Shown in pieces: positions 1 to 60,069 of a stretch of DNA of 60,069 nt (position 1 is the first letter of the stretch; each line of letters opens with the position of its first letter). This stretch comes from Cryptosporangium phraense (GTDB lineage: Bacteria; Actinomycetota; Actinomycetes; Mycobacteriales; Cryptosporangiaceae): assembly GCF_006912135.1 (NCBI RefSeq), contig NZ_VIRS01000041.1:1-60069 (forward strand), given 5' to 3'. Position numbers and translations under genes: made by a program. The notes under the pieces are model-generated. The model did no database searches, had not been told where the DNA came from, and saw only the letters and a program-made list of their open reading frames with translations.

Positions 1-1197
1 CCCAGCGCCCCGTCGGCCCCGGCCGCGTCGGCCCCGGCCCCCGCCGCGTCGGCCGACCCAGTCACGCCCACCCAGCGAACGCCCACCCCCCCGCTGACCC
101 CGGCCCAGCCCCCGAGCCCCGCTCAACCCCTCAAGCCGGCCCAGCCCCTGAAATCAGCCCAGCCCCTGAGCCCGGCTCAACCCATGAAGCAAGCCCAGCC
201 CTCGACACCGGCTCAGCCTTCGATACCAGCTCTGCCCCTGACGCCGGCTCAGCCCCTGATATCGGCTCAGCCGATGACGCCGGCTCAGCCCCTCGTCCCG
301 GCGCAGTCCGCCGCGCCGGACGAACCGTCCACGGCACCGGAGACGACCGAAACAGACCCCACCACCCCCACCGAGCTCCCGAACGCGCCCGCCCCCGACG
401 ACGCCCCATCCGACGACAACACCCCCACCGGCCCCCACGTCCTCGCCGCCGACCGCCCCAGCACCCCCGAAGAACGCCAACTCGTCCGCGTCTCCCTCGG
501 CTGGCGTTACGACACCGAAGCGCGCGAGATCGTCGTCCTCCTCGCCGAGCGCCCGGGCATCCGCACGGCTGCCGCCGGACAAGCCGACGCCATGGTCACC
601 GAGCTCGTGGCCCTCCGCGCCTTCCTGGCCGCCGACCCCGGCGCCCTGGTCACCGCCCAGCGGACCGGCCGCATCGGCACCGACGGGCCGCTGCTGGCCT
701 GCGTCACCGGGGGGTTGCGCCGGGTGCCGTCGTACCGCGGGGTCGCGTTCGCCACCGTGCCGGGCGGCGCCCACGCCGGGCGCGGGCACTACCGGCCCGG
801 ACGGCTGCTCTGGGAGCCGGCCCCGGTGGTCGCCTCGGCCCGCCGGACGGCGGTGCGCCCGGACGACGTCGACTTCGTCCTCTGGTCGTCCACCGGACGC
901 CGGTGCGAGGACTTCGTGCCGGACCGGGAGACGCTGCCGATCATCTTCTCGCCCAGCACCCGCTTCGGGGTGCTGGCCACCGAGGAGACCGCGGCCGGCG
1001 GGTTCCGCGTCTACCTGACCGAGGTACGGACCCGCGACCTGCACCGGTGGACCGGAGAGACGGCCGAGGCCGACGACCGGATCCTCACCCGCCTGCGCGA
1101 CGCGGCGCGGAACGCGCCCGCGGCCGGCCCGTCGGCGGCCGTCCCGCTGATCGGCTTCAAGCCGGACGACCAGCCCTTCACCCCACCGGCCGACTGA
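1..1197 (+). CDS. Hypothetical protein with Pro-Ala-Gln repeat N-terminus, 5' partial
   Basis: The frame is open from base 1, so the gene begins before the window; an internal ATG at 184 gives 337 residues. The N-terminal part is a low-complexity tract of six-residue units of the PAQPLx kind, rich in Pro, Ala and Gln, then an acidic Thr/Pro linker. The globular part starts near base 440. It has an order of motifs that recalls ADP-ribosyltransferase folds: YRG at 733-741, a YRPG segment near 790, and an FSPSTRF hairpin near 946-966. The Glu-x-Glu normally placed before such a hairpin reads Thr-Leu-Pro here, so if the fold is right the enzyme is inactive. That assignment is my inference. The gene lies 18 bases before the next same-strand gene and is probably in an operon with the beta-helix ATPase. 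Confidence 0.75.
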   Translation, partial: PSAPSAPAASAPAPAASADPVTPTQRTPTPPLTPAQPPSPAQPLKPAQPLKSAQPLSPAQPMKQAQPSTPAQPSIPALPLTPAQPLISAQPMTPAQPLVPAQSAAPDEPSTAPETTETDPTTPTELPNAPAPDDAPSDDNTPTGPHVLAADRPSTPEERQLVRVSLGWRYDTEAREIVVLLAERPGIRTAAAGQADAMVTELVALRAFLAADPGALVTAQRTGRIGTDGPLLACVTGGLRRVPSYRGVAFATVPGGAHAGRGHYRPGRLLWEPAPVVASARRTAVRPDDVDFVLWSSTGRRCEDFVPDRETLPIIFSPSTRFGVLATEETAAGGFRVYLTEVRTRDLHRWTGETAEADDRILTRLRDAARNAPAAGPSAAVPLIGFKPDDQPFTPPAD

Positions 1198-1215
1198 CGC
1201 CCGAGGAGAGCATCC

Positions 1216-2268
1216 GTGCCGACTGGAACAGACCGCGGCCGCGCTCACGCGCTGCTGCTGGGACTCGCCGGACGCGTGCCCGACGACGGGCTCGCGATGA
1301 TGCGGACGTTCCTCGCCGACGAGGACGACTACGAGCTCGCGCACTTCCTCACGATGGCGGTGGAGTCCGGCCGGCTCGCGCTCACCGGGTCGGAGCAGGC
1401 GCTGGTCACCGAGCTGGTGGCCGACCACGGGTTCCTGGTCGCCCCGCTCGGCCCGGAGCTCCGGGCCGACGAGATCCCGGTCCCCACCGCCCGGTTCAGC
1501 GCCGGCGACGACGGCGACGGCACGGCCGAGCAGGTCGCGATCGAGGCCGCCGGCCGGCTCGACGGCGTCCGCGCCCTCTGGCGATCGTGGCGGACGACCA
1601 GTGGGCCGGTCGTGGAAACGTTCGACCGGTTCAGCGAGGCCCCCGCCGACGACCGCGACCCCACCCGGCCGGTCCGCGTCTTCCTGGTCGAGGCCACCGC
1701 CGACGCCGACCTCCCCGAGCTCACCGCCGAGCTGCAGCAGTGGCTGGCCGAGATCGGCGAAGACCCGCCCCGGGTCGAGGTGTTCGGCCCCGGCCCGGAC
1801 CTGCCGCCGTACCAGGAGGCCGCGCTGGCCGGCTCGACACTTCTCTGGACCGACGAGCCTCCGGCCGAGACCCGGCTGGCCCGGGCCTTCGACGGCGCCG
1901 ACGCCGCCACCGGCCCGTTCTTCCACCCCGATCACCCCCAGGTCGACGCCGCCGAGCGGGACGCGCTGCTCGCGTACCTCACCGGCGCCGAGGCCGTCCT
2001 GCTGACCCCGGGCACGATGGTCGACGTGGTGGCGCCGGACCGCGGTGCGGTGGTGCCGATGTCGTTCCGCTCCGACGGCGTCTGGATCTGGCCCGACACG
2101 GTCGCGTACTACCTGCGCGAACACGGCCTCGCGCCGGAGCCCGACCTGGCCGAGCACATCAAGGGCGCCGACGAGGCGCCCAAGCCGCTGACCCGGCTGA
2201 GCCACCACCGGGTGATGGCCACCCTCGCCGGCCCGCCTCCCGAGCCCCCCGCCTGGCGCGCGGACTGA
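1216..2268 (+). CDS. Hypothetical protein upstream of beta-helix AAA ATPase
   Basis: 350 residues from a GTG at 1216, preceded by GAGGAG, which supports this start. I do not recognise a named family. The protein is acidic and has no signal peptide or membrane segment. Its last 100 residues hold a VLLTPGT hairpin followed by a SFRSDGVWIWPDT segment and a YYLREHGL segment; I have an impression of this Trp-rich module from other actinobacterial secretion- or toxin-associated proteins, but cannot name it. The VLLTPGT hairpin resembles the FSPSTRF hairpin of the upstream gene, so the two may be distant relatives. It sits between that gene and the beta-helix ATPase with short gaps, so a joint role is likely. 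Confidence 0.75.
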   Translation: MPTGTDRGRAHALLLGLAGRVPDDGLAMMRTFLADEDDYELAHFLTMAVESGRLALTGSEQALVTELVADHGFLVAPLGPELRADEIPVPTARFSAGDDGDGTAEQVAIEAAGRLDGVRALWRSWRTTSGPVVETFDRFSEAPADDRDPTRPVRVFLVEATADADLPELTAELQQWLAEIGEDPPRVEVFGPGPDLPPYQEAALAGSTLLWTDEPPAETRLARAFDGADAATGPFFHPDHPQVDAAERDALLAYLTGAEAVLLTPGTMVDVVAPDRGAVVPMSFRSDGVWIWPDTVAYYLREHGLAPEPDLAEHIKGADEAPKPLTRLSHHRVMATLAGPPPEPPAWRAD

Positions 2269-2302
2269 ATCCGGCAATCGACGCACTGAGAGGACTCCCT
2301 GA

Positions 2303-5300
2303 ATGTCGAGCGTTTCGCTGTCCGGATCGCCGCCCGGAGCCGGCCAGCGTTCGATCCTGAACGTCGCGCCCGGAACCCCGAACTGCTACTCGACGATCGG
2401 CGACGCGCTGGCCAACGCGCGGGGCGGCGACGTCATCTCGGTGCAGCCCGGCACGTACGCCGAGCGGCTCGGCCTGGTCCGCGAGGTCACGATCTCGGCC
2501 GCCGGGCCGTCGGGCAGCGTCCGGATCGAGTGCGACGGCGACCCGGTCGTCCGCTCGACCGCCGAGCGCGCCACGCTCAGCGGGCTGGTCCTCGTGCACA
2601 GCAACGCCGAGCAGGTCGCGATCGACGTCTCGTCCGGGCGGCTGCGGCTCGACGACTGCACGGTCAGCGCCGATTCGGGAGCGGCGCTGCTGGTCCGCGG
2701 GCACGCCGAGGTGGCCGCGCGCGGCACGACGTTCGCCAACCCGGCCGGGGCCGGCGTCCTCGCGGTGGACGGCGCGGGCGGGCTGTTCGAGAGCTGCACG
2801 CTCGGCCCGGCCAGCACCTCGGCGGTCGTGATCCGCAACGGCGCGGTGCCCCAGTTCGTCGACTGCACGATCGTCGACGCCGGGCGCAGCGGCGTGCTCT
2901 CGGCCGACGGCGGCAAGGGCCTGATCCGGGGCGGGACCGTGCGGTCGTGCGGCTCGCCGGCGATCGCGCTGGAGCAGGGCGCCGAGACCGAGCTCGACGG
3001 GGTCCGGGTCGCCGACTGCACCGGGATCGGCATCATGGTCGCGGCGTCCGGCCCGGAGATCACGAACTGCGTCGTCGAGGACGTCGGCGGTCAGGGTCTG
3101 GTGCTGCTGCAGAAGGCCGCTCCGCGGGTCACCAAGCTGCGTCTGAAGAGGGTGGCCGGTCACGGCCTGCACGCGCTCCAGCAGTCGACCGGCTCACTCA
3201 CCGGGTGCACGTTCGAGGAGATCGGCGCGGCCGGGCTGTGGATCGCCGAGAACAGCGAGACGACCGTCGAACACACGACGGTCCGCGGCACCGGCGGGCC
3301 GGGCGTGCACGTCGCGGACGCGGCCGCGCCGACGCTGAGCGACGTCACGCTGGCCGAGGCGGCCGGGCCCGGGGCCGAGATCCGGACGTCCGCGAACCCG
3401 CTGCTGCGCCGGGTCACGATCCGCCAGTCCGGTGCCGACGGGCTGTCGGTCGACGGCGACGGCCAGGGCCTGATCGAGGACTGCGAGATCTCCGACGCCG
3501 CCGGCGCCGGCCTGCGCGTCGGCTCCGGCCGCCCGGAGGTGCGCAACACCCGGGTCCTGCGCAGCCAGGACGTCGGCGTCCAGATCGGAACCGGCGGGGT
3601 GGCGAACCTGCGCGGGTGCGTGGTGTCCGACAGCGCCGGGGCCGGCATCCGGGTGACCGGCGACGGGACGCTGACCCTCTCGTCCTCCCGGGTCGAGGCG
3701 AACGGCGGTCCGGGCCTCGAGATCTCCGACCCGGCCGGCGGCACGGTCACCGAGTCGGAGTTCCTCCGCAACGCCGGCGACGGCCTGCTGATCACGACGT
3801 CCAAGCCGGTCGGACTGACCCGGATCCGGACGCTGGAGAACCGGGGCACCGGCCTCAAGACCGGCCCGGAGGCCGGCGCGGTCACCACCGCCGAGGTCAG
3901 CAGCGACCGAAACACCCCAGCGCCGGCGAAACCGGCCGAGCCCCCGAAGACAACCCCTGAGCCCGCCGTTCCCACCGACGCCGGCGACGAGCTCAAGGCC
4001 GCCCTCGCCGACCTCAACGAGCTGGTCGGCCTGGGCGGGGTCAAGCGCGAGGTCGAGACCCTCGTGCGCCTGCACCAGATGGCCGAGAAACGCGCCGCCG
4101 CCGGCCTGCCCAGCCCCCCGCTCGGCCACCACCTGGTCTTCGCCGGCTCACCCGGTACCGGCAAGACGACCGTCGCCCGCCTCTACGGCCGGATCCTGGC
4201 CGCGCTCGGCGTGCTGCGCACCGGGCAGCTGATCGAGGTGGCCCGGGCCGATCTGGTCGCCAGCGTCATCGGCGGCACCGCGCTGAAGACCACCGACATG
4301 TTCAACAAGGCACTCGGCGGGGTGTTCTTCCTCGACGAGGCCTACACGCTGAGCACCGGCTCCGGCGGCTCCGGCCCGGACTTCGGCCAGGAGGCGATCG
4401 ACACGATCGTCAAGCTGATGGAGGACCACCGCGAGGACGTCGTGGTGATCGTCGCCGGCTACACGTTCGACATGCGCAAGTTCCTCAAGGCCAACGCGGG
4501 CCTGGCCAGCCGGTTCACCCGGACGATCGAGTTCGAGGACTACTCGGCCGGTGACCTGGTGACGATCGTCGAGCGGCTGTGCCGGGCGCACGACTACCGG
4601 ATGGAGTTCGAGACCCGGGCCGCGCTCATGACGCACTTCGAGGAGATGCCCCGGGGTGAGACGTTCGGCAACGGCCGCACCGCCCGCAAGGTGTTCGAGG
4701 AGATGGTCGGACGTCAGGCCTACCGGCTGGCCGACGACGACACCGCCGACGCCCGGGCGCTGACCCAGCTGCTGCCGGTCGACCTCATCCCGCCGAGCAA
4801 GGCCGTCGGCCCGGTCGACGCCGAGCAGGTCGAGGCGATGCTCGCCGAACTACAGCGGATGGTCGGCCTGGACGACGTGAAGTCCGAAGTGGCCGACATG
4901 GTCGACCTGCTGGCCTCGGCCCGGCGGCGGCAGGAGATGGGGTTGCCGGTGCCGTCGCTGAGCCGGCATCTGATCTTCGCCGGTCCGCCCGGCACCGGCA
5001 AGACGACCGTGGCCCGCTACTACGGCCGGATCCTCACCGCGCTGCGGGTGGTCGAGACCGGACAGCTCATCGAGGTGGCCCGGGCCGACCTGGTCGGCCA
5101 GTACATCGGTCACACTGCGCAACGAACCCGGGAGGCGTTCGACCGGGCCCGCGGTGGGATCCTGTTCATCGACGAGGCCTACACGCTCTCCTCGCAGCGC
5201 GGTGGCCGGGCCGGCGGCAGCAACGACTTCGGCACCGAGGCGATCGACACGCTCGTGAAGCTGATGGAGGACCACCGCGACGAGGTGGTCGTCATCGCGG

Positions 5301-5653
5301 CCGGCTACGCCACCCAGATGAAGGATTTCCTGGACGCGAACCCGGGCCTCTCGTCGCGTTTCTCGCACCACATCACGTTCGGCAACTACTCGTCCGACGA
5401 GCTGGTGACGATCGTGGCGCAGCACGCGGCCGCGTCCGGATACGAGTGCAGCGCAGGGGCGTTGGCCGCGCTCCGGACGCACTTCGAGTCGATCGAGCGC
5501 GACGAAAGTTTCGGTAACGGTCGGTATGCACGGCAGATCCTCGATGCCGCGATCGTCCGTCAAGCGAAGCGTCTGAGCAGAAATCCGCGTCCCACACGCG
5601 ACGAATTGTGCTTTTTGTTGCCTGAAGATGTCATGGCGCCCGCTGGTAGCTAA
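2303..5653 (+). CDS. Right-handed beta-helix protein fused to two CbxX/EccA-type AAA ATPase domains
   Basis: 1116 residues. Residues about 20-530 are a right-handed parallel beta-helix of roughly 23-residue coils in which short motifs such as GLLI, GVLA and GAGI recur. A Pro-rich linker (about 535-560) leads to two tandem AAA modules. The first has Walker A GSPGTGKTT and Walker B FFLDEAY; the second has GPPGTGKTT and LFIDEAY. Both carry the DFGxEAIDTIVKLMEDHR segment typical of CbxX/CfqX and SpoVK proteins. In mycobacteria the same AAA class (EccA) serves type VII secretion, and beta-helix/AAA fusions occur near such genes in other actinomycetes. No ESX gene is visible here. The start is ATG 2303, 34 bases after the previous stop. 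A remodelling ATPase with a substrate-binding helix is the best guess. Confidence 0.9.
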   Translation: MSSVSLSGSPPGAGQRSILNVAPGTPNCYSTIGDALANARGGDVISVQPGTYAERLGLVREVTISAAGPSGSVRIECDGDPVVRSTAERATLSGLVLVHSNAEQVAIDVSSGRLRLDDCTVSADSGAALLVRGHAEVAARGTTFANPAGAGVLAVDGAGGLFESCTLGPASTSAVVIRNGAVPQFVDCTIVDAGRSGVLSADGGKGLIRGGTVRSCGSPAIALEQGAETELDGVRVADCTGIGIMVAASGPEITNCVVEDVGGQGLVLLQKAAPRVTKLRLKRVAGHGLHALQQSTGSLTGCTFEEIGAAGLWIAENSETTVEHTTVRGTGGPGVHVADAAAPTLSDVTLAEAAGPGAEIRTSANPLLRRVTIRQSGADGLSVDGDGQGLIEDCEISDAAGAGLRVGSGRPEVRNTRVLRSQDVGVQIGTGGVANLRGCVVSDSAGAGIRVTGDGTLTLSSSRVEANGGPGLEISDPAGGTVTESEFLRNAGDGLLITTSKPVGLTRIRTLENRGTGLKTGPEAGAVTTAEVSSDRNTPAPAKPAEPPKTTPEPAVPTDAGDELKAALADLNELVGLGGVKREVETLVRLHQMAEKRAAAGLPSPPLGHHLVFAGSPGTGKTTVARLYGRILAALGVLRTGQLIEVARADLVASVIGGTALKTTDMFNKALGGVFFLDEAYTLSTGSGGSGPDFGQEAIDTIVKLMEDHREDVVVIVAGYTFDMRKFLKANAGLASRFTRTIEFEDYSAGDLVTIVERLCRAHDYRMEFETRAALMTHFEEMPRGETFGNGRTARKVFEEMVGRQAYRLADDDTADARALTQLLPVDLIPPSKAVGPVDAEQVEAMLAELQRMVGLDDVKSEVADMVDLLASARRRQEMGLPVPSLSRHLIFAGPPGTGKTTVARYYGRILTALRVVETGQLIEVARADLVGQYIGHTAQRTREAFDRARGGILFIDEAYTLSSQRGGRAGGSNDFGTEAIDTLVKLMEDHRDEVVVIAAGYATQMKDFLDANPGLSSRFSHHITFGNYSSDELVTIVAQHAAASGYECSAGALAALRTHFESIERDESFGNGRYARQILDAAIVRQAKRLSRNPRPTRDELCFLLPEDVMAPAGS

Positions 5654-5795
5654 GGCGATATCTGGGTGAGCGTTGAATGACTTGCATTGACGGCCGGTTT
5701 CCGGAAATCCACTCTCGACTCTTGTCGGACATGATCCCGACGGGCGATTAGGACCAAAAGTCCGTGCTCGCCGCTTCTGCGACGAGGGAGTGCGA
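5654..5795 (+). promoter_or_regulatory. Leader/promoter region of ECF sigma gene
   Basis: This 142-base gap is AT-richer than its surroundings. It holds a 10-base palindrome TTTCCGGAAA at 5698-5707, a GTCGG/CCGAC pair near 5724-5741, and a small hairpin GGAC-caaaa-GTCC at 5751-5763. The Shine-Dalgarno GAGGGAG at 5784-5790 lies before ATG 5796. No promoter hexamers can be assigned firmly. Confidence 0.35.
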
Positions 5796-6356
5796 ATGGC
5801 GTCGATGTCATCCGGAGAGCTGCCGGCGACCGAGGGCGAGGATCTGGCCAGGTACCTGTTCACCGAGCACGGGCGCGCGCTGATGGGCTACGCGACCCTG
5901 CTGACCGGTGACCCGGCGATAGCCGAGGACGTGGTCCAGGAGACGATCCTGCAGGCCTGGCGGAACCCCGCGGTCATCTCGAACGGCAAGGGCTCACTTC
6001 GAGGCTGGTTACTCACCGTAGCGAGAAACCTCATCATCGATCAAGCCCGGGCCAAGGCGTCCCGGCCGGCCGAGGCCGCGGAGATCATCCACCGGCCGCC
6101 GGTCGCGCGCGACCACGCCGACTGGGTCGTGGACTCGCTGGCGGTGAACGAGGCGCTGGGACGGCTCGCGCCCGAACACCGCGACGTGCTCGTCCACGTC
6201 TACTTCGACGGGGCGACGCTCAAGCAGACGGCCGAGCGGCTGGGCGTACCGCTCGGCACCATCAAGTCGCGGCTCTACTACGGACAGCGGGCGCTGCGGG
6301 CCGCGTTCGAGGACCGTGAGGACGACAGAGACCTCGCCTGGACGCAGGCCGGCTGA
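5796..6356 (+). CDS. ECF-type RNA polymerase sigma factor
   Basis: 186 residues. Region 2 is seen as RYLFTEHGRALMGYATLLTG...AEDVVQETILQAW, and region 4 as LAPEHRDVLVHVYFDG, followed by an HTH with LGVPLGTIKSRLYYG. The layout resembles the SigL/SigK-like group of actinobacterial ECF factors. GAGGGAG at 5784-5790 ends five bases before ATG 5796, so I prefer it to the GTG at 5790. There is no anti-sigma gene on either side: upstream is the beta-helix ATPase, downstream a convergent photolyase. A trans-encoded anti-sigma or another control is therefore expected. Photolyase and ECF factors sometimes share light or oxidative stress control, but the convergent arrangement gives no direct evidence. 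Confidence 0.93.
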   Translation: MASMSSGELPATEGEDLARYLFTEHGRALMGYATLLTGDPAIAEDVVQETILQAWRNPAVISNGKGSLRGWLLTVARNLIIDQARAKASRPAEAAEIIHRPPVARDHADWVVDSLAVNEALGRLAPEHRDVLVHVYFDGATLKQTAERLGVPLGTIKSRLYYGQRALRAAFEDREDDRDLAWTQAG

Positions 6357-6377
6357 GACCGGGCTCGCGGCTCCCGC

Positions 6378-7832
6378 TCAGGGCGCGCGGGAGCCGCGGG
6401 CGTCCTCCTGCTCGACCAGCGCGTCGAGGTCGGTGAGCCGGCGCAGGCCCTGCAGGGGCTGGCGCAGGCGGTGGTTGCCCCGGAGCGCGTCCTCGTGCCG
6501 GGCCAGGAAGTGCCAGTACCCGGCCGTGTACGGGCACGCGTTCTCGCCGACCCGCACCTTCGGGTCGTACCGGCAGCCGCCGCAGTAGTCGCTCATCCGG
6601 TTGATGTACGCGCCGCCGGCCGCGTACGGCTTCGTGCTCATCCGGCCGCCGTCGGCGAACTGGCTCATGCCGACGACGTTCGCGGTCATCACCCACTCGT
6701 ACCCGTCGACGAAGCAGCGGTGGAGCCAGTCGGCGACCGCGCCCGGACGCCAGCCGCGCTGCATCGCGTAGTTGCCGAGCACCATCAGCCGGGGGATGTG
6801 GTGCACCCAGCCGCGGTCGCGCACCCCGGCGAGCACGTCGGAGAGGCACCGCGCCTCGACCGCCTCGGCGTTCAGCGAAGCGAACCACTTCGGCAGCTCC
6901 TTGCGGGCCCTCAGCTCGTTGGCGGCCCGGTAGGTCGGCTCGAAGTACCAGTACAGGTGCCAGATGAAGTCGCGCCAGCCGAGGATCTGCCGGACGAACC
7001 CCTCGACGCTGTTCAGCGGCGCCTCGCCGGCCCGGTACGCGCTCTCGGCCCGCTCGATCACCTCGACCGGATCCAGCAGCCCCAGGTTGATCGGCGCACT
7101 GAGCATGCTGTGGGCCAGGAACGGATCGCCGGCCAGCATGGCGTCCTCGTAGGGGCCGAACGTCGGCAGGCGGTGCTGGACGAAGTGGCGCAGGCGCGCG
7201 AGCGCCTCGCGTCGGGTGGCCGGGAACAGGCGGGGGCCGTCGCGGCCGACGAACTCGATGCCCTCGTCGCGCTCCCAGCGGTCGAGGTCGGCGCGGACCT
7301 CCTGGTCGATCTCGTCCTCGACGATCGGCGGTGGCGCGGGCACGTCCAGCCGGGCCGGCGGCGGCTCACGGTTGTCGGCGTCGTAGTTCCACCGGCTCCC
7401 GGCCGGCTCGCCGCCGTCCATCAGCACTCCGTGGTGCTGCCGCGCGAACCGGTAGAAGTCTTCCATCCGTAGGTGCTTGCGGCCGTCGGCCCAGCTCACG
7501 AAGTCCTGCGGCGCGGTCACGAACCCGCGCGGCGGCAGCATCTCGACGTCCGGAAGGTTCTGCACGAACGCGCGCGCCGCGCGCGAGGTCGGATGGCAGA
7601 CGCTCAGCGGTTCGGTGACCGCCTCGCGGTAGGTCTCGGTCCGCACCAGGCGGACGTCGTCGCCGTCGGCGGCCCGGTGACGCAGAGCCGACAGCACCAG
7701 GTGGGCCTTCTGACGGTGGAAGGCCCGGCGGCGGAACACGGCCTTCGACTCGACCAGGAGAACCGGCTGGCCGGGGGAGTCGAGGAAGTGCGGGCCGAGC
7801 TGGTCGGCGAACAGCCAGCGACGTTTCATCAC
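6378..7832 (-). CDS. Cryptochrome/photolyase of the iron-sulfur (FeS-BCP) class
   Basis: 484 residues, the usual size for the FeS bacterial cryptochrome/photolyase class such as Agrobacterium PhrB, which repairs (6-4) photoproducts with FAD and an antenna. The N-terminal Rossmann part begins RWLFADQLGPHF. The C-terminal FAD region includes GWRDFIWHLYWY and WVHHIPRLMVLGNYAMQRGW. Four cysteines with the family spacing are present: EARC (about residue 330), then CGGC (about 419 and 422) and ACPY (about 435). They would hold the [4Fe-4S] cluster. The ATG is at 7832 on the minus strand. It converges with the ECF sigma gene (21-base gap) and diverges from the membrane protein at 7880. Confidence 0.93.
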   Translation of the reverse strand: MMKRRWLFADQLGPHFLDSPGQPVLLVESKAVFRRRAFHRQKAHLVLSALRHRAADGDDVRLVRTETYREAVTEPLSVCHPTSRAARAFVQNLPDVEMLPPRGFVTAPQDFVSWADGRKHLRMEDFYRFARQHHGVLMDGGEPAGSRWNYDADNREPPPARLDVPAPPPIVEDEIDQEVRADLDRWERDEGIEFVGRDGPRLFPATRREALARLRHFVQHRLPTFGPYEDAMLAGDPFLAHSMLSAPINLGLLDPVEVIERAESAYRAGEAPLNSVEGFVRQILGWRDFIWHLYWYFEPTYRAANELRARKELPKWFASLNAEAVEARCLSDVLAGVRDRGWVHHIPRLMVLGNYAMQRGWRPGAVADWLHRCFVDGYEWVMTANVVGMSQFADGGRMSTKPYAAGGAYINRMSDYCGGCRYDPKVRVGENACPYTAGYWHFLARHEDALRGNHRLRQPLQGLRRLTDLDALVEQEDARGSRAP

Positions 7833-7879
7833 TGATCGCTTACCCAGGCCCCTTGACTCTGCACCGTAGAGTTCTCTGT

Positions 7880-8470
7880 ATGAGCGGGATTCAGGAAGAG
7901 CTGGCGGGACTTCGAGCGCAGGTGCGGTCGGATCGGCGCACGGTCGTGGCGCCGTTGGTCGTGTTCGGCGTGTTGGTGCTGGCGAACTCGGCGGTGATGC
8001 TGCTGGGCGGAGCGGCGGCCCGGCACGTGTCGGCGCTGCTGTACTGGCCGGTGGCCGGGGCGATCGGCCTCGGGGTGCTGTGGGCCTACGCGCGCCGGGT
8101 CGCTTCCCGGGACGGCGTCGGGGAGGGGCCGCGGTCGTACCGGCCGGTGACGCTCGGGTACCTGGTGAGCTTGCCGGTGCTGGCGCTGCTGTTCCTGCCC
8201 GCGTTCTTCGTCGGGGTGTTCGGGCCGCTGGCGTGGCCGGGCGCGATCCTCGCCGCGATCGGCTTCCGTCAGCGGAGCACGACGCTCAAGCGCGTCGCGA
8301 AGTGGCTCGCGTTCGGCGGTGCGGTCCAGCTCCTGCTGGTCATGATCTCCACCGCGGCCGGCGAGGCGGTCGCCGTCGCCGCGCTCGGCCTGGGGCCGCT
8401 GGCCGGCCTGACCATGCTCGCGGCCGCGTTCGTCCTGGTCCGGCGCGCGCCCCGGCCCGCCGATGCCTGA
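7880..8470 (+). CDS. Small integral membrane protein, partner of winged-helix regulator
   Basis: 196 residues from ATG 7880 (MSGIQEEL). A TTG at 7853 would add nine residues but lacks support. After a charged N-terminus of about 28 residues come four to six hydrophobic segments, such as VVFGVLVLANSAVMLL, WPVAGAIGLGVLW and LLFLPAFFVGVFGP. No transport or enzymatic motif is seen. Its last 8 bases overlap the start of a winged-helix regulator, a pairing common in actinomycetes where the regulator controls the small membrane protein. Function unknown. Confidence 0.8.
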   Translation: MSGIQEELAGLRAQVRSDRRTVVAPLVVFGVLVLANSAVMLLGGAAARHVSALLYWPVAGAIGLGVLWAYARRVASRDGVGEGPRSYRPVTLGYLVSLPVLALLFLPAFFVGVFGPLAWPGAILAAIGFRQRSTTLKRVAKWLAFGGAVQLLLVMISTAAGEAVAVAALGLGPLAGLTMLAAAFVLVRRAPRPADA

Positions 8471-8804
8471 TGCGGACGCGGCCGAGCCGCATCCGGCGCT
8501 GGGTCTGGACGACGTCGTGCACCAGAAGACCCGGCTGGCGTTGCTGACCGTGCTGGACGAGGCCGGGCGGGCCGACTTCCCGTACCTGCGCCGGACGCTC
8601 GGCCTGACCGACGGGAACCTCGGCCGCCACCTCGACATCCTGGCCGAGCAGGGGCTGATCGAGCTCGAGAAGGGCTACGAAGGCCGTCGTCCCCGCACCT
8701 GGGCGTCGATCACCCCGGCCGGCGAGCAGGCGCTGGCCGCCGAGATGCGCCTGCTCGCGTCGCTCCTGGCCCGCTTCACCAGCAAGAACTCACTCGACGA
8801 GTGA
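8463..8804 (+). CDS. Winged-helix transcriptional regulator (MarR/ArsR-like)
   Basis: 113 residues. The whole protein is one winged helix: LDDVVHQKTRLALLTVLDE, then a helix-turn-helix at FPYLRRTLGLTDGNLGRHLDIL and a wing at LIELEKGYEGRRPRTWASIT. This pattern matches the short HTH_34 type regulators. ATG 8463 overlaps the upstream membrane-protein stop by 8 bases, implying translational coupling. Its 3' end overlaps the convergent XRE gene by 15 bases. The expected target is its own two-gene operon. Confidence 0.9.
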   Translation: MPDADAAEPHPALGLDDVVHQKTRLALLTVLDEAGRADFPYLRRTLGLTDGNLGRHLDILAEQGLIELEKGYEGRRPRTWASITPAGEQALAAEMRLLASLLARFTSKNSLDE

Positions 8805-9635
8805 CTGGGTGCCGAGGACGATCGCCAGCGCCAGGCGGTCGGCGTCCGCGGAGCCGGGTTCGGCGGTGTAGACCATGATCCGCAGGTCGTCGAGCGCGAC
8901 GACCAGCGTGTCGCAGTCGAGCGTGATCGGGCCGACCGCCGGGTGGTCGATCGTCTTGTGCCGGGACGGCTCCCGGGACGGCACCGGGGCGTCGGTGTCC
9001 CAGAGCCCGGCGAACCGGGGGCTCGCGGCCCGGAGCTCGGCGACCAGCCGCTTGAGCGCCCGGTCGGCCGGGTACCGGGCCGCGGTCCGGCGTAGGTCGG
9101 CGACCAGCCCGGCCTGGAACTCGGCGTACTCGTCGGGCGTGTGCACGGTCCGGTTCCCGCCGCCGGCCAGGTGCCGCCAGACCGCGTTGCGCTCGATCCC
9201 GCGCAGGCTCGACGTCTCGCCCATCAGCGCGTCGTACGGCGCGTTGGCGACCAGGACCGTCCAGGTCGCGTCGTAGACGACGACCGGCGTGTTCGCCAGC
9301 CGGTCGAGCAGCCGCTGGACGCTCGGCGGGATCCGCGACGGGACGACGTCCGGGCCGGGAGCGGCGTGGCCGGCCAGCTCGTACAGCAGATCGCGCTCCG
9401 GGTCGGAGAGCCGCAGAGCCCGGGCCAGCGCCTCGACGACCTGCGCCGACGGGGACGTCGCGCGGCCCTGTTCGAGGCGGGTCAGGTAGTCGGCCGAGAT
9501 GCCGGCGAGCCCGGCGAGCTCCTCCCGCCGCAACCCGGACGCCCGGCGTCGCCCACCGGCCGACAGCCCGACGGTCGACGGCGCGACGCGATCGCGCCAG
9601 GTGCGCACCATCCGGCCGAACTCCCAGTTCTCCAC
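8790..9635 (-). CDS. XRE-family regulator with MmyB-like ligand domain
   Basis: 281 residues from a GTG. Residues about 9-75 are an HTH_3/XRE domain with GLRREELAGLAGISADYLTRLEQGR. From about 100 onward is the PAS-like MmyB ligand domain, with VVVYDATWTVLVANAPYDALMG and a closing LDCDTLVVALDDLRIMVYTAEPGS. These regulators usually act as single-gene repressors of neighbouring oxidoreductases in actinomycetes. Here it is the last gene of a minus-strand run that begins with a flavin monooxygenase, starting 4 bases after the repeat-protein stop. Its 3' end overlaps the convergent winged-helix gene. Confidence 0.92.
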   Translation of the reverse strand: MENWEFGRMVRTWRDRVAPSTVGLSAGGRRRASGLRREELAGLAGISADYLTRLEQGRATSPSAQVVEALARALRLSDPERDLLYELAGHAAPGPDVVPSRIPPSVQRLLDRLANTPVVVYDATWTVLVANAPYDALMGETSSLRGIERNAVWRHLAGGGNRTVHTPDEYAEFQAGLVADLRRTAARYPADRALKRLVAELRAASPRFAGLWDTDAPVPSREPSRHKTIDHPAVGPITLDCDTLVVALDDLRIMVYTAEPGSADADRLALAIVLGTQSLVE

Positions 9636-9639
9636 CGGT

Positions 9640-10731
9640 TCAGTGTGTGCCGCCGGGCTCCGGTTGTCCTGGCCCCGGTAGTCCTACGTACCGCCTGCGC
9701 AGCTCGTCCACCGGGAAGGCCGGGTTCGCGGCCGCCGTGTACACCACGTCCACGTCGTCGTCCTCGGTCATCGCCACGAGCCGCTCGGACGGTAGGTCCT
9801 CGCGCCGGGCGGCGGCGCGCCGGACGTCCGCGTGGTCGTCGTGGCTGAGACGGACGAGCAGGCTGGGGCCGGCGTCCGGATCGAAGGCGGCGAGCAGGCG
9901 CAGCGACGGGTGCGGATCCGCGGCGTAGACCGCGAGGCCCTCGGTGGGAAAGCCGGGCTTGAGCGGGAGCGTCGCGCGGCCGGGACCGGAGTACTCGAGG
10001 TAGCTGCGGAGGAGCACCCGCGGCGGCGCGGCCGGTTGGCGCAGCGCGAGCAGCACGCGGACGCCGAGGTCGGGGTCGTCGGCCAGCCGATCGAGTAGCG
10101 CGGGGGAGAGGTCGGGCGCGCAGGCCGCTCGCCGCCGGAGCAGCGGGTTGACCGAGGCGGCGAGCTCCTCCGGGGGCCGGGTCGGGTCGGGCTTCTGCCT
10201 GGTCAGATCGACGGTGCCGAGGTCGATGCTGATCGATGCCCGCTGCTGCTCGGTGAGCCCGGGATGCACCGACACCGCGGTGCGGACCGACGCGTCCGGG
10301 TCGTCGGCCAGGGCGGTGATCTGCGCGGACGTCAGGTCGGCGCGGCGAGCCACGGCCCGGCGGATCTCGGGCCGGGGGTGTCGGCGTAATTGCTCGACGA
10401 GCGGCGCTGGGAGGCTCGGGCTGTAGGCCATCGCGGCGAGGTCGCGGGCGGTGCCGTGGGCCAGGACCCACTCGATCGTGCGGGCCGAGACCGGGCCGAG
10501 CAGCGGATAGGTGACGCGCTGCCCGCCGGACCAGAGGTCCTCGGGCTCGGCCGGCGGCCGGTTGCCGGCCGACGCCTCGGGAGCGTCGTCGATCTCCGGC
10601 GGGAGGTCTCGGCGGTGCCGCAGCTCCCGCCGGACGTCGAACGCGGCGCCGTACTCGTCGATCAACCGGACCAAGACGTCGGCCGGAGTCGACGGATTCC
10701 GCGCGAAGCCCAGCACGATCGGAGGGGTCAC
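9640..10731 (-). CDS. HEAT/leucine-rich-variant-like repeat protein
   Basis: 363 residues from GTG 10731, which lies just after the stop of the reductase gene (10734); the frame stays open further upstream but only as an overlap with that gene. The protein is built of helical repeats of about 25-35 residues, with recurring phrases such as LVEQLRRHPRPEIRRAVARRADLT, LTALADDPDASVRTAV and LLDRLADDPDLGVRVLLA. Such repeats form superhelical binding surfaces (LRV or HEAT-like). There is no catalytic motif, signal peptide or membrane segment. It is probably co-transcribed with the flavin oxidoreductase genes; the binding partner is unknown. Confidence 0.75.
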   Translation of the reverse strand: MTPPIVLGFARNPSTPADVLVRLIDEYGAAFDVRRELRHRRDLPPEIDDAPEASAGNRPPAEPEDLWSGGQRVTYPLLGPVSARTIEWVLAHGTARDLAAMAYSPSLPAPLVEQLRRHPRPEIRRAVARRADLTSAQITALADDPDASVRTAVSVHPGLTEQQRASISIDLGTVDLTRQKPDPTRPPEELAASVNPLLRRRAACAPDLSPALLDRLADDPDLGVRVLLALRQPAAPPRVLLRSYLEYSGPGRATLPLKPGFPTEGLAVYAADPHPSLRLLAAFDPDAGPSLLVRLSHDDHADVRRAAARREDLPSERLVAMTEDDDVDVVYTAAANPAFPVDELRRRYVGLPGPGQPEPGGTH

Positions 10732-10733
10732 GC

Positions 10734-11402
10734 TTACGCCCCGCGGGCCTCGGCGACCTGGCGGCCGGCGTCCGACGTCGGGTAGCGGTCGAGCATCGCG
10801 CGGATCTCGGACGCTTCGGCGTTCGCGCCGAACAGCTCCGAGCCCGGCTGCAGACGGACCCCCTCGGCCAGCGGCCCCGCCACGACCGGGTCGAAGCCGA
10901 GCGCGTCGACCAGCGCGGCGACCTCCTCGACGCCGGCGTCGCCGGCGATCGCGATCGCCTTGCGGCCGGGCGCGCCGGCGGGCCGGGCCTCGCCCTCGAG
11001 ATCGTGGTAACCCATGTGATTGAACGCCTTCACGACCCGCGACCCGGGCAGGAACTCCTGGACGATTTCGCTGGACGACGTCCGCGGGTCGGTGAGGTCG
11101 TCGCGGACCCCGTCGACCTCCCACCAGTAGTTCATCGCGTCGACGACGAGCTTCCCGCGCAGCTCCTCGACCGGCAGCGACCGGTACTTCCCGAGCGGCA
11201 GGGCCAGCACGACGACGTCGGCCCGCCGGGCCGCGTCGGCCGCCGACACCGCGGTCGACCCGGGGGCCAGCACGTCGACGATCAGCGCGATCTTCGACGG
11301 ATCGTCCGAGCCGGAGATCAGCACGTCGTACCCGGCCGCCACCGCGAGCCGAGCCAGGACCGTGCCGACCTTGCCGGCCCCCAGGATTCCCAGCGTTGTC
11401 AT
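10734..11402 (-). CDS. NADPH-dependent F420 reductase-like NAD(P)-binding protein
   Basis: 222 residues. The N-terminal Rossmann motif is [23 protein letters not shown], followed by ISGSDDPSK and [11 protein letters not shown], as in F420H2:NADP oxidoreductase (Fno) relatives. The C-terminal half includes [14 protein letters not shown], the part that shapes the active site in the family. Homologues reduce F420 or act on other substrates with NADPH, so the exact reaction cannot be fixed. The start overlaps the stop of the luciferase-like gene by 4 bases, so the two are translationally coupled. Pairing a flavin or F420 monooxygenase with a reductase of this type makes functional sense. Confidence 0.85.
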
Positions 11403-12430
11403 GAAGCGACCATCTCACGCACCATCGGGATCACCTTCGCGCCGTACAGCTCGACCGCCCGCAGCCGGGCGCTGACCGGCTGCGCTCCACCGGTGTAGAT
11501 CATGTCGAAACGGCCGACGCCCAGCGTCTTCACCGCGGCGGCGATCCGGCGGGCGACGGTCTCCGGCGAGCCGATGTACATCGAACCGCCCTCGACCTCG
11601 GCGTCGAACTCGGCCCGGCGCAGCGGCGGCCAGCCGCGCAGCGCACCGATCCGGTCACGCTGGATCTTCCATGACGGGTAGAACAGCTCCTTGGCCTCCT
11701 CGTCGGTGTCGGCGACGAAGCCGGGAGAGTGCATCCCCACCGGGTGCGCGACGGTGCCGAGCTGCTCGGCGGCCCGCCGGTACAGGTCGACGTAGGGCGC
11801 GAACCGTCCGGCCGGCCCACCGATGATCGCGAGCATCAGCGGCAGCCCGTAGCGGGCCGTGCGCACCACCGACTGCGGCGATCCGCCGACGCCGACCCAG
11901 GTGTCGAGGCGGCCGGACTCGGTCTTCGGGTACACGTCGGCGTCGACCAGCGGCGCCCGGACCGTGCCCTCCCAGGTCACCGGCTGCTCGTCGAGCAGCG
12001 ACGCGAACAGCTCGACCTTCTCCTCGAACAGCTTGTCGTAGTCGCTCAGGTCGTAGCCGAACAGCGGGAACGACTCGGTGAACGACCCGCGGCCGAGGAT
12101 CACCTGGGCCCGGCCGTTCGACAGCGCGTCCACGGTCGCGAACCGCTGGAAGACCCGGACCGGGTCGTCGGAGCTGAGCACGGTGACGCCGGAGGCGAGC
12201 TTGATCCGCTCGGTCTTGGTCGCGATGCCGGCGAGCACGGTCTCCGGGGTGGAGATCGAGTACTCCGGGCGGTGGTGCTCGCCCAGCGCGATCACGTCGA
12301 CGCCGAGTTCGTCGGCGAGCACGGCCTCGTCCACGACCTGCCGGATCGCGGCGGCGGAACTCAAGAGGGCGCCGGTGTCGTCGGACGGCACGTCGCCGAA
12401 TGTGTCGAGGCCCATCACGAGGTCGGTCAC
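11399..12430 (-). CDS. LLM-class flavin- or F420-dependent oxidoreductase
   Basis: 343 residues from GTG 12430. The bacterial-luciferase TIM barrel is seen as [72 protein letters not shown], and a C-terminal [31 protein letters not shown]- and F420-dependent members cannot be separated from sequence alone. It heads a four-gene minus-strand run with the F420-reductase-like, repeat and XRE genes. The Shine-Dalgarno GGAGGG lies inside one arm of a 10-base inverted repeat at 12438-12479, so a leader hairpin could hide it. Confidence 0.92.
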
Positions 12431-12437
12431 TGCACTG

Positions 12438-12479
12438 CCCTCCAGGTCGTTTCTGTTGACACGTCAATCACCTGGAGGG
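12438..12479 (-). promoter_or_regulatory. Nested inverted repeats covering the ribosome-binding site of the LLM gene
   Basis: CCCTCCAGGT (12438-12447) and ACCTGGAGGG (12470-12479) form a perfect 10-base inverted repeat with a 22-base spacer. Inside it TTGAC and GTCAA (12456-12460, 12463-12467) form a second, 2-base-loop repeat. In the minus-strand RNA the 3' arm contains the GGAGGG ribosome-binding site for GTG 12430. It could be a protein operator at DNA level or an RNA switch that hides the site. Confidence 0.6.
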
Positions 12480-12511
12480 GGCGGCTATTCCCCGCGCTGC
12501 ACGCGCGGCTC

Positions 12512-12559
12512 GACGACATATCGGGGTTCTGAAGGCCCTCAGAACCCCGATATGTCGTC
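12512..12559. terminator. Perfect 21-base inverted repeat after the tartrate-dehydrogenase-like gene
   Basis: The arms at 12512-12532 and 12539-12559 are perfectly complementary, with a 6-base loop AGGCCC. The TGA of the minus-strand dehydrogenase gene overlaps the right arm. The position fits a transcription terminator for that gene, ahead of the promoter of the LLM gene. There is no T-tract. Its length, perfection and relatively low GC also fit a dispersed palindromic element. Confidence 0.7.
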
Positions 12560-13625
12560 AATCCGCGAGGCGCCCCGCGATCGCGGCGCCCAGGCTCCGG
12601 GTGGTTCCTGTGCCGCCCAGGTCAGGGGTGAGCGCGTCGCGCTCTTCGCTGAGCGCCGACTCGATCGCGCCCAGCACGGCCGCGGCGGCGGCCTCCTCGC
12701 CCAGGTGTTCGAGCATCATCGCGCCGCACCAGATCTGACCGATCGGGTTGGCGATGCCCTGCCCGGCGATGTCCGGCGCGGAGCCGTGCACCGGCTCGAA
12801 CAGGCTCGGAAACCGCCGTTCCGGGTTGATGTTCGCGCTCGGTGCGATGCCGAGCGTCCCGGTGCAGGCCGGGCCGAGGTCGGACAGGATGTCGCCGAAC
12901 AGGTTGCTGGCCACGACGACGTCGAACCGTTCCGGGTGCAGCACGAAGTTCGCCGCCAGCGCGTCGATGTGGTATTTGTCGGTTTCTACGCTCGGGTAGT
13001 CGGCGGCCATCGCCGCGACCCGCTCGTCCCAGTACGGCATCGTGATCGAGATCCCGTTGCTCTTGGTGGCCGAGGTCAGATGGCGGGCGTCCCGCCGGGA
13101 CGCGTACTCGAACGCGAACCTCAGCACCCGGTCGACGCCGTGCCGCGTCATGACGGTCTCCTGCAGCACGGTCTCCCGGTCGGTCCCCTCGAAGATGCGT
13201 CCTCCGATGCTGGAGTACTCACCTTCGGTGTTCTCCCGGACGACGACGAAGTCGATCTCGCCCGGCGAACGGTCCGCCAACGGACTCCGGACGCCCGGCA
13301 GCAACCGGCACGGCCGCAGGTTGACGTACTGGTCGAACACGCGCCGGAACTGCAGCAGGCTGCCCCACAGCGACACGTGGTCGGGCACCACCGAGGGCCA
13401 GCCGACCGCACCGAAGAAGATCGCGTCGAACGGCTCCAGCGTCGGCTGCCAGTCGGACGGCAGCATCGTCCCGTGCTTCTCCCAGTAGGCCGCGCTGGCG
13501 AAGTCGAACTCGACCAGGTCCAGCGAGAACCCGAACGCGTCGGCCGCGGCGAGCAGACAGCGGACGCCCTCCGGCACGACCTCGGTGCCGATCCCGTCGC
13601 CCGGGATCACCGCGATGCGATACAT
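12558..13625 (-). CDS. Tartrate dehydrogenase/decarboxylase family (isocitrate/isopropylmalate dehydrogenase superfamily)
   Basis: 355 residues from ATG 13625 (MYRIAVIPGDGIGTEVV), the common start and length of the TtuC group; the frame is open upstream but into the LysR gene. Superfamily motifs seen are PGDGIG, FGAVGWPSVVPDHVSLWG, NLRPCRLLPGVRSPL, VVVRENTEGEYS, and the metal-binding NLFGDILSDLGP. The FxGAVGxP and VSLWGSLLxFRRxFDQYVNLRP segments match tartrate/malate dehydrogenases rather than LeuB. The expected reaction is NAD-linked oxidation of a tartrate- or malate-type hydroxyacid with Mg or Mn. It diverges from a LysR gene with a 78-base gap, the usual sign that the LysR protein controls it. 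Confidence 0.9.
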   Translation of the reverse strand: MYRIAVIPGDGIGTEVVPEGVRCLLAAADAFGFSLDLVEFDFASAAYWEKHGTMLPSDWQPTLEPFDAIFFGAVGWPSVVPDHVSLWGSLLQFRRVFDQYVNLRPCRLLPGVRSPLADRSPGEIDFVVVRENTEGEYSSIGGRIFEGTDRETVLQETVMTRHGVDRVLRFAFEYASRRDARHLTSATKSNGISITMPYWDERVAAMAADYPSVETDKYHIDALAANFVLHPERFDVVVASNLFGDILSDLGPACTGTLGIAPSANINPERRFPSLFEPVHGSAPDIAGQGIANPIGQIWCGAMMLEHLGEEAAAAAVLGAIESALSEERDALTPDLGGTGTTRSLGAAIAGRLAD

Positions 13626-13681
13626 GCCCGTACCTTCCGTGGCCCGCCCGGCTTCCCGCAAGGCGGTTGACGGCAACCCTG

Positions 13682-13700
13682 CCTTTCCCGTAGCGAAAGG
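13682..13700. promoter_or_regulatory. Inverted repeat in LysR/dehydrogenase intergenic region
   Basis: CCTTTC (13682-13687) and GAAAGG (13695-13700) form a perfect 6-base inverted repeat with a 7-base spacer. It contains the T-N11-A pattern typical of LysR binding boxes (T 13685, A 13697). It ends three bases before the LysR ATG, and the GAAAGG arm may also serve as a weak ribosome-binding site. An autoregulatory site is likely. Confidence 0.5.
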
Positions 13701-13703
13701 CCC

Positions 13704-14579
13704 ATGATCGACGATCTGGCGTTCTTCCGGGTGGTCGCCCGCAGCGAGACGCTCACCGCCGCCTCGCGCGCCCTCGGCCGCTCGCTGCCGGTGGTGAGCA
13801 AACGGCTCGCCGCGCTGGAGAAGCGGCTCGGCGCGAAACTCGTCCAGCGCGGCACCCGGCGGCTGACGCTCACGGCCGAGGGCGAGGTCTACGCCGAGCG
13901 GGTCGAGCGGATCCTCGACCAGGTGCGCGAGCTCGACGAACTCGTCGGCGGCGAACTGCCCGGCGCGCTGGTCGTCCACGCGACGCTGGGGCTCGGCCGG
14001 GCCCACATCGCGCCGCTGCTGGCCGAGTTCGCGGCGACCCGGCCGGGCCTGCGCGTCCGGCTGGACACGTCGGCTCTGCCGCTCCGGCGGGACTTCGACG
14101 TGGCGATCCGCGTCGGCACCCCGCCGGACTCGACGCTGCGGCTGCGCCGGCTGGCCGAGAACCAGCGGGTGCCCTGCGCAGCACCGTCCTATCTGGCCGC
14201 CCGCGGGACGCCCGAGACCGTCGAGGACCTGGCCGGGCACGACTGCATCGTGCTGCGCGAGAACGAGAGCGACTTCGCGCTGTGGCGATTCGGGGACGCG
14301 TCCACCCAGAAGCGGGTCCGGGTCGGCGGGACGCTGGCCAGCAACGACGGCGACGTCGTGACCGCCTGGGCGCGGGAGGGCCGCGGGATCATTCTGCGGT
14401 CGCGGTGGCACGTCCAGCCGTTCCTCGACCGCGGCGAGCTCGTCCGGGTCCTCCCGCACGTGCCGACGCCGGCCGCGGACATCTACGCGCTGACCGAGAG
14501 CGACCGCCTGGTCTCCCGTCGGGCCGGCGACTTCGTCGACTTCCTGGCCGCGTCGCTACCGCCCCGGCTCGCCGTCTGA
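13704..14579 (+). CDS. LysR-family transcriptional regulator
   Basis: 291 residues. The N-terminal HTH is MIDDLAFFRVVARSETLTAASRALGRSLPVVSKRLAALEKRLGAKLVQRGTRRL. The substrate-binding part follows with DFDVAIRVGTPPDSTL and a late RGIILRSRWHV, the pattern of the large LTTR group related to DmlR/TtuA. DmlR controls malate dehydrogenase in E. coli, which agrees with its divergent tartrate-dehydrogenase-like neighbour. It probably activates that gene in response to a hydroxyacid. The last 97 bases overlap the convergent DedA gene, which is unusually long for an overlap. Confidence 0.93.
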   Translation: MIDDLAFFRVVARSETLTAASRALGRSLPVVSKRLAALEKRLGAKLVQRGTRRLTLTAEGEVYAERVERILDQVRELDELVGGELPGALVVHATLGLGRAHIAPLLAEFAATRPGLRVRLDTSALPLRRDFDVAIRVGTPPDSTLRLRRLAENQRVPCAAPSYLAARGTPETVEDLAGHDCIVLRENESDFALWRFGDASTQKRVRVGGTLASNDGDVVTAWAREGRGIILRSRWHVQPFLDRGELVRVLPHVPTPAADIYALTESDRLVSRRAGDFVDFLAASLPPRLAV

Positions 14580-15100
14580 ACGAGCAACGGGACGCCGATC
14601 GCGAGCAGCGCGAGCACCAGACCACAGGCCAGGACCGCGACCGGGGACACGTGGAAGCGGGCGCCCAGCGTCGCGCCGACGCCGATCAGCAGCGCGGCCC
14701 GGGCCGCCGACGCGGCCGACACCCAGCCCAGGAACCGGCGGTACGAGACGCCGGCCAGGCCGACCGTGAGGAACGCCGGACCGGCCAGCACGTCGACGGC
14801 CTTCGCGACGAAGACCAGCCGGGCCATCGACCGGGTCGCCGCGGACGTCCACTGCTCGCGCAACGCGTCGGTCAGCCCCAGACGGCGCAGCAACCCCGCG
14901 ACCCGCCGGTTCTGCCCCGACCGCCCCAGGAAGTACAGGACGCTGTCGACGGTGACCTCGGCGGCGACGACGATCAGCCAGACCGGCAGGAACGCCACTT
15001 TGCCCGCACCCACGAGGGCACCGGCGGTGAGCGCGGCCGCCGGACCCTGCACGGCCGCGAGCGGGCCGAGCAACAGGTACGGGTGCTCGAAAACGTCCAT
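14483..15100 (-). CDS. DedA/VTT-family membrane protein
   Basis: 205 residues from ATG 15100 (MDVFEHPYLLLGPL). Features are a GALVGAGKVAFLPVWLIVVAAEVTVDSVLYFLGR segment, LVFVAKAVDVLAGPAFLTVGLAGVSYRRFLGWV, and a hydrophobic C-terminal helix, matching the re-entrant-helix fold of DedA proteins, which act in lipid flipping. The family Gly-Arg and Lys pair is present as YFLGRSG and FVAKAVD. The C-terminal 31 residues are basic and are encoded on the strand opposite to the end of the LysR gene; without them the domain would still be complete. Confidence 0.82.
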   Translation of the reverse strand: MDVFEHPYLLLGPLAAVQGPAAALTAGALVGAGKVAFLPVWLIVVAAEVTVDSVLYFLGRSGQNRRVAGLLRRLGLTDALREQWTSAATRSMARLVFVAKAVDVLAGPAFLTVGLAGVSYRRFLGWVSAASAARAALLIGVGATLGARFHVSPVAVLACGLVLALLAIGVPLLVQTASRGGSDAARKSTKSPARRETRRSLSVSA

Positions 15101-15189
15101 GGATCCAGCCTGCGTCGCCGAGACCCGATTCGTCGTCAGACCGTGGGGGGTCTCTGATGAACACTCTCCCGTAGGGGGTACCCCGAGGG

Positions 15190-16446
15190 TCAGAAACCGA
15201 TCCCGACCCCGGCGATCCGGCTCCAGGCGCGTTCCTGGGCGGCCGTCATCGGCGTTTCCCCGGGCCGCGGCGGGTATGGCGGAGGGCGGAACTCCGGGTC
15301 GTAGAAGCACCCGGAGGCACACGACGCGGCGATCGAGCGCGGGGTCGGCTTCCGGCCGGTGCGGACCCAGGCGTCCAGCGCGGCGATCGAGGTCGCGTAC
15401 TCCGCCGGGCTCAGGTCGCTGTGCACGGTCTCGGTCGTGAACGTCCGCACCAGGTTCGGAGCCCGGTACGCGGCCTCGTTCTCGACGAGCACCTGCGGGT
15501 CGCCGATCGCGTGCAGCGTCAGCACCGGCACCGCGACCCGGCCGGTGAGGTCGCTGTCGTACGAGAGGTCGCGGCGCGCGGTCGGGTCGGCGTCGAACCG
15601 GGCCACGCCCGCGTTCAGCGCGCGGTCGTCGTGCGAGCCGGTGTACACGACCCCGCGATTGCTGAACGGGTTCCGCCCGCCCAGCCGCTTCCACACGATG
15701 TCCTGGAACAGGAACGTCGCGTACTGCAGGTGCACCTCGAGCGTCCGCTCCGGCAGCCGGGTGACCGCGAGGATGTCGTCGAGGTTCCGCTGCTGGACGG
15801 CCGTCCGGGCCCCGGCCGAACCGACGCAGTCGGTCAGCCGGTCGTGCAGCTCGGCCGGGGTCAGCGTCGAGTCCTCGGGCAGCCCCTGCCACTCCGGCCC
15901 CGGCAGGTTGCGGCAGTAATACTGGTACACGACCCGCAGGTCGACCCGGTGGTCGTAGCCGCGCGACCCGCCGGCCAGCAGGCCGCTGGTCAGCAACACC
16001 CCGTCCCAGGAGCCCGGGTAGACCTCGGCCGCCTTCGCGGCCACGTCCCCGCCGTACGACTGTCCGTGCAGGTACGTCCGGGCCGGCCTCCCGAAGCGTT
16101 CGACGAAGAGCCTGCGCACGTTCTCGGTGTCGGCCGCGGCCATCCGGACGCCGTACCCGCCCCGCCGATACGACGACGCCGCCCAGGCGTACCCGGCGTC
16201 GACCATCCCGGCCCAGGGCTCGGGAGTGGACACGTCGAAGTCCGGCCCGCCGTGCGCGAACACCACGAGCGAGCCGTTCCAGTGCGTCGGCACGGCCATC
16301 GCGTAGTAGGCGCCGTTCTCGTCCTGACCGGTGTAACACGTGGCCCGGCCGGCCAGCTCGCTCGGGCAGGTCAGGACGGCCGAGCGCGCCGCGCCGCCGA
16401 GCGTCAGCAGGAGGACGGCGGCGAGCAGCGCCCTAGTGATCGCCAT
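15190..16446 (-). CDS. Secreted alpha/beta hydrolase
   Basis: 418 residues. Residues 1-23 are a signal peptide (MAITRALLAAVLLLTLGGAARS). The mature part carries an oxyanion-type VFAHGGPD segment, the nucleophile elbow GQSYGG with Ser, an acidic residue in the HAIGDPQVLVENEAAY region, and a His near HSDLSPAEY. The C-terminal CASGCF likely forms a disulfide. It resembles tannase/feruloyl-esterase-like or peptidase-like extracellular hydrolases, but the substrate is unknown. The start overlaps the GntR gene end by 14 bases, so it is expressed with it. That links it loosely to the adjacent organic acid operon; it may release a substrate outside the cell. Confidence 0.85.
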   Translation of the reverse strand: MAITRALLAAVLLLTLGGAARSAVLTCPSELAGRATCYTGQDENGAYYAMAVPTHWNGSLVVFAHGGPDFDVSTPEPWAGMVDAGYAWAASSYRRGGYGVRMAAADTENVRRLFVERFGRPARTYLHGQSYGGDVAAKAAEVYPGSWDGVLLTSGLLAGGSRGYDHRVDLRVVYQYYCRNLPGPEWQGLPEDSTLTPAELHDRLTDCVGSAGARTAVQQRNLDDILAVTRLPERTLEVHLQYATFLFQDIVWKRLGGRNPFSNRGVVYTGSHDDRALNAGVARFDADPTARRDLSYDSDLTGRVAVPVLTLHAIGDPQVLVENEAAYRAPNLVRTFTTETVHSDLSPAEYATSIAALDAWVRTGRKPTPRSIAASCASGCFYDPEFRPPPYPPRPGETPMTAAQERAWSRIAGVGIGF

Positions 16447-17149
16447 CGGAGAGCAGCGCGGTCAGGCCGCCGCGCGCGTCCTCGACGACGGCGGTCTCGG
16501 CCGCGGGCTCGTCACCCGCGCGCAGAGCGCGCACCAGCGCGCGGTGGGTCGCGTAGCGTTCCTCGCCGAACCGTGGGTCGCCGGACACGCGCTCCAACCG
16601 CCGGGCCCGGGTCTCCGACGGCGAGAACACTCGGGTCTGGTCGAGCAGCCGTACCAGCACCGGGTTGTTCGCGCAGGCGCTGACCGCGTCGTTGAACCGC
16701 TGCATCACGTCGAGCAGCTGGTTGACGTTGCGGGTCACCGGCTCGCGCTTCTTCAGCCGCTGCTCGATGACCAGCCGCAGGTCGTCGGCCTCGTCGAGGA
16801 TCGCGTCGAGGTTGTCGACCTGCTCCGGGGTCGCGTGCCGGGCGGCGAAGCGGGCGACCATCCCACGCAGCGCGACCTCCACTTCGGCCAGATCCTGCAG
16901 CGCGGAGTCGCCGATGCTCGACACCTTCACCGTGCGGGGGCCGCTGCGCTCGAGCAGACCGTCCTGCTCGAGCCGGCGGATCGCCTCGCGCACCGGCGTC
17001 GGGCTCACCGCGAGCCGCTCGGCCAGCCCGCGCTCGGTCACCTTCTGGCCCGGCCGCAGCTCGCCGGTGACGATCGCCGCCCGGACCGACCGGTAGGCCC
17101 GGTCGGCGAGCGTGTCGCTGGTGAGCTCGGCAAGGGATTCGGTCGCCAC
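16433..17149 (-). CDS. GntR-family regulator with FCD domain
   Basis: 238 residues. The winged helix at about 20-85 contains LAERLAVSPTPVREAIRRLEQDGLLERS. The all-helical FCD domain follows, with EVALRGMVARFAARHATPEQ, FNDAVSACANNPVLVRLLDQT and YATHRALVRALRAGDEPAAE. The metal-binding FH common in FCD proteins is FN here, so metal binding may be altered. It diverges from the 2-hydroxyacid dehydrogenase operon, with a 14-base perfect palindrome between them, which makes it the probable repressor of that operon, released by the substrate or an intermediate. Confidence 0.93.
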   Translation of the reverse strand: MATESLAELTSDTLADRAYRSVRAAIVTGELRPGQKVTERGLAERLAVSPTPVREAIRRLEQDGLLERSGPRTVKVSSIGDSALQDLAEVEVALRGMVARFAARHATPEQVDNLDAILDEADDLRLVIEQRLKKREPVTRNVNQLLDVMQRFNDAVSACANNPVLVRLLDQTRVFSPSETRARRLERVSGDPRFGEERYATHRALVRALRAGDEPAAETAVVEDARGGLTALLSDGDH

Positions 17150-17180
17150 CGCCGCAGCTTAACCGCCCGCCATGCAACCC

Positions 17181-17210
17181 TTGACGAATTTGCTATAGCA
17201 AAACTACGGT
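17181..17210 (+). promoter_or_regulatory. Promoter and GntR operator of the organic-acid operon
   Basis: TTTGCTATAGCAAA at 17189-17202 is a perfect 14-base palindrome in the divergent gap. A TTGACG at 17181-17186 and a TACGGT at 17205-17210 lie on either side with an 18-base spacer, so the palindrome sits between the -35 and -10 elements of the plus-strand promoter, the classic place for a repressor site. Confidence 0.7.
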
Positions 17211-17238
17211 GGCCCAACCCGATGGCGGGAGGAGAACA

Positions 17239-18162
17239 ATGGCGTCTCGCGTCCTGATCACCACCGACTACCTGAAGCCCGGGGACGAGGTCGACCAGTA
17301 CCTGCGTCGCCTCGGCCACGAGACCGTGCACGCGTCCGCCCCGCGCGATCTAGTCGCCGCCCTGAAAGGCATCGACGGCGCGCTGATCGGCCACGACCCG
17401 ATGACCGAGGACGTGCTCACCCGGGCCCCCTCGCTCCGGGCGATCGTGCGCACCGGCGTCGGTTACGACTCGGTCGACGTCGCGGCTGCGGCCAAGCTCG
17501 GCATCTCGGTCAGCAACCTGCCCGGCATCAACGCGAACGCGGTGGCCGAGTACACGATCGGACTGCTGCTCGTCGCCGCGCGGGGCCTCGTGCACAGCGC
17601 GGCCGGGGTCGCGGCCGGCCGCTGGCCGCGCGAGGACGGGAACGAACTGCGCGGCGCGACGCTCGGCCTGATCGGGTACGGCGCGGTGGCTCAGGCGGTG
17701 GTGCCGCTGGCCCGCGCGTTCGGCCTCCGGCTCCTCTGCACGACCAGCCGCCCCGACGTCCCCGAGGCCGTCCCCCTGGACGAACTCCTGGCCGCCTCCG
17801 ACTACGTGTCGGTCCACACCGCGCTCACCGACCGGACCCGGGGTCTGCTGAACGCGGCCGCGTTCCGCCGGATGAAGCCCACCGCGGTGCTGATCAACAC
17901 CGCCCGCGGCCCGATCGTCGACGAGCACGCGCTGATCGAGGCGGTCCGGTCGGGCGAGATCGCCGGGGCCGCGCTCGACGTCGTCGACGTGGAACCGCTG
18001 CCGGTCACCAGCCCGCTGCGGACCGTCGAGGAGATCGTCGTCTACTCCCACCTCGCCGGCCAGTCCGCGCAGGCCCGCCGGGCGGCCGGCATCGAGGGCG
18101 CCGCCGAGCTGGTGGCCGCCCTCAACGGCGCACCCCGCTTCGCGATCAGAAAGAAGCACTGA
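17239..18162 (+). CDS. D-isomer-specific 2-hydroxyacid dehydrogenase
   Basis: 307 residues from ATG 17239, chosen because GGGAGGAG at 17227-17234 stands just before it; an upstream GTG at 17209 would place this site inside the gene. The NAD motif is LGLIGYGAVAQAV. Catalytic residues are in NTARGPIVDE (Arg), the following EP pair and YSHLAGQS (His). It belongs to the SerA/phosphoglycerate-dehydrogenase-like group, but lacks an ACT domain. It is the first gene of the operon, overlapping the next start by one base. Expected: interconversion of a 2-hydroxy and a 2-oxo acid. Confidence 0.93.
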   Translation: MASRVLITTDYLKPGDEVDQYLRRLGHETVHASAPRDLVAALKGIDGALIGHDPMTEDVLTRAPSLRAIVRTGVGYDSVDVAAAAKLGISVSNLPGINANAVAEYTIGLLLVAARGLVHSAAGVAAGRWPREDGNELRGATLGLIGYGAVAQAVVPLARAFGLRLLCTTSRPDVPEAVPLDELLAASDYVSVHTALTDRTRGLLNAAAFRRMKPTAVLINTARGPIVDEHALIEAVRSGEIAGAALDVVDVEPLPVTSPLRTVEEIVVYSHLAGQSAQARRAAGIEGAAELVAALNGAPRFAIRKKH

Positions 18163-19523
18163 TGGACGAAATTCGAATCCTCACGCCCACCGGCATGCTC
18201 GGCGCCGGCTGGGACGAGGCCACGATCGAGCGCGGGCTGGCGCTCGGCGTCGACGTGATCACCGTCGACGCCGGGTCCACCGACTCCGGGCCCTACTACC
18301 TCGGGTCGGCGACCGCCAAAACCACCGCCAAGGCCGTGGCCCGTGACCTGCGCAGCCTGCTGCGGGCGGCGGCCCGGTCCGGTGCGCCGCTGATCGTCGG
18401 GTCGTGCGGCACCAGCGGAACCGACCGGGGCGTCGACTGGGTCGCCGGCCTCGTCGCCGAGATCCAGGCCGAGGAGGGGCTCGACCTCCCGGTCGCGCGC
18501 ATCTACAGCGAGCAGAACGCCGCCGACCTGAAGGAACACCTCGACGCCGGTCGCATCCACCCGCTGCCGCCGCTCGGCGAGCTGAAGGCCGAGACGCTGG
18601 AGAGCTGCGCGCACATCGTCGGGATGATGGGCCACGAGCCGATCGTCGAGGCGCTCGCGGCCGGGGCCCGGGTCGTGCTGGCCGGCCGCGCCACCGACAC
18701 CGCGCTCGCGGCCGCGTACCCGCTGATGAAGGGCGCACCGGCCGGTCCGAGCTGGCACGCGGCGAAGATCGTCGAGTGCGGCGGGCAGTGCACGACGAAC
18801 CCGCGCGGCGGAGGCGTCCACACCACGATCGACGCGACCGGGTTCACGATCGAGCCGCTCGCGGCCGACAGCGCCTGCACGCCGTACACGGTCGCCGCGC
18901 ACATGCTCTACGAGACCGTGAACCCGTTCGAGATGCGCGAGCCGGACGGCACGCTCGACGTCCGCGAGGCCACGTACACCGCGCTGGACGACCGGCGGGT
19001 CCGGGTCGAGGGCTCGCGGTTCCACCGGGCCGAGCAGCACACGATCAAGCTCGAGGGCTCCCGGGTCACCGGCTACGAGACGCTGTCGTTCAGCGCGATC
19101 CGCGACCCGCTGGTGCTGGCCGACGTCGACGCCTGGGCCGCCCTGTTACGCCACCACGTGACCGCGCGGGTGACCCAGACCCTGGGCCTGGCCGACGACG
19201 AGTACGCGTTCGACGTCCGGCTCTACGGGCACAACGCGGTGCTGGACGCGATCGAGCCGGAGACCGGGGCGCCGCGTGAGGTCGGCGTGATGCTGCTGGT
19301 CAACGCCCCCGACCAGGCCACCGCGACCGCGGTCGCGAAGGTCGCCAACACGCTTCTGCTGCACCTGCCCGCGGCCGCGATGGACCACCTGCCGAGCTTC
19401 GCGTTCGCGAGCTCGCCGGCCGAGGTCGAGCGGGGCGCGGCCTACGAGTTCGTGCTCAACCACGTCGTCGACAGCGTGACCCCCACTGCCCTGTTCCGCA
19501 TCGAGTACGGAGCCGTCCGATGA
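18162..19523 (+). CDS. Acyclic terpene utilization AtuA-family protein (DUF1446)
   Basis: 453 residues. It has the DUF1446 opening LTPTGMLGAGWDEATIERGL, VDAGSTDSGPYYLGS, the SCGTSGTDRG segment and the AGRATDTALAAAYPL segment. AtuA is needed for citronellol/geraniol use in Pseudomonas, yet family members are widespread in operons without terpene genes, and no reaction is established. Here the ATG overlaps the previous stop, and the next gene is DUF4387, its frequent partner. None of the other atu genes (acyl-CoA carboxylase subunits, hydratase) is present, so a terpene role is unlikely. Confidence 0.92.
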   Translation: MDEIRILTPTGMLGAGWDEATIERGLALGVDVITVDAGSTDSGPYYLGSATAKTTAKAVARDLRSLLRAAARSGAPLIVGSCGTSGTDRGVDWVAGLVAEIQAEEGLDLPVARIYSEQNAADLKEHLDAGRIHPLPPLGELKAETLESCAHIVGMMGHEPIVEALAAGARVVLAGRATDTALAAAYPLMKGAPAGPSWHAAKIVECGGQCTTNPRGGGVHTTIDATGFTIEPLAADSACTPYTVAAHMLYETVNPFEMREPDGTLDVREATYTALDDRRVRVEGSRFHRAEQHTIKLEGSRVTGYETLSFSAIRDPLVLADVDAWAALLRHHVTARVTQTLGLADDEYAFDVRLYGHNAVLDAIEPETGAPREVGVMLLVNAPDQATATAVAKVANTLLLHLPAAAMDHLPSFAFASSPAEVERGAAYEFVLNHVVDSVTPTALFRIEYGAVR

Positions 19524-19825
19524 CGACGATCAGCGACCTCGCGCTCGAGGTCCGTTCGAAGAACGCCGGCCCCTTCTGGGTGACGATGGAACTGTTCATG
19601 CGTGATGCCGACGGGTACCGAGCCGTGTCGTTCGTCGACGAGCGGATCGTCGCCGAGCTGTACCGGGTCGACCCGGGCACGATCCAGATCTTCCGGATCC
19701 CGTCGCTGAACATCGTCAAGATCTCGTTCCCGCGGCCGGTGTCCCAGGGCTCGCTCCGGGACCGGGACATGCACGCCGGTCAGCATCACGTCCCCTTGGC
19801 CCTGCTGGCGGTGCGCGGTGACTGA
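19520..19825 (+). CDS. DUF4387 family protein
   Basis: 101 residues. The sequence begins SDLALEVRSKNAGPFWVTMELFM and ends with ISFPRPVSQGSLRDRDMHAGQHHVPL, the conserved C-terminal signature of DUF4387. The family is nearly always encoded next to a DUF1446/AtuA gene and sometimes fused to it, which suggests that the two make one complex. It overlaps the AtuA gene by 4 bases and the FAD dehydrogenase by 8. No known reaction. Confidence 0.92.
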   Translation: MTTISDLALEVRSKNAGPFWVTMELFMRDADGYRAVSFVDERIVAELYRVDPGTIQIFRIPSLNIVKISFPRPVSQGSLRDRDMHAGQHHVPLALLAVRGD

Positions 19826-21458
19826 CGTCGACCTGATCGTGGTGGGGGCCGGGCTGGCCGGCCTGGTGGCCGCGGCCGAGGCGGCGGACGCCGGCCGGTC
19901 GGTGGTGCTGCTCGACCAGGAGGGCGAGCAGTCGCTCGGCGGCCAGGCGTTCTGGAGCCTGGGCGGGTTGTTCCTGGTGGACAGCCCGGAGCAGCGGCGG
20001 ATGGGGATCCGGGACTCCCGGGAGCTGGCCTGGCAGGACTGGCTGGGGTCGGCCCAGTTCGATCGCCCGGAGGACCGCTGGCCGCGGGCCTGGGCCGAGG
20101 CGTACGTCGACTTCGCCGCGGGGGAGAAGCGGGCCTGGCTGCGGGGGATGGGCCACCGGGTCTTCCCGCTGGTCGGCTGGGCCGAGCGGGGGGACGGGCG
20201 GGCCGAGGGGCACGGGAACTCGGTGCCGCGGTTCCACATCACCTGGGGGACCGGGCCGGGCGTGGTGGCGCCGTTCGCCCGCCGGGTGCGGGCGTCGTCG
20301 CGGATCCGGCTCGCGTTCCGGCACCGGGTCGACGGGCTCGTGGTCGAGGACGGGACCGTGGTGGGCGTGCACGGGGTGGTACTGGCGCCGGACCCGGCCG
20401 AACGGGGGCGGCCCACCTCACGGGTCACGGTCGAAGACTTCGAACTGAGGGCGCAGGCGGTGATCGTCACCAGCGGTGGCATCGGCGGGGACCACGACCT
20501 GGTCCGTCGCAACTGGCCGGCCCGGCTCGGGACACCGCCCCGGACGATGGTCTCCGGCGTGCCCGCGCACGTCGACGGACGGATGCTCGGCGTCACCGAG
20601 GCGGCCGGTGCGCGGGTGATCAACCCGGACCGGATGTGGCACTACGTCGAGGGCGTGCGGAACTGGGACCCGATCTGGGAGAACCACGGCATCCGGATCC
20701 TGCCCGGGCCGTCGTCACTCTGGCTCGACGCGACCGGCCGCCGTCTGCCCGCGCCGTACTTCCCCGGGTTCGACACGCTGGGGACGCTGCGCCACCTGCG
20801 GCAGACCGGCTACGACTACTCGTGGTTCGTGCTGACCCAGAAGATCATCGAGAAGGAGTTCGCGCTCTCCGGGTCGGAGCAGAACCCCGACCTGACCGGC
20901 AAGGACATCAAGCTCGTGCTCTCCCGGGTGCGGGGCGGGGCGCCGACGCCGGTGGAGGCGTTCAAGGCGCACGGGCCGGACTTCGTCGTCGCTGGCTCGC
21001 TGGCCGAGCTCGTCGCGGGCATGAACAAGATCGGCGAGGTCGAGCTCTCCGAGGACGCGCTGCGTGAGCTGATCGAGGCCCGCGACCGGGAGATCGACAA
21101 CCCGTTCAGCAAGGACGCGCAGATCACCGCGATCCGGGGTGCGCGCAACTACCGGGGCGACAAGCTCAGCCGCACGGTGGCGCCCCACAAGCTGCTGGAC
21201 CCGGCGGCCGGTCCGCTGATCGCCGTCCGGCTGAACATCATCTCGCGCAAGACGCTCGGCGGACTGGAGTCCGATCTCGACGGCCGCTGCCTGCGGGCGG
21301 ACGGGACGCCGTTCCCGGGCCTGTACGCGGCCGGCGAGGTCAACGGCTTCGGCGGCGGCGGAATGATGGGCTACAACGCGCTCGAGGGCACGTTCCTCGG
21401 CGGATGTCTGTTCTCCGGCCGGGTGGCCGGACGCGCGGCTGCGCGCGCCGTCAGCTGA
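19818..21458 (+). CDS. FAD-binding dehydrogenase (fumarate reductase/KsdD-like, Rv0785 type)
   Basis: 546 residues from GTG 19818. The dinucleotide motif VVGAGLAGLVAAAEAADAG is at residues about 8-26. The C-terminal FAD segment is GLYAAGEVNGFGGGGMMGYNALEGTFLGGCLFSGR. It is closest in layout to the Rv0785-type dehydrogenases of actinomycetes and to tricarballylate dehydrogenase TcuA in general fold. It would introduce or remove a double bond next to a carboxyl or keto group. It overlaps DUF4387 by 8 bases, so it is certainly in the operon. The GTG start is fixed by the FAD motif. Confidence 0.92.
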   Translation: MTDVDLIVVGAGLAGLVAAAEAADAGRSVVLLDQEGEQSLGGQAFWSLGGLFLVDSPEQRRMGIRDSRELAWQDWLGSAQFDRPEDRWPRAWAEAYVDFAAGEKRAWLRGMGHRVFPLVGWAERGDGRAEGHGNSVPRFHITWGTGPGVVAPFARRVRASSRIRLAFRHRVDGLVVEDGTVVGVHGVVLAPDPAERGRPTSRVTVEDFELRAQAVIVTSGGIGGDHDLVRRNWPARLGTPPRTMVSGVPAHVDGRMLGVTEAAGARVINPDRMWHYVEGVRNWDPIWENHGIRILPGPSSLWLDATGRRLPAPYFPGFDTLGTLRHLRQTGYDYSWFVLTQKIIEKEFALSGSEQNPDLTGKDIKLVLSRVRGGAPTPVEAFKAHGPDFVVAGSLAELVAGMNKIGEVELSEDALRELIEARDREIDNPFSKDAQITAIRGARNYRGDKLSRTVAPHKLLDPAAGPLIAVRLNIISRKTLGGLESDLDGRCLRADGTPFPGLYAAGEVNGFGGGGMMGYNALEGTFLGGCLFSGRVAGRAAARAVS

Positions 21459-21532
21459 CTGATTCAGCGGCGCGCCGTATTTCCCCTGGCGATGCCGGCG
21501 ACGGTGCCGGCGAGAACCCCCGAGGACTCATC

Positions 21533-22645
21533 ATGAAGAGGATCGCCTTAGTACCTCTCTCGCTCGCCGCCGCGCTCGCGCTCGCGGCCTGCGGCAGCAA
21601 CGCCGGTTCGACCTCGTCCGCCGATCCGACCGCGTCGGCCGACGTCGGTCAGGCGTCCGCCGTCACTCCGGTGGACGCCTCGACGCTCGCCGCCGCGCGG
21701 AAGGAGGGCGAGGTGCTGCTGTACACGAACAGCGAAGAGCAACAGATGACGCCGGTCATCAAGGCGTTCGAGGCGGCCAACCCCGGTATCCGGGTGCGCA
21801 GCCTGACGCTCGGCAACCAGGAGATGTTCCAGCGCTACCAGACCGAGGTGGCGTCCGGGGGGTCGACCGCCGACGTGGTCATGAGCAGCGACGCGGTGGG
21901 GTGGCTGTTGTTCATGCGCTCCGGTGGGGTTTTGAACTACCGGGATCCGAACTCGCCAAACTTGCCGGATTACGCCCTGCTCGGGCCGGGCGTGTACGCG
22001 TTCTCCGAGGACCCGGTCATCGCGGTCTTCAACAAGGCCGTGCTGCCCGAGGACAAGCAGCCGACGACGATGGCCGACCTGGCCAAGATGGCCCCGCAGC
22101 TCGACGGCAAGATCGGCGCCACCGCGATCAGCAACGTCATCCAGTTCGGCGCGACCAGCGCCTACCTGCAGAAGTACGGCGACACCGGCTGGAAGACGCT
22201 CGAGCAGATCGGGGCCCACGCCGGGCTGGAGTCCGACAACGGCCCGCTGGTGACCAAGCTCGCCCAGGGCCAGTACGCGGCCGCGTTCTTCGTCTCCGGC
22301 ACGGTGCGGGCGTTCATCGTCGACGACGTCGCCAAGGTCGTGAACTACCGGTACCTGAAGGACGGCACACCGCTGCTGCCCCGGGCCGCCGCGGTGACGT
22401 CGGCCGCGAAGCACCCGAACGCGGCGAAGGTGTGGCTGAACTGGCTGCTGTCGGTTCCCGGGCAGGAAGCCGCGTGCACCGGCGGGTTCACCCCATACCG
22501 CGACGGGGTCAAGTGCGACTTCGGACTGCCGCAGGTCAAGGCCATCGTCGGCGACCAGAACCTGATCATCGGGACGTTCGACGCGAAGCTCGCGACCGAG
22601 CAGCCGCAGATCGTCGCGCGCTTCAACAAGGCCTTCGGGCGATGA
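21533..22645 (+). CDS. ABC transporter substrate-binding lipoprotein (family 1, Fe3+/organic-anion type)
   Basis: 370 residues from ATG 21533. A signal peptide ends in the lipobox LAAC with Cys 20, so it is anchored to the membrane outer face. The mature protein reads EGEVLLYTNSEEQQMTPVIKAFEAANPGIRVR, typical of the FbpA/AfuA/PotD-like family 1 receptors, which bind iron, phosphonates, thiamine or small organic anions. The operon context (hydroxyacid and FAD dehydrogenases) favours an organic acid. GAGGAC at 21521 is the likely ribosome-binding site. The 75-base gap after the FAD gene could contain a secondary promoter. Confidence 0.93.
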   Translation: MKRIALVPLSLAAALALAACGSNAGSTSSADPTASADVGQASAVTPVDASTLAAARKEGEVLLYTNSEEQQMTPVIKAFEAANPGIRVRSLTLGNQEMFQRYQTEVASGGSTADVVMSSDAVGWLLFMRSGGVLNYRDPNSPNLPDYALLGPGVYAFSEDPVIAVFNKAVLPEDKQPTTMADLAKMAPQLDGKIGATAISNVIQFGATSAYLQKYGDTGWKTLEQIGAHAGLESDNGPLVTKLAQGQYAAAFFVSGTVRAFIVDDVAKVVNYRYLKDGTPLLPRAAAVTSAAKHPNAAKVWLNWLLSVPGQEAACTGGFTPYRDGVKCDFGLPQVKAIVGDQNLIIGTFDAKLATEQPQIVARFNKAFGR

Positions 22646-24342
22646 CGCTCGCTCTCCCGGCGGTGCGGCGGCCCTCGATCGGCTGGTACGTCGTCTGGGG
22701 ATCGACGCTGGTCGTCGTCGTGGGGCCGGTCGTGCCGATCCTGCTGGCTTCGCTGTGGTCGACGCCGCTGTACCGGTCGGGCGGTGGCTTCACGCTGGCC
22801 AACTACCGCAACCTGCTCACCGACTCGGCCTGGTGGGGAGCGGTCGGCAACAGCGCGCTGTTCGCGTCGCTGACCACCGTGCTCTCGGTGGTGCTCGGCG
22901 TCGGTGCGGCGGTGTTGCTGACCCGCACCAACGTGCCGTTCCGGCGGCTGCTGACCGGGGTGCTGATCCTGCCGGTGATGCTGCCCGGACTCGTGCTGAT
23001 CGTCGGCTGGATGGCGATGTGGGCGCCGTCCGGGTACGTCAGCTCGTGGCTGTCGTTGCACACGTTCCTCGCGTTCCCGGTCGACCTGTACACGGTGCCG
23101 GGCATGGCGCTGGTCGCGACGACCGTGGCCGCGCCGACCGTGTTCCTGTTCTGCCGCGGCTCGGTGCTGGCCATCGACCCGGCGCTCGAGGACGCCGCCC
23201 GGAGCGCCGGGGCCCGGCCGCTGCGGGCGCTGGTCTCGGTGACCGTGCCGCTGCTGCGTCCGGCCGTGTTGAACTCGGCGCTGCTGGTGTTCGCGGTGTC
23301 GTTCGAGGTGCTAGGGCTGCCGCTGATCCTCGGGTTCTCGAAGGACATCACGTTCGTCTCGACCTACCTGTACGGGCACTGGATCACCGCCGCGTCGCCC
23401 GACCAGGGGCTGGTGTCGGCCGGGGCGATGTTCCTGCTGGTGTGCGTCTCGGGGCTGCTGGTGCTGCGCAACCGGCTGCTGGGGGATCTGGCCCGCTACA
23501 CGGCGGTGACCGGGAAGGCGTCGGCCCGGCGCACGGTGGATCTCGGCGGCGTGCGCTGGGGGGTGTTCGCGGTCCTCGCGGGGGTGCTGGCCGTGCTCGT
23601 CGTCGTGCCGCTGGCCGGGGTCGCGCTGTCGGCGTTCACGTCGATCCTGACGCCGCTGGTCACGCCGTGGTCGGTGCTCACGCTCGACAACTTCTCGGCG
23701 ATCAGCGGGAACCCGATCTGGTCGGACTCGATCGTGAACAGCCTGCTGATCGCCGGGGTCGGCGGGCTGCTGGCCACGCTGGCGATCGCGGTGATCTCGG
23801 TGGTGGCCCACCGGTCGTCGTTCCGGTTCCGCGGGTCGTTGCAGCAGGCCGTGCTGTGGCCGCGGATGATGCCGGGGCTGGTCACCGGCATGGCGTTCTT
23901 CTGGTCGTTCGCGATCCTCGACCCGAGCGGTGCGGTCCGGGCGTCGCTCTGGGGCATCGGGCTCGCGTTCGCGGTGCGCAGCCTGGCGCTCGGCTACGGG
24001 GTGTTCTATCCGGCGCTGGCGGCGATCGGGCTCGACCTGGACCGGGCCGCCCGGACGTCGGGGGCCACCTGGTGGCAGGCGTCGGTCGGGGTCGCGCTGC
24101 GGCTGGCGGCGCCCGCGATGGCCGCGTGTTTCGTCCTGCTGTTCGTCTCGATGCTCAACGACGCCGACCCGGCCGTCTTTCTCGTCACCGACCGGACGCC
24201 GGTCATGGGCCTGACGATGCTGCAGCTCGCGGCCACCAGCACCGGCGGGGCGGTGGCCGCGTTCGGCGTGATCCAGATCGCGATCACGCTGGCCGTTCTC
24301 GGCGCCGGCCGACTCTTCCTGGGGGTGCGCGCGCATGCCTGA
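22642..24342 (+). CDS. ABC transporter permease, fused double-domain (FbpB type)
   Basis: 566 residues from ATG 22642, overlapping the receptor stop by 4 bases. Two homologous permease halves are joined, each with about six membrane helices. EAA loops are seen near DPALEDAARSAGARPLRALVSVTVPLLRPA in the first half and GLDLDRAARTSGATWWQASVGVALRLAAPA in the second. The double-length layout is the one used by FbpB/AfuB/ThiP. It passes the solute caught by the lipoprotein, driven by the ATPase that follows. Confidence 0.93.
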   Translation: MTLALPAVRRPSIGWYVVWGSTLVVVVGPVVPILLASLWSTPLYRSGGGFTLANYRNLLTDSAWWGAVGNSALFASLTTVLSVVLGVGAAVLLTRTNVPFRRLLTGVLILPVMLPGLVLIVGWMAMWAPSGYVSSWLSLHTFLAFPVDLYTVPGMALVATTVAAPTVFLFCRGSVLAIDPALEDAARSAGARPLRALVSVTVPLLRPAVLNSALLVFAVSFEVLGLPLILGFSKDITFVSTYLYGHWITAASPDQGLVSAGAMFLLVCVSGLLVLRNRLLGDLARYTAVTGKASARRTVDLGGVRWGVFAVLAGVLAVLVVVPLAGVALSAFTSILTPLVTPWSVLTLDNFSAISGNPIWSDSIVNSLLIAGVGGLLATLAIAVISVVAHRSSFRFRGSLQQAVLWPRMMPGLVTGMAFFWSFAILDPSGAVRASLWGIGLAFAVRSLALGYGVFYPALAAIGLDLDRAARTSGATWWQASVGVALRLAAPAMAACFVLLFVSMLNDADPAVFLVTDRTPVMGLTMLQLAATSTGGAVAAFGVIQIAITLAVLGAGRLFLGVRAHA

Positions 24343-25372
24343 TCTGACGCTGACTTCGGTGGCGAAGAGCTTCGGGTCCAACGCGGTCCTGCACGATCTC
24401 GACCTGCACGTCGACGAGGGCGAGTTCTTCACGCTGCTCGGCCCGAGCGGGTGCGGGAAGTCGACCACGCTGTGGTCGATCGCCGGCCTGCACTCGCCCG
24501 ACCGCGGCACGATCGCGTTCGGCGACCGGGTCGTGTTCGACGGCGGCCGGATCGACGTGCCGCCGGAGCGTCGCAATTGCGGGGTGGTGTTCCAGTCGTA
24601 CGCGGTCTGGCCGCATCTGTCGGTGCACGACAACGTCGGCTACCCGCTGAAGTTGCGGCGGGTGGGGCACGCCGCGCGCGCGGCCCGCGTCCGCGAAGTG
24701 CTCGACCTCGTCGAGCTGGGCGCCTACGAGAAGCGGTACCCGCACGAGCTGTCCGGAGGACAGCAGCAGCGCGTAGCGCTGGCCCGCGCGCTGGCCCACC
24801 AGCCGGACCTGCTCCTGCTCGACGAACCATTCTCCAATCTGGACGCCAAGCTGCGCGAACGCGCGCGCGAATGGCTGCGGGCGCTGCAGCAGCGGATCGG
24901 GGTGACCACGGTCTTCGTCACCCACGACCAGGACGAGGCGCTCTCGATGAGCGACCGTCTCCTGGTGATGGACCAGGGCCGGGTCCGCCAGATCGGGACG
25001 CCGGAGGAGGTCTACCGGATACCGGCCGACGAGTTCGTGGCCGACTTCGTCGGGACCGTCAACCTGCTGAGCGGGCGCGCGTCCGGCGGGCAGGTGTGGC
25101 TGGCCGGGCTGGGGCAGCCGCTGACCGTGCCGGGCGCCCCGGACGGAGAGGTGCGGCTGGGCGTTCGCCCGGAGCTGGTCGTCGTGCAGCCGGCGCCGGG
25201 GGCGGTGAACACGGTCGCGGCGAAAGTGCGGTCGCGGGCGTTCCTCGGAGACCACTACCGGTACGTGGTCGGACTCGGCGAGCAGGACCTGGTGGTCCAC
25301 TCGCTGGCTCCGGTGGAGCACGGGTCCGAGCTGACCGTGGAGGTGCCGCCGGGGGCGATCCGGGTGTTCTGA
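24335..25372 (+). CDS. ABC transporter ATP-binding protein (FbpC/PotA type)
   Basis: 345 residues, overlapping the permease by 8 bases. Walker A is GPSGCGKST, the signature is LSGGQQQR, Walker B LLLLDEPFSNLD, and the switch His is in VTHDQDEALSMSD. The C-terminal TOBE domain from about residue 240 reads VNLLSGRASGGQVWL and RLGVRPELVVVQPAPG. It ends the operon; two bases later lies the stop of the convergent lactate-monooxygenase-like gene, so any terminator must be inside the coding ends. Confidence 0.94.
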   Translation: MPDLTLTSVAKSFGSNAVLHDLDLHVDEGEFFTLLGPSGCGKSTTLWSIAGLHSPDRGTIAFGDRVVFDGGRIDVPPERRNCGVVFQSYAVWPHLSVHDNVGYPLKLRRVGHAARAARVREVLDLVELGAYEKRYPHELSGGQQQRVALARALAHQPDLLLLDEPFSNLDAKLRERAREWLRALQQRIGVTTVFVTHDQDEALSMSDRLLVMDQGRVRQIGTPEEVYRIPADEFVADFVGTVNLLSGRASGGQVWLAGLGQPLTVPGAPDGEVRLGVRPELVVVQPAPGAVNTVAAKVRSRAFLGDHYRYVVGLGEQDLVVHSLAPVEHGSELTVEVPPGAIRVF

Positions 25373-25373
25373 C

Positions 25374-26540
25374 TCAGCGGGTCGGGCGCAGCGCCTCCGG
25401 GGTGAGGTCGGCGATCGTCGGGTAGCCGTCGACGGCCATCGTCAGGTCGGCCTCGGCCAGCAGCGTGCGCAGCACGTGGACGATGCCGTCGACGCCGCCG
25501 AGCGCCAGCCCGTACGCGTAGGGGCGCCCCACGCCGACCGCGGTCGCCCCGAGCGCCAGCGCCTTCACCACGTCGGTACCGCTGCGCACTCCGGAGTCGA
25601 ACAGCACCGGGGTCCCGTCCGCCGCCTCGACCACGTCCGGCAGACAGTCCAGCGCGGGCAGCCCGCCGTTCGCCTGGCGTCCGCCGTGGTTGGAGCAGTA
25701 GATGCCGTCGACGCCGCCGTCGATCGCGCGTCGGACGTCGTCCGGGTGCTGAATGCCTTTGACGAGGAGCGGAAGCGACGTGAGCGAGCGCAACCAGGGC
25801 AGGTCGTCCCAGGTCAGCGGATTACCGAAGGACAGGGCCCAGTGCAGGATGGCCGCGTTGAGGTCCTCCTCCGGCGGCTTGGCCAATCGGGACCGGAAGA
25901 CCGGGTCGCCGAGGTAGTTCTGCAGGCAGTGGCCGCGGAGCTGCGGGAAGTTGGAGGTGCGCAGGTCACGGGGGCGCCAGCCGGTGATCCAGGTGTCGAG
26001 CGTGACGACGATGCCGGCGTAGCCGGCCTGCTCGGCGCGGCGGACGAGGCTCTCGGCGACCTCGCGGTCGGTCGGCGTGTAGAGCTGGAAGAAGCCGGGC
26101 GTGTCCCCGAACTCGGCGGCGACGTCCTCCAGCGGGTCCACCGACAGCGTCGACGCCACCATCGGGACGCCGGTGCGCGCGGCGGCCCGGGCGGTCGCGA
26201 GGTCGCCGTGGCCGTCCTGGGCACACAGCCCGATGACGCCGATCGGGGCCAGGAAGATCGGGGTCGGGTAGCGGCGGCCGAACAGCTCCACCGTCAGATC
26301 GCGCTGGGCCGCACCGACGAACATCCGAGGAATCAGCCCGTGCTTCGTGAACGCCGAGACGTTCGCGCGCTGGGTGTGCTCGTCGCCGGCGCCGCCGGCC
26401 ACGTACGACCAGATGCCGGGCGCGAGCGCGGACTCGGCGCGTTCTTCCAGCTCGGCGAAGGTCACCGGATAGGGCGGAAGAACGCCGGACAGGCCGGCGA
26501 AGTAGATCTCGTTCTGGTAGTTCCCGAACGGCGCAGACAT
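25374..26540 (-). CDS. Lactate 2-monooxygenase-like FMN-dependent alpha-hydroxyacid oxidase
   Basis: 388 residues. The N-terminus [25 protein letters not shown] is diagnostic of lactate 2-monooxygenases of actinomycetes. FMN-barrel motifs are [32 protein letters not shown] and [12 protein letters not shown], with the catalytic His in SNHGGR. The enzyme converts L-lactate and oxygen to acetate, CO2 and water; related members accept other 2-hydroxyacids. It is convergent with the organic-acid operon and divergent from the hybrid kinase gene (76-base gap between ATGs). Its place next to a hydroxyacid dehydrogenase operon may be functional. Confidence 0.9.
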
Positions 26541-26616
26541 CGCTACAGCGTAGTCAGACGGCCGGGCCGATCGGCTCGTACGATTCGGTCATCGCGACGG
26601 CGGGCAGGTGACCGGT

Positions 26617-29600
26617 ATGACGTCAACGGATCCCTCGGTCGACGTCCTGGTGCTGGTGGCGTCGGCCGGCGGGCTCGGCGCGATCTCCGCCGTGCTGCGG
26701 ACGCTCCCGGCCGACCCCCCGGTCGCGATCGTCGTCGCGCAGCACCTGGGCGGTCACGGGAGCGCGCTCGTCGACATCCTCGGCCGCCGGGTCGACGTTC
26801 CGGTGCGCTGGGCCGCCGACGGGGACGTCCTGGTCCGGGGCGAGGTGCGGGTAGCGCCGCCGCGGTCGGTGCTGGAGGTGCTCCCCGACGGAGCTCTGTC
26901 GGTGTCCCCGCTGCGGAAGCCCTACGAGCCGCTCGACATCCTGCTGTCGTCGCTCGCGGATTCGTTCGCGAACCGGGTGGCCGCGGTCGTCCTGTCCGGC
27001 ATGGGCCGGGACGGCGCGGTGGGCGCCAAGGCCGTGCGCGACGCCGGTGGCATCGTGCTGGCCCAGAGCCCGGACTCGGCCGAGCACGCCGGCATGCCGG
27101 CCGCGGCGATCGCGGCCGGCGCGACGGATCTCGTCGTCGACCTCTACGACATCGGCCCGCTGCTGCTCGACGTCGTGCGCGGCGGCGTCCGGCCCCGCGA
27201 CAGTGGCGACCGGTCCGCGGCCGCGCTGTTCGACCTGCCCGGCGAGGTCGCCGCGCTGCTCCGCACGATCGACTGGTACCGGACGACGCTGGGGCCGGTC
27301 GCGACCTGGCCGGCCGTGCTGGTGTCGACGCTCCGGACCGCGCTGGAGTGCCCGGTCGGCCTGTGCGTGCTCTGGGGCCCCGACCAGCTGCAGTTCTACA
27401 ACGACGCCTACCGCCAGATCATGGGTGACCGGCACCCGGCCGGGCTGGGTCAGTCGAACCGCGAGTGCTGGCCCGAGGTCTGGCACCTCAACCAGCCGCG
27501 CTACGCGCGGGTGATGAACGGCGAGGCCGTCGCGCTCAAGGACGCGCTGTACCCGATCACCCGGGACGGCGTGCTGCGTGACTGCTGGTTCGACCTGACG
27601 TTCAGCCCGATCCGCAGGGACGACCGCCGGGTCGAGGGCGTGCTGGCCACCGTGATCGAGACCACCACCGAGGTGCTGAGCCGACGACGGCTGACGACGC
27701 TCGACGCGCTGGCGGTCGCGGTCGGCGGCGCCGAGACCAGTTCGGCGGCCCTGGAACGGACGCTCCGCGCGCTGGCCGCCCACGACGCCGACATCCCGTT
27801 CAGCGTCGGCTACGTCGTCGATCGGGCGCGCACCCGCGTCGACCTGGTCGGCGCGGTGGGGACGCCACCCGGCGGACCGCTGGCGCCGCACACGCTGAAC
27901 CTCGACGCCGACCGGCCGCCCTGGCCGATCGACCAGGTGGTGTCGGGGGGAAGCCCGGTGCGCCTGAACGACCTGGGCAGCCGGTTCCGCGGCGCGGTCG
28001 TCGGCCGGCTCGGACGTCACCCCGAGACCGCGCTGGTGTGCCCGCTCGGCGGCATCGACGACGACCGCCCGATCGGCGTCCTCGTGCTCGGCCTCAACCC
28101 GAGCCTCCCCGAGGACTCGATCTACCTCGACTTTCTCCACCTGGTCGCCGCGCACACCGGCGCAGCGCTGACCGAGGCGGCGATCCGGGAGCGCCAGCAG
28201 GGGCGCATCGACCAGCTCGCCGAGCTCGACCGAGTACGGAGCGAGTTCCTCTCCAACATCAGCGACGAGTTCCGGACGCCGCTGACGCTGCTGCTGGCCC
28301 CGCTGGAGGAGCTCAGCTCCCCGGACGTCGACCTCCCGGAGCCGCAGCGGGTCGCGGTGGAGGCGGCCCAGCGCAACGCGCGCCGGTTGCTGACGATGGT
28401 CGAGAGCCTGCTCGACTTCTCCCAGATCGAGGCCGGCCGGATCGAGGGGCGGCTCGAGCCGACCGACCTGGCCCGGCTGACCACCGAGGTCGCCGACGCG
28501 TTCCGCGGGGCGATCGAGCGGGCCGGAATCCAGTTCACCGTGGACTGCCCGACGCTGCCCACTCCGGTCGCCGTGGACACCACGATGTGGGAGAAGATCG
28601 TCGCGAACCTGCTGTCCAACGCGCTGAAGTTCACGTTCGAGGGCGAGATCCGCCTCGGGTTGCGCGAGTTGCCGCACCACGTCGAGCTGAGCGTCGAAGA
28701 CAGCGGCGTCGGCATCCCCGAGGACCAGCTGGCGAACATCTTCCAGCGGTTCCACCGGGTGCTCGGCGTCCGCGCCCGCACGCACGAGGGGGCCGGTATC
28801 GGGCTGGCGCTGGTCGACGAGCTCGTCCGCCAGCACAACGGGCGGGTCCGGGTGCAGAGCACCGAGGGCAAGGGCAGCCGGTTCACGGTCTGGATCCCCA
28901 CCCGCCGGGCCGCCGGGGCCCGGCCGACGACCGAGCACAAGAGCAGGCACCCGGTCGCCGGTGCGCTGGCCGAGATCGCCGGTTTCTGGGGAGTGGCGCC
29001 GACCGTTCCCCGGACGCCGGACGTCCCGGTGGGGCCGGGGCTCGGCGCGGACGGGCACCGGGCGCGGGTGCTGGTGGTCGACGACAACAGCGACATGCGG
29101 AGCTACCTGAGCCGGTTGCTGTCCGCGTTCTGGGACGTCGACCTGGCCGGCGACGGCGATCAGGCCCTCGACCGCGTCCGGCAGCGGCCGCCGGACCTCG
29201 TCCTGGCCGACGTGATGACGCCGAACGTCGACGGTCTGCGGCTGTTCCGGCAGCTCCGGGCCGAGAGCGTGCTGCGTGGCGTGCCGATGATCCTGCTCAG
29301 CGCGCGGGCCGGCGAGCAGGCCGCGATCGACGGGCTGGCCGCCGGCGCCAGCGACTTCCTGTCCAAGCCGTTCGCGGGTCGCGAACTCGTCGCCCGGGTC
29401 GCCGCGCAGCTCCAGCTGGCGCAGGTCCGCTCGGACGCCGACCGGCGCTTCCGGGCGCTGATCGAGGCCAGCTTCGACGTCGTCTACCGGATGAACCCCG
29501 ACTGGACCGAGCTGCGCGCGCTCGACGGCCGGGGCTTCATCGCCGACGCCGACGAGCCCACCAGCACCTGGCTCGACACGTACGTCCGCCCGGAGGACCA

Positions 29601-29781
29601 GCCGCTCGTGCTGGCGGCGATCGAGCGGGCGGTGACGAGCCGGGGGGTCTTCGAGCTCGAGCACAACGTCGTCCGCGCCGACGGGACGCTCGGCCGGACC
29701 CTCTCCCGGGCGGTGCCGCTGTTCGCCGACGACGGCGAGATCGTCGAGTGGGTCGGCACTGCCGTCGACCTGACGGCCTAG
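26617..29781 (+). CDS. Hybrid sensor: CheB methylesterase, PAS, GAF, degenerate histidine kinase, REC, PAS
   Basis: 1054 residues from ATG 26617; a GTG at 26608 is possible. Domains in order: CheB-type methylesterase (about 5-190) with VASAGG, QHLGGHGS and SGMGRDG, so the Ser, His and Asp triad is complete; PAS (about 225-360); GAF (about 375-515); HisKA/HATPase (about 530-760) with N-box NLLSNALKF and DSGVGIPED; REC (about 810-930) with VVDDN, LVLADVMTP and LSKPF intact; and a final PAS (about 940-1050). The H-box reads NISDEFRTPL: the phospho-accepting His (codon at 28264-28266, GAC) is Asp. The kinase should therefore not autophosphorylate in the standard way. No CheR or chemoreceptor gene is near. 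It ends in a 4-base overlap with the convergent M24 gene. Confidence 0.88.
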   Translation: MTSTDPSVDVLVLVASAGGLGAISAVLRTLPADPPVAIVVAQHLGGHGSALVDILGRRVDVPVRWAADGDVLVRGEVRVAPPRSVLEVLPDGALSVSPLRKPYEPLDILLSSLADSFANRVAAVVLSGMGRDGAVGAKAVRDAGGIVLAQSPDSAEHAGMPAAAIAAGATDLVVDLYDIGPLLLDVVRGGVRPRDSGDRSAAALFDLPGEVAALLRTIDWYRTTLGPVATWPAVLVSTLRTALECPVGLCVLWGPDQLQFYNDAYRQIMGDRHPAGLGQSNRECWPEVWHLNQPRYARVMNGEAVALKDALYPITRDGVLRDCWFDLTFSPIRRDDRRVEGVLATVIETTTEVLSRRRLTTLDALAVAVGGAETSSAALERTLRALAAHDADIPFSVGYVVDRARTRVDLVGAVGTPPGGPLAPHTLNLDADRPPWPIDQVVSGGSPVRLNDLGSRFRGAVVGRLGRHPETALVCPLGGIDDDRPIGVLVLGLNPSLPEDSIYLDFLHLVAAHTGAALTEAAIRERQQGRIDQLAELDRVRSEFLSNISDEFRTPLTLLLAPLEELSSPDVDLPEPQRVAVEAAQRNARRLLTMVESLLDFSQIEAGRIEGRLEPTDLARLTTEVADAFRGAIERAGIQFTVDCPTLPTPVAVDTTMWEKIVANLLSNALKFTFEGEIRLGLRELPHHVELSVEDSGVGIPEDQLANIFQRFHRVLGVRARTHEGAGIGLALVDELVRQHNGRVRVQSTEGKGSRFTVWIPTRRAAGARPTTEHKSRHPVAGALAEIAGFWGVAPTVPRTPDVPVGPGLGADGHRARVLVVDDNSDMRSYLSRLLSAFWDVDLAGDGDQALDRVRQRPPDLVLADVMTPNVDGLRLFRQLRAESVLRGVPMILLSARAGEQAAIDGLAAGASDFLSKPFAGRELVARVAAQLQLAQVRSDADRRFRALIEASFDVVYRMNPDWTELRALDGRGFIADADEPTSTWLDTYVRPEDQPLVLAAIERAVTSRGVFELEHNVVRADGTLGRTLSRAVPLFADDGEIVEWVGTAVDLTA

Positions 29782-30464
29782 AGATCGAGGAGTTCCTCGT
29801 GGAAGCCGCCGAAGCCTCCCTCGGCGTCCACCAGGTGGATCTCGAGGATCCAGTGGCAGTCCCGGCCGGCGCGGTCGCGGCGGCGCATCGGGTCGTCGCT
29901 GCCGTCGGTGATGTAGTACTCGATCTGGTCGCCGTTGATCCGCTCGTGCGGGAACTCCCCGACCAGGTGCCCGGCGTGCGGACCGCCGTAGGTCCAGCCG
30001 GCCTCGGCGGTCAGACGCTTGACCTCGGTGAACAGCTCGGCGCCGGTGATGTCGGGGTGGGCCGCGAAGTAGGCCCGGCCGGCGGCGAAGACCTCCGGCA
30101 GCGCGTCCCGGATCGCCAGCTTGGCCGGGTCGTCGCCGAGCACGAACGTGCGGCCGAAGTCGGCCTCCCACTCGGCGAAGATCGGCCCGAAGTCGACGAA
30201 GACGATGTCGTCGTCGGTGAGGGTCCGGTCGGGCGGGTTCTCGGCGTAGGGGTGCAGCGTGTTCGGCCCCGATCGGACGATCCGCTTGTGCCAGAACCGC
30301 CGGACGCCGAACATCTCGCCGGCCAGGTCCCGGATGCGGTCGCTCACCTCACGTTCGCCCGAACCGGGCGCGATGAGCCCGCCGGCCTCCACGGCCGCGA
30401 ACAGTTCTCGAGCGTGCGCCTGCGCTTCCAGGAGTCCAGCGGCCCGCTCGGTCTCGGTAGTCAC
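29778..30464 (-). CDS. M24-family metallopeptidase
   Basis: 228 residues, the length of a single pita-bread domain without the N-terminal domain of true Xaa-Pro aminopeptidases. Metal ligands can be followed: Asp in FVDFGP, Asp in EADFGRTF, His in GHLVGEFPH, Glu in WILEIHLV and Glu in FHEELLDL. Substrate unknown; small M24 members include creatinase-like and peptide-cleaving enzymes. It lies 24 bases downstream of the truncated LysR gene on the same strand. Confidence 0.9.
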   Translation of the reverse strand: MTTETERAAGLLEAQAHARELFAAVEAGGLIAPGSGEREVSDRIRDLAGEMFGVRRFWHKRIVRSGPNTLHPYAENPPDRTLTDDDIVFVDFGPIFAEWEADFGRTFVLGDDPAKLAIRDALPEVFAAGRAYFAAHPDITGAELFTEVKRLTAEAGWTYGGPHAGHLVGEFPHERINGDQIEYYITDGSDDPMRRRDRAGRDCHWILEIHLVDAEGGFGGFHEELLDL

Positions 30465-30488
30465 CCCCCGACCCTAGAACGCTTGGGG

Positions 30489-31370
30489 CTACGTCGGTTC
30501 CCAGGCCAGTAGGCGGCTCAGATCGGCGGCTCGGACGGCGTCCGACAAAGCGCGGGACACCAGGGAGGACGGGCCGTGATCGCCGGTCACCAGGCCGACG
30601 GCCGGGGCCGGCGCCGGAGGCGCCAACGGGACCGCCCGCAGGCCCGCGGGTTCGCCGAACGCCCGCAACCAGGTGTGGGCGATGACGCCCGACCAGCGGC
30701 CGGTCGCCAGGTGGGCGTAGAGCGCGTCGACGGTCTCGGCCTCGACGACCGGAGCGTGCGCGGCCCCGGCGGCGCGCATCGCCGCGTCGATGATCCCGCG
30801 GTTCTGCATGCCGGAGACCAGCGCGCAGAGCGGAAGCTCGGCGGCCTCGGCCCAGCCGACGGTCGCCCGGCCCGCGAACGGGCCGTCGGCCGGGGTCAGC
30901 AGCACGTACCGCTCGCGGTACAGCTCGAGCGTCTGCGACTCGGCGAGCGGCTCGTCGGGCAGGTAGGTCAGCCCGGCGTCGAGCTCGTAGGCGTGCAGGC
31001 GGCGGAGGATCTCGGGAGCCGGGAGCACCTCGATGCGCATCCGGGCCAGCGGGTGCCTCCCTACCAGCGCCTCGCTGAGGACCGCGGTGGCGGGCACCGC
31101 GGTCGGTATCGCGCCGAGCCGGACGGTGGCGGTGAGCCCGTCGCGCATCCGGTCGAGGTCGATCCGGAGCGCGTCCCGCTCGGCCAGGATGCGGTGCGCC
31201 CAGCCGACGACCCGCAGCCCTTCGGGCGTGAAGCCGCCGAACCGCCGTCCACGCCGGACGATCGTGACGCCGAGCTGCCGTTCGAGCTTGCGCAACGCGG
31301 CCGAGAGCGCGGGCTGGGTGGCGTGGCAGGCTTCGGCGGCCCGTCCGAAGTGCTGCTCGCGTTCGAGCCA
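30489..31370 (-). pseudogene. LysR-family regulator, 5'-truncated at a deletion junction
   Basis: The reading frame encodes LEREQHFGRAAEACHATQ and onward, then RKLERQLGVTIVRRGRRFGGFTPEG and a full substrate-binding domain. The first 12-16 residues of a LysR protein, including the start codon, are missing: upstream of Leu at 31365-31367 the frame runs straight into the antisense of the formate dehydrogenase gene, with no ATG, GTG or TTG before. The first usable start is TTG at 31295, which would remove most of the HTH. The protein is thus probably not functional as a DNA-binding regulator, unless the assembly has dropped bases here. Confidence 0.75.
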
Positions 31371-31372
31371 AG

Positions 31373-32512
31373 GTGCTCTGCGTGCTCTACCCGGACCCGG
31401 TGGACGGCTACCCGAAGTCCTACGCCCGGGACTCGCTCCCGGTGCTGACCGGCTACCCCGACGGCCAGACGCTGCCGACGCCGTCGGCGATCGACTTCAC
31501 GCCGGGCGAGCTGCTCGGCAGCGTGTCGGGCGAGCTCGGGTTGCGGGCCTACCTGGAAGGTCTCGGCCACGAGCTGGTCGTGGTGTCCGACAAGGACGGC
31601 CCGGAGTTCGACGCGCACCTCGCGGAGGCCGAGGTCGTGATCTCGCAGCCGTTCTGGCCGGCGTATCTGACTGCTTCCCGGCTCGCGGCGGCACCCAATG
31701 TGAAATTGGCGCTGACCGCCGGCATCGGTTCCGACCACGTCGACCTGGACGCGGCGATCGCGCACGGCGTCACGGTGGCCGAGGTGACGTTCTGCAACAG
31801 CATCAGCGTCGCCGAGCACGTCGTGATGATGATCCTCGGGCTGGTGCGCAACTACCTGCCTGCGAACCGGGTGGTGAACGACGGCGGGTGGAACATCGCC
31901 GACTGCGTCGCCCGGTCGTACGACCTCGAGGGGATGGAGGTCGGGACCGTCGCCGCGGGCCGGATCGGGCTGGCCGTGCTGCGCCGGCTCGCCCCGTTCG
32001 GGGTCCGGCTGCACTACACCGACCGGCACCGGCTGCCTGCTTCGCTGGAATCCGAGCTCGGATTGACGTTCCACGCGTCGACCCAGGAGATGGTGCCGGT
32101 CCTGGACGTGGTGACGGTGAACGCGCCGCTGCACCCGGAGACCCAGGGCCTGTTCGGATCCGAGCTGCTGTCGACGATGAAGCGGGGCGCGTACCTGATC
32201 AACACCGCCCGCGCGCTGATCGCCGACCGGGACGCGATCGTCCGGGCGCTGGAGTCCGGGCAGCTCGCGGGGTACGCGGGTGACGTCTGGTACCCGCAGC
32301 CGGCACCGGCCGACCATCCGTGGCGGGCCATGCCGCACCACGGGATGACCCCGCACATCTCCGGGTCGTCGCTGTCGGCCCAGGCCCGGTACGCGGCCGG
32401 GGCGCGGGAGATCCTGGAGTCGTACTTCGGTGGCACGCCGATCCGCGACGAGTACCTGATCGTCGACGGCGGTTCGCTGGCCGGAGCGGGCGCCCACTCC
32501 TACAGCGTCTGA
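31373..32512 (+). CDS. fdh: NAD-dependent formate dehydrogenase, start codon lost
   Basis: 379 residues from GTG 31373. The sequence follows the single-subunit formate dehydrogenase of Pseudomonas sp. 101 and methylotrophs: VLCVLYPDPVDGYPKSYARD, LPTPSAIDFTPGELLGSVSGELGLR, FCNSISVAEH, GTVAAGRIG, NTARALIADRD, PQPAPADHPW and TPHISGSSLSAQARYAAG. Catalytic Arg and His and the Gln partner are all there. Family members begin MAKVLCVLY; here the Ala-Lys codons (31367-31372) are present but the codon before them is CGA, so only the internal GTG remains. The gene has no visible promoter, because the divergent intergenic region is absent. Confidence 0.9.
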   Translation: MLCVLYPDPVDGYPKSYARDSLPVLTGYPDGQTLPTPSAIDFTPGELLGSVSGELGLRAYLEGLGHELVVVSDKDGPEFDAHLAEAEVVISQPFWPAYLTASRLAAAPNVKLALTAGIGSDHVDLDAAIAHGVTVAEVTFCNSISVAEHVVMMILGLVRNYLPANRVVNDGGWNIADCVARSYDLEGMEVGTVAAGRIGLAVLRRLAPFGVRLHYTDRHRLPASLESELGLTFHASTQEMVPVLDVVTVNAPLHPETQGLFGSELLSTMKRGAYLINTARALIADRDAIVRALESGQLAGYAGDVWYPQPAPADHPWRAMPHHGMTPHISGSSLSAQARYAAGAREILESYFGGTPIRDEYLIVDGGSLAGAGAHSYSV

Positions 32513-32557
32513 TACCCGTCGTGCCCCGGCTTGCCGCTCTGGGGTAGACGTTGTGGC

Positions 32558-33733
32558 GTGACCAGGATCCTGACGGACGACGCCGACGCGGTGAGCGCGG
32601 CGACCGAGTTGGCCGCCGCGTGGCGGCCGGGCGCGGTGGAACGGGACGCGACCGGTGCGCTGCCGTACCGGGAGCTCGAGGCGCTCGCCGCGTCCGGGCT
32701 GCTCGGGATGCGCATCCCGCGGGCCCACGGCGGCCCGGGCGTCAGCGCGGCGACCGTCGCCGAGGTGTTCCGGATCCTGGCCACCGCCGATCCGGCGGTG
32801 GCCCAGATCCCGCAGAACCACATCGCGTTCGCCGACCTGCTGCTGCGCGCGGGCTCGCCGTCCCAGGTGGCGTTCTTCGCGGCCGAGTTCCTCGGCGGCG
32901 CCCGCCTCGGGAACGCGCTCTCCGAGCGTGGCACGAAGACCGCCCGCGACTTCGCGACCCGGATCCTGCCGTCCGGCGACGACTACGTCGTCGACGGCCG
33001 GAAGTACTACTCGACCGGTGCGCTCACCGCGCAGTGGATCCCGGTGTTCGGTAAGGACGAGTCGGACGAGGTGTCGGTCGCGTACGTGCGGCGGGACGCT
33101 CCGGGGGTCGTCGTCGAGCAGGACTGGAACGCGTTCGGCCAGCGGTCGACGTTCAGCGGGACGACGATCCTCACCGACGTGGTCGTACCGGGCGACCACG
33201 TGCTGCGGCAGCCGTTCGTGCGGCTGGCCGGGACCACGTTCGGGGCGTTCGGGCAGATCATCCACGCGGCGATCGAGGTCGGCATCGCCCGCGGAGCGCT
33301 CACCGACGGGGTGGCGTTCCTGCGCGAGCGGGCCCGGCCGGCGCCCGGCTCCGGGGTGACCAGGGCGATCGACGACCAGCAGATCGTCCGGCTGGTCGGC
33401 GAGCTGGAGGTCGACGTCCGGGCCGCGGAGGCGTTCCTCCGGTCGGCGGCCCGGGCGCTCGACGCGTCCGAGGACGCCGGCTACAACGCGACCGAGGCGC
33501 GGCTGGAGGTGGCGGCGGCCAAGGCGTTCGCGGGCCGGGTCGCGCTCGACGTCTCGACGCGGATCTTCGACTTCGCCGGCTCCAGCGCGGCCGACCGGGG
33601 CCAGGGCCTGGACCGGCACTGGCGCAACGCCCGCACCCACACCCTGCACGACCCGGCCCGCCTGAAGGAGCTGGCGCTGGGAACCTGGCTGGTCACCGGC
33701 GTCCCGCCGGACCCGGCCAGCACGCTGATCTGA
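32558..33733 (+). CDS. Acyl-CoA dehydrogenase-fold flavoprotein, SfnB-like
   Basis: 391 residues from GTG 32558. Features are an N-terminal helical domain (LPYRELEALAASGLLGMRIPRAHGGPG), a middle beta domain (YVVDGRKYYSTGALTAQWIPVFG, QRSTFSGTTILTDVVVP) and a C-terminal helical domain ending RNARTHTLHDPARLKE. The pattern fits SfnB/DszC-type FMNH2-dependent monooxygenases, which act in sulfur acquisition, rather than true acyl-CoA dehydrogenases (no catalytic Glu segment is seen). It follows formate dehydrogenase by 45 bases. A flavin reductase and sulfonate transporter are absent nearby. Confidence 0.85.
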   Translation: MTRILTDDADAVSAATELAAAWRPGAVERDATGALPYRELEALAASGLLGMRIPRAHGGPGVSAATVAEVFRILATADPAVAQIPQNHIAFADLLLRAGSPSQVAFFAAEFLGGARLGNALSERGTKTARDFATRILPSGDDYVVDGRKYYSTGALTAQWIPVFGKDESDEVSVAYVRRDAPGVVVEQDWNAFGQRSTFSGTTILTDVVVPGDHVLRQPFVRLAGTTFGAFGQIIHAAIEVGIARGALTDGVAFLRERARPAPGSGVTRAIDDQQIVRLVGELEVDVRAAEAFLRSAARALDASEDAGYNATEARLEVAAAKAFAGRVALDVSTRIFDFAGSSAADRGQGLDRHWRNARTHTLHDPARLKELALGTWLVTGVPPDPASTLI

Positions 33734-33769
33734 GTTCTCAACCGCAGCATTCACCTACCCTCCCGATAA

Positions 33770-33787
33770 GTCACCGCGAGTGGTGAC
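33770..33787 (+). promoter_or_regulatory. 6-base inverted repeat before hypothetical gene
   Basis: GTCACC (33770-33775) and GGTGAC (33782-33787) are perfectly complementary with a 6-base loop, and lie 9 bases before ATG 33797. It may be an operator or the end of the upstream transcript. No Shine-Dalgarno is visible between it and the ATG. Confidence 0.35.
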
Positions 33788-33796
33788 AATGTACGT

Positions 33797-34399
33797 ATGC
33801 CTTCCGGGGGACATGGGCCGAACGTGATCGCGGTTGCGGGCCGATCGATGCTGCTGACGTCGACGAGCAGCGGAGCGGCCGTGCACCTCGCGACGGTCGC
33901 CGACGCGCCCGGCCGGGGGCGCGAAGCAGTGGGGGAGAACGACGTCGCCAAGGGCTACGACGCGGTCGCGCTCACCGCTCCGCTGTGGTCTCGCACCACG
34001 CTCTGTGGCCGGGTCTGGGCGGTGATGGTCGGCGGCGACGGGGGGCCGGTGGGACGGTCGCGGCTGGTGGCGTTCGCGCCGACCTGCCGTCGCTGCCTGG
34101 CCCTGATCGACCGGCACTTCCCGGCCCCCGAGCGCGACTCGCGGCTCGATCTGGTCGCCCAGGTGGCCGCGAACGTCGTCGTCGAGCGCCGGGGCTTCGC
34201 AGAGATCCACGACGTGCCGGGCGACCAGCAGGCCGAGCTCCGCAAGACGGTACGCGGGCTGATCCGGGTGCGTACCCACCACTCGGTGCGGACGTCGGTC
34301 GCCGAGGGCGTCGTCTACGTCGAGTGCCCGGCCATCTCGGGCGAGCACGGTCGCCCCGACGCGGCCGAGACCGTCTCCTGGGACGCCTGGGGTCAGTGA
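33797..34399 (+). CDS. Hypothetical protein with CxxC motif
   Basis: 200 residues. I do not recognise the family. The protein is soluble; residues about 95-110 read FAPTCRRCLALIDRHFP, a single CxxC that could bind a metal in a multimer. Codon third positions are G/C rich on this strand, which supports it over the opposite-strand frame of similar length. It ends in a 7-base overlap with the convergent membrane protein gene. The start ATG 33797 has no clear ribosome-binding site; a leaderless transcript is possible. Confidence 0.65.
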   Translation: MPSGGHGPNVIAVAGRSMLLTSTSSGAAVHLATVADAPGRGREAVGENDVAKGYDAVALTAPLWSRTTLCGRVWAVMVGGDGGPVGRSRLVAFAPTCRRCLALIDRHFPAPERDSRLDLVAQVAANVVVERRGFAEIHDVPGDQQAELRKTVRGLIRVRTHHSVRTSVAEGVVYVECPAISGEHGRPDAAETVSWDAWGQ

Positions 34400-35262
34400 C
34401 CGACGGCCGCGGCCACGCTCAGCCGCCGGGCCCGGACCGCCAGGTCCACCAGCGTCAGCAGGATGATCAGCGCGACGATGCCCTTCACGGTCTCATCGGC
34501 GGCCGCCCTTACGAAGATCGGGCCGGTGCCGATGGCCCAGGTGAGCACCGCGCACGCCACCAGGCTGTGGACGAGGTCGACGGCGAGCAGTCGGGCGCTC
34601 CACCGCCCGGCCCAGGCGGTGACGGCCTGCAGCGCGATACCGGACACCAGCAGGGCCAGAACGACCGGCCCGCGCAGCCGGAGGAACCCGTCGTCGTAGG
34701 CCAGCGCGTCGTAGGCCGCCGGAGCCGCCCGGCCACCGGTGACGACCCGGAGCGCGCCGGCCGGGTCGATCAGCACCACGGTGCCGGCGACGAAGAACAC
34801 GACCGCCGCGACCCGTCCGAGCCGGTTGATCCGGCCGGTCGGCACCCGGTGCGGCTTCCATTCCGCGGGCCGGCGACGCCGGTACCAGGCCCGGGCCGCG
34901 AACCGGGCGAACAGCACGCCGAGCCAGGCGAACACGAGCGGCCAAGCGGTATCAGGGGCCCGGCCGAGATCGTGCACCGGCTTGATCAGCTCGTCGAGGA
35001 ACGCCGCCAGGTGGATGAGCACGGCTCCGCCGACCGCGAGCGTCAGGAACCGGCGGGTGTCGGCGGGGTCGATGAGCGTCACCGGCTGCCCGTAGCGGGC
35101 CGCGACCTCGGCCGGATGCCCGAACCGCCGCAGCACCTCCTCGGCGCCACCATCCTGCACTTCTTCGATCAGTAACTCGCGCAGCTCCCGCGCGACATCG
35201 GCGCGCTGCCGCCGTGGCAGAAGCTCGACCACGTCCGCGACATAGCTGTCGATCAGGTCCAT
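34393..35262 (-). CDS. Membrane protein with HAAS/permease-prefix N-terminus, PadR partner
   Basis: 289 residues from ATG 35262. The first 70 residues are a soluble helical domain, YVADVVELLPRRQRADVARELRELLIEEV and VLRRFGHPAEVAARYG, as in HAAS/DUF1700-type signalling domains. Six or so membrane segments follow (FLTLAVGGAVLIHLAAF, VAAVVFFVAGTVVLI, GPVVLALLVSGIALQAVTAW and others). Its start overlaps the PadR gene stop by 10 bases, so the two are made together, as is usual. A second such pair exists at 56409-57742. Exact function unknown. Confidence 0.85.
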   Translation of the reverse strand: MDLIDSYVADVVELLPRRQRADVARELRELLIEEVQDGGAEEVLRRFGHPAEVAARYGQPVTLIDPADTRRFLTLAVGGAVLIHLAAFLDELIKPVHDLGRAPDTAWPLVFAWLGVLFARFAARAWYRRRRPAEWKPHRVPTGRINRLGRVAAVVFFVAGTVVLIDPAGALRVVTGGRAAPAAYDALAYDDGFLRLRGPVVLALLVSGIALQAVTAWAGRWSARLLAVDLVHSLVACAVLTWAIGTGPIFVRAAADETVKGIVALIILLTLVDLAVRARRLSVAAAVGH

Positions 35263-35600
35263 GACCCCGTCCCGTTCCCCAGGAGATGGTTCATCGTCGT
35301 GTTCAGGCCCTGCCACGAACCCCGGAGCCGCTCGAACAGCGCCCGGCCCTCGGCGTTGAGCGCGTAGTACCGCCGGGGCTTCCCGTCGGACGTCCGCCAT
35401 TCGCTACTCAGCACGCCCTGCGACTCCAGCCGGCGCAGCAGCGGGTAGAGCGTGCCCTCCTCGATCGTCAGCCCCTGTTCGGCCAGGGATTGACGCAGCT
35501 CGTAGCCATAACGACGCTCACCGAGCTGGGACAGCACCGCCAGCACGACGACGCCCCGGCGCAGCTCCTGTTCGAGCTTCTCGGGAACGTCGTTTACCAT
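35253..35600 (-). CDS. PadR-family transcriptional regulator
   Basis: 115 residues from ATG 35600. The winged helix includes LRRGVVVLAVLSQLGERRYGYELRQSLAEQGL and IEEGTLYPLLRRLESQGVLSSEWR, then KPRRYYALNAEGRALFE, all standard for PadR. It diverges from an APC permease and is coupled to the membrane protein downstream. The start codon lies in the first copy of a 16-base direct repeat, so autoregulation is plausible. Confidence 0.93.
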   Translation of the reverse strand: MVNDVPEKLEQELRRGVVVLAVLSQLGERRYGYELRQSLAEQGLTIEEGTLYPLLRRLESQGVLSSEWRTSDGKPRRYYALNAEGRALFERLRGSWQGLNTTMNHLLGNGTGSWT

Positions 35601-35627
35601 GCGGCACACAGTACCATGCGGCACACA
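35595..35627. repeat. Tandem 16-base repeat in PadR/permease divergent region
   Basis: TACCATGCGGCACACA occurs at 35595-35610 and again at 35612-35627, one base apart. The first copy holds the PadR start codon (antisense CAT at 35598-35600) and the second leads into the AGGAG of the permease gene. The gap between the two start codons is only 36 bases, so both promoters must overlap or lie inside the genes. It could be a tandem operator or a recent duplication. Confidence 0.75.
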
Positions 35628-35636
35628 GGAGAACCG

Positions 35637-36872
35637 ATGACCAGACTGGACCGCCGGCTCGGCCTCACCGATGCGGTCGTCATCGGTCTGGGCGCGATGC
35701 TCGGCGCCGGGATCTTCGCCGCGCTCGGTCCGGCCGCGTCGGCGGCGCGGGCCTGGCTGCCGTTGGCCCTGGCGATCGCCGCGGTCGTCGCGTACTGCAA
35801 CGCGACCTCGTCGGCCCGGCTGGCCGCGCGCTACCCGGACTCCGGCGGCACCTACGTCTACGGGCGCGAACGTCTGGGCGAGTTCTGGGGGTACCTGGCC
35901 GGCTGGGGGTTCGTCGTCGGCAAGACCGCGTCGTGCGCGGCGATGGCGCTCACCGTCGGCACTTACGTCTGGCCGGCCCACGCCCACGCGGTGGCGGTGG
36001 CCGCGGTGCTCGTGCTGACCGCGGTGAACTACGTCGGCGTCCAGAAGGCGGCCTGGCTGACCCGGGCGATCGTCGTGACGGTGCTGGTCGTGCTGGCCGT
36101 CATCGTGGTGGTCGGGCTGAGTTCCTCCGGGCGGCCGGCGGGTCTGTCGGCCCCGTCGTCGGTGCTGGGCGTGCTGCAGGGCGCCGGCCTGCTGTTCTTC
36201 GCGTTCGCGGGCTACGCCCGCATCGCCACGCTGGGCGAGGAGGTCCGCGACCCGGCGCGGGTCATCCCGCGGGCGATCACGGTTGCTCTCGCGGTCACGC
36301 TGGTCGTCTACGCCCTGGTGACGCTCGCCGTGCTCGCGGTCCTGGGGTCGGCTCTGGACGGTGCGGCGACGCCACTGGTGGACGCGGTGCGCGCGGCCGG
36401 GCATCCCGGGTTGGCGCCGGTCGTGCGGGCCGGTGCCGCGGTGGCGGCGCTCGGGTCTTTGCTGGCCCTGCTGCTCGGCGTGTCGCGGACCACGCTCGCG
36501 ATGGCCCGCGATCGGCACCTCCCGCCGGTGCTGGCCGCCGTTCACCCGCGCTTCGGTGTGCCGCACCGGGCCGAGGTGGCGATCGGGGCGATCGTCGCGG
36601 TGGTCGCGGCGACCGCCGACCTGCGGGACGCGATCGGCTTCTCGTCGTTCGGGGTGCTGGCGTACTACGCGGTGGCGAACGCGTCGGCCTGGACGCTGAC
36701 CCTCGCCGAGGGCCGCCCGCCGCGGGTGGTGCCGGTTCTCGGGTTTCTGGGCTGCGTGGTGCTAGCGGTGGCGCTCCCGCTCAGCGCCGTGCTCGCGGGC
36801 ACCGCGGTCCTCGCCGCCGGCGCCGCCCTCTACGCCCTCCGCCGACTGCTCCCCCCGAACGAACGCGGATAG
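35637..36872 (+). CDS. APC-superfamily amino acid permease
   Basis: 411 residues from ATG 35637, chosen because AGGAG (35627-35631) precedes it; an ATG at 35615 is in frame but has no such site. The first helix GLTDAVVIGLGAMLGAGIFAALGPAASAA contains the APC substrate motif, followed by helices such as GYLAGWGFVVGKTASCAAMALTVG and LLFFAFAGYARIATLGEEVRDPARVIPRAI. About 12 segments are seen. It would import amino acids or amines by proton symport. The first, uncoupled gene to the right of PadR; the regulator may control it. Confidence 0.92.
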   Translation: MTRLDRRLGLTDAVVIGLGAMLGAGIFAALGPAASAARAWLPLALAIAAVVAYCNATSSARLAARYPDSGGTYVYGRERLGEFWGYLAGWGFVVGKTASCAAMALTVGTYVWPAHAHAVAVAAVLVLTAVNYVGVQKAAWLTRAIVVTVLVVLAVIVVVGLSSSGRPAGLSAPSSVLGVLQGAGLLFFAFAGYARIATLGEEVRDPARVIPRAITVALAVTLVVYALVTLAVLAVLGSALDGAATPLVDAVRAAGHPGLAPVVRAGAAVAALGSLLALLLGVSRTTLAMARDRHLPPVLAAVHPRFGVPHRAEVAIGAIVAVVAATADLRDAIGFSSFGVLAYYAVANASAWTLTLAEGRPPRVVPVLGFLGCVVLAVALPLSAVLAGTAVLAAGAALYALRRLLPPNERG

Positions 36873-36951
36873 GACACGCCCGAGCGAGCCCGATCCGCTT
36901 CCGTCCATCGCCGCCGTCCACAGCTAGAGGCGGGCTCTCGCGCCCGGTGAC

Positions 36952-37971
36952 GTGGGGCGCGCACAGTGGCCGGGTGGATCTGCTCGCCCGGCAGTCCGGG
37001 TTGATTCACGGCACCAGGCACTGGCGCTCGGCCTGACGCGGAGCGGGATAGCCTGGCGGCTCTCCCGCGGCTATTGGCAGCGCGTGCTGGCCGGTATCTA
37101 CGCGAGCTTCAGCGGCCCGCTCTCGGAGATGCAGCGCTTGCAAGCGGCCGCGCTGCACGGCGGCACGTGCGCGCAGATCACCGGCGTCGCGGCCCTGCGG
37201 CACCATCGCCTGAGGTATCTACCGGACGAGTCTCGAGTCCACGTCCTCGTGCCGCCGAGCACGCGTCGGAGTTCCCGCGGATTCGTCGTCGTGAGCACCA
37301 CCCGGCGACTCGACGATCACGCTCGGCTCCTGCCGGCGATGGAGATCTGCTCGGTCTCCCGGGCGGGTGCGGACGCCGCACGCGCCGGATATCCGTTGCG
37401 TGAGGTACGGGCGTTTCTCGCCGAGATGGTGCAGCGCCGGCTCACCACGGTCGACGCGCTGGAGCGAGGGGCCCGGCTCGGGCCCAAGCGCAACAGCGCG
37501 CTACTCCGCCGGGTGATCGCCGAACTGACCGACGGCGTGGTCTCCGCGCCGGAAGCGGAACTCCGCGACCTCGTCCGCGGCAGCGCGATCCTGCCGGCCG
37601 TGCGGTGGAACCCCGCCCTCGTCGCCGCCGACGGCACAGCGCTGCCGTCCCCGGACGGCTTGATAGAAGACGCAGGCCTGGCGCTGGAATCGAACTCGCA
37701 CGAGTTCCACTCTTCACCGCGCGACTGGCATCGCACGTATCACCGGCAGAACGTGCTCGCCGCCCGTGGGGTGCTGACGTTGCACTTCACACCCCGCGAT
37801 GTGCGCGAAGACTCCGATCAGGTGCTCGCCCTCATCGAGAAGGCGTACCTCGAACGTGCCGGAAGCTTCACCGGCGTACGGGATCGGTGGCACGCGGATC
37901 GGGCCCGTCCTGGCGAGCCCGGTCCGCGTTCGGGCGGCGTCAGCCGCGGATGGTTTTGGCCAGGGCGCTGA
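36952..37971 (+). CDS. AbiEi/DUF559-type protein with apparent frameshift near its start
   Basis: 339 residues in the frame from GTG 36952. From base 37010 on it reads RHQALALGLTRSGIAWRLSRGYWQRVLAGIYA, the opening winged-helix segment of the AbiEi-like antitoxin/DUF559 proteins common in actinomycetes; the C-terminal part (LIEDAGLALESNSHEFHSS...TYHRQNVLAARGVLTLHFTPRDV) is the Vsr/DUF559 endonuclease-like fold with E-x-N-type residues. The expected N-terminus (VDLLARQSGLIH) is in another frame, from GTG 36974 to 37009. Adding one C after 37009 would join them. So either a one-base deletion has hit the gene or the sequence has an error. The 3' end overlaps secA2 by 32 bases. Confidence 0.7.
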   Translation: MGRAQWPGGSARPAVRVDSRHQALALGLTRSGIAWRLSRGYWQRVLAGIYASFSGPLSEMQRLQAAALHGGTCAQITGVAALRHHRLRYLPDESRVHVLVPPSTRRSSRGFVVVSTTRRLDDHARLLPAMEICSVSRAGADAARAGYPLREVRAFLAEMVQRRLTTVDALERGARLGPKRNSALLRRVIAELTDGVVSAPEAELRDLVRGSAILPAVRWNPALVAADGTALPSPDGLIEDAGLALESNSHEFHSSPRDWHRTYHRQNVLAARGVLTLHFTPRDVREDSDQVLALIEKAYLERAGSFTGVRDRWHADRARPGEPGPRSGGVSRGWFWPGR

Positions 37972-40279
37972 AGAAGCCGTCTTCGGCGGTGGCGAACGGC
38001 GTGTCGGCGACCATGTACGTCCAGGTCGTCGTCGGGCGACGGAGGCCGGCGTCCTCCAGATCGATGCCCTCGTCGGTGAGCTCCGCCGTCGTCAGCGTCT
38101 CGTCGGCCGCCTCGACCACCCGGTCGCGCAGACCGCGGAACGCGTTCACGGCGAGCGAGTTGAACTCGTCCAGCGGCGCTTCGCGGCCGAGGATCCGCAG
38201 GTGGATCCCCTCCCGCAGGCCGGCCAGGTCAGCCAGGTGCTCCGCCCAGGCCTGGTCCAGATGGAAGAGCAGAACATTCGACGCCGTGGCCATCGCGACC
38301 GACGAATCGATCTCGTCCAGACGCTCGAGCGCCTCCAGGCTGAGCCAGTCGCCGAGGTCGTCGGGGGTGGTCGCGTCCAGGATCACGTCGCGCCACTGGA
38401 GGGCGGCCGCCCGCTGGTTCTCGACGATCTCGTTGTAGCGGACGGTCTTGCGGTGGATCTGGTCGAGCTTGCCCGCCGCGACCCGCTGCGCGTGCTCGAC
38501 GTGCTTGCGCACCGCGGCCGTCTCGACCTGGCCGTCGGAGGCCAGGTCCCGGATCTGCGGCACGTCCGGCGCCTGCTCGAGCACCAGGTCGTCGTCGACG
38601 CTGGTGAAGAACACCGACGTGCCCGGGTCGCCCTGACGTCCGGCCCGGCCGCGGAGCTGCCGGTCGAGCCGGGCCGAGTCGTACCGCCCGATCCCGACCA
38701 CGCACAGGCCACCCAACGAACGCACCTCGTCGGACGACGACGCGTCGGAGCCGCCGAGCACGATGTCGACACCGCGACCGGCCATCTGCGTCGACACGGT
38801 GACCGCGCCCCGGCGCCCGGCCTCGGCGATGATGCCGGCCTCTTCCTCGTCGTTGCGGGCGTTGAGGACGACGTGCTCGATGCCCTCCTTGGCCAGCCGG
38901 TCGCTCCAGTACTCCGAGGTCGCGACGCTGCGGGTACCGATCAGCAGCGGCTGGCCGGTGCCGTGCACCTCGGCGAGGAACGCGAACAGCGCGTCGTCGC
39001 GGTACTCGGCGTCGGCGTAGAGGCGGTCGGGCTCGTCCTCGCGGATGTTCGGCTTGGCCGGCGGCACGACGCCGATCTTCAGGTCGTAGAACTCGTCGAT
39101 CTGACCGGCCGCCTCACGGGCGCTCCCGCTCATCCCGGTCACCGTCTTGTACCCGGTGACCAGGGCCCGGATCAGGATCTGGTCGAGCACCTCGCCCGCC
39201 GACGACACCGCGAGGCCCTCCTTGACCTCGACCGCGGTCTGCAGGCCGTCGGGCCAGCGCTGCTTGTCGACGGTGCGCCCGCGCGAGCTGCTGATGATCT
39301 CGACCCGGTCGTGCCGCACCAGGTAGTCGACGTCCCGCTCGACCAGCACCTCGGCGTGCAGCGCGAGGTTGGCCGCGGTCAGGTGCCCCACCTGGTCGGA
39401 CTCGAACAGGTTGTCGACGTCCAGGAACCGCTCGACCGCCCGCAGGCCGACGTCGGTGAACGTGGCGTTCCGGCGCTCGTCGTCGACCTCGTAATCACGA
39501 CCGAGGCGGAAGCCTCGCATCAGCGACGCGAGGTCGCGGCCGTCGTGCACCGCGCCGGAGTCGCCGGCCAGCACGAGCGGGACCAGCGCCTCGTCGAGCA
39601 GCACCGCGTCGATCTCGTCGACGACCGCGACGTCGCGCACGTCCCCACCCTCGTGGTGCAGGACCATCGCCGACCGGGACGTGCGGCGGCGGTCGCGCAG
39701 CAGGTCGAAGCCGACCTCGTGGACCGGCGCGTAGACGACGTCGGCGCGGTAGGCCTCGCGGCGCTCGTCGTCGGTGTTCACCGACGTCACGCCGCTGCAG
39801 GAGATGCCGAACCAGGAGAAGAACCCGGCCGACCACTCGGCGTCGCGCCGGGCCAGGTAGTCGTTGACCGACAGCACGTGCACGCGCCGACCGGCGCAGC
39901 TGTAGGCCGCCGCGACCAGCGCGCCGACGAGCGTCTTGCCCTCACCGGTGGCCATGTCGACGACGTGGCTGCCCCGCACCATGTTGACGACGGCCAGCAG
40001 CTGGACGTCGTAGGCGTCGAGGTTCCAGACCCGGCGGCCGATCTCCCTGGCAACGGCGCAGAACTCCACCAGCTCGAGGTCGTCGAGCTCGGTGCCGGTG
40101 CGCAGAGCCTCGGCGGCCGCGCGCAGCTCGTCGTCGTCGAGTTCGGCGATCTCGTCCCGGCGCGCGTTGGCCCGCTCGACCACCGGTTGGAGCCGAGTCA
40201 GGTCAGCCGTGCCCGGTTCGTTCCTTAACCGGGCTACTGCCCCGGTCAGACGGCTTCGCCACCCGGATTCGCGTCCCAT
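37940..40279 (-). CDS. secA2: SecA2-type preprotein translocase ATPase
   Basis: 779 residues, shorter than canonical SecA1 and in the SecA2 range. Motifs are VDMATGEGKTLVGALVAAAY (Walker A), VNDYLARRDAEWSAGFFSWFG, VVDEIDAVLLDEALVPLVLAG (DEAD region with LLDEA), TGMSGSA, VSTQMAGRGVDIVLGG and QLRGRAGRQGDPGTSVFF. There is no zinc-binding C-terminal tail, as expected for SecA2. In mycobacteria SecA2 exports a subset of proteins through SecYEG. It follows the acyltransferase gene by 13 bases and is last in the run. No dedicated SecY2 or Asp genes are present, so it would use the main channel. Confidence 0.92.
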   Translation of the reverse strand: MGRESGWRSRLTGAVARLRNEPGTADLTRLQPVVERANARRDEIAELDDDELRAAAEALRTGTELDDLELVEFCAVAREIGRRVWNLDAYDVQLLAVVNMVRGSHVVDMATGEGKTLVGALVAAAYSCAGRRVHVLSVNDYLARRDAEWSAGFFSWFGISCSGVTSVNTDDERREAYRADVVYAPVHEVGFDLLRDRRRTSRSAMVLHHEGGDVRDVAVVDEIDAVLLDEALVPLVLAGDSGAVHDGRDLASLMRGFRLGRDYEVDDERRNATFTDVGLRAVERFLDVDNLFESDQVGHLTAANLALHAEVLVERDVDYLVRHDRVEIISSSRGRTVDKQRWPDGLQTAVEVKEGLAVSSAGEVLDQILIRALVTGYKTVTGMSGSAREAAGQIDEFYDLKIGVVPPAKPNIREDEPDRLYADAEYRDDALFAFLAEVHGTGQPLLIGTRSVATSEYWSDRLAKEGIEHVVLNARNDEEEAGIIAEAGRRGAVTVSTQMAGRGVDIVLGGSDASSSDEVRSLGGLCVVGIGRYDSARLDRQLRGRAGRQGDPGTSVFFTSVDDDLVLEQAPDVPQIRDLASDGQVETAAVRKHVEHAQRVAAGKLDQIHRKTVRYNEIVENQRAAALQWRDVILDATTPDDLGDWLSLEALERLDEIDSSVAMATASNVLLFHLDQAWAEHLADLAGLREGIHLRILGREAPLDEFNSLAVNAFRGLRDRVVEAADETLTTAELTDEGIDLEDAGLRRPTTTWTYMVADTPFATAEDGFFSALAKTIRG

Positions 40280-40292
40280 TCGGGTGAGAGTA

Positions 40293-42197
40293 CTAGGGCA
40301 GTTGAGTGACGGCCGCGACCCGCTCCAGCAGGTCCGGGACGATCGCGTCGGCGGTCTCGGCGGTGAAGTGCAGACCGTCCGGGCGCAACGTCCGGCCGTC
40401 GACGGAATCCGGGCACCGCTCGTCGTCGCAGAGCAGGTCGGTCAGCGACAGCGACGTGACCCGGCCGTGGAACTCGGCGGCGACCTGGCGCCGTAACGCC
40501 GTGTAGGCGTCGACGGTCGCGTCGACCGCGGTGTGGGCGCAGGTCCCGGTGTCGTGGCCGAGCCGACGGCACAGCGATTCGGTCATCGGCGTCGAGTCGA
40601 TCCAGACGACCCGGGCCCCGCCGGAGGTCAGCCGCTCCATCGTCAGGCGCAGCTGGGCGGCGACGAACTGCCGGTGCGCGGGCGTGCCGACGTCGACCGG
40701 GTCGCCGTCGGCCCCGCGGACCCGGTACGTCTCCCAGCGGGAGTGCACCAGGATGACGTCCGGCCGGTCCTCGTCGATGAGCCGCTGCTGCACGGTCGTC
40801 ACCACCTGCGGGCAGACCGCACCGGTCGACCAGGGCGAGCCGTCCTCCTCCAGCATCAGCAGGCCGGCCACCGAGCAGGAGCTGACGCTGGCGTCGGTGT
40901 ACGACCAGCCGCGCTCCTCGGCCGCCGTGGCCAGACCGGGGGAGAGGCTCTTGACGACCGAGTCGCCGACGGTCGCGAGCCTGAGCTCGGTCGACGCGGT
41001 GGGCGCGACCAGGGCCCGCGGGGTGGACAGCGCGGTCACGTTGCGCTCGTCGACCTGGGTGACCGGCGCGGTGGCGGCGGCGGTCGCGGCCAGGGTGAGG
41101 GCCGCTACCGCGGCGATCGCGGTGGGTGCGGCGAGGAGAATCCGCCGCCCGGTCAGCCCGAACGCCCCGCGCCGGACGGGCTTCTCGACGACGAAGTACG
41201 ACGTCACCGAGAGCGCGAGCGTGAGCGCGATCTTCGCCGCCCCGTGGGCGAGCAGGCCGGGGGTGGTGGTGGGCAGCCAGGCGTCGTCGAGCCAGCAGTA
41301 CACCGGCCAGTGCCACAGGTAGACGCCGTAGGAGATGAGCCCCAGCGCGACGACCGGCCGGGCGGTCAAGACCCGGTTCGGGTGGGCCACCGTCCCGACG
41401 ACCAGCACCGCCGCCACCACCGCGAACGCCACCGCACCACCGCGGTAGAACCCCACCCACTCGTCCTGCATCGACGCGAACGCGACGAGCACCCCGGCCC
41501 CGGCCACGGCGGTGAGCACCCGGCCGACCCGGGGCCGGACCACCGCCGCCGCGGCGCCGATCAACAGCTCGAACACCCGGGTGTCGGTGCCGTAGTAGGC
41601 CCGCGACGGGTCCTCGGCCGAGTACCGGACCGCCATCAGCACCGCCGACACCGCGATCAGCCCGACGATCACCGGCAGCAGGAACCGCCGGACCCGCACC
41701 AGCACGAGCAGCAGCAGCGGCCAGACCAGGTAGAACTGCTCCTCGATCGCCAGCGACCAGGCGTGACGCAACGGCGACGGGGCCGCGAACGCGTCGAAGT
41801 ACGACTGGCCCGAGCCGATCAGGTGCCAGTTCGCGCCGTAGAACAGCGTCCACAGGCCGTCCGAGCGCAGCGACGCGAGCTGCGACGGATCGACCGTGCG
41901 CCACCCGACCACCATCACCGCGGCGACGACCAGCAGCGCCGGCGGCAGCAACCGCCGGGCCCGGCGCAGCCAGAACGCGCCAAGGTCGAGCCGGCCCCGG
42001 GCCGCCCACTCGTCCAGCAACAGCGTCGTGATCAGGAACCCCGACAGCACGAAGAACAGGTCGACGCCGAGGAACCCGCCGGGCAGCCAGGACGCGCCGA
42101 GGTGGTAGACGAGCACCGCGGTGACGGCGAGAGCCCGAAGCCCGTCCAACGCCGGTCGGTAGCCCAGTCGATCAGGGCGAGGTACGGAGTGGGCCAC
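40293..42197 (-). CDS. Acyltransferase-3 family membrane protein with C-terminal SGNH domain (OafA type)
   Basis: 634 residues from GTG 42197; the frame is open further up but the family opening YRPALDGLRALAVTAVLVYHLG lies 11 residues after this start. About 10-11 membrane helices occupy residues 10-370, with the catalytic His in VYHLGASWLPGGFLGVDLFFVLSGFLI. A soluble SGNH hydrolase domain follows: GDSVVKSLSPG, VHSRWETY, and DGLHFTAE carry the Ser, and Asp-His of the triad. OafA/PatB-type enzymes O-acetylate surface polysaccharides. It overlaps the MFS gene end by 26 bases. Confidence 0.9.
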   Translation of the reverse strand: MAHSVPRPDRLGYRPALDGLRALAVTAVLVYHLGASWLPGGFLGVDLFFVLSGFLITTLLLDEWAARGRLDLGAFWLRRARRLLPPALLVVAAVMVVGWRTVDPSQLASLRSDGLWTLFYGANWHLIGSGQSYFDAFAAPSPLRHAWSLAIEEQFYLVWPLLLLVLVRVRRFLLPVIVGLIAVSAVLMAVRYSAEDPSRAYYGTDTRVFELLIGAAAAVVRPRVGRVLTAVAGAGVLVAFASMQDEWVGFYRGGAVAFAVVAAVLVVGTVAHPNRVLTARPVVALGLISYGVYLWHWPVYCWLDDAWLPTTTPGLLAHGAAKIALTLALSVTSYFVVEKPVRRGAFGLTGRRILLAAPTAIAAVAALTLAATAAATAPVTQVDERNVTALSTPRALVAPTASTELRLATVGDSVVKSLSPGLATAAEERGWSYTDASVSSCSVAGLLMLEEDGSPWSTGAVCPQVVTTVQQRLIDEDRPDVILVHSRWETYRVRGADGDPVDVGTPAHRQFVAAQLRLTMERLTSGGARVVWIDSTPMTESLCRRLGHDTGTCAHTAVDATVDAYTALRRQVAAEFHGRVTSLSLTDLLCDDERCPDSVDGRTLRPDGLHFTAETADAIVPDLLERVAAVTQLP

Positions 42198-43347
42198 TGC
42201 GGCCCAGTACCCAGACAACCAACGCGAACACACTGGCTGTGACACCGGCCACGCAAATCGCCGTCCAGCCGCCCGCGTTCCACAGCACCGCCGCCGCCGC
42301 CGATCCGATCGCTCCACCGATGAAGTTCCCGGTGACGAACACGGTGTTCAGCCGGCTGCGCAGTTCGTCCGACACCGACAGCATCCGGGTCTGGTTCAGG
42401 ATGTTGCCGCCCTGGATCGCCACGTCCAGCAGCACGACCGCCACCAGCACCAACACGACCGAGTTCCGTCCCACCCCGGCAACGACGAACGAGACGAGCG
42501 TCACCGTCCAGGTCACGCCCATCGCGGCGATGCCGAGGCCGCGGTCGTGCAGCCACCCGGCCCGCTGGGCGGCGAGCGCCCCGGCCAGCCCGGCCAGGCC
42601 GAACAACCCGATCACCGACACCGGGTACTCGTACGGCGGCGCGCTGAGCAGAAACGTCAGCGACGTCCAGAACATCGTGAAGCAGGCGAAGCCGGTGCTG
42701 CCGAGGGCCAGCGTCCAGCGGACGGTCCGCTCCCGGGCGATCGCGGTGAACACCGACTTGATCAACGCCGGGTACGGCAGCTGGGTCTTCGGCGGCAGGG
42801 TCGGGATGCTCCGGTACAGCAGCGCCGCCAGCACCACCGCGACGACCGCGGCCACCCCGAAGATCGCCCGCCAGCCGGCCACGGACGCCACCAGCCCGCT
42901 GATCGTCCGGGAGATCAGGATGCCGACCAGCAGGCCGGACACCACCGTGCCGACGACCCGGCCGCGGTGGGCGTCGTCGGCGAGGTCGCCGGCCAGCGGG
43001 GTGAGGATCTGCCCGGCGACGGTGGTCACTCCGAGGGCGGTGATTGCGACGAGCAGCGTGCCGAACGACGGGGCCAGCGCACACGCGGTCAGCGCCACGG
43101 CCGCGCAGAGCAGCATCACCGGCACCAGACGACGTCGATCGAGCACGTCGCCGAGCGGGACGATCAGCAGGATTCCGCTCGCGTACCCGACCTGGGTCGC
43201 GGTGACGAGCCAGCCCGCCACCGCGGTCGAGGCGTGCAGATCGTCGGCGATGAAATCGAGCAGCGGCTGGGCCCAGTAGAGGTTGCCGACGGCCGCGCCA
43301 CCGGCGATCGCGAAGAGAAGCGTGAGGCCACGGCTGATCGGTTGCAC
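42172..43347 (-). CDS. Major facilitator superfamily transporter
   Basis: 391 residues from GTG 43347; the frame is open upstream but in the amidase gene. Twelve membrane segments can be placed, beginning GLTLLFAIAGGAAVGNLYWAQPLLDFIA, with the MFS loop motif as PLGDVLDRRRLVPVML between helices 2 and 3, and GRVVGTVVSGLLVGILISRTISGLVA in helix 4-5. The subfamily resembles YgaY/AraJ-type proton-driven exporters. Its place 10 bases after the agmatine amidase hints at moving agmatine, putrescine or carbamoylputrescine, but the sequence does not show substrate. Confidence 0.9.
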   Translation of the reverse strand: MQPISRGLTLLFAIAGGAAVGNLYWAQPLLDFIADDLHASTAVAGWLVTATQVGYASGILLIVPLGDVLDRRRLVPVMLLCAAVALTACALAPSFGTLLVAITALGVTTVAGQILTPLAGDLADDAHRGRVVGTVVSGLLVGILISRTISGLVASVAGWRAIFGVAAVVAVVLAALLYRSIPTLPPKTQLPYPALIKSVFTAIARERTVRWTLALGSTGFACFTMFWTSLTFLLSAPPYEYPVSVIGLFGLAGLAGALAAQRAGWLHDRGLGIAAMGVTWTVTLVSFVVAGVGRNSVVLVLVAVVLLDVAIQGGNILNQTRMLSVSDELRSRLNTVFVTGNFIGGAIGSAAAAVLWNAGGWTAICVAGVTASVFALVVWVLGRSGPLRTSP

Positions 43348-43357
43348 TGGCCAAACG

Positions 43358-44266
43358 TTAAACGAGGCGCTGGTAGGTCTCCGGACGGCGGGTCTCGAAG
43401 AACGGGAAGAGCGTGAGCCAGTCGCGCCGCTGGTCGAGATCCAGCTCCGCCACGAGCGCGACATCGCGGTCGCGAGGACCCGCGCACAGCACCCGCCCGT
43501 ACGGGTCCGAGATGAACGACGACCCGTAGAACGTCAGCAGGCCTTCCGACCCCCAGCGGTTCGGCACGACCATGAACAGACCGTTCGCGATACCGTGCCC
43601 GACGATCACGTGCTGCCAGAGCGGCGCGGTGTCGAAATCGGGATGATCCGGCTCGGACCCGATCGCGGTCGGGTAGGCGAGGACGTCGGCACCCTGCAGC
43701 GCGTAGGAGCGGGCGACCTCGGGGAACCACTGGTCCCAGCAGGTCGGCAGCCCGAGGAAGGCGCCGCCGACCGGCAGCGGCGTGTAATCCGCGGGCCCGG
43801 GCCGGAAGTACCGGTCCTCGTAGTAGCCGGCGGTCCGCGGGATGTGCGTCTTGCGCCGCTTCCCGAGCAGCGACCCGTCCGGCCCGACCAGCACCGCGGT
43901 GTTCAAGCCCAGCCCGTCCGGGCCCGGGGCCCGCTCGAACAGCGACGCGGCCACGGCCGCTCCGGTCTCCTTCGCCGCCGCGGCCGCGAACTCGACCGTC
44001 GGACCGGTCGGCAGGTCTTCGGCGTCCGCATCCGCGTCGCCGGGCGGGCGGACGTCGGCCGGGTACCGCGAGAGGGTCAGCTCGGGCAGGACGACGACCT
44101 GCGCTCCGGCGTCCGCCGCCGTGCGGATGCCGTCCAGCAGGACGGCTCGGTGCTCGGCGGCGTCCGCATGGAAACAGGTCTGGACCAGACCGACGGTCAC
44201 CGGCGCGCGTTCGGGCGCGGCCACCCGGGCCGGGGAGGCGGCCCGGGGAGCGACGATCAGCTCCAC
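43358..44266 (-). CDS. aguB: N-carbamoylputrescine amidase (nitrilase superfamily)
   Basis: 302 residues from GTG 44266; GTG 44224 or GTG 44200 are alternatives that would be closer to the usual AguB start (VTVGLVQTCFHADA). The catalytic triad is visible: Glu in VLPELTLSRYP, Lys in GKRRKTHIPR, Cys in LPTCWDQWFPE. The KTHIPRTAGYYEDRYFRPG segment is distinctive of AguB. It splits N-carbamoylputrescine to putrescine, CO2 and ammonia, the step after agmatine deiminase, whose gene overlaps its start by 10 bases. Together they form the arginine-decarboxylase route to putrescine. Confidence 0.93.
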   Translation of the reverse strand: MELIVAPRAASPARVAAPERAPVTVGLVQTCFHADAAEHRAVLLDGIRTAADAGAQVVVLPELTLSRYPADVRPPGDADADAEDLPTGPTVEFAAAAAKETGAAVAASLFERAPGPDGLGLNTAVLVGPDGSLLGKRRKTHIPRTAGYYEDRYFRPGPADYTPLPVGGAFLGLPTCWDQWFPEVARSYALQGADVLAYPTAIGSEPDHPDFDTAPLWQHVIVGHGIANGLFMVVPNRWGSEGLLTFYGSSFISDPYGRVLCAGPRDRDVALVAELDLDQRRDWLTLFPFFETRRPETYQRLV

Positions 44267-45279
44267 GGCGCGGCCGGTTGCTGTTGGGTGATGCAGTGGA
44301 CGCCGCCGCCGAAGCGGAAGATGTCGCGGGCGTCGATCAGCACGACGTCCCGGCCGGGGTAGGCGCGCGTCAGCACGTCGGCCGCCACCGCGTCCTGCGG
44401 ATCGTCGAACGCGCACCCGACGACGACGCCGTTCGCCACGTAGTGGTTCACGTAGGAGTGGTCGACCGGGCGGCCGTCGAAGTCGGCCACCGTGGGTGAC
44501 GGAAGATCGACCACCCGTAACCGCTGGCCGCGAGCGTCGACGGCCGTGCGCAGGATCTCGCCGACCTCCTTCATCGGCTCGTGGTCGGGGTGCCCGGAGT
44601 CGGGCTGCGTGTGCACGAGCACGGTGCCGGGCTCGGCGAACGTGGCCACCGTGTCGACGTGGCCGCGGGTGCCGAACTCGTCGTAGTCGGCGGTGAGCCC
44701 GCGGGGCAGCCAGATCGCGGTCGTCGTGCCGAGCCGCTGGTGGATCTCGGTCTCGACCTCGGTGCGCAGCCAGCCCGGGTTGCGATCGGGGTCGAGCTGG
44801 ACGGTCTCGGTCAGCAGCACGGTGCCGGCGCCGTCGACGTGCAGGCCGCCGCCCTCCTGGGTGAGGTTCGACCGGTCGAACTCGACGCCGGCCGCCCGGG
44901 CGATGCGTGCGCCGAGGTGCCGGTCGCGACCCCAGGACGCCCACGACTGTGCGCCCCAGCCGTTGAAGCGCCAGGCGATCGCCCTGGTCACGCCCTCGCT
45001 CAGGTCATGGACGAACGTCGGGCCGGCGTCGCGCAGCCAGGCGTCGTCGAGCTCGATGGTCTCGAGGCGGACGCGGGGGTCGAGGACCTCCTCGGCCGCG
45101 GCCCGGTCGTTCTGGTTGACGAGCATCCGGACCGGCTCGTAGCCGACGACGACGTTCGCGACCGCGGCCCAGGCTTTACGGGCGGCCTTCAGGGCGGGGC
45201 TGCTGTCGTCCTCGAACGTCGCGTTCGGAGTCGGGAAGGCCATCCAGGTGGCGTCGTGCGGAGCCCACTCCGGGGGCAT
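44257..45279 (-). CDS. aguA: Agmatine deiminase (peptidyl-arginine deiminase superfamily)
   Basis: 340 residues from ATG 45279 (MPPEWAPHDATWMAFP), the regular start of the family; the frame stays open to 45408. Key segments: DDAWLRDAGPTFV, GGGLHVDGAGTVLLTE, TRGHVDTVATF and the catalytic Cys in GGGVHCITQQQPA. The enzyme converts agmatine to N-carbamoylputrescine and ammonia. It is the first gene of the minus-strand run that continues with the amidase, MFS, acyltransferase and secA2. No arginine decarboxylase is in the window, so agmatine may come from outside or from a distant gene. Confidence 0.94.
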   Translation of the reverse strand: MPPEWAPHDATWMAFPTPNATFEDDSSPALKAARKAWAAVANVVVGYEPVRMLVNQNDRAAAEEVLDPRVRLETIELDDAWLRDAGPTFVHDLSEGVTRAIAWRFNGWGAQSWASWGRDRHLGARIARAAGVEFDRSNLTQEGGGLHVDGAGTVLLTETVQLDPDRNPGWLRTEVETEIHQRLGTTTAIWLPRGLTADYDEFGTRGHVDTVATFAEPGTVLVHTQPDSGHPDHEPMKEVGEILRTAVDARGQRLRVVDLPSPTVADFDGRPVDHSYVNHYVANGVVVGCAFDDPQDAVAADVLTRAYPGRDVVLIDARDIFRFGGGVHCITQQQPAAPWS

Positions 45280-45549
45280 TCGTAACGGCCGCGTGTGCGA
45301 AGCCCGTGAAGGGCCCCGCCTCGGCCTGCGTGCACGTCCGGTCGTCGGTAACGCGCCGGTGTTCAACACAGGTTCCAGCCACCCCGCTTCGTCGAGCCAA
45401 TGGAGCACCCACGTTCAGCCGGGGCGGCGGGACCGGCGCGGCCACCTGATGCTATTGCCAGGGTGACGAAATCCGCAGGCCGATCGTGATTTCGAAATTA
45501 CACAGAGCAACTTCGCTCCGTTTTCGGTGGCGATTGCTGGAATCGCCCC
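45280..45549 (+). promoter_or_regulatory. Divergent region between agmatine deiminase and MoxR operon
   Basis: 270 bases with no gene. The last 75 bases are AT-richer and hold a perfect palindrome ATTTCGAAAT at 45489-45498, and a GCGATT/AATCGC hairpin with 5-base loop at 45530-45546, right before ATG 45550. The weak ribosome-binding site (CTGGA) of the MoxR gene is in its loop. I cannot assign -35 and -10 boxes. Confidence 0.4.
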
Positions 45550-46545
45550 ATGACAGACACCCTGCTGCTCGAGCAGACCCTGTTCGAAGTGAAGAAGGTC
45601 ATCGTCGGTCAGGACCGGCTCGTCGAGCGGTTGCTGACCGCGCTGCTGGCCGGCGGGCACTGCCTGCTCGAAGGCGTCCCCGGCGTGGCCAAGACGCTGG
45701 CTGCCGAGACGCTGGCCGTCGCGGTCGGCGGGTCCTTCCGCCGGATCCAGTTCACCCCCGACCTGGTGCCCTCCGACCTGCTGGGCACCCGCATCTACCG
45801 GGCCAGCCGGGAGAGCTTCGACGTCGAGCTCGGACCGGTGATGGCGAACGTCGTCCTGGCCGACGAGATCAACCGGGCCCCGGCCAAGGTGCAGTCCGCG
45901 CTGCTCGAGGTGATGGCCGAGGGGCACGTCTCGATCGGCGGCCGCACCTTCGACGTGCCGGCGCCGTTCGTGGTGCTGGCTACCCAGAACCCGATCGAGA
46001 GCGAGGGCGTCTACCAGCTGCCCGAGGCCCAGCGTGACCGCTTCCTGATGCGGGTCGTCGTCGGCTACCCGGACGAGCGGGAGGAGCTGGCGATCCTGTA
46101 CCGGATGGGGTCCTCGCGGCCGACGGCCGCCCCGGTGCTGGACGTCTCGTCGCTGTTGCGGCTGCAGGCCCAGGCCCGGGACGTGTTCGTCCACCACGCG
46201 CTGGCCGAGTACGTGGTGCGGCTGGTGACCGCGACGCGGGCGCCGTCGCGGTTCGGGCTGTCGGACCTGTCCGGGTTGCTGGCCTACGGCGCGTCGCCCC
46301 GGGCGACGCTCGGGCTGGTCGCGGCCGGTCGGGCGCTGGCCCTGCTGCGCGGGCGGGGGTACGTGCTGCCGGGCGACATCCTCGACCTGGCTTCGGACGT
46401 GCTCGCTCATCGGCTCGTGCTCTCGTTCGACGCGGTCGCCGACGGCGTCGCCCCGGAAGAGGTCGTCGCGCGGATCGTCGAGGCGGTTCCGCGGCCGACG
46501 ATCGCGCCCGCGCAGTCGGGTCCGGGTCTCGGGGTGGCGGCGTGA
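45550..46545 (+). CDS. MoxR-family AAA ATPase
   Basis: 331 residues. Walker A-like GVPGVAKTLAAETLA, Walker B VVLADEINRAPAKVQSALLEVM, sensor ATQNPIESEGVYQLPEAQRDRF, and the C-terminal lid with GASPRATLGLVAAGRALALLRGR are all standard for MoxR. The family acts as a chaperone for VWA-domain proteins, here encoded two genes downstream. The DUF58 gene starts within its stop codon region (4-base overlap), so the three genes form one unit. Confidence 0.94.
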   Translation: MTDTLLLEQTLFEVKKVIVGQDRLVERLLTALLAGGHCLLEGVPGVAKTLAAETLAVAVGGSFRRIQFTPDLVPSDLLGTRIYRASRESFDVELGPVMANVVLADEINRAPAKVQSALLEVMAEGHVSIGGRTFDVPAPFVVLATQNPIESEGVYQLPEAQRDRFLMRVVVGYPDEREELAILYRMGSSRPTAAPVLDVSSLLRLQAQARDVFVHHALAEYVVRLVTATRAPSRFGLSDLSGLLAYGASPRATLGLVAAGRALALLRGRGYVLPGDILDLASDVLAHRLVLSFDAVADGVAPEEVVARIVEAVPRPTIAPAQSGPGLGVAA

Positions 46546-47558
46546 CCGCCCTCTTGACGCCCGAACGTCGGTTGCGCCGGCTGGAGCTGCTCATCACCCG
46601 TCGGCTGGACGGGCTGCTGCACGGCGGCTACCTCGGGCTGCTGCCCGGCGCCGGGAGCGAACCGGCCGGCAGCCGGGAGTACCGGGCCGGTGAGGACGAG
46701 GTCCGGTGGATGGACTGGTCGGTCACCGCGCGGACGACGGTCCCGCACGTCCGGACCGTCGACGCCGACCGTGAGCTGGCCACCTGGGTACTCGTCGACG
46801 GTTCGGCCAGCATGGACTTCGGCACCGCCGAGTACGAGAAACGCGAGCTCGCCGTCGGCGCGGTGGCCGCGGTGGGGTTCCTGACGACCGGCACCGGCAA
46901 CCGTCTCGGGGGGTGGCTGTCGAGCGCCTCCGGCACGCGTCGGTTCCCGCCGCGCGGCGGCCGGACCCACTTGCTCGGTATCTTGCGGACGCTCGTCGAG
47001 GCGCCGAGGGGTGGGCCGGAAGCGGGCGTGGGCGCGCGGGCGACCGCGGGCGTGGCCGCGGGCGCGGGCGCCGGTATGGGTGCGGCCTCGGGCGTGGGGG
47101 GCCTGGGCGTGGGGGGCCTGGCCGTGGGGCTGGGTGGGATCGGGCGGGCGGTGCGGCGGCGCGGGTTGATCGTCGTCGTGTCGGACTTCCTCGACGGGCT
47201 GGACGAGGACGGGCTCGGGCCGGGCGCGCCGACCTGGGAGCGGCCACTGCGCCGGCTCGCGCACCGGCACCAGGTGCTCGCCGTGCACGTCACCGACCCG
47301 CGGGAACACGAGCTGCCGGACGTCGGAATGTTGCCGATGGTCGACCCGGAGACCGGACGACGGCGGGAAGTCCCGACCGCCTCGCGCCGGCTGCGCGAGC
47401 GGTACGCGGCGGCGGTGGGGCAGCAGCAGGCCTCGATCGCTTCGGCGCTCAAGCGAGCCGGCGCCGCCCATCTCGTGCTGCGGACCGATCGGGACTGGGT
47501 CGCCGACATCGCTCGCCACGTGCTGGCACAGCGACGGCTGAGGGGGGTGCGGGCATGA
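46542..47558 (+). CDS. DUF58 domain protein (VWA-like)
   Basis: 338 residues from GTG 46542. The conserved DUF58 segment reads SREYRAGEDEVRWMDWSVTARTTVPHVRT, followed by LATWVLVDGSASMDFG, where a metal-site DxSxS remains. Residues about 163-205 form a Gly/Ala/Val-rich insert (GVGARATAGVAAGAGAGM and onward) with simple-repeat DNA beneath (47025-47150); in related proteins this insert is short. It overlaps MoxR by 4 bases and the VWA gene by 4 bases. Confidence 0.93.
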   Translation: MTALLTPERRLRRLELLITRRLDGLLHGGYLGLLPGAGSEPAGSREYRAGEDEVRWMDWSVTARTTVPHVRTVDADRELATWVLVDGSASMDFGTAEYEKRELAVGAVAAVGFLTTGTGNRLGGWLSSASGTRRFPPRGGRTHLLGILRTLVEAPRGGPEAGVGARATAGVAAGAGAGMGAASGVGGLGVGGLAVGLGGIGRAVRRRGLIVVVSDFLDGLDEDGLGPGAPTWERPLRRLAHRHQVLAVHVTDPREHELPDVGMLPMVDPETGRRREVPTASRRLRERYAAAVGQQQASIASALKRAGAAHLVLRTDRDWVADIARHVLAQRRLRGVRA

Positions 47559-48499
47559 GCTGGCTCTCTCCCGAGCGGCTGTGGCTGCTGCTCGGCGTCG
47601 GGGCGCTGGCGATCGCGTACGTCGTAGCCCAGCGCCGGCGCGGTCGGTACGCCGTCCGCTTCACGAACCTCAAGCTGCTCGACCGGGTCGCTCCGCAGCG
47701 ACCGGCCTGGCGCAGGCACGTGCCGGCCGGGCTCTTCCTGGTCATGCTGGTCCTGCTCGTCGTCGGGTTCGCCCGGCCGCAGGCCGAGGTGCAGGTCCCC
47801 AGGGAACAGGCGACGGTGCTGGTCGCGGTCGACGTCTCCCGGTCGATGCTCGCGTCGGACGTGGCCCCGGACCGCTTGTCGGCGGCCAAGACCGCGGCCC
47901 ACGAATTCGTCGGGGACCTGCCGTCGCGATTCCGGGTCGGCCTGGTGAGCTTCGCCGGGACCGCGTCGGTGGCCGTCCCACCGTCGGCCCCTCGGGCCGA
48001 TGTGGACGCCGGGATCGATCGGCTGTCGGAGGGCGCCGGCCAGGGCGGGACCGCGATCGGAGACGCGATCGCGACCGCGCTGGATCAGATCCGGGAGGAG
48101 ACTCCGTCCCGGGTCGTCGTCCTCTCCGACGGGGCGAACACGGCCGGCCAGGACCCGGCGTCGGCCGCGCAGCTGGCGGCCCAGCTCGGGGTGCCGGTGG
48201 ACACGATCTCGTTCGGGACCGCCGGTGGGTCGATCGATGCCGGGAACGGTTTCACGACCGGGGCCCAGCCGGTCCCGGTGGATGGCGAGACGTTGCGGGC
48301 GGTCGCGCAGGCGACGGGTGGGTCGTACTTCGAGGCCGGGAGTGTCTCGGAACTGCGGGCGGCTTATTCGGACATCGGGAGTTTGGTGGGGTTCGAGGCC
48401 GAGATGCAGGACATTTCGGCGCGGTTCATCGGGGTGGGTCTGGTTTTCGCGGTCCTCGGCGCGCTGGCGTCGCTGTTCTGGTTCGCCCGGCTTCCGTGA
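47555..48499 (+). CDS. VWA-domain membrane protein (BatA-like)
   Basis: 314 residues from ATG 47555, overlapping the DUF58 stop. Helices at about 7-25 and 57-75 are followed by a von Willebrand A domain with MIDAS AVDVSRSMLASD, a Thr in GTAIGDAIATAL and LSDGANTAGQDP. A last helix at about 290-310 (GVGLVFAVLGALASLFWF) anchors the C-terminus. The set MoxR-DUF58-VWA matches the core of Bat aerotolerance operons; the second VWA and TPR genes of those operons are missing here. It may sense or hold envelope partners, metal bound. Confidence 0.92.
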   Translation: MSWLSPERLWLLLGVGALAIAYVVAQRRRGRYAVRFTNLKLLDRVAPQRPAWRRHVPAGLFLVMLVLLVVGFARPQAEVQVPREQATVLVAVDVSRSMLASDVAPDRLSAAKTAAHEFVGDLPSRFRVGLVSFAGTASVAVPPSAPRADVDAGIDRLSEGAGQGGTAIGDAIATALDQIREETPSRVVVLSDGANTAGQDPASAAQLAAQLGVPVDTISFGTAGGSIDAGNGFTTGAQPVPVDGETLRAVAQATGGSYFEAGSVSELRAAYSDIGSLVGFEAEMQDISARFIGVGLVFAVLGALASLFWFARLP

Positions 48500-48509
48500 G
48501 GGGTTTGGT

Positions 48510-49673
48510 ATGTCGTCCGACTCAGGCGCCCCCCAGGGCCCAGATTTTTCTTCCGATCCCGAGTCCGCGCCGAGCGGGGGCGCCTGGGGCGAGCGTGCCT
48601 CGTCGGCCGAGACCGCCTGGGGCCGACCGACTCCGGCGGTCCACCCCGGCACGGGCCCGACCGCCGCGCCGGGGGTGCAGCTCACCCCGCCGCCCCCGGC
48701 GCGGCCCACTCACCCCCTCCCACCGGGGTCACCTTCCGCGCCGCCGTCGGGAGCTCCCGCGTCCCCGGCGGGGAGGTTGCCGTATGGGACGTCCGGCGGG
48801 ATCCCGCCGTACTGGGGGCAGCCGTCGGCGCCGGGCGGCGGTGTGCCGGGCGGCGGTGGGCCGGGTGGCGGTGGGCCGGGTGGCGGTGGGCCGGGTGGCG
48901 GTGCGCCGGGTGGCGGTGGGCCGGGCGCGCGGCGGTGGCCTCGGGCGATCGCGGCCGGGGCCGTGGTGCTAGCTCTGGCCGCCGCGGCCGGCGGAACCGC
49001 CGGCTACGCCACCACCCACGCATCCGCCGTCGCCCCCGCCGGGGCCCCGGCCGCGCCCGGCCTCGCTCCCGGTGCCGACGCGACCGCGCTCGTCGCCGCG
49101 GCCGCCCGGGCGCTGCCCGGCGTCGTCTCCGTGCAAGCGGGCCGCGCGTCCGGATCAGGGTTCGTCTTCGACGACGACGGCCACGTCGTCACCAACAACC
49201 ACGTGGTCGCCGCCGCCGACGGCGGCCCGGTGCGCGTCACCGGGCAGGACGGTCGCAGCCGCCGGGCCGACGTAGTCGGCACCGATCCGTCGAACGACAT
49301 CGCCGTCCTCGCGGTCGACCCCGACGGCCTCGAAAAGCTCGAAAGAGCCGACCTCCGCACCACTCACGTCGGCGAGCCCGTCCTCGCGCTCGGCTCACCC
49401 CTCGGACTCTCCGGCACCGTCACCGCCGGCATCGTCAGCGCGCTGAACCGCGAGGTGCGGCTCGGCGGCGACGTCCGCCGGACCGCTGTGCAGACCGACG
49501 CCTCGATCAACCCCGGCAATTCCGGCGGCCCGCTGGTCAACGCCCGCGGCGAGGTGCTCGGCGTCAACACCGCCATCGCCACCCTCGACGGCAACGGAAG
49601 CATCGGCATCGGCTTCGCGATCCCGATCGACCGCGCCGCGCAGGTGGCCACCACCCTCATCGCCCGGGGATGA
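48510..49673 (+). CDS. HtrA/DegP-like serine protease lacking a PDZ domain
   Basis: 387 residues from ATG 48510. Residues 1-145 are cytoplasmic, rich in Pro, Gly and Ser, with GGGGP repeats near 110-140. A membrane helix (AIAAGAVVLALAAAAGGTAGYA) at about 150-170 puts the catalytic part outside. The trypsin fold carries His in TNNHVVAA, Asp in SNDIAVLAV and Ser in INPGNSGGPLV. It ends at IDRAAQVATTLIARG, where other HtrA proteins continue into PDZ, so this domain is absent. It is followed after 6 bases by a response regulator and its kinase, an arrangement like MprAB-PepD of mycobacteria with order changed. Confidence 0.92.
   Translation: MSSDSGAPQGPDFSSDPESAPSGGAWGERASSAETAWGRPTPAVHPGTGPTAAPGVQLTPPPPARPTHPLPPGSPSAPPSGAPASPAGRLPYGTSGGIPPYWGQPSAPGGGVPGGGGPGGGGPGGGGPGGGAPGGGGPGARRWPRAIAAGAVVLALAAAAGGTAGYATTHASAVAPAGAPAAPGLAPGADATALVAAAARALPGVVSVQAGRASGSGFVFDDDGHVVTNNHVVAAADGGPVRVTGQDGRSRRADVVGTDPSNDIAVLAVDPDGLEKLERADLRTTHVGEPVLALGSPLGLSGTVTAGIVSALNREVRLGGDVRRTAVQTDASINPGNSGGPLVNARGEVLGVNTAIATLDGNGSIGIGFAIPIDRAAQVATTLIARG
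48837..48930 (+). repeat. 15-base Gly-Pro coding repeat in the HtrA-like gene
   Basis: GGTGGCGGTGGGCCG and slight variants occur about six times in tandem, each coding GGGGP. The repeat lies in the linker before the membrane helix and could change length by slippage. Confidence 0.8.
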
Positions 49674-49679
49674 TCGAGT

Positions 49680-50378
49680 ATGCGGCTGCTGGTAGTGGAA
49701 GACGAAGAAGACCTGGCCGAGGGCTTACGGGTCGGCCTGGCCCGCAACGGCTACGCGGTCGACGTCGCGATCGACGCCGAGACCGCCTACGACCGGCTCA
49801 CCGTCAACGAGTACGACCTGATGCTGCTCGACATCAACCTGCCCGACGGCGACGGCTTCACGCTGTGCCGGGCCCTGCGCAACGGCGCGGTTCCGACCCC
49901 GGGCGACACCGACCTGCGCGTGCTCATGCTCACCGCCCGCGGTGGCCTCGACGACCGCGTCCGCGGCCTCGACGAGGGCGCCGACGACTACCTCGTCAAG
50001 CCGTTCCACCTGGCCGAACTCCTGGCCCGGATCCGCGCGCTGCTCCGCCGCGACACGAACGGCTCCACCGCGACGCTCACCGTCGGTGACCTCACCCTCG
50101 ACACCGCCAAGCACTCGGCCACACTGCGCGACGATCCGCTCGCGCTGACCAACAAGGAATTCGGCGTCCTCGAGTACCTGATGACCCGCCCCGGTCACGT
50201 CGTCCCCGGCGAGGAGCTGCTCGAACACGTCTGGGATTCCAACGCCGATCCGTTCACGCAGACGGTGCGGGTCACGGTCGGCACGCTCCGCCGCAAGCTC
50301 GGCCAGGGCCGGATCGAGACCGTGGTCGGGCGCGGCTACCGTCTGCGCGAGTCCGAGGCCCTGCGGGAGACGTCGTGA
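49680..50378 (+). CDS. OmpR-family response regulator
   Basis: 232 residues. Receiver: LLVVEDEEDLAEGLRVGL, phospho-Asp in LMLLDINLPDGDGF, Lys in YLVKPFHLAELLARI. The winged-helix part begins near residue 130 (LTVGDLTLDTAKHSATLRD, LTNKEFGVLEYLMTRPGHVV, VRVTVGTLRRKLG). It overlaps the kinase start by 4 bases and sits 6 bases after the protease gene. Likely it controls this protease operon, given MprA-PepD parallels. Confidence 0.95.
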   Translation: MRLLVVEDEEDLAEGLRVGLARNGYAVDVAIDAETAYDRLTVNEYDLMLLDINLPDGDGFTLCRALRNGAVPTPGDTDLRVLMLTARGGLDDRVRGLDEGADDYLVKPFHLAELLARIRALLRRDTNGSTATLTVGDLTLDTAKHSATLRDDPLALTNKEFGVLEYLMTRPGHVVPGEELLEHVWDSNADPFTQTVRVTVGTLRRKLGQGRIETVVGRGYRLRESEALRETS

Positions 50379-51586
50379 GGCTCCGCTCGATCCGCGTCCG
50401 GCTCACGGTCATCTATTCGACGTTGCTGTTCGCGCTGGCCGGCGGCGCGCTCGCGATCACGTACTTCGCGGTCGCCCAGACCACGTCGCCGCAGCCGGTC
50501 ACCCAGCGCACCGCGAAGATCTACAACAACTACGAGTACGTCGGCACCACCACGGTGGCCGAGGTCAGCGAGATCGAGGCCGCGGTCAACTACAACACGC
50601 TCGAGAACCTCCGGACGTACTCGCTGATCGCGCTCGGCGGCCTGCTGATCAGCAGCCTGGGCATCGGCTGGGTCCTGTCCGGACGCGTGCTGCGCCCGGT
50701 CGGCGCGATCGCCCGCACGGCGCGCGACATCCAGGCCACCGACCTCTCCCGGCGCATCCGTCTGCAGGGCCCGCACGACGAGCTCCGCGACCTGGCCGAC
50801 ACGATCGACTCGATGCTCGACCGGCTCGACGACGCGTTCCAGGCCCAACGTCAGCTGATCGACGACGCGTCGCACGAGCTCCGCAGCCCGCTCGCCATCA
50901 TCCGCACCCACCTCGACGCCTCGCTGACCGCGGAGGACGCGTCCGCCGAGGAACGGACCCGCGCGGTCGCGGTCGTCGACCGCGCCACTACGCGGATGTC
51001 GCGGCTGGTCGAGGACCTGCTCGCGACCGCGCGCCGGGACGCGGACGCCACCACCGAGACCGACGTCGACCTCAGCGCGACCGCCCGCGAGGCGGGGGAG
51101 GAGGCGGTCGTCTCCGACCGCGTCCTGCGGTACGCGACGGTCCCGGACCTGCACCTCATCGGTGATGCGGACGCTCTGCGGCGCGCCGTCGGCAACCTGC
51201 TGTCCAACGCGCTCCGGCTGGCCCCCGACTCCTCGACGGTGACGATCGCGACGGGTCGGGTCGGGTCGTGGCTCTGGCTCGCGGTTGCGGACGAGGGGCC
51301 GGGTATTGCGGCGGAGGATCTGCCCCGGGTGTTCGATCGGTTCTGGCGCGGGGGTGCGGGGCGGTCGTCGCCTTCGGGGCGGGAGGCGTCGTCGCGGGGG
51401 CAGTCTTCGCCGCGGGAGCGGCGGACCGGGCTGGGGTTGGCGATCGTGCGTCAGATCGTCGAGTCGCACGGTGGTCAGGTTGCGGCCTTCTCGACGCTGG
51501 GCGTCGGCAGCACGTTCGTGCTCTGGTTCCCCACCATCGACCGCACCGACGACGACCCGCCGCCCGCAACGTCGCCGCTGCGCTAG
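50375..51586 (+). CDS. Membrane sensor histidine kinase, partner of the OmpR regulator
   Basis: 403 residues. Helices at about 8-30 and 85-108 flank a short outer loop of some 50 residues; HAMP follows (SGRVLRPVGAIARTARDIQATDLSRRI). H-box DDASHELRSPLAIIRTH has its His near 171, N-box GNLLSNALRLAP, G1 VADEGPGIAAEDLPRVFDRFWRG. Between the F-box and the GLGLAIV motif lies an added Ser/Arg/Gly-rich stretch of about 20 residues (GRSSPSGREASSRGQSS), longer than usual in the ATP lid. The outer loop is small, so membrane or lipid state is a likely signal. Confidence 0.95.
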   Translation: MRLRSIRVRLTVIYSTLLFALAGGALAITYFAVAQTTSPQPVTQRTAKIYNNYEYVGTTTVAEVSEIEAAVNYNTLENLRTYSLIALGGLLISSLGIGWVLSGRVLRPVGAIARTARDIQATDLSRRIRLQGPHDELRDLADTIDSMLDRLDDAFQAQRQLIDDASHELRSPLAIIRTHLDASLTAEDASAEERTRAVAVVDRATTRMSRLVEDLLATARRDADATTETDVDLSATAREAGEEAVVSDRVLRYATVPDLHLIGDADALRRAVGNLLSNALRLAPDSSTVTIATGRVGSWLWLAVADEGPGIAAEDLPRVFDRFWRGGAGRSSPSGREASSRGQSSPRERRTGLGLAIVRQIVESHGGQVAAFSTLGVGSTFVLWFPTIDRTDDDPPPATSPLR

Positions 51587-51625
51587 GAAATCCTTCGGGA
51601 ATCGAGTGTGACGTGCAAATTGCTT

Positions 51626-51657
51626 TTAGACATTTGCTGGCTCGGGTTATCGTGGAG
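51626..51657 (+). promoter_or_regulatory. Candidate promoter downstream of the kinase gene
   Basis: TAGACA at 51627-51632 and TATCGT at 51648-51653 are 15 bases apart in an AT-rich island. The sequence TTATCGTGGAG at 51647-51657 recurs at 59599-59609 in the promoter of the poly-lysine ORF. It would drive the small ORF at 51691. Confidence 0.35.
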
Positions 51658-51690
51658 GTGGTCGGAGAGCGTCAGCGCTAGCAGGGCCGG

Positions 51691-51903
51691 GTGAGCGCGG
51701 TGACAGTACGAGAACGTCGACGAGCCGAAACCTTCAGACGCAGAGTTCACGCTGAGGCCTGCCTGCGGGCGGTGGAGTGCGGGTGGGCGGTGGAGTGCGA
51801 GTGGGTGGTGGACTGTGGACGGACCGGAGGCCCGGTGAACTACCGGGCCGCGTACCGTCGGCACGCCGCCCACCTGCTCGGATTGAAGCCTCAGCCTCGG
51901 TAG
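51691..51903 (+). CDS. Possible small basic protein
   Basis: 70 residues from GTG 51691 (an inner GTG at 51700 is equally possible). It begins VRERRRAETFRRRVHAEACLRAV and ends YRAAYRRHAAHLLGLKPQPR, with three Cys in between and an internal repeat of VECxW. No family is recognised. A candidate promoter at 51627-51653 and the lack of any other gene in the 407-base gap favour it; no good ribosome-binding site argues against. Confidence 0.35.
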   Translation: MSAVTVRERRRAETFRRRVHAEACLRAVECGWAVECEWVVDCGRTGGPVNYRAAYRRHAAHLLGLKPQPR

Positions 51904-51920
51904 GTGGGCGGCGCCGCCGA

Positions 51921-51992
51921 TGCCGCCGCGCCGCAGCGCCGGGGCGCCGGGGCGCCGGGGCGCCGCAGCGCCGGGGCGCCGGGGCGCCGCGG
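51921..51992. repeat. GGGGCGCC tandem repeat between convergent reading frames
   Basis: The 8-base unit GGGGCGCC is repeated in two blocks of two to three copies, each headed by CCGCAGCGCC. The GGCGCC cores are self-complementary, so the RNA of either strand would fold strongly. It lies one base after the stop of the minus-strand RNase H-like gene and may stop transcription from both sides. Confidence 0.7.
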
Positions 51993-51993
51993 G

Positions 51994-54234
51994 TCAGGTG
52001 CGGGCGCGGAGTTGCCAGGTGTCGCCGGTTCGGGCCGCGGTGAGGCGGATCTGCCAGCCGGGCTCGGCCTGCTCGGCGAGGCCAGCCGGAACCGGGACCG
52101 GCCCGATCGTCCGCCCGTCGCCGTCGTCGAACGTGATCGACTCCTCGCCGACGCCCACGATCACCAGCGCAGCATCGCGCACCCATTCGTCGGGAGCGCC
52201 GCCATCCCCGGCTTCTTCCTCGAGCCAGAACTCGAGCTCTTCGACGAACTCCCGCATCTCGTCCCCGACGTCCGCGACGTCCCCGTCGTTCCCGTAGTCG
52301 TCCGCGGAGCCGTCCCGGTAGCCGTCCGCGGAGCCGGACGCAGCGCCGACCGTTGGGCCAGAGGTGGAGCCGGACGCGTAGTCCTCCGCCGCGCCGAAGG
52401 CGGAGCCGGACGCGGAGTCGGGCGCGGAGCCGGGCGCCGAGGGTGCGGCAACGTTCTCTGATCCCTCGCCGGGCTGCGCCGAACGGTCGGAGTCGCCAAT
52501 TGGTGCCCGGCTGGGCACGGGGTCACCGGCCCGAAATGGCAACCCGGTCCGCTCTCCGCTGGGCCGCCCCAAAGTACTGGCCGGACGCATAGCCGCCACG
52601 ATCTCCGCCGGCAACCCTCGCCCGGCCACCCCCCGCTCAACCGGGCCTGCCACCCCGCGTGCAGCACCACCCTCAGCTGTGCCGCCCTCATCCACCCCGC
52701 GCCCATTTGCCCTGCGCGCAGTTGTCGAGCGTTCAGCTGCCCCGCGCTCGGTTGCCCCGCGGTCGGTTGCCTCGTGCTCGGTTGCCCCGCGTTCGGTTGT
52801 CCCGCGTTCAGTTGCTTCGCGCTCAGCCGCGCGGCGACCTGCCGCAGCCGTGGCTCCGCGCTCCGCTGGTGTCTCCCGAGGCCCTACCTCCGCTGCCGAC
52901 ATCCTCTCCGAACCGCCCGCCGCATCGCGCTCCGCCGCACCCAGCCCGCCGCGCTCCGCCGACTCCGACGCGCCGTGTCCCCTGCTGGAAACCGGCTCGC
53001 CAGCCGCCCCCCGCACCTCTCTACCCGAGGCGCCACCCACGCCCCGGTGTTCGTCGGCACCCCTGTGTTCGTCCGCGCCCTCGCGCTCGCCCGAGCCCCC
53101 GCGCTCGGCCCAGCCCGGGACGCCGTGTTCGGACGCGCTTGGCATGCCGCGATCGGCCGCCCCGCGTTCAGCTGCGCTCGCCAGGTTGCCTTCCGCGGCG
53201 CCGCGCGTCCCGCGCTCGGCCGCGCCTATCGCGTTGCGCTCCGCCACCCCGCGTTCAGCTGCGCTCGCCAGGTTGCCTTCCGCGGCGCCGCGCGCCCTGC
53301 GCTCGGCCGTGCCGCGCTCGCTGACCCTTGGCTCGCCCGCATCCAGTGTGCTTTGACGGGCTGTTCTACGTTCGGCCGCGTCTGCCGCCCCGCCGTCGGC
53401 CGCGCCCGATTCACCGCCCGCGGTCCTGGCGCGCTCTGCCGTGCCCGCCGCACCGCCTTCGGCCGCGCCGCGTTCGCCCGCGTTCGCCGTCCCGCGCTCG
53501 GCCGCGCCGGCTGTGCTGCGCTCTGCCGTGCTGGCTGTGCTGCGCTCTGCCGTGCTGGCTGTGCTGCGCTCTGCCGTGCTGGCTGCGCTGCGCTCTGCCG
53601 TGCTGGCCGCGCCGCGCTCTGCCGTGCTGGCCGCGCCGCGCTCTGCCGTGCCGGCTGTGCTGCGCCGGGCCGTGCCGGCCGCACCGTGCTCTGCCGCGTC
53701 GGCCGCGCCGCGCTCTGCCGCGCTGACCGCGCCGGCCGCGTCGGCCGCGCTGACCGCGTCGGCCGCGTCGCGGTCGGCTGCGTCCATCGGTCTGCGCTGG
53801 CGCGCGTCCGGCGCCCGGTCCGTGGGGACCGAACCCTCCGGCGCGGCTGCGGCCGAGCTCGGGGGCGCAGCAAGCTCGGCGGCACGCGCCGCCAGAGCGG
53901 CATCCACCACCACCCACTGCACCCGATGCCCCTTGACCGCCGTCCCCAGCCGGCCCCACAAATCCGCATCCCGCTCATCGGCCACTCCGCCGGCCAGCCG
54001 AGCCGCCACGCCGTCTCGCACGTACGGGCTGTCCGTCAGGACCGACACCACCGACGGGCGGGTCAATCGCTCCACCGCGGTCACGACCGCCAGCAGCGAC
54101 ATCCGCTCCCGGGAACCTCCGTCGCCCGCTCCCGACAGCTCCCGCCGAGCGTCGCCGTGGGTCAACAGAGCACCCCACCTACCTGCGCCCCCGCAGGCGT
54201 ACACCACGACCCGCGCGGGCTCGGCCTCGACCAC
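51994..54234 (-). CDS. Degenerate RNase H-fold protein with long Ala-Glu-Arg repeat and C-terminal domain
   Basis: 746 residues from GTG 54234, chosen because AGGAGG (54241-54246) stands 6 bases before it. Residues 1-120 follow RNase HI order: VVVYACGGAGRWGALL, HGDARRELSG, RERMSLLAVVTAVERL, SVLTDSPYVRDGV, DLWGRLGTAVKGHRVQWVV and ARAAELA. The catalytic acids are mostly gone: TDG is ACG, RMEL is RMSL, the last Asp is Ala; only TDS keeps its Asp. Residues about 135-620 are low complexity, with many AERGA units; eight copies of an 8-residue period lie at 53501-53692. The last 110 residues are acidic then globular (FVEELEFWLEEEAG, SITFDDGDGRTIGPVPVP). It should be a binding protein, not a nuclease. 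Confidence 0.78.
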   Translation of the reverse strand: MVEAEPARVVVYACGGAGRWGALLTHGDARRELSGAGDGGSRERMSLLAVVTAVERLTRPSVVSVLTDSPYVRDGVAARLAGGVADERDADLWGRLGTAVKGHRVQWVVVDAALAARAAELAAPPSSAAAAPEGSVPTDRAPDARQRRPMDAADRDAADAVSAADAAGAVSAAERGAADAAEHGAAGTARRSTAGTAERGAASTAERGAASTAERSAASTAERSTASTAERSTASTAERSTAGAAERGTANAGERGAAEGGAAGTAERARTAGGESGAADGGAADAAERRTARQSTLDAGEPRVSERGTAERRARGAAEGNLASAAERGVAERNAIGAAERGTRGAAEGNLASAAERGAADRGMPSASEHGVPGWAERGGSGEREGADEHRGADEHRGVGGASGREVRGAAGEPVSSRGHGASESAERGGLGAAERDAAGGSERMSAAEVGPRETPAERGATAAAGRRAAEREATERGTTERGATEHEATDRGATERGAAERSTTARRANGRGVDEGGTAEGGAARGVAGPVERGVAGRGLPAEIVAAMRPASTLGRPSGERTGLPFRAGDPVPSRAPIGDSDRSAQPGEGSENVAAPSAPGSAPDSASGSAFGAAEDYASGSTSGPTVGAASGSADGYRDGSADDYGNDGDVADVGDEMREFVEELEFWLEEEAGDGGAPDEWVRDAALVIVGVGEESITFDDGDGRTIGPVPVPAGLAEQAEPGWQIRLTAARTGDTWQLRART
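53161..53309. repeat. 62-base imperfect direct repeat inside the RNase H-like gene
   Basis: The segments 53161-53222 and 53248-53309 differ at two bases only. They encode the same GAAEGNLASAAERG phrase twice, showing recent duplication within the low-complexity region. Confidence 0.8.
53501..53692. repeat. 24-base tandem repeat, eight copies
   Basis: Units such as GCCGTGCTGGCTGTGCTG plus CGCTCT repeat every 24 bases at 53501, 53525, 53549, 53573, 53597, 53621, 53645 and 53669, the outer ones diverged. Read on the minus strand each codes TAER followed by four small residues. Confidence 0.85.
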
Positions 54235-54364
54235 GAACGACCTCCTGGATGCACCGGTTGCACCCATGATCCCCCGTCCAGCCGCAGCCACGCGGACCGC
54301 CTCCACAGGCCCGCCCGTGTCGTGGCGTCCGTGATCTCGAGGAGCCGGAGTCCTAGGTGGAGCG

Positions 54365-54739
54365 TCAGGCCGGGCCGGAATCGAGCAGGGCTTGGATGCG
54401 AGCCACCAGCGCACTCGGCGCGAACGGCTTCGTGACGTAGTCGTCGGCCCCGGCCGCCAGGCCCGCGTCGACTTCTTCCTGGGACGCGGAGGCCGAGATC
54501 ATCACGATGAGGATGTCGCGGATCTCCGCGTCCGCCCGAACGGTCTTGCAGAAGGCGAGCCCGGTCGTGTCGGGCAGCTGGACATCGAGCAGGACCAGAT
54601 CGGGCCGGTCCTCGCGCAGCGAGGCGAGGCCGTCGACTCCGGTCTGAGCCGTGCGGACGCGGTGCCCGGCGCCGCGCAACTTGACCGCCATGAGCTCGCG
54701 CATGTCCGGTTCATCCTCGACGACAAGGATGCTGCCCAC
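54365..54739 (-). CDS. Stand-alone response regulator receiver protein
   Basis: 124 residues from GTG 54739, preceded by AAGGGGGG. The single CheY-like receiver has VVEDEPDMRELM, phospho-Asp in LVLLDVQLPDTTG, Ser in MISASAS and Lys in YVTKPFAPSALVARI. There is no output domain and no kinase gene close by, so the partner is elsewhere; the hybrid sensor at 26617 or another kinase could act on it. It diverges from the MazG-like gene (70-base gap). Confidence 0.93.
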   Translation of the reverse strand: MGSILVVEDEPDMRELMAVKLRGAGHRVRTAQTGVDGLASLREDRPDLVLLDVQLPDTTGLAFCKTVRADAEIRDILIVMISASASQEEVDAGLAAGADDYVTKPFAPSALVARIQALLDSGPA

Positions 54740-54809
54740 GTTGCCCCCCTTAGACGGGTTTATTCTACGCATTCCGGACGGCGGTGCGGCGCGCCGTAGG
54801 CTGCGGGCC

Positions 54810-55145
54810 ATGAGTGGCGACGCGGGACTGGACGCACTGTCGGCGGCTACGGCGGACTTCGCGGCCGCCCGCGACTGGGGTCGGTGGCACACCCCGAAGA
54901 ACCTGGTGATGGCGCTGTCCGGGGAGGTCGGCGAGCTCACCGCGCTGTTCCAGTGGCTCACGCCGGAGGAGTCGGCCGCGGTGATGACGGATCCGGAGGC
55001 GGCTCCGAACGTCCGCGACGAGATCGCCGACGTCGTGCTGTACCTCGTGCAACTGGCCCGCGTTCTCGACGTCGACCTGATCGACGTCGCGACCGCGAAG
55101 CTGGCCCGGAACGAGACGCGCTTCCCGGTGCCCGCCCGCGACTGA
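54810..55145 (+). CDS. MazG-like nucleotide pyrophosphohydrolase
   Basis: 111 residues from ATG 54810. The Mg-binding helices carry ALSGEVGELTALFQWL and VRDEIADVVLYLVQLARVLDVDL, the E-x-x-E and E-x-x-D pattern of all-alpha NTP pyrophosphatases. The WHTPKNLVMAL segment matches the dCTPase/RS21-C6 group, which splits dCTP-like nucleotides to the monophosphate and clears damaged ones. No operon partner; it ends 11 bases before the convergent TetR stop. Confidence 0.92.
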   Translation: MSGDAGLDALSAATADFAAARDWGRWHTPKNLVMALSGEVGELTALFQWLTPEESAAVMTDPEAAPNVRDEIADVVLYLVQLARVLDVDLIDVATAKLARNETRFPVPARD

Positions 55146-55156
55146 GTTCGGCCGGG

Positions 55157-55921
55157 TCAGGCGTCGATCAGGGCGGACAGGCCGTCGAGAAGGCGGGCGC
55201 GGCCGAAGTCGTAGGCGTGATCGGCGCTGTAGGCGGCGTTCTGGGCCTCGCCGGCCGCGGAGCCGATCCGCGCGGCGCGCGGGAAGCGGTCGGCGTCGAA
55301 GACCTTCGCGAGCAGCGGACCGCTCTCGGCCCACCAGTCCTCGTCGGAGCGCGCGCTCTCGCGCGCGGCGGCCCGGGCTGCCGCTGCGCCTCGGGCGCAG
55401 GTCTCGACGAACCCGAGGACGAACGTGAGAGCGGCGTCGCGGGTGACGTCGTCGAGACCGGCGTCGTCGAACGCCCCTAGTTCGTACTCGTACTTGGCGA
55501 TCGCGCCCGGTCCCAGCGGTGGCCGGCTCGTCGAGATCTCGGCCAGCCAGGGATGACGCTCGTACAGCGCCCGGTTGTCGTCGGCGACCGCGCCCACCCG
55601 GGCGCGCCAGCTCGCGTCGGCCGGGGTCGTGCGCGCGATGGCCGCGTACACCGCGTCGAGCATGAGGTCGAGGAGCTCGGCCTTGCCGGGCACATAGGTG
55701 TAGAGCGTCATCGGCGCCACCGACAGGTCGGTCGCGATGCGGCGCATGGTGACGGCGGCCAGCCCTTCGGCGTCCGCCAGAGCGACCGCGACCGTCACGA
55801 CGCGGTCGACGGTCAGCGTCGGCCGCGGGCCGCGCGACGGGGGCGGGACCGGTTCGGCGCCGCGCCAGAGCAGGGCGAGGGTCCGCGCCGGATCACCGGC
55901 GCTGCTGCGTTCTCCAGGCAC
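55157..55921 (-). CDS. TetR-family repressor
   Basis: 254 residues. An N-terminal extension of about 35 residues precedes the HTH (LTVDRVVTVAVALADAEGLAAVTMRRIATDLSVAPMTLYTYVPGKAELLDLMLD). The C-terminal part is of the TetR_C_1 type (WRARVGAVADDNRALYERHPWLAEI). It diverges from the VOC gene with a clear palindromic operator between them at 55944-55976, so it most likely represses both itself and that gene. The ligand is unknown but could be a compound handled by the VOC protein. Confidence 0.94.
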   Translation of the reverse strand: MPGERSSAGDPARTLALLWRGAEPVPPPSRGPRPTLTVDRVVTVAVALADAEGLAAVTMRRIATDLSVAPMTLYTYVPGKAELLDLMLDAVYAAIARTTPADASWRARVGAVADDNRALYERHPWLAEISTSRPPLGPGAIAKYEYELGAFDDAGLDDVTRDAALTFVLGFVETCARGAAAARAAARESARSDEDWWAESGPLLAKVFDADRFPRAARIGSAAGEAQNAAYSADHAYDFGRARLLDGLSALIDA

Positions 55922-55943
55922 GGGTCGATCTTCTCAGGCTTCT

Positions 55944-55976
55944 CTCCGTACGCAGTACAATGTACCCTGTACGGAG
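55944..55976. promoter_or_regulatory. TetR operator and overlapping divergent promoters
   Basis: Outer arms CTCCGTAC (55944-55951) and GTACGGAG (55969-55976) and inner GTAC copies (55955-55958 and 55962-55965) share the same centre, base 55960. A TACAAT (55956-55961) on the plus strand and TACATT on the minus strand lie in the centre and could be -10 boxes for both genes, so bound repressor would block both. Confidence 0.8.
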
Positions 55977-55997
55977 TTTCTCGACGAAGGAGTCCGG

Positions 55998-56378
55998 ATG
56001 CGTGTGACCGCGTGCGCGGTTTCGCTCAACGTCGACGACGTCCCGGCGTCCAGCCGGTTCCTGCAGGAGCACTTCGGGTTCCGCGAGGAGATGTCGGCCG
56101 ACGGCTTCTCGTCGCTGACCCGTGGCGACGCGATGAACGTGATCTATCTGCGCCGCGGGCTGGCGACGCTGCCTGCTCCTTTTCGCGACGCCCATGCCGG
56201 CGGCGTCCTCGTCGTCTTCGTCGTCGAGGATCTCGACGACGAGCAGGCGCGCCTGCGTGCGGAAGGCGTGCCGATCACCCACGAGCTGACCGAGGAGCCC
56301 TGGGGTGAACGGTTCTTCCAGGTCACCGACCCGAACGGGGTGATCGTCCAGCTCGTCGACTGGGTGACGCCGAACTGA
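55998..56378 (+). CDS. VOC-family (glyoxalase/bleomycin-resistance fold) protein
   Basis: 126 residues from ATG 55998, with GAAGGAG (55986-55992) before it. Two beta-alpha-beta-beta-beta units are seen: TACAVSLNVDDVPASSRFLQEHFGF and VVFVVEDLDDEQARLRAEGVPI, ending FFQVTDPNGVIVQLVDWV with the usual metal-ligand Glu place taken by Gln. Members either bind toxic drugs or carry out metal-dependent ring chemistry. Paired with a divergent TetR repressor, a role in resistance or detoxification is likely. Confidence 0.93.
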   Translation: MRVTACAVSLNVDDVPASSRFLQEHFGFREEMSADGFSSLTRGDAMNVIYLRRGLATLPAPFRDAHAGGVLVVFVVEDLDDEQARLRAEGVPITHELTEEPWGERFFQVTDPNGVIVQLVDWVTPN

Positions 56379-56408
56379 CGCGCGGCCGGGTCGGGCCGGC
56401 CGCGCGGG

Positions 56409-57416
56409 TCAGCGGGTGGGGGTCGCGGATGCCGTGGGGCTGGCGCTCGGCGTGGGGCTGGCAGTCGGGGTGGAGCTGGCGGATTCGCTCGGGATGGCGG
56501 GGGCCGTTGGAGTCACCGAGGTCAGGCCGGGGAGTTGCTCGGCGACCGGGACGCCGTCCGGGGTGCATTGGTAGTAGTCGTCGGACGACGGCGAGTCGTA
56601 CGTGCGGGGGTAGACGTTCTCGGCCGGTCCGCCGTCGACCCGGGTGCGCTGCTGCAGCGGGCAGCTCTCCGGCAGGACCACCGGGTTACCGTTCTGGTCG
56701 AAGACCTGCACGTCACGGAGGAGCTTGCCGTCCGAACCGTAGACCCGCAGGTCGCTCGCCCCGTTGTACGGGCCGGGGTCGTATCCGTACGACGTCTCGT
56801 AGGAGTAGTTCGTGCTGGTCGTGATCGCGATCCCGGCCAGCGCGACGAGGATGCCACCGGCCAGCACGGCCCGCCGGCCCCACATCCCGAAGCCGTCGGT
56901 CCGGCGCCCGAGCCACACCGACGCGTACGCCGCGGCGACCACGAAGATCAGGAACACGAACGTCTCGCCGGAGCCGGCCGGCAGCAGCCCCCTGAATCCG
57001 CCACCGAAGATCGCGAAGACCAGCGCGGCGAAGAAGAACCCGCGGAGCACCCACCAGCCTGGCCGCAGCTCCGGCAGGAACGCGCGGAAGCGCTGGTAGA
57101 GGGGGAGGGCGTCGAGTCGCGCCCGGGCATGCTCGAAGCGGCGACGGAGGCGCCCGGCCGGGGTCGCGGTCACGGTCGGTGCCGGCGCGAGCCCGGCTGC
57201 GGACCGTAACTCGGCCGCGTACGCCTCCGGCGGGCCGAGCCGCTCGACCAGCGCGGCCTGGGTGAGCGTGCCGGGCGTCTCCGCGGTGATGTCGGCGAGG
57301 TGCGCGGAGAGATCTTCGATCAGCTCGTTGCGCTCCTCGTCCGGCAGGTCGGCGAGGGCGGCCCGGACCCGCTGCAGGTAGCGGTCCGCCTCGGTCCCGA
57401 CAGTCGGTGCGGTCAT
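56409..57416 (-). CDS. HAAS-domain membrane protein, PadR partner
   Basis: 335 residues from ATG 57416, overlapping the PadR stop by 4 bases. The N-terminal HAAS domain reads YLQRVRAALADLPDEERNELIEDLSAHLADI and LVERLGPPEAYAAELRSAAG. Three or four membrane helices follow (VLRGFFFAALVFAIFGG, FVFLIFVVAAAYASVWLG, AVLAGGILVALAGIAI), then an outer part of about 130 residues with DLRVYGSDGKLLRDVQVFDQNG, and a Ser/Thr/Pro tail (SESASSTPTASPTPSASPT). The tail suggests a cell-wall-spanning or glycosylated end. Function unknown. Confidence 0.88.
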   Translation of the reverse strand: MTAPTVGTEADRYLQRVRAALADLPDEERNELIEDLSAHLADITAETPGTLTQAALVERLGPPEAYAAELRSAAGLAPAPTVTATPAGRLRRRFEHARARLDALPLYQRFRAFLPELRPGWWVLRGFFFAALVFAIFGGGFRGLLPAGSGETFVFLIFVVAAAYASVWLGRRTDGFGMWGRRAVLAGGILVALAGIAITTSTNYSYETSYGYDPGPYNGASDLRVYGSDGKLLRDVQVFDQNGNPVVLPESCPLQQRTRVDGGPAENVYPRTYDSPSSDDYYQCTPDGVPVAEQLPGLTSVTPTAPAIPSESASSTPTASPTPSASPTASATPTR

Positions 57417-57742
57417 GCCACTGCCTCCCCGGTCAACAGGTCGTCCATGGTCCGGGCGAAGCCGGTCCAGGTCTTCGTCGACTCGGTGAGCTGGTCCCGG
57501 CCGGCGTCGGTGATTCCGTAGTACTTGCGGTGCGGCCCCTCTTCGCTGGGGACGACGTACGACGTCAGGCAGCCGGCGGAGTACAGCCGCCGGAGTGTGC
57601 CGTACACCGAAGCGTCCCCGACGTCGGCAAGACCGGCGGCGCGTAGTCGGCGGAGCACGTCGTAGCCGTAGCCGTCGGCGTCTCGGATGACGGCTAGGAC
57701 GGCTAGGTCGAGTACGCCTTTGAGTAGTTGTGTGGTGTCCAT
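57413..57742 (-). CDS. PadR-family transcriptional regulator
   Basis: 109 residues from ATG 57742, with GGAGGC five bases before; a start at 57766 would add eight residues. Winged-helix phrases: LLKGVLDLAVLAVIRDADGYGYDVLRRLRAAGL, ASVYGTLRRLYSAGCLTSYVV and GPHRKYYGITDAGRDQL. It is coupled to the HAAS membrane gene. An inverted repeat at 57764-57788 lies over its likely promoter, so it should regulate itself. Confidence 0.93.
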   Translation of the reverse strand: MDTTQLLKGVLDLAVLAVIRDADGYGYDVLRRLRAAGLADVGDASVYGTLRRLYSAGCLTSYVVPSEEGPHRKYYGITDAGRDQLTESTKTWTGFARTMDDLLTGEAVA

Positions 57743-57763
57743 GTTCGCCTCCTGCGGACGGGA

Positions 57764-57788
57764 CACTACTGCGCATTGCGTTGTAGTG
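57764..57788 (-). promoter_or_regulatory. PadR operator/promoter candidate
   Basis: CACTAC (57764-57769) and GTAGTG (57783-57788) form a 6-base inverted repeat with a 13-base spacer containing GCGCATTGCG. On the minus strand TACAAC (57785-57780) could be a -10 box, giving a leader of about 30 bases before ATG 57742. Confidence 0.5.
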
Positions 57789-57789
57789 G

Positions 57790-59012
57790 CAACTGGGGGT
57801 TTTAGTTTTTTGCGGGGTTGGCCTTGGTGTGGGGCTGCGGTTGGGATTCGGGCGGCTGCTGGGTGGTCTTGCGGTGCGGTCTGCGCTGGGTTTGGGCCGG
57901 GGCTGCGGTCCGGGGTCTCAGGCTGGTCCTGCGGTCTCCGAGCTGCGCCGGTTCAGCGATGCGGGGTTGGTCGGTCCTCCGGGTGCAAGGCGTGTGTCGC
58001 GCTTGCGCGGGATTCTGGGCGTCACGGGTCGGTGGCGAATGCTGGCCGGCGTAGAGGGTTGCGCGCTTGCCGTGGGCCTGCTTCCGGTAACGGAGCGGGG
58101 CTGCGTTGATGGTGCGGGGCTGCACTTCGGCATGAGCCTTGGAGTCACGAGTGCCGATGCAGAGGGCTGCCGGGGCGGAGTCTGTGCTGGGGGTCTACGG
58201 GGCTCGCGGTTCGTGCGCGTTTTCGGCCTCGCAGGGCCGCGATCCGACCGACAGCGCCTGCTGTTCGGCCCGCGGGGGCCGTCCGAGCCGCCGGATCTGG
58301 TGTCCGGGCAGGCGGGTGTTGATTGAGCTGCGAGCGCCTGCCTTTCGGCCTGGCGGAGCGTCGTCCGAGTCGGAGCGCGCGCCGTCGGGGTTCGTGTAGG
58401 CCCGCGGGGGCGCCGGCCGGATCGCCTTGTCTGGCGTTCTGGACTCATGTCGGCCGACCCGCAGTGCGTGCCGATCGACGGGGGGCTCGGCGCCTGCCGT
58501 TTGGCCCGGGGGGCGCCGGCCGAGTCGTGGGCCTTGCGGTGGAGGTAGCGGGGTCTGCTGTTCGGAGGGTGGGCCCGACTGCTTCCGGGCGCGGGGTGTT
58601 GTGAGGCTGGCGATTCGGGCCGAGGCACCTGCTGTCCGGGCCGCATCGCCCGCCGTCCGGGCTCGTCACCTACCGTCCGGGCCGCAACGTGGGCCGCAAC
58701 GTGGGCCGCAACGTCCTGGAGCCTGGGCTGTGGCTCGACCTCTGGGCCGGGGCTGTGCGGGGAGCTGGGGCGGTGCGGAGTTGCAACTCGCCGTCCGGGG
58801 TGCCAGGACGCGCCTTTCGAGGTGCGGATACGGAAACGGCCGCTGTCTTGTGCAGCGACCGTCACGCAAATATTCGGCTATATCGCCGCTCCGATGATTG
58901 GGGCGCCGAAATCGTCGGGCGAATTGCTGTTCACAAAACGTGCGCGGTATTTCTCGGCTACTTCACATCTGCGGTGAGAGGTGGGCTGGGGCACCGTCGG
59001 GAGAGGAGGGTG
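57790..59012. other. About 1.2 kb without a convincing gene
   Basis: No frame here gives a recognisable protein, a good start, or actinobacterial codon use; the open frames are low complexity in Arg, Pro, Gly or Cys and Trp. From 57800 to 58800 the plus strand is markedly G- and T-rich. Three tandem copies of GGGCCGCAACGT lie at 58679-58714. The stretch 58860-58980 is AT-richer, with AAATATT and CTATATC islands. It may be a decayed gene, a long untranslated region or an untranslated RNA locus. Confidence 0.6.
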
Positions 59013-59045
59013 CCGGGCCGGCCCGCGGTGTGCGAACCGGCCCGG
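59013..59045 (-). terminator. Terminator-like hairpin after lsr2
   Basis: CCGGGCCGG (59013-59021) and CCGGCCCGG (59037-59045) form a 9-base stem with a 15-base loop, 11 bases beyond the lsr2 stop. There is no U-tract, as often in actinomycetes. Confidence 0.55.
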
Positions 59046-59056
59046 GCGGGCGAGGA

Positions 59057-59491
59057 TCAGCCGGAGAACGCGGGCTGCTCGGTGTTGGCGGTGGGCCGGC
59101 CGGACGGCTCGGCCGCGTCGTCGTTCTGCTCCGAGAAGTGCTGGCGGTACCGCTCGATGACCTCATTCGGCAGGCGTCCGCGCGAATTGACGTCGATGTT
59201 GTTGGACTCGGCCCATTCGCGGATCGCCGCGTTCTCGGCCCGGCTGCTCGACGACGTCGCGGTGCTGGTGGCCTGCTTCCGTCCCTTGCGGACGGTGCCG
59301 CCGGTGCGGCGGGCGGCCTGCACGTACTCGTCGAGGATCTCGCGGAGCTTGGCCTGGTTCCCGGAGCCCAAATCAATTTCGTACTCGACGCCGTCGATGC
59401 CGAAGTTCACCGTCGCGCGATCGACCGAAGACGGATCAATTTCTGAGTTATCGAGGTCATCGGTGAGAATGACCAGCTCTTTCCTCGCCAT
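59057..59491 (-). CDS. lsr2: Lsr2 nucleoid-associated protein
   Basis: 144 residues from ATG 59491, somewhat longer than the 112 of M. tuberculosis Lsr2. The N-terminal dimerisation part reads VILTDDLDNSEIDPSSVDRATVNFGIDGVEYEIDLGSGNQAKLREILDEYV. A Ser/Thr linker leads to the DNA-binding part, IREWAESNNIDVNSRGRLPNEVIERYRQ, with the RGR minor-groove hook. The C-terminus has a 25-residue acidic extension (QNDDAAEPSGR) not found in the mycobacterial protein. Lsr2 bridges AT-rich DNA and silences foreign genes. A TATTAT -10 box lies about 10 bases before the ATG, so the mRNA may be nearly leaderless. Confidence 0.96.
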   Translation of the reverse strand: MARKELVILTDDLDNSEIDPSSVDRATVNFGIDGVEYEIDLGSGNQAKLREILDEYVQAARRTGGTVRKGRKQATSTATSSSSRAENAAIREWAESNNIDVNSRGRLPNEVIERYRQHFSEQNDDAAEPSGRPTANTEQPAFSG

Positions 59492-59493
59492 GC

Positions 59494-59510
59494 TGGGGAT
59501 AATACATGAT
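59494..59510 (-). promoter_or_regulatory. lsr2: lsr2 -10 region, nearly leaderless
   Basis: On the minus strand TGTATTATCC is found with TATTAT at 59506-59501. Transcription would start within about three bases of ATG 59491. No Shine-Dalgarno is seen. The -35 element is not clear. Confidence 0.45.
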
Positions 59511-59577
59511 CGCCCCGGATGTCCTTGGAATGGGGTGGAAATTGCTGGCATTCCGGCCGGGTGCCTGAGCGGCGGAG

Positions 59578-59605
59578 TTGACTACCCGTTTGTCCGCATT
59601 ATCGT
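59578..59605 (+). promoter_or_regulatory. Promoter of the poly-lysine micro-ORF
   Basis: TTGACT (59578-59583) and TATCGT (59600-59605) are 16 bases apart, close to the vegetative consensus. Transcription should start near 59612, giving a leader of some 45 bases. Confidence 0.6.
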
Positions 59606-59656
59606 GGAGCGATCGGCCCCAACGAGGGGCGCCGACTGTACGAACGGGGGTTCGCC

Positions 59657-59704
59657 ATGGCGAAGAAGAAGAAGGACAAGAAGAAGAACAAGAAGAAGAA
59701 GTAG
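59657..59704 (+). CDS. 15-codon poly-lysine peptide
   Basis: ATG 59657 to TAG 59704 encodes MAKKKKDKKKNKKKK, with 11 Lys, 1 Asp and 1 Asn among 15 residues. GGGGG at 59646-59650 is a fair ribosome-binding site. A promoter stands before and a perfect 13-base hairpin right after, so the unit would give an RNA of about 130 bases. Nearly all Lys codons are AAG, as expected in a high-GC host. The AAG run is an obvious break in a region over 70 % GC. Whether the peptide or the RNA is the product cannot be told; it diverges from lsr2. Confidence 0.55.
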   Translation: MAKKKKDKKKNKKKK

Positions 59705-59710
59705 TCCTAC

Positions 59711-59738
59711 GCGGTGGGCGGGGTTCCCCGCCCACCGC
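59711..59738 (+). terminator. Perfect 13-base hairpin after the poly-lysine ORF
   Basis: GCGGTGGGCGGGG (59711-59723) and its exact complement (59726-59738) are separated by TT. The stem is all but one base pair G-C, and lies 6 bases after the TAG. A C-rich tract without T follows. Confidence 0.75.
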
Positions 59739-60069
59739 CCCCGAGCACGCCGGCTCGAACACCCCGCACCGACGGCCGCCCCCGGACTCCGGCGTTCCCC
59801 GGCCGATCCCGCCGCCCTCCGCCGCCGCCCGTATGCCCCGCCCGATTACACCCCGCCGAATGCTTCCCGCGCCGACTCCCTGCCCCGGCCAAGCCCCACC
59901 TGCCCGCGCCTGACCGGCCACGCCCGGGAACGGCCCGCGCCTGAGGGATGGCCCAGGCCCGGCCATGGCCTACGCCCGGCCCAGCCACGACCCGCGCCCG
60001 GCCTGTGCCACGCCCGGCCCGGCCCACGCACGGCCTGTGCCACGCCCGGCCCGGCCCACGCACGGCCTG
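59739..60069. other. C-rich region without a gene, right edge
   Basis: 331 bases with strong C excess on the plus strand. Frames on either strand are low complexity in Pro or in Gly, Arg and Trp and have no family resemblance. The last 70 bases are tandem repeats. Confidence 0.6.
60000..60069. repeat. 32-base tandem repeat cut by the window edge
   Basis: A 32-base unit starting GGCCTGTGCCACGCCC occurs at 60000-60031 and again, identical, at 60032-60063; the next six bases (60064-60069) begin a third copy. Degenerate copies are visible leftwards to about 59940. The array continues beyond the window. Confidence 0.85.

Follow-up and report, generated by a model that had tools for sequence, protein, structure and literature searches.

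The window analyzed here, a 60,069-nucleotide stretch of Cryptosporangium phraense DNA taken as a whole, carries on its reverse strand a gene whose protein product we call PRH. The open reading frame, its coordinates, the GTG start and the Shine-Dalgarno site were all as given in a preliminary description of this DNA. The four genus genomes compared were that of the window (G000) and three others (G001, G002 and G003). The gene, its parts and its upstream neighbour are as follows:

51994..54234, minus strand: PRH gene, 746 amino acids plus stop, GTG start; a probable RNase HI-derived pseudoenzyme with orthologs in 4/4 genus genomes
54241..54246, minus strand: Shine-Dalgarno sequence AGGAGG, 6 nt before the GTG, sequence and spacing identical in 4/4 orthologs
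53869..54234, minus strand: N domain, residues 1–122, predicted RNase H fold without three of the four catalytic carboxylates and without the basic protrusion
52615..53868, minus strand: linker, residues 123–540, Ala/Gly/Arg/Glu-rich with an 8-residue period and a net charge of about zero
52522..52614, minus strand: 31-residue conserved motif, residues 541–571, LPxExVAAMRPASTLxRPxGERxxLPFRxGD, 77%–94% identity among the four orthologs
52261..52521, minus strand: acidic Ser/Gly/Ala/Asp-rich stretch, residues 572–658, net charge per residue −0.14
51997..52260, minus strand: C-terminal domain, residues 659–746, a helix followed by a five-stranded barrel, OB-like according to a model of low confidence, 50%–80% ortholog identity
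54365..54739, minus strand: REC (single-domain response regulator receiver), upstream neighbour of PRH, Pfam Response_reg 2.5e-28

The repeat, which had been put at 480 residues, measures 418 residues as the linker. The end of the protein had been described as a compact acidic domain; it is not a single unit, and the acidic character belongs to a low-complexity stretch (residues 572–658) which is followed by a separate domain (residues 659–746). The conserved motif at residues 541–571 was absent from that description. An 8-bp GCGCCGGG array of 7.8 copies was observed just 3′ of the PRH stop codon (window 51928–51989).

The N domain matched Pfam RNase_H at 32.1 bits (E 1.5e-7), which passed the cut-off of 25.8 bits, and PRH matched the NCBIfam RNase HI family at 54 bits (E 1.3e-14), below the 160-bit equivalog cut-off. 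A search of PDB sequences with the N domain returned 40 distinct sequences at E ≤0.001, all of them RNase H or RNase H chimeras, with a best E of 1.7e-9. These three sets of matches back the eroded RNase H fold proposed in the preliminary description. An AlphaFold2 model of the N domain (pLDDT 83.7, pTM 0.79) had the strand and helix order of RNase H, but the alignment used for it consisted of 25 viral-contig RNase HI rows and leans towards that fold, so the sequence matches are the firmer evidence. All 50 matches listed by Foldseek with this model were of RNase HI type (best E 2.6e-10, TM 0.71–0.81 by query length), and the predicted domain resembled E. coli RNase HI. In an 80-row tree the four PRH rows grouped together (support 100/100) on a long stem, and because of this long branch the parent of PRH was not placed within RNase HI. 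As judged from its sequence, PRH descends from RNase HI.

The N domains were aligned to ordinary RNase HI, and residues are numbered as in the E. coli enzyme. All four orthologs had YA(S/C)G in place of TDG, RMSL in place of RMEL and VVV(D/N)AA where the WVKGH region was expected, with loss of the final Asp. Only one catalytic carboxylate of D10, E48, D70 and D134 was left in each ortholog, the D70 equivalent (the Asp of TDS/TDN). The replacements reported earlier for the window's gene (TDG to ACG, RMEL to RMSL and the last Asp, with the TDS Asp kept) were confirmed, and the same three carboxylates were missing from every ortholog. The losses included the basic protrusion, which was deleted, the Asn pair before RMEL (TTNNRMEL replaced by (G/A/V)-(S/A/T)-R-(E/D)-RMSL) and the late KGH loop, again in 4/4 orthologs. 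In RNase HI these three elements contact the hybrid. As a control, D10, E48, D70, H124 and D134 were intact in 76/76 ordinary RNase HI loci, with N44 present in 76/76 and N45 in 75/76; these loci represent 67 different sequences, mostly the best-scoring of those fetched and not a random sample, and four of the 76 come from the stand-alone RNase HI genes of G000 and G002, both of which were retrieved twice. The available text of PMC1950709 describes the protrusion as involved in substrate binding and describes some active RNases HI without it, so a missing protrusion alone does not exclude activity. We infer that the PRH N domain has lost catalytic activity, although a rearranged site might conceivably retain some activity, given the Asp70 equivalent kept in all four orthologs.

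In a first search of 61 genomes a match was found in 21, with the four genus genomes at 152.7–258.1 bits and the other listed matches at 67.5 bits or less. Overlapping samples of the order (397 genomes), class (394 genomes) and phylum (276 genomes) were then searched with about 10–11 first-look candidates scored per genome. With the G001 ortholog as query, genus members scored at least 154.6 bits against at most 86.7 bits for others in the order sample, and others in the class sample reached at most 87.4 bits. The C-terminal module was detected in four of the order genomes, all of the genus, and in two of the class genomes, namely the window's genome and one weak match (G484, 22.5 bits) which was rejected as it appeared by eye to be an out-of-frame ORF opposite an apparent purL gene. 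A joined profile applied to the phylum sample with an E limit of 1e-30 found the window's genome only. No match to the N domain or C domain was found in G004, from the one other genus of the family searched. No relative was found in scans of genome contigs (one scan with two peptide patterns only, and with records near the window's genome perhaps left out), in viral contigs searched with the joined profile with two patterns, or in plasmids searched with the C-terminal domain only.

The N, motif and C-terminal parts were in one frame in each of the three unbroken orthologs, the window's included. The G003 gene was split over contigs C100 and C19, and both pieces ended in low-complexity linker. 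An assembly artefact was ruled out as the explanation for the layout because G002, a one-contig assembly, has the same architecture.

Selection was estimated by the NG86 method on the six ortholog pairs, and values are rough here because of high GC and near-saturated dS. The dN/dS was 0.15–0.34 for the N domain and 0.20–0.67 for the C-terminal domain, which is the faster evolving of the two and under weaker constraint. For the 31-residue motif, dN/dS was 0.04–0.16 in the three pairs with finite dS, and pN/pS was 0.16–0.23 in the other three. The AGGAGG, the 6-nt gap and a GTG-GTC-GA start were identical in 4/4 orthologs, which contradicts a different start site; no ortholog started elsewhere. 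The preliminary description had read selection from the intact 2.2-kb frame. For the repeat this argument failed: the G000 linker is free of stops in one antisense frame as well, and an open linker frame is then no evidence of selection. It is the orthologs that provide the evidence for selection.

Selection is not needed to keep GC-rich frames open, as the antisense linker frame illustrates, and the C-terminal domain dN/dS of up to 0.67 would also be in keeping with a decaying gene which is open by chance in 76% GC DNA. We consider decay extremely unlikely, as dN/dS well below 1 contradicts it for both the N domain and the motif, the start and Shine-Dalgarno sequence are the same in all four orthologs and the C-terminal end is conserved. 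A pseudogene was rejected on the dN/dS values together with the invariant AGGAGG-6 nt-GTG start. Within the genomes searched, PRH is very probably an RNase HI pseudoenzyme which is confined to the genus and maintained by selection.

The Ala/Glu/Arg/Gly repeat with an 8-residue period noted in the preliminary description is real. Amino acid autocorrelation at period 8 in the window's linker was 0.34 against 0.15 expected from composition, and TRF identified a 24-bp array at 53461–53758 within it. The length of the repeat varied among orthologs: the linker has 418 residues in G000, 327 in G002 and 156 in G001, and its strongest periods are 8, 9 and 6 residues, respectively (multiples of the period tie in G002 and G001). 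In these three genomes the charged fraction was 0.24–0.31 and the net charge per residue −0.02 to +0.05. Inside the linker, array periods were 9, 15, 18, 24, 27, 39, 45, 72 and 87 bp, together with a single 5-bp row. Periods of 5, 8, 16, 17, 20, 22 and 32 were seen in some of the window's other arrays. This pattern agrees with normal growth of repeats in which the reading frame acts as a filter. In all four genus genomes a 281-bp segment from the linker matched other places, and the seven regions which were read were GC-rich and repetitive. Third-position mismatch enrichment between repeat units gave a mixed result, being seen in G002 and G001 and not in G000, with counts that overlap. From its sequence, the repeat is best regarded as a lineage-variable spacer and not a conserved functional repeat. 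Repeats of three different periods have expanded at this single site, with the folded parts remaining constant.

Tandem repeats were also observed at other positions. Both contig ends (window 1–319 and 59918–60069) consisted of GC-rich tandem repeats, as if the assembly broke there, and repeats similar to these contig-end arrays occur elsewhere in the four genus genomes. At window 48830–48925 a 15-bp array of 6.4 copies encodes a PGGGG repeat in a 557-amino acid ORF which by eye resembles a trypsin-like serine protease. A 17-bp array was present between REC and PRH in G002.

The acidic stretch was 34–99 residues long over the four orthologs, with a net charge per residue of −0.16 and −0.26 in two of them, and the domain which follows was 88–93 residues long in orthologs. 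The C module gave no match at E ≤1 to PDB sequences and nothing better than E 0.16 (one member) in Pfam. In a single-sequence model of the C-terminal domain (pLDDT 61.4) a helix was accompanied by five strands, strands 3 and 4 being separated by a helix, a topology which fits the OB fold. The best Foldseek match to this model had an E of 0.036 and none was at or below 0.001; near-top rows included RuvA and RNase E S1, which we take to be OB folds. This is suggestive only of an OB-like domain, and the resemblance is not significant.

The preliminary description had put forward binding of RNA-DNA hybrids or nucleic acid ends as a role for the protein. PRH would then be a non-cleaving binder in which the N domain grips hybrids and the OB-like domain adds affinity, and RNase H and OB folds are indeed common in nucleic-acid proteins. 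There is also a parallel in the retroviral reverse transcriptase, where according to the available text of PMC11363490 an RNase H domain without catalysis became the connection domain. We nevertheless consider hybrid binding unlikely, as PRH lacks the known contact elements: the protrusion is deleted, the Asn pair before RMEL changed and the late KGH loop lost in 4/4 orthologs. The OB assignment is moreover not significant, and the linker is not basic but carries a net charge of about zero.

Genes for REC, MazG and TetR (assigned by Pfam) were syntenic with PRH in 4/4 genomes. REC was upstream of PRH on the same strand in each, and in the other three genomes it was 71.9%–75.2% identical to the window's REC. 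This constant position would be expected if PRH were the output or partner of REC, with phosphorylated REC binding PRH and shifting its location or partners. MazG (77.5%–81.5% identity) and TetR (69.6%–72.8%) are, however, about equally conserved in a block which is syntenic as a whole, so the adjacency of REC is no stronger than block synteny. The gap between REC and PRH was 133, 167, 685 and 2194 bp in the four genomes, and the 2194-bp gap, that of G003, contains an amino acid permease ORF on the opposite strand (L025:536-2644). As the gap varies and this ORF intervenes, an operon is not required, and we regard a REC partnership as improbable. An anti-phage role was considered and rejected, as PADLOC gave no match for PRH at E ≤0.01 and three weak matches, all of them to the REC domain.

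Stand-alone RNase HI, as defined by PF00075, was found in G000 and G002 only (2/4 genus genomes; G001 and G003 are drafts of 98%–99% completeness). The stand-alone genes of G000 and G002 occupied different positions in the tree, as if gained separately. A gene encoding an RNase H-histidine phosphatase fusion, separate from PRH, was identified by Pfam in all four genomes (His_Phos_1 190.9–198.5 bits), so PRH is not the sole RNase H-type gene of the genus. The fusion genes carry VEADGG, AEYSG, MDSKLV and ADALAN in 4/4 genomes, which when read by eye is a complete-looking RNase H motif set. PRH is more constant than stand-alone RNase HI across the four genomes. As a paralog which co-occurs with complete-motif RNase H genes in each genome, PRH might regulate the cell's active RNases H, either by forming a heterodimer or by competing for protein partners such as SSB. 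We think this quite improbable, since stand-alone RNase HI is present in only 2/4 genomes, at differing tree positions, while PRH is constant.

The reading which we tentatively favour, at slightly less than an even chance, is that PRH is a genus-specific RNase HI pseudoenzyme which acts as a tether or scaffold, a mechanism suggested by its anatomy alone. The scaffold role raised in the preliminary description is supported as such a reading. The N domain would now serve for binding, with a protein as its most likely partner, and the long linker would be a flexible spacer that drifts in length as its repeats expand in frame. The 31-residue motif would bind a second partner and the C-terminal OB-like domain may contact a third protein or nucleic acid, so that PRH would hold two or more partners within mutual reach. 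Against this, the linker is perhaps no more than a tolerated repeat expansion. A more specific form of the tether would be a new family with a dead RNase HI at one end of a length-variable tether and a private motif and OB-like domain at the other, delivering to a second partner a complex linked to nucleic acid, such as one associated with R-loops, SSB or RNA polymerase. PRH would then be a multi-domain scaffold that has a fixed role of its own in this one genus; we regard this as possible but doubtful.

A literature search of open-licence papers for inactive bacterial RNase HI or similar showed no described protein of the PRH plan among the papers listed. The familiar examples of RNase H folds which no longer catalyse are reverse transcriptases and a few distant members of the superfamily. 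To our knowledge no RNase H activity was found for the RNase HI-like YpdQ of Bacillus subtilis, which if so would be a precedent for a dead bacterial RNase HI; unlike PRH, YpdQ is short and has neither a linker nor an additional domain. With RNase HI itself (rnhA, NF001236 / PF00075) PRH shares the fold order, the RM(E)L helix, the TDS/TDN strand, the DLW helix and the HRVQW strand, but it has added the linker, motif and C-terminal domain and has lost carboxylates, Asn pair, protrusion and KGH loop. The reverse transcriptase connection domain, in the available text of PMC11363490, is likewise a former RNase H domain without catalysis which is now a structural module, whereas PRH is not part of a polymerase, is not viral, has a separate origin and carries a long repetitive linker. 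The bacterial proteins Tex and YqgF, as described in the accessible portion of PMC3985635, have RNase H-like folds in which the carboxylate set is rearranged or incomplete; they belong to other RNase H-like lineages, while PRH is nearest to RNase HI itself. The bifunctional RNase H-acid phosphatases SCO2299 and MSMEG_4305 resemble PRH in being actinobacterial RNase HI domains with a C-terminal extension (PMC7466739; SCO2299 also in PMC1950709), but they possess RNase H activity and PRH has no phosphatase domain; Pfam at E up to 1 matched PRH to RNase_H only, with no histidine phosphatase match. In PRH the closest relative is ordinary RNase HI, and an apparently dead copy is fixed in four genus genomes under selection while complete-motif RNase H genes persist elsewhere in the same genomes. 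PRH may thus offer a compact case for how a housekeeping nuclease becomes a binding protein.
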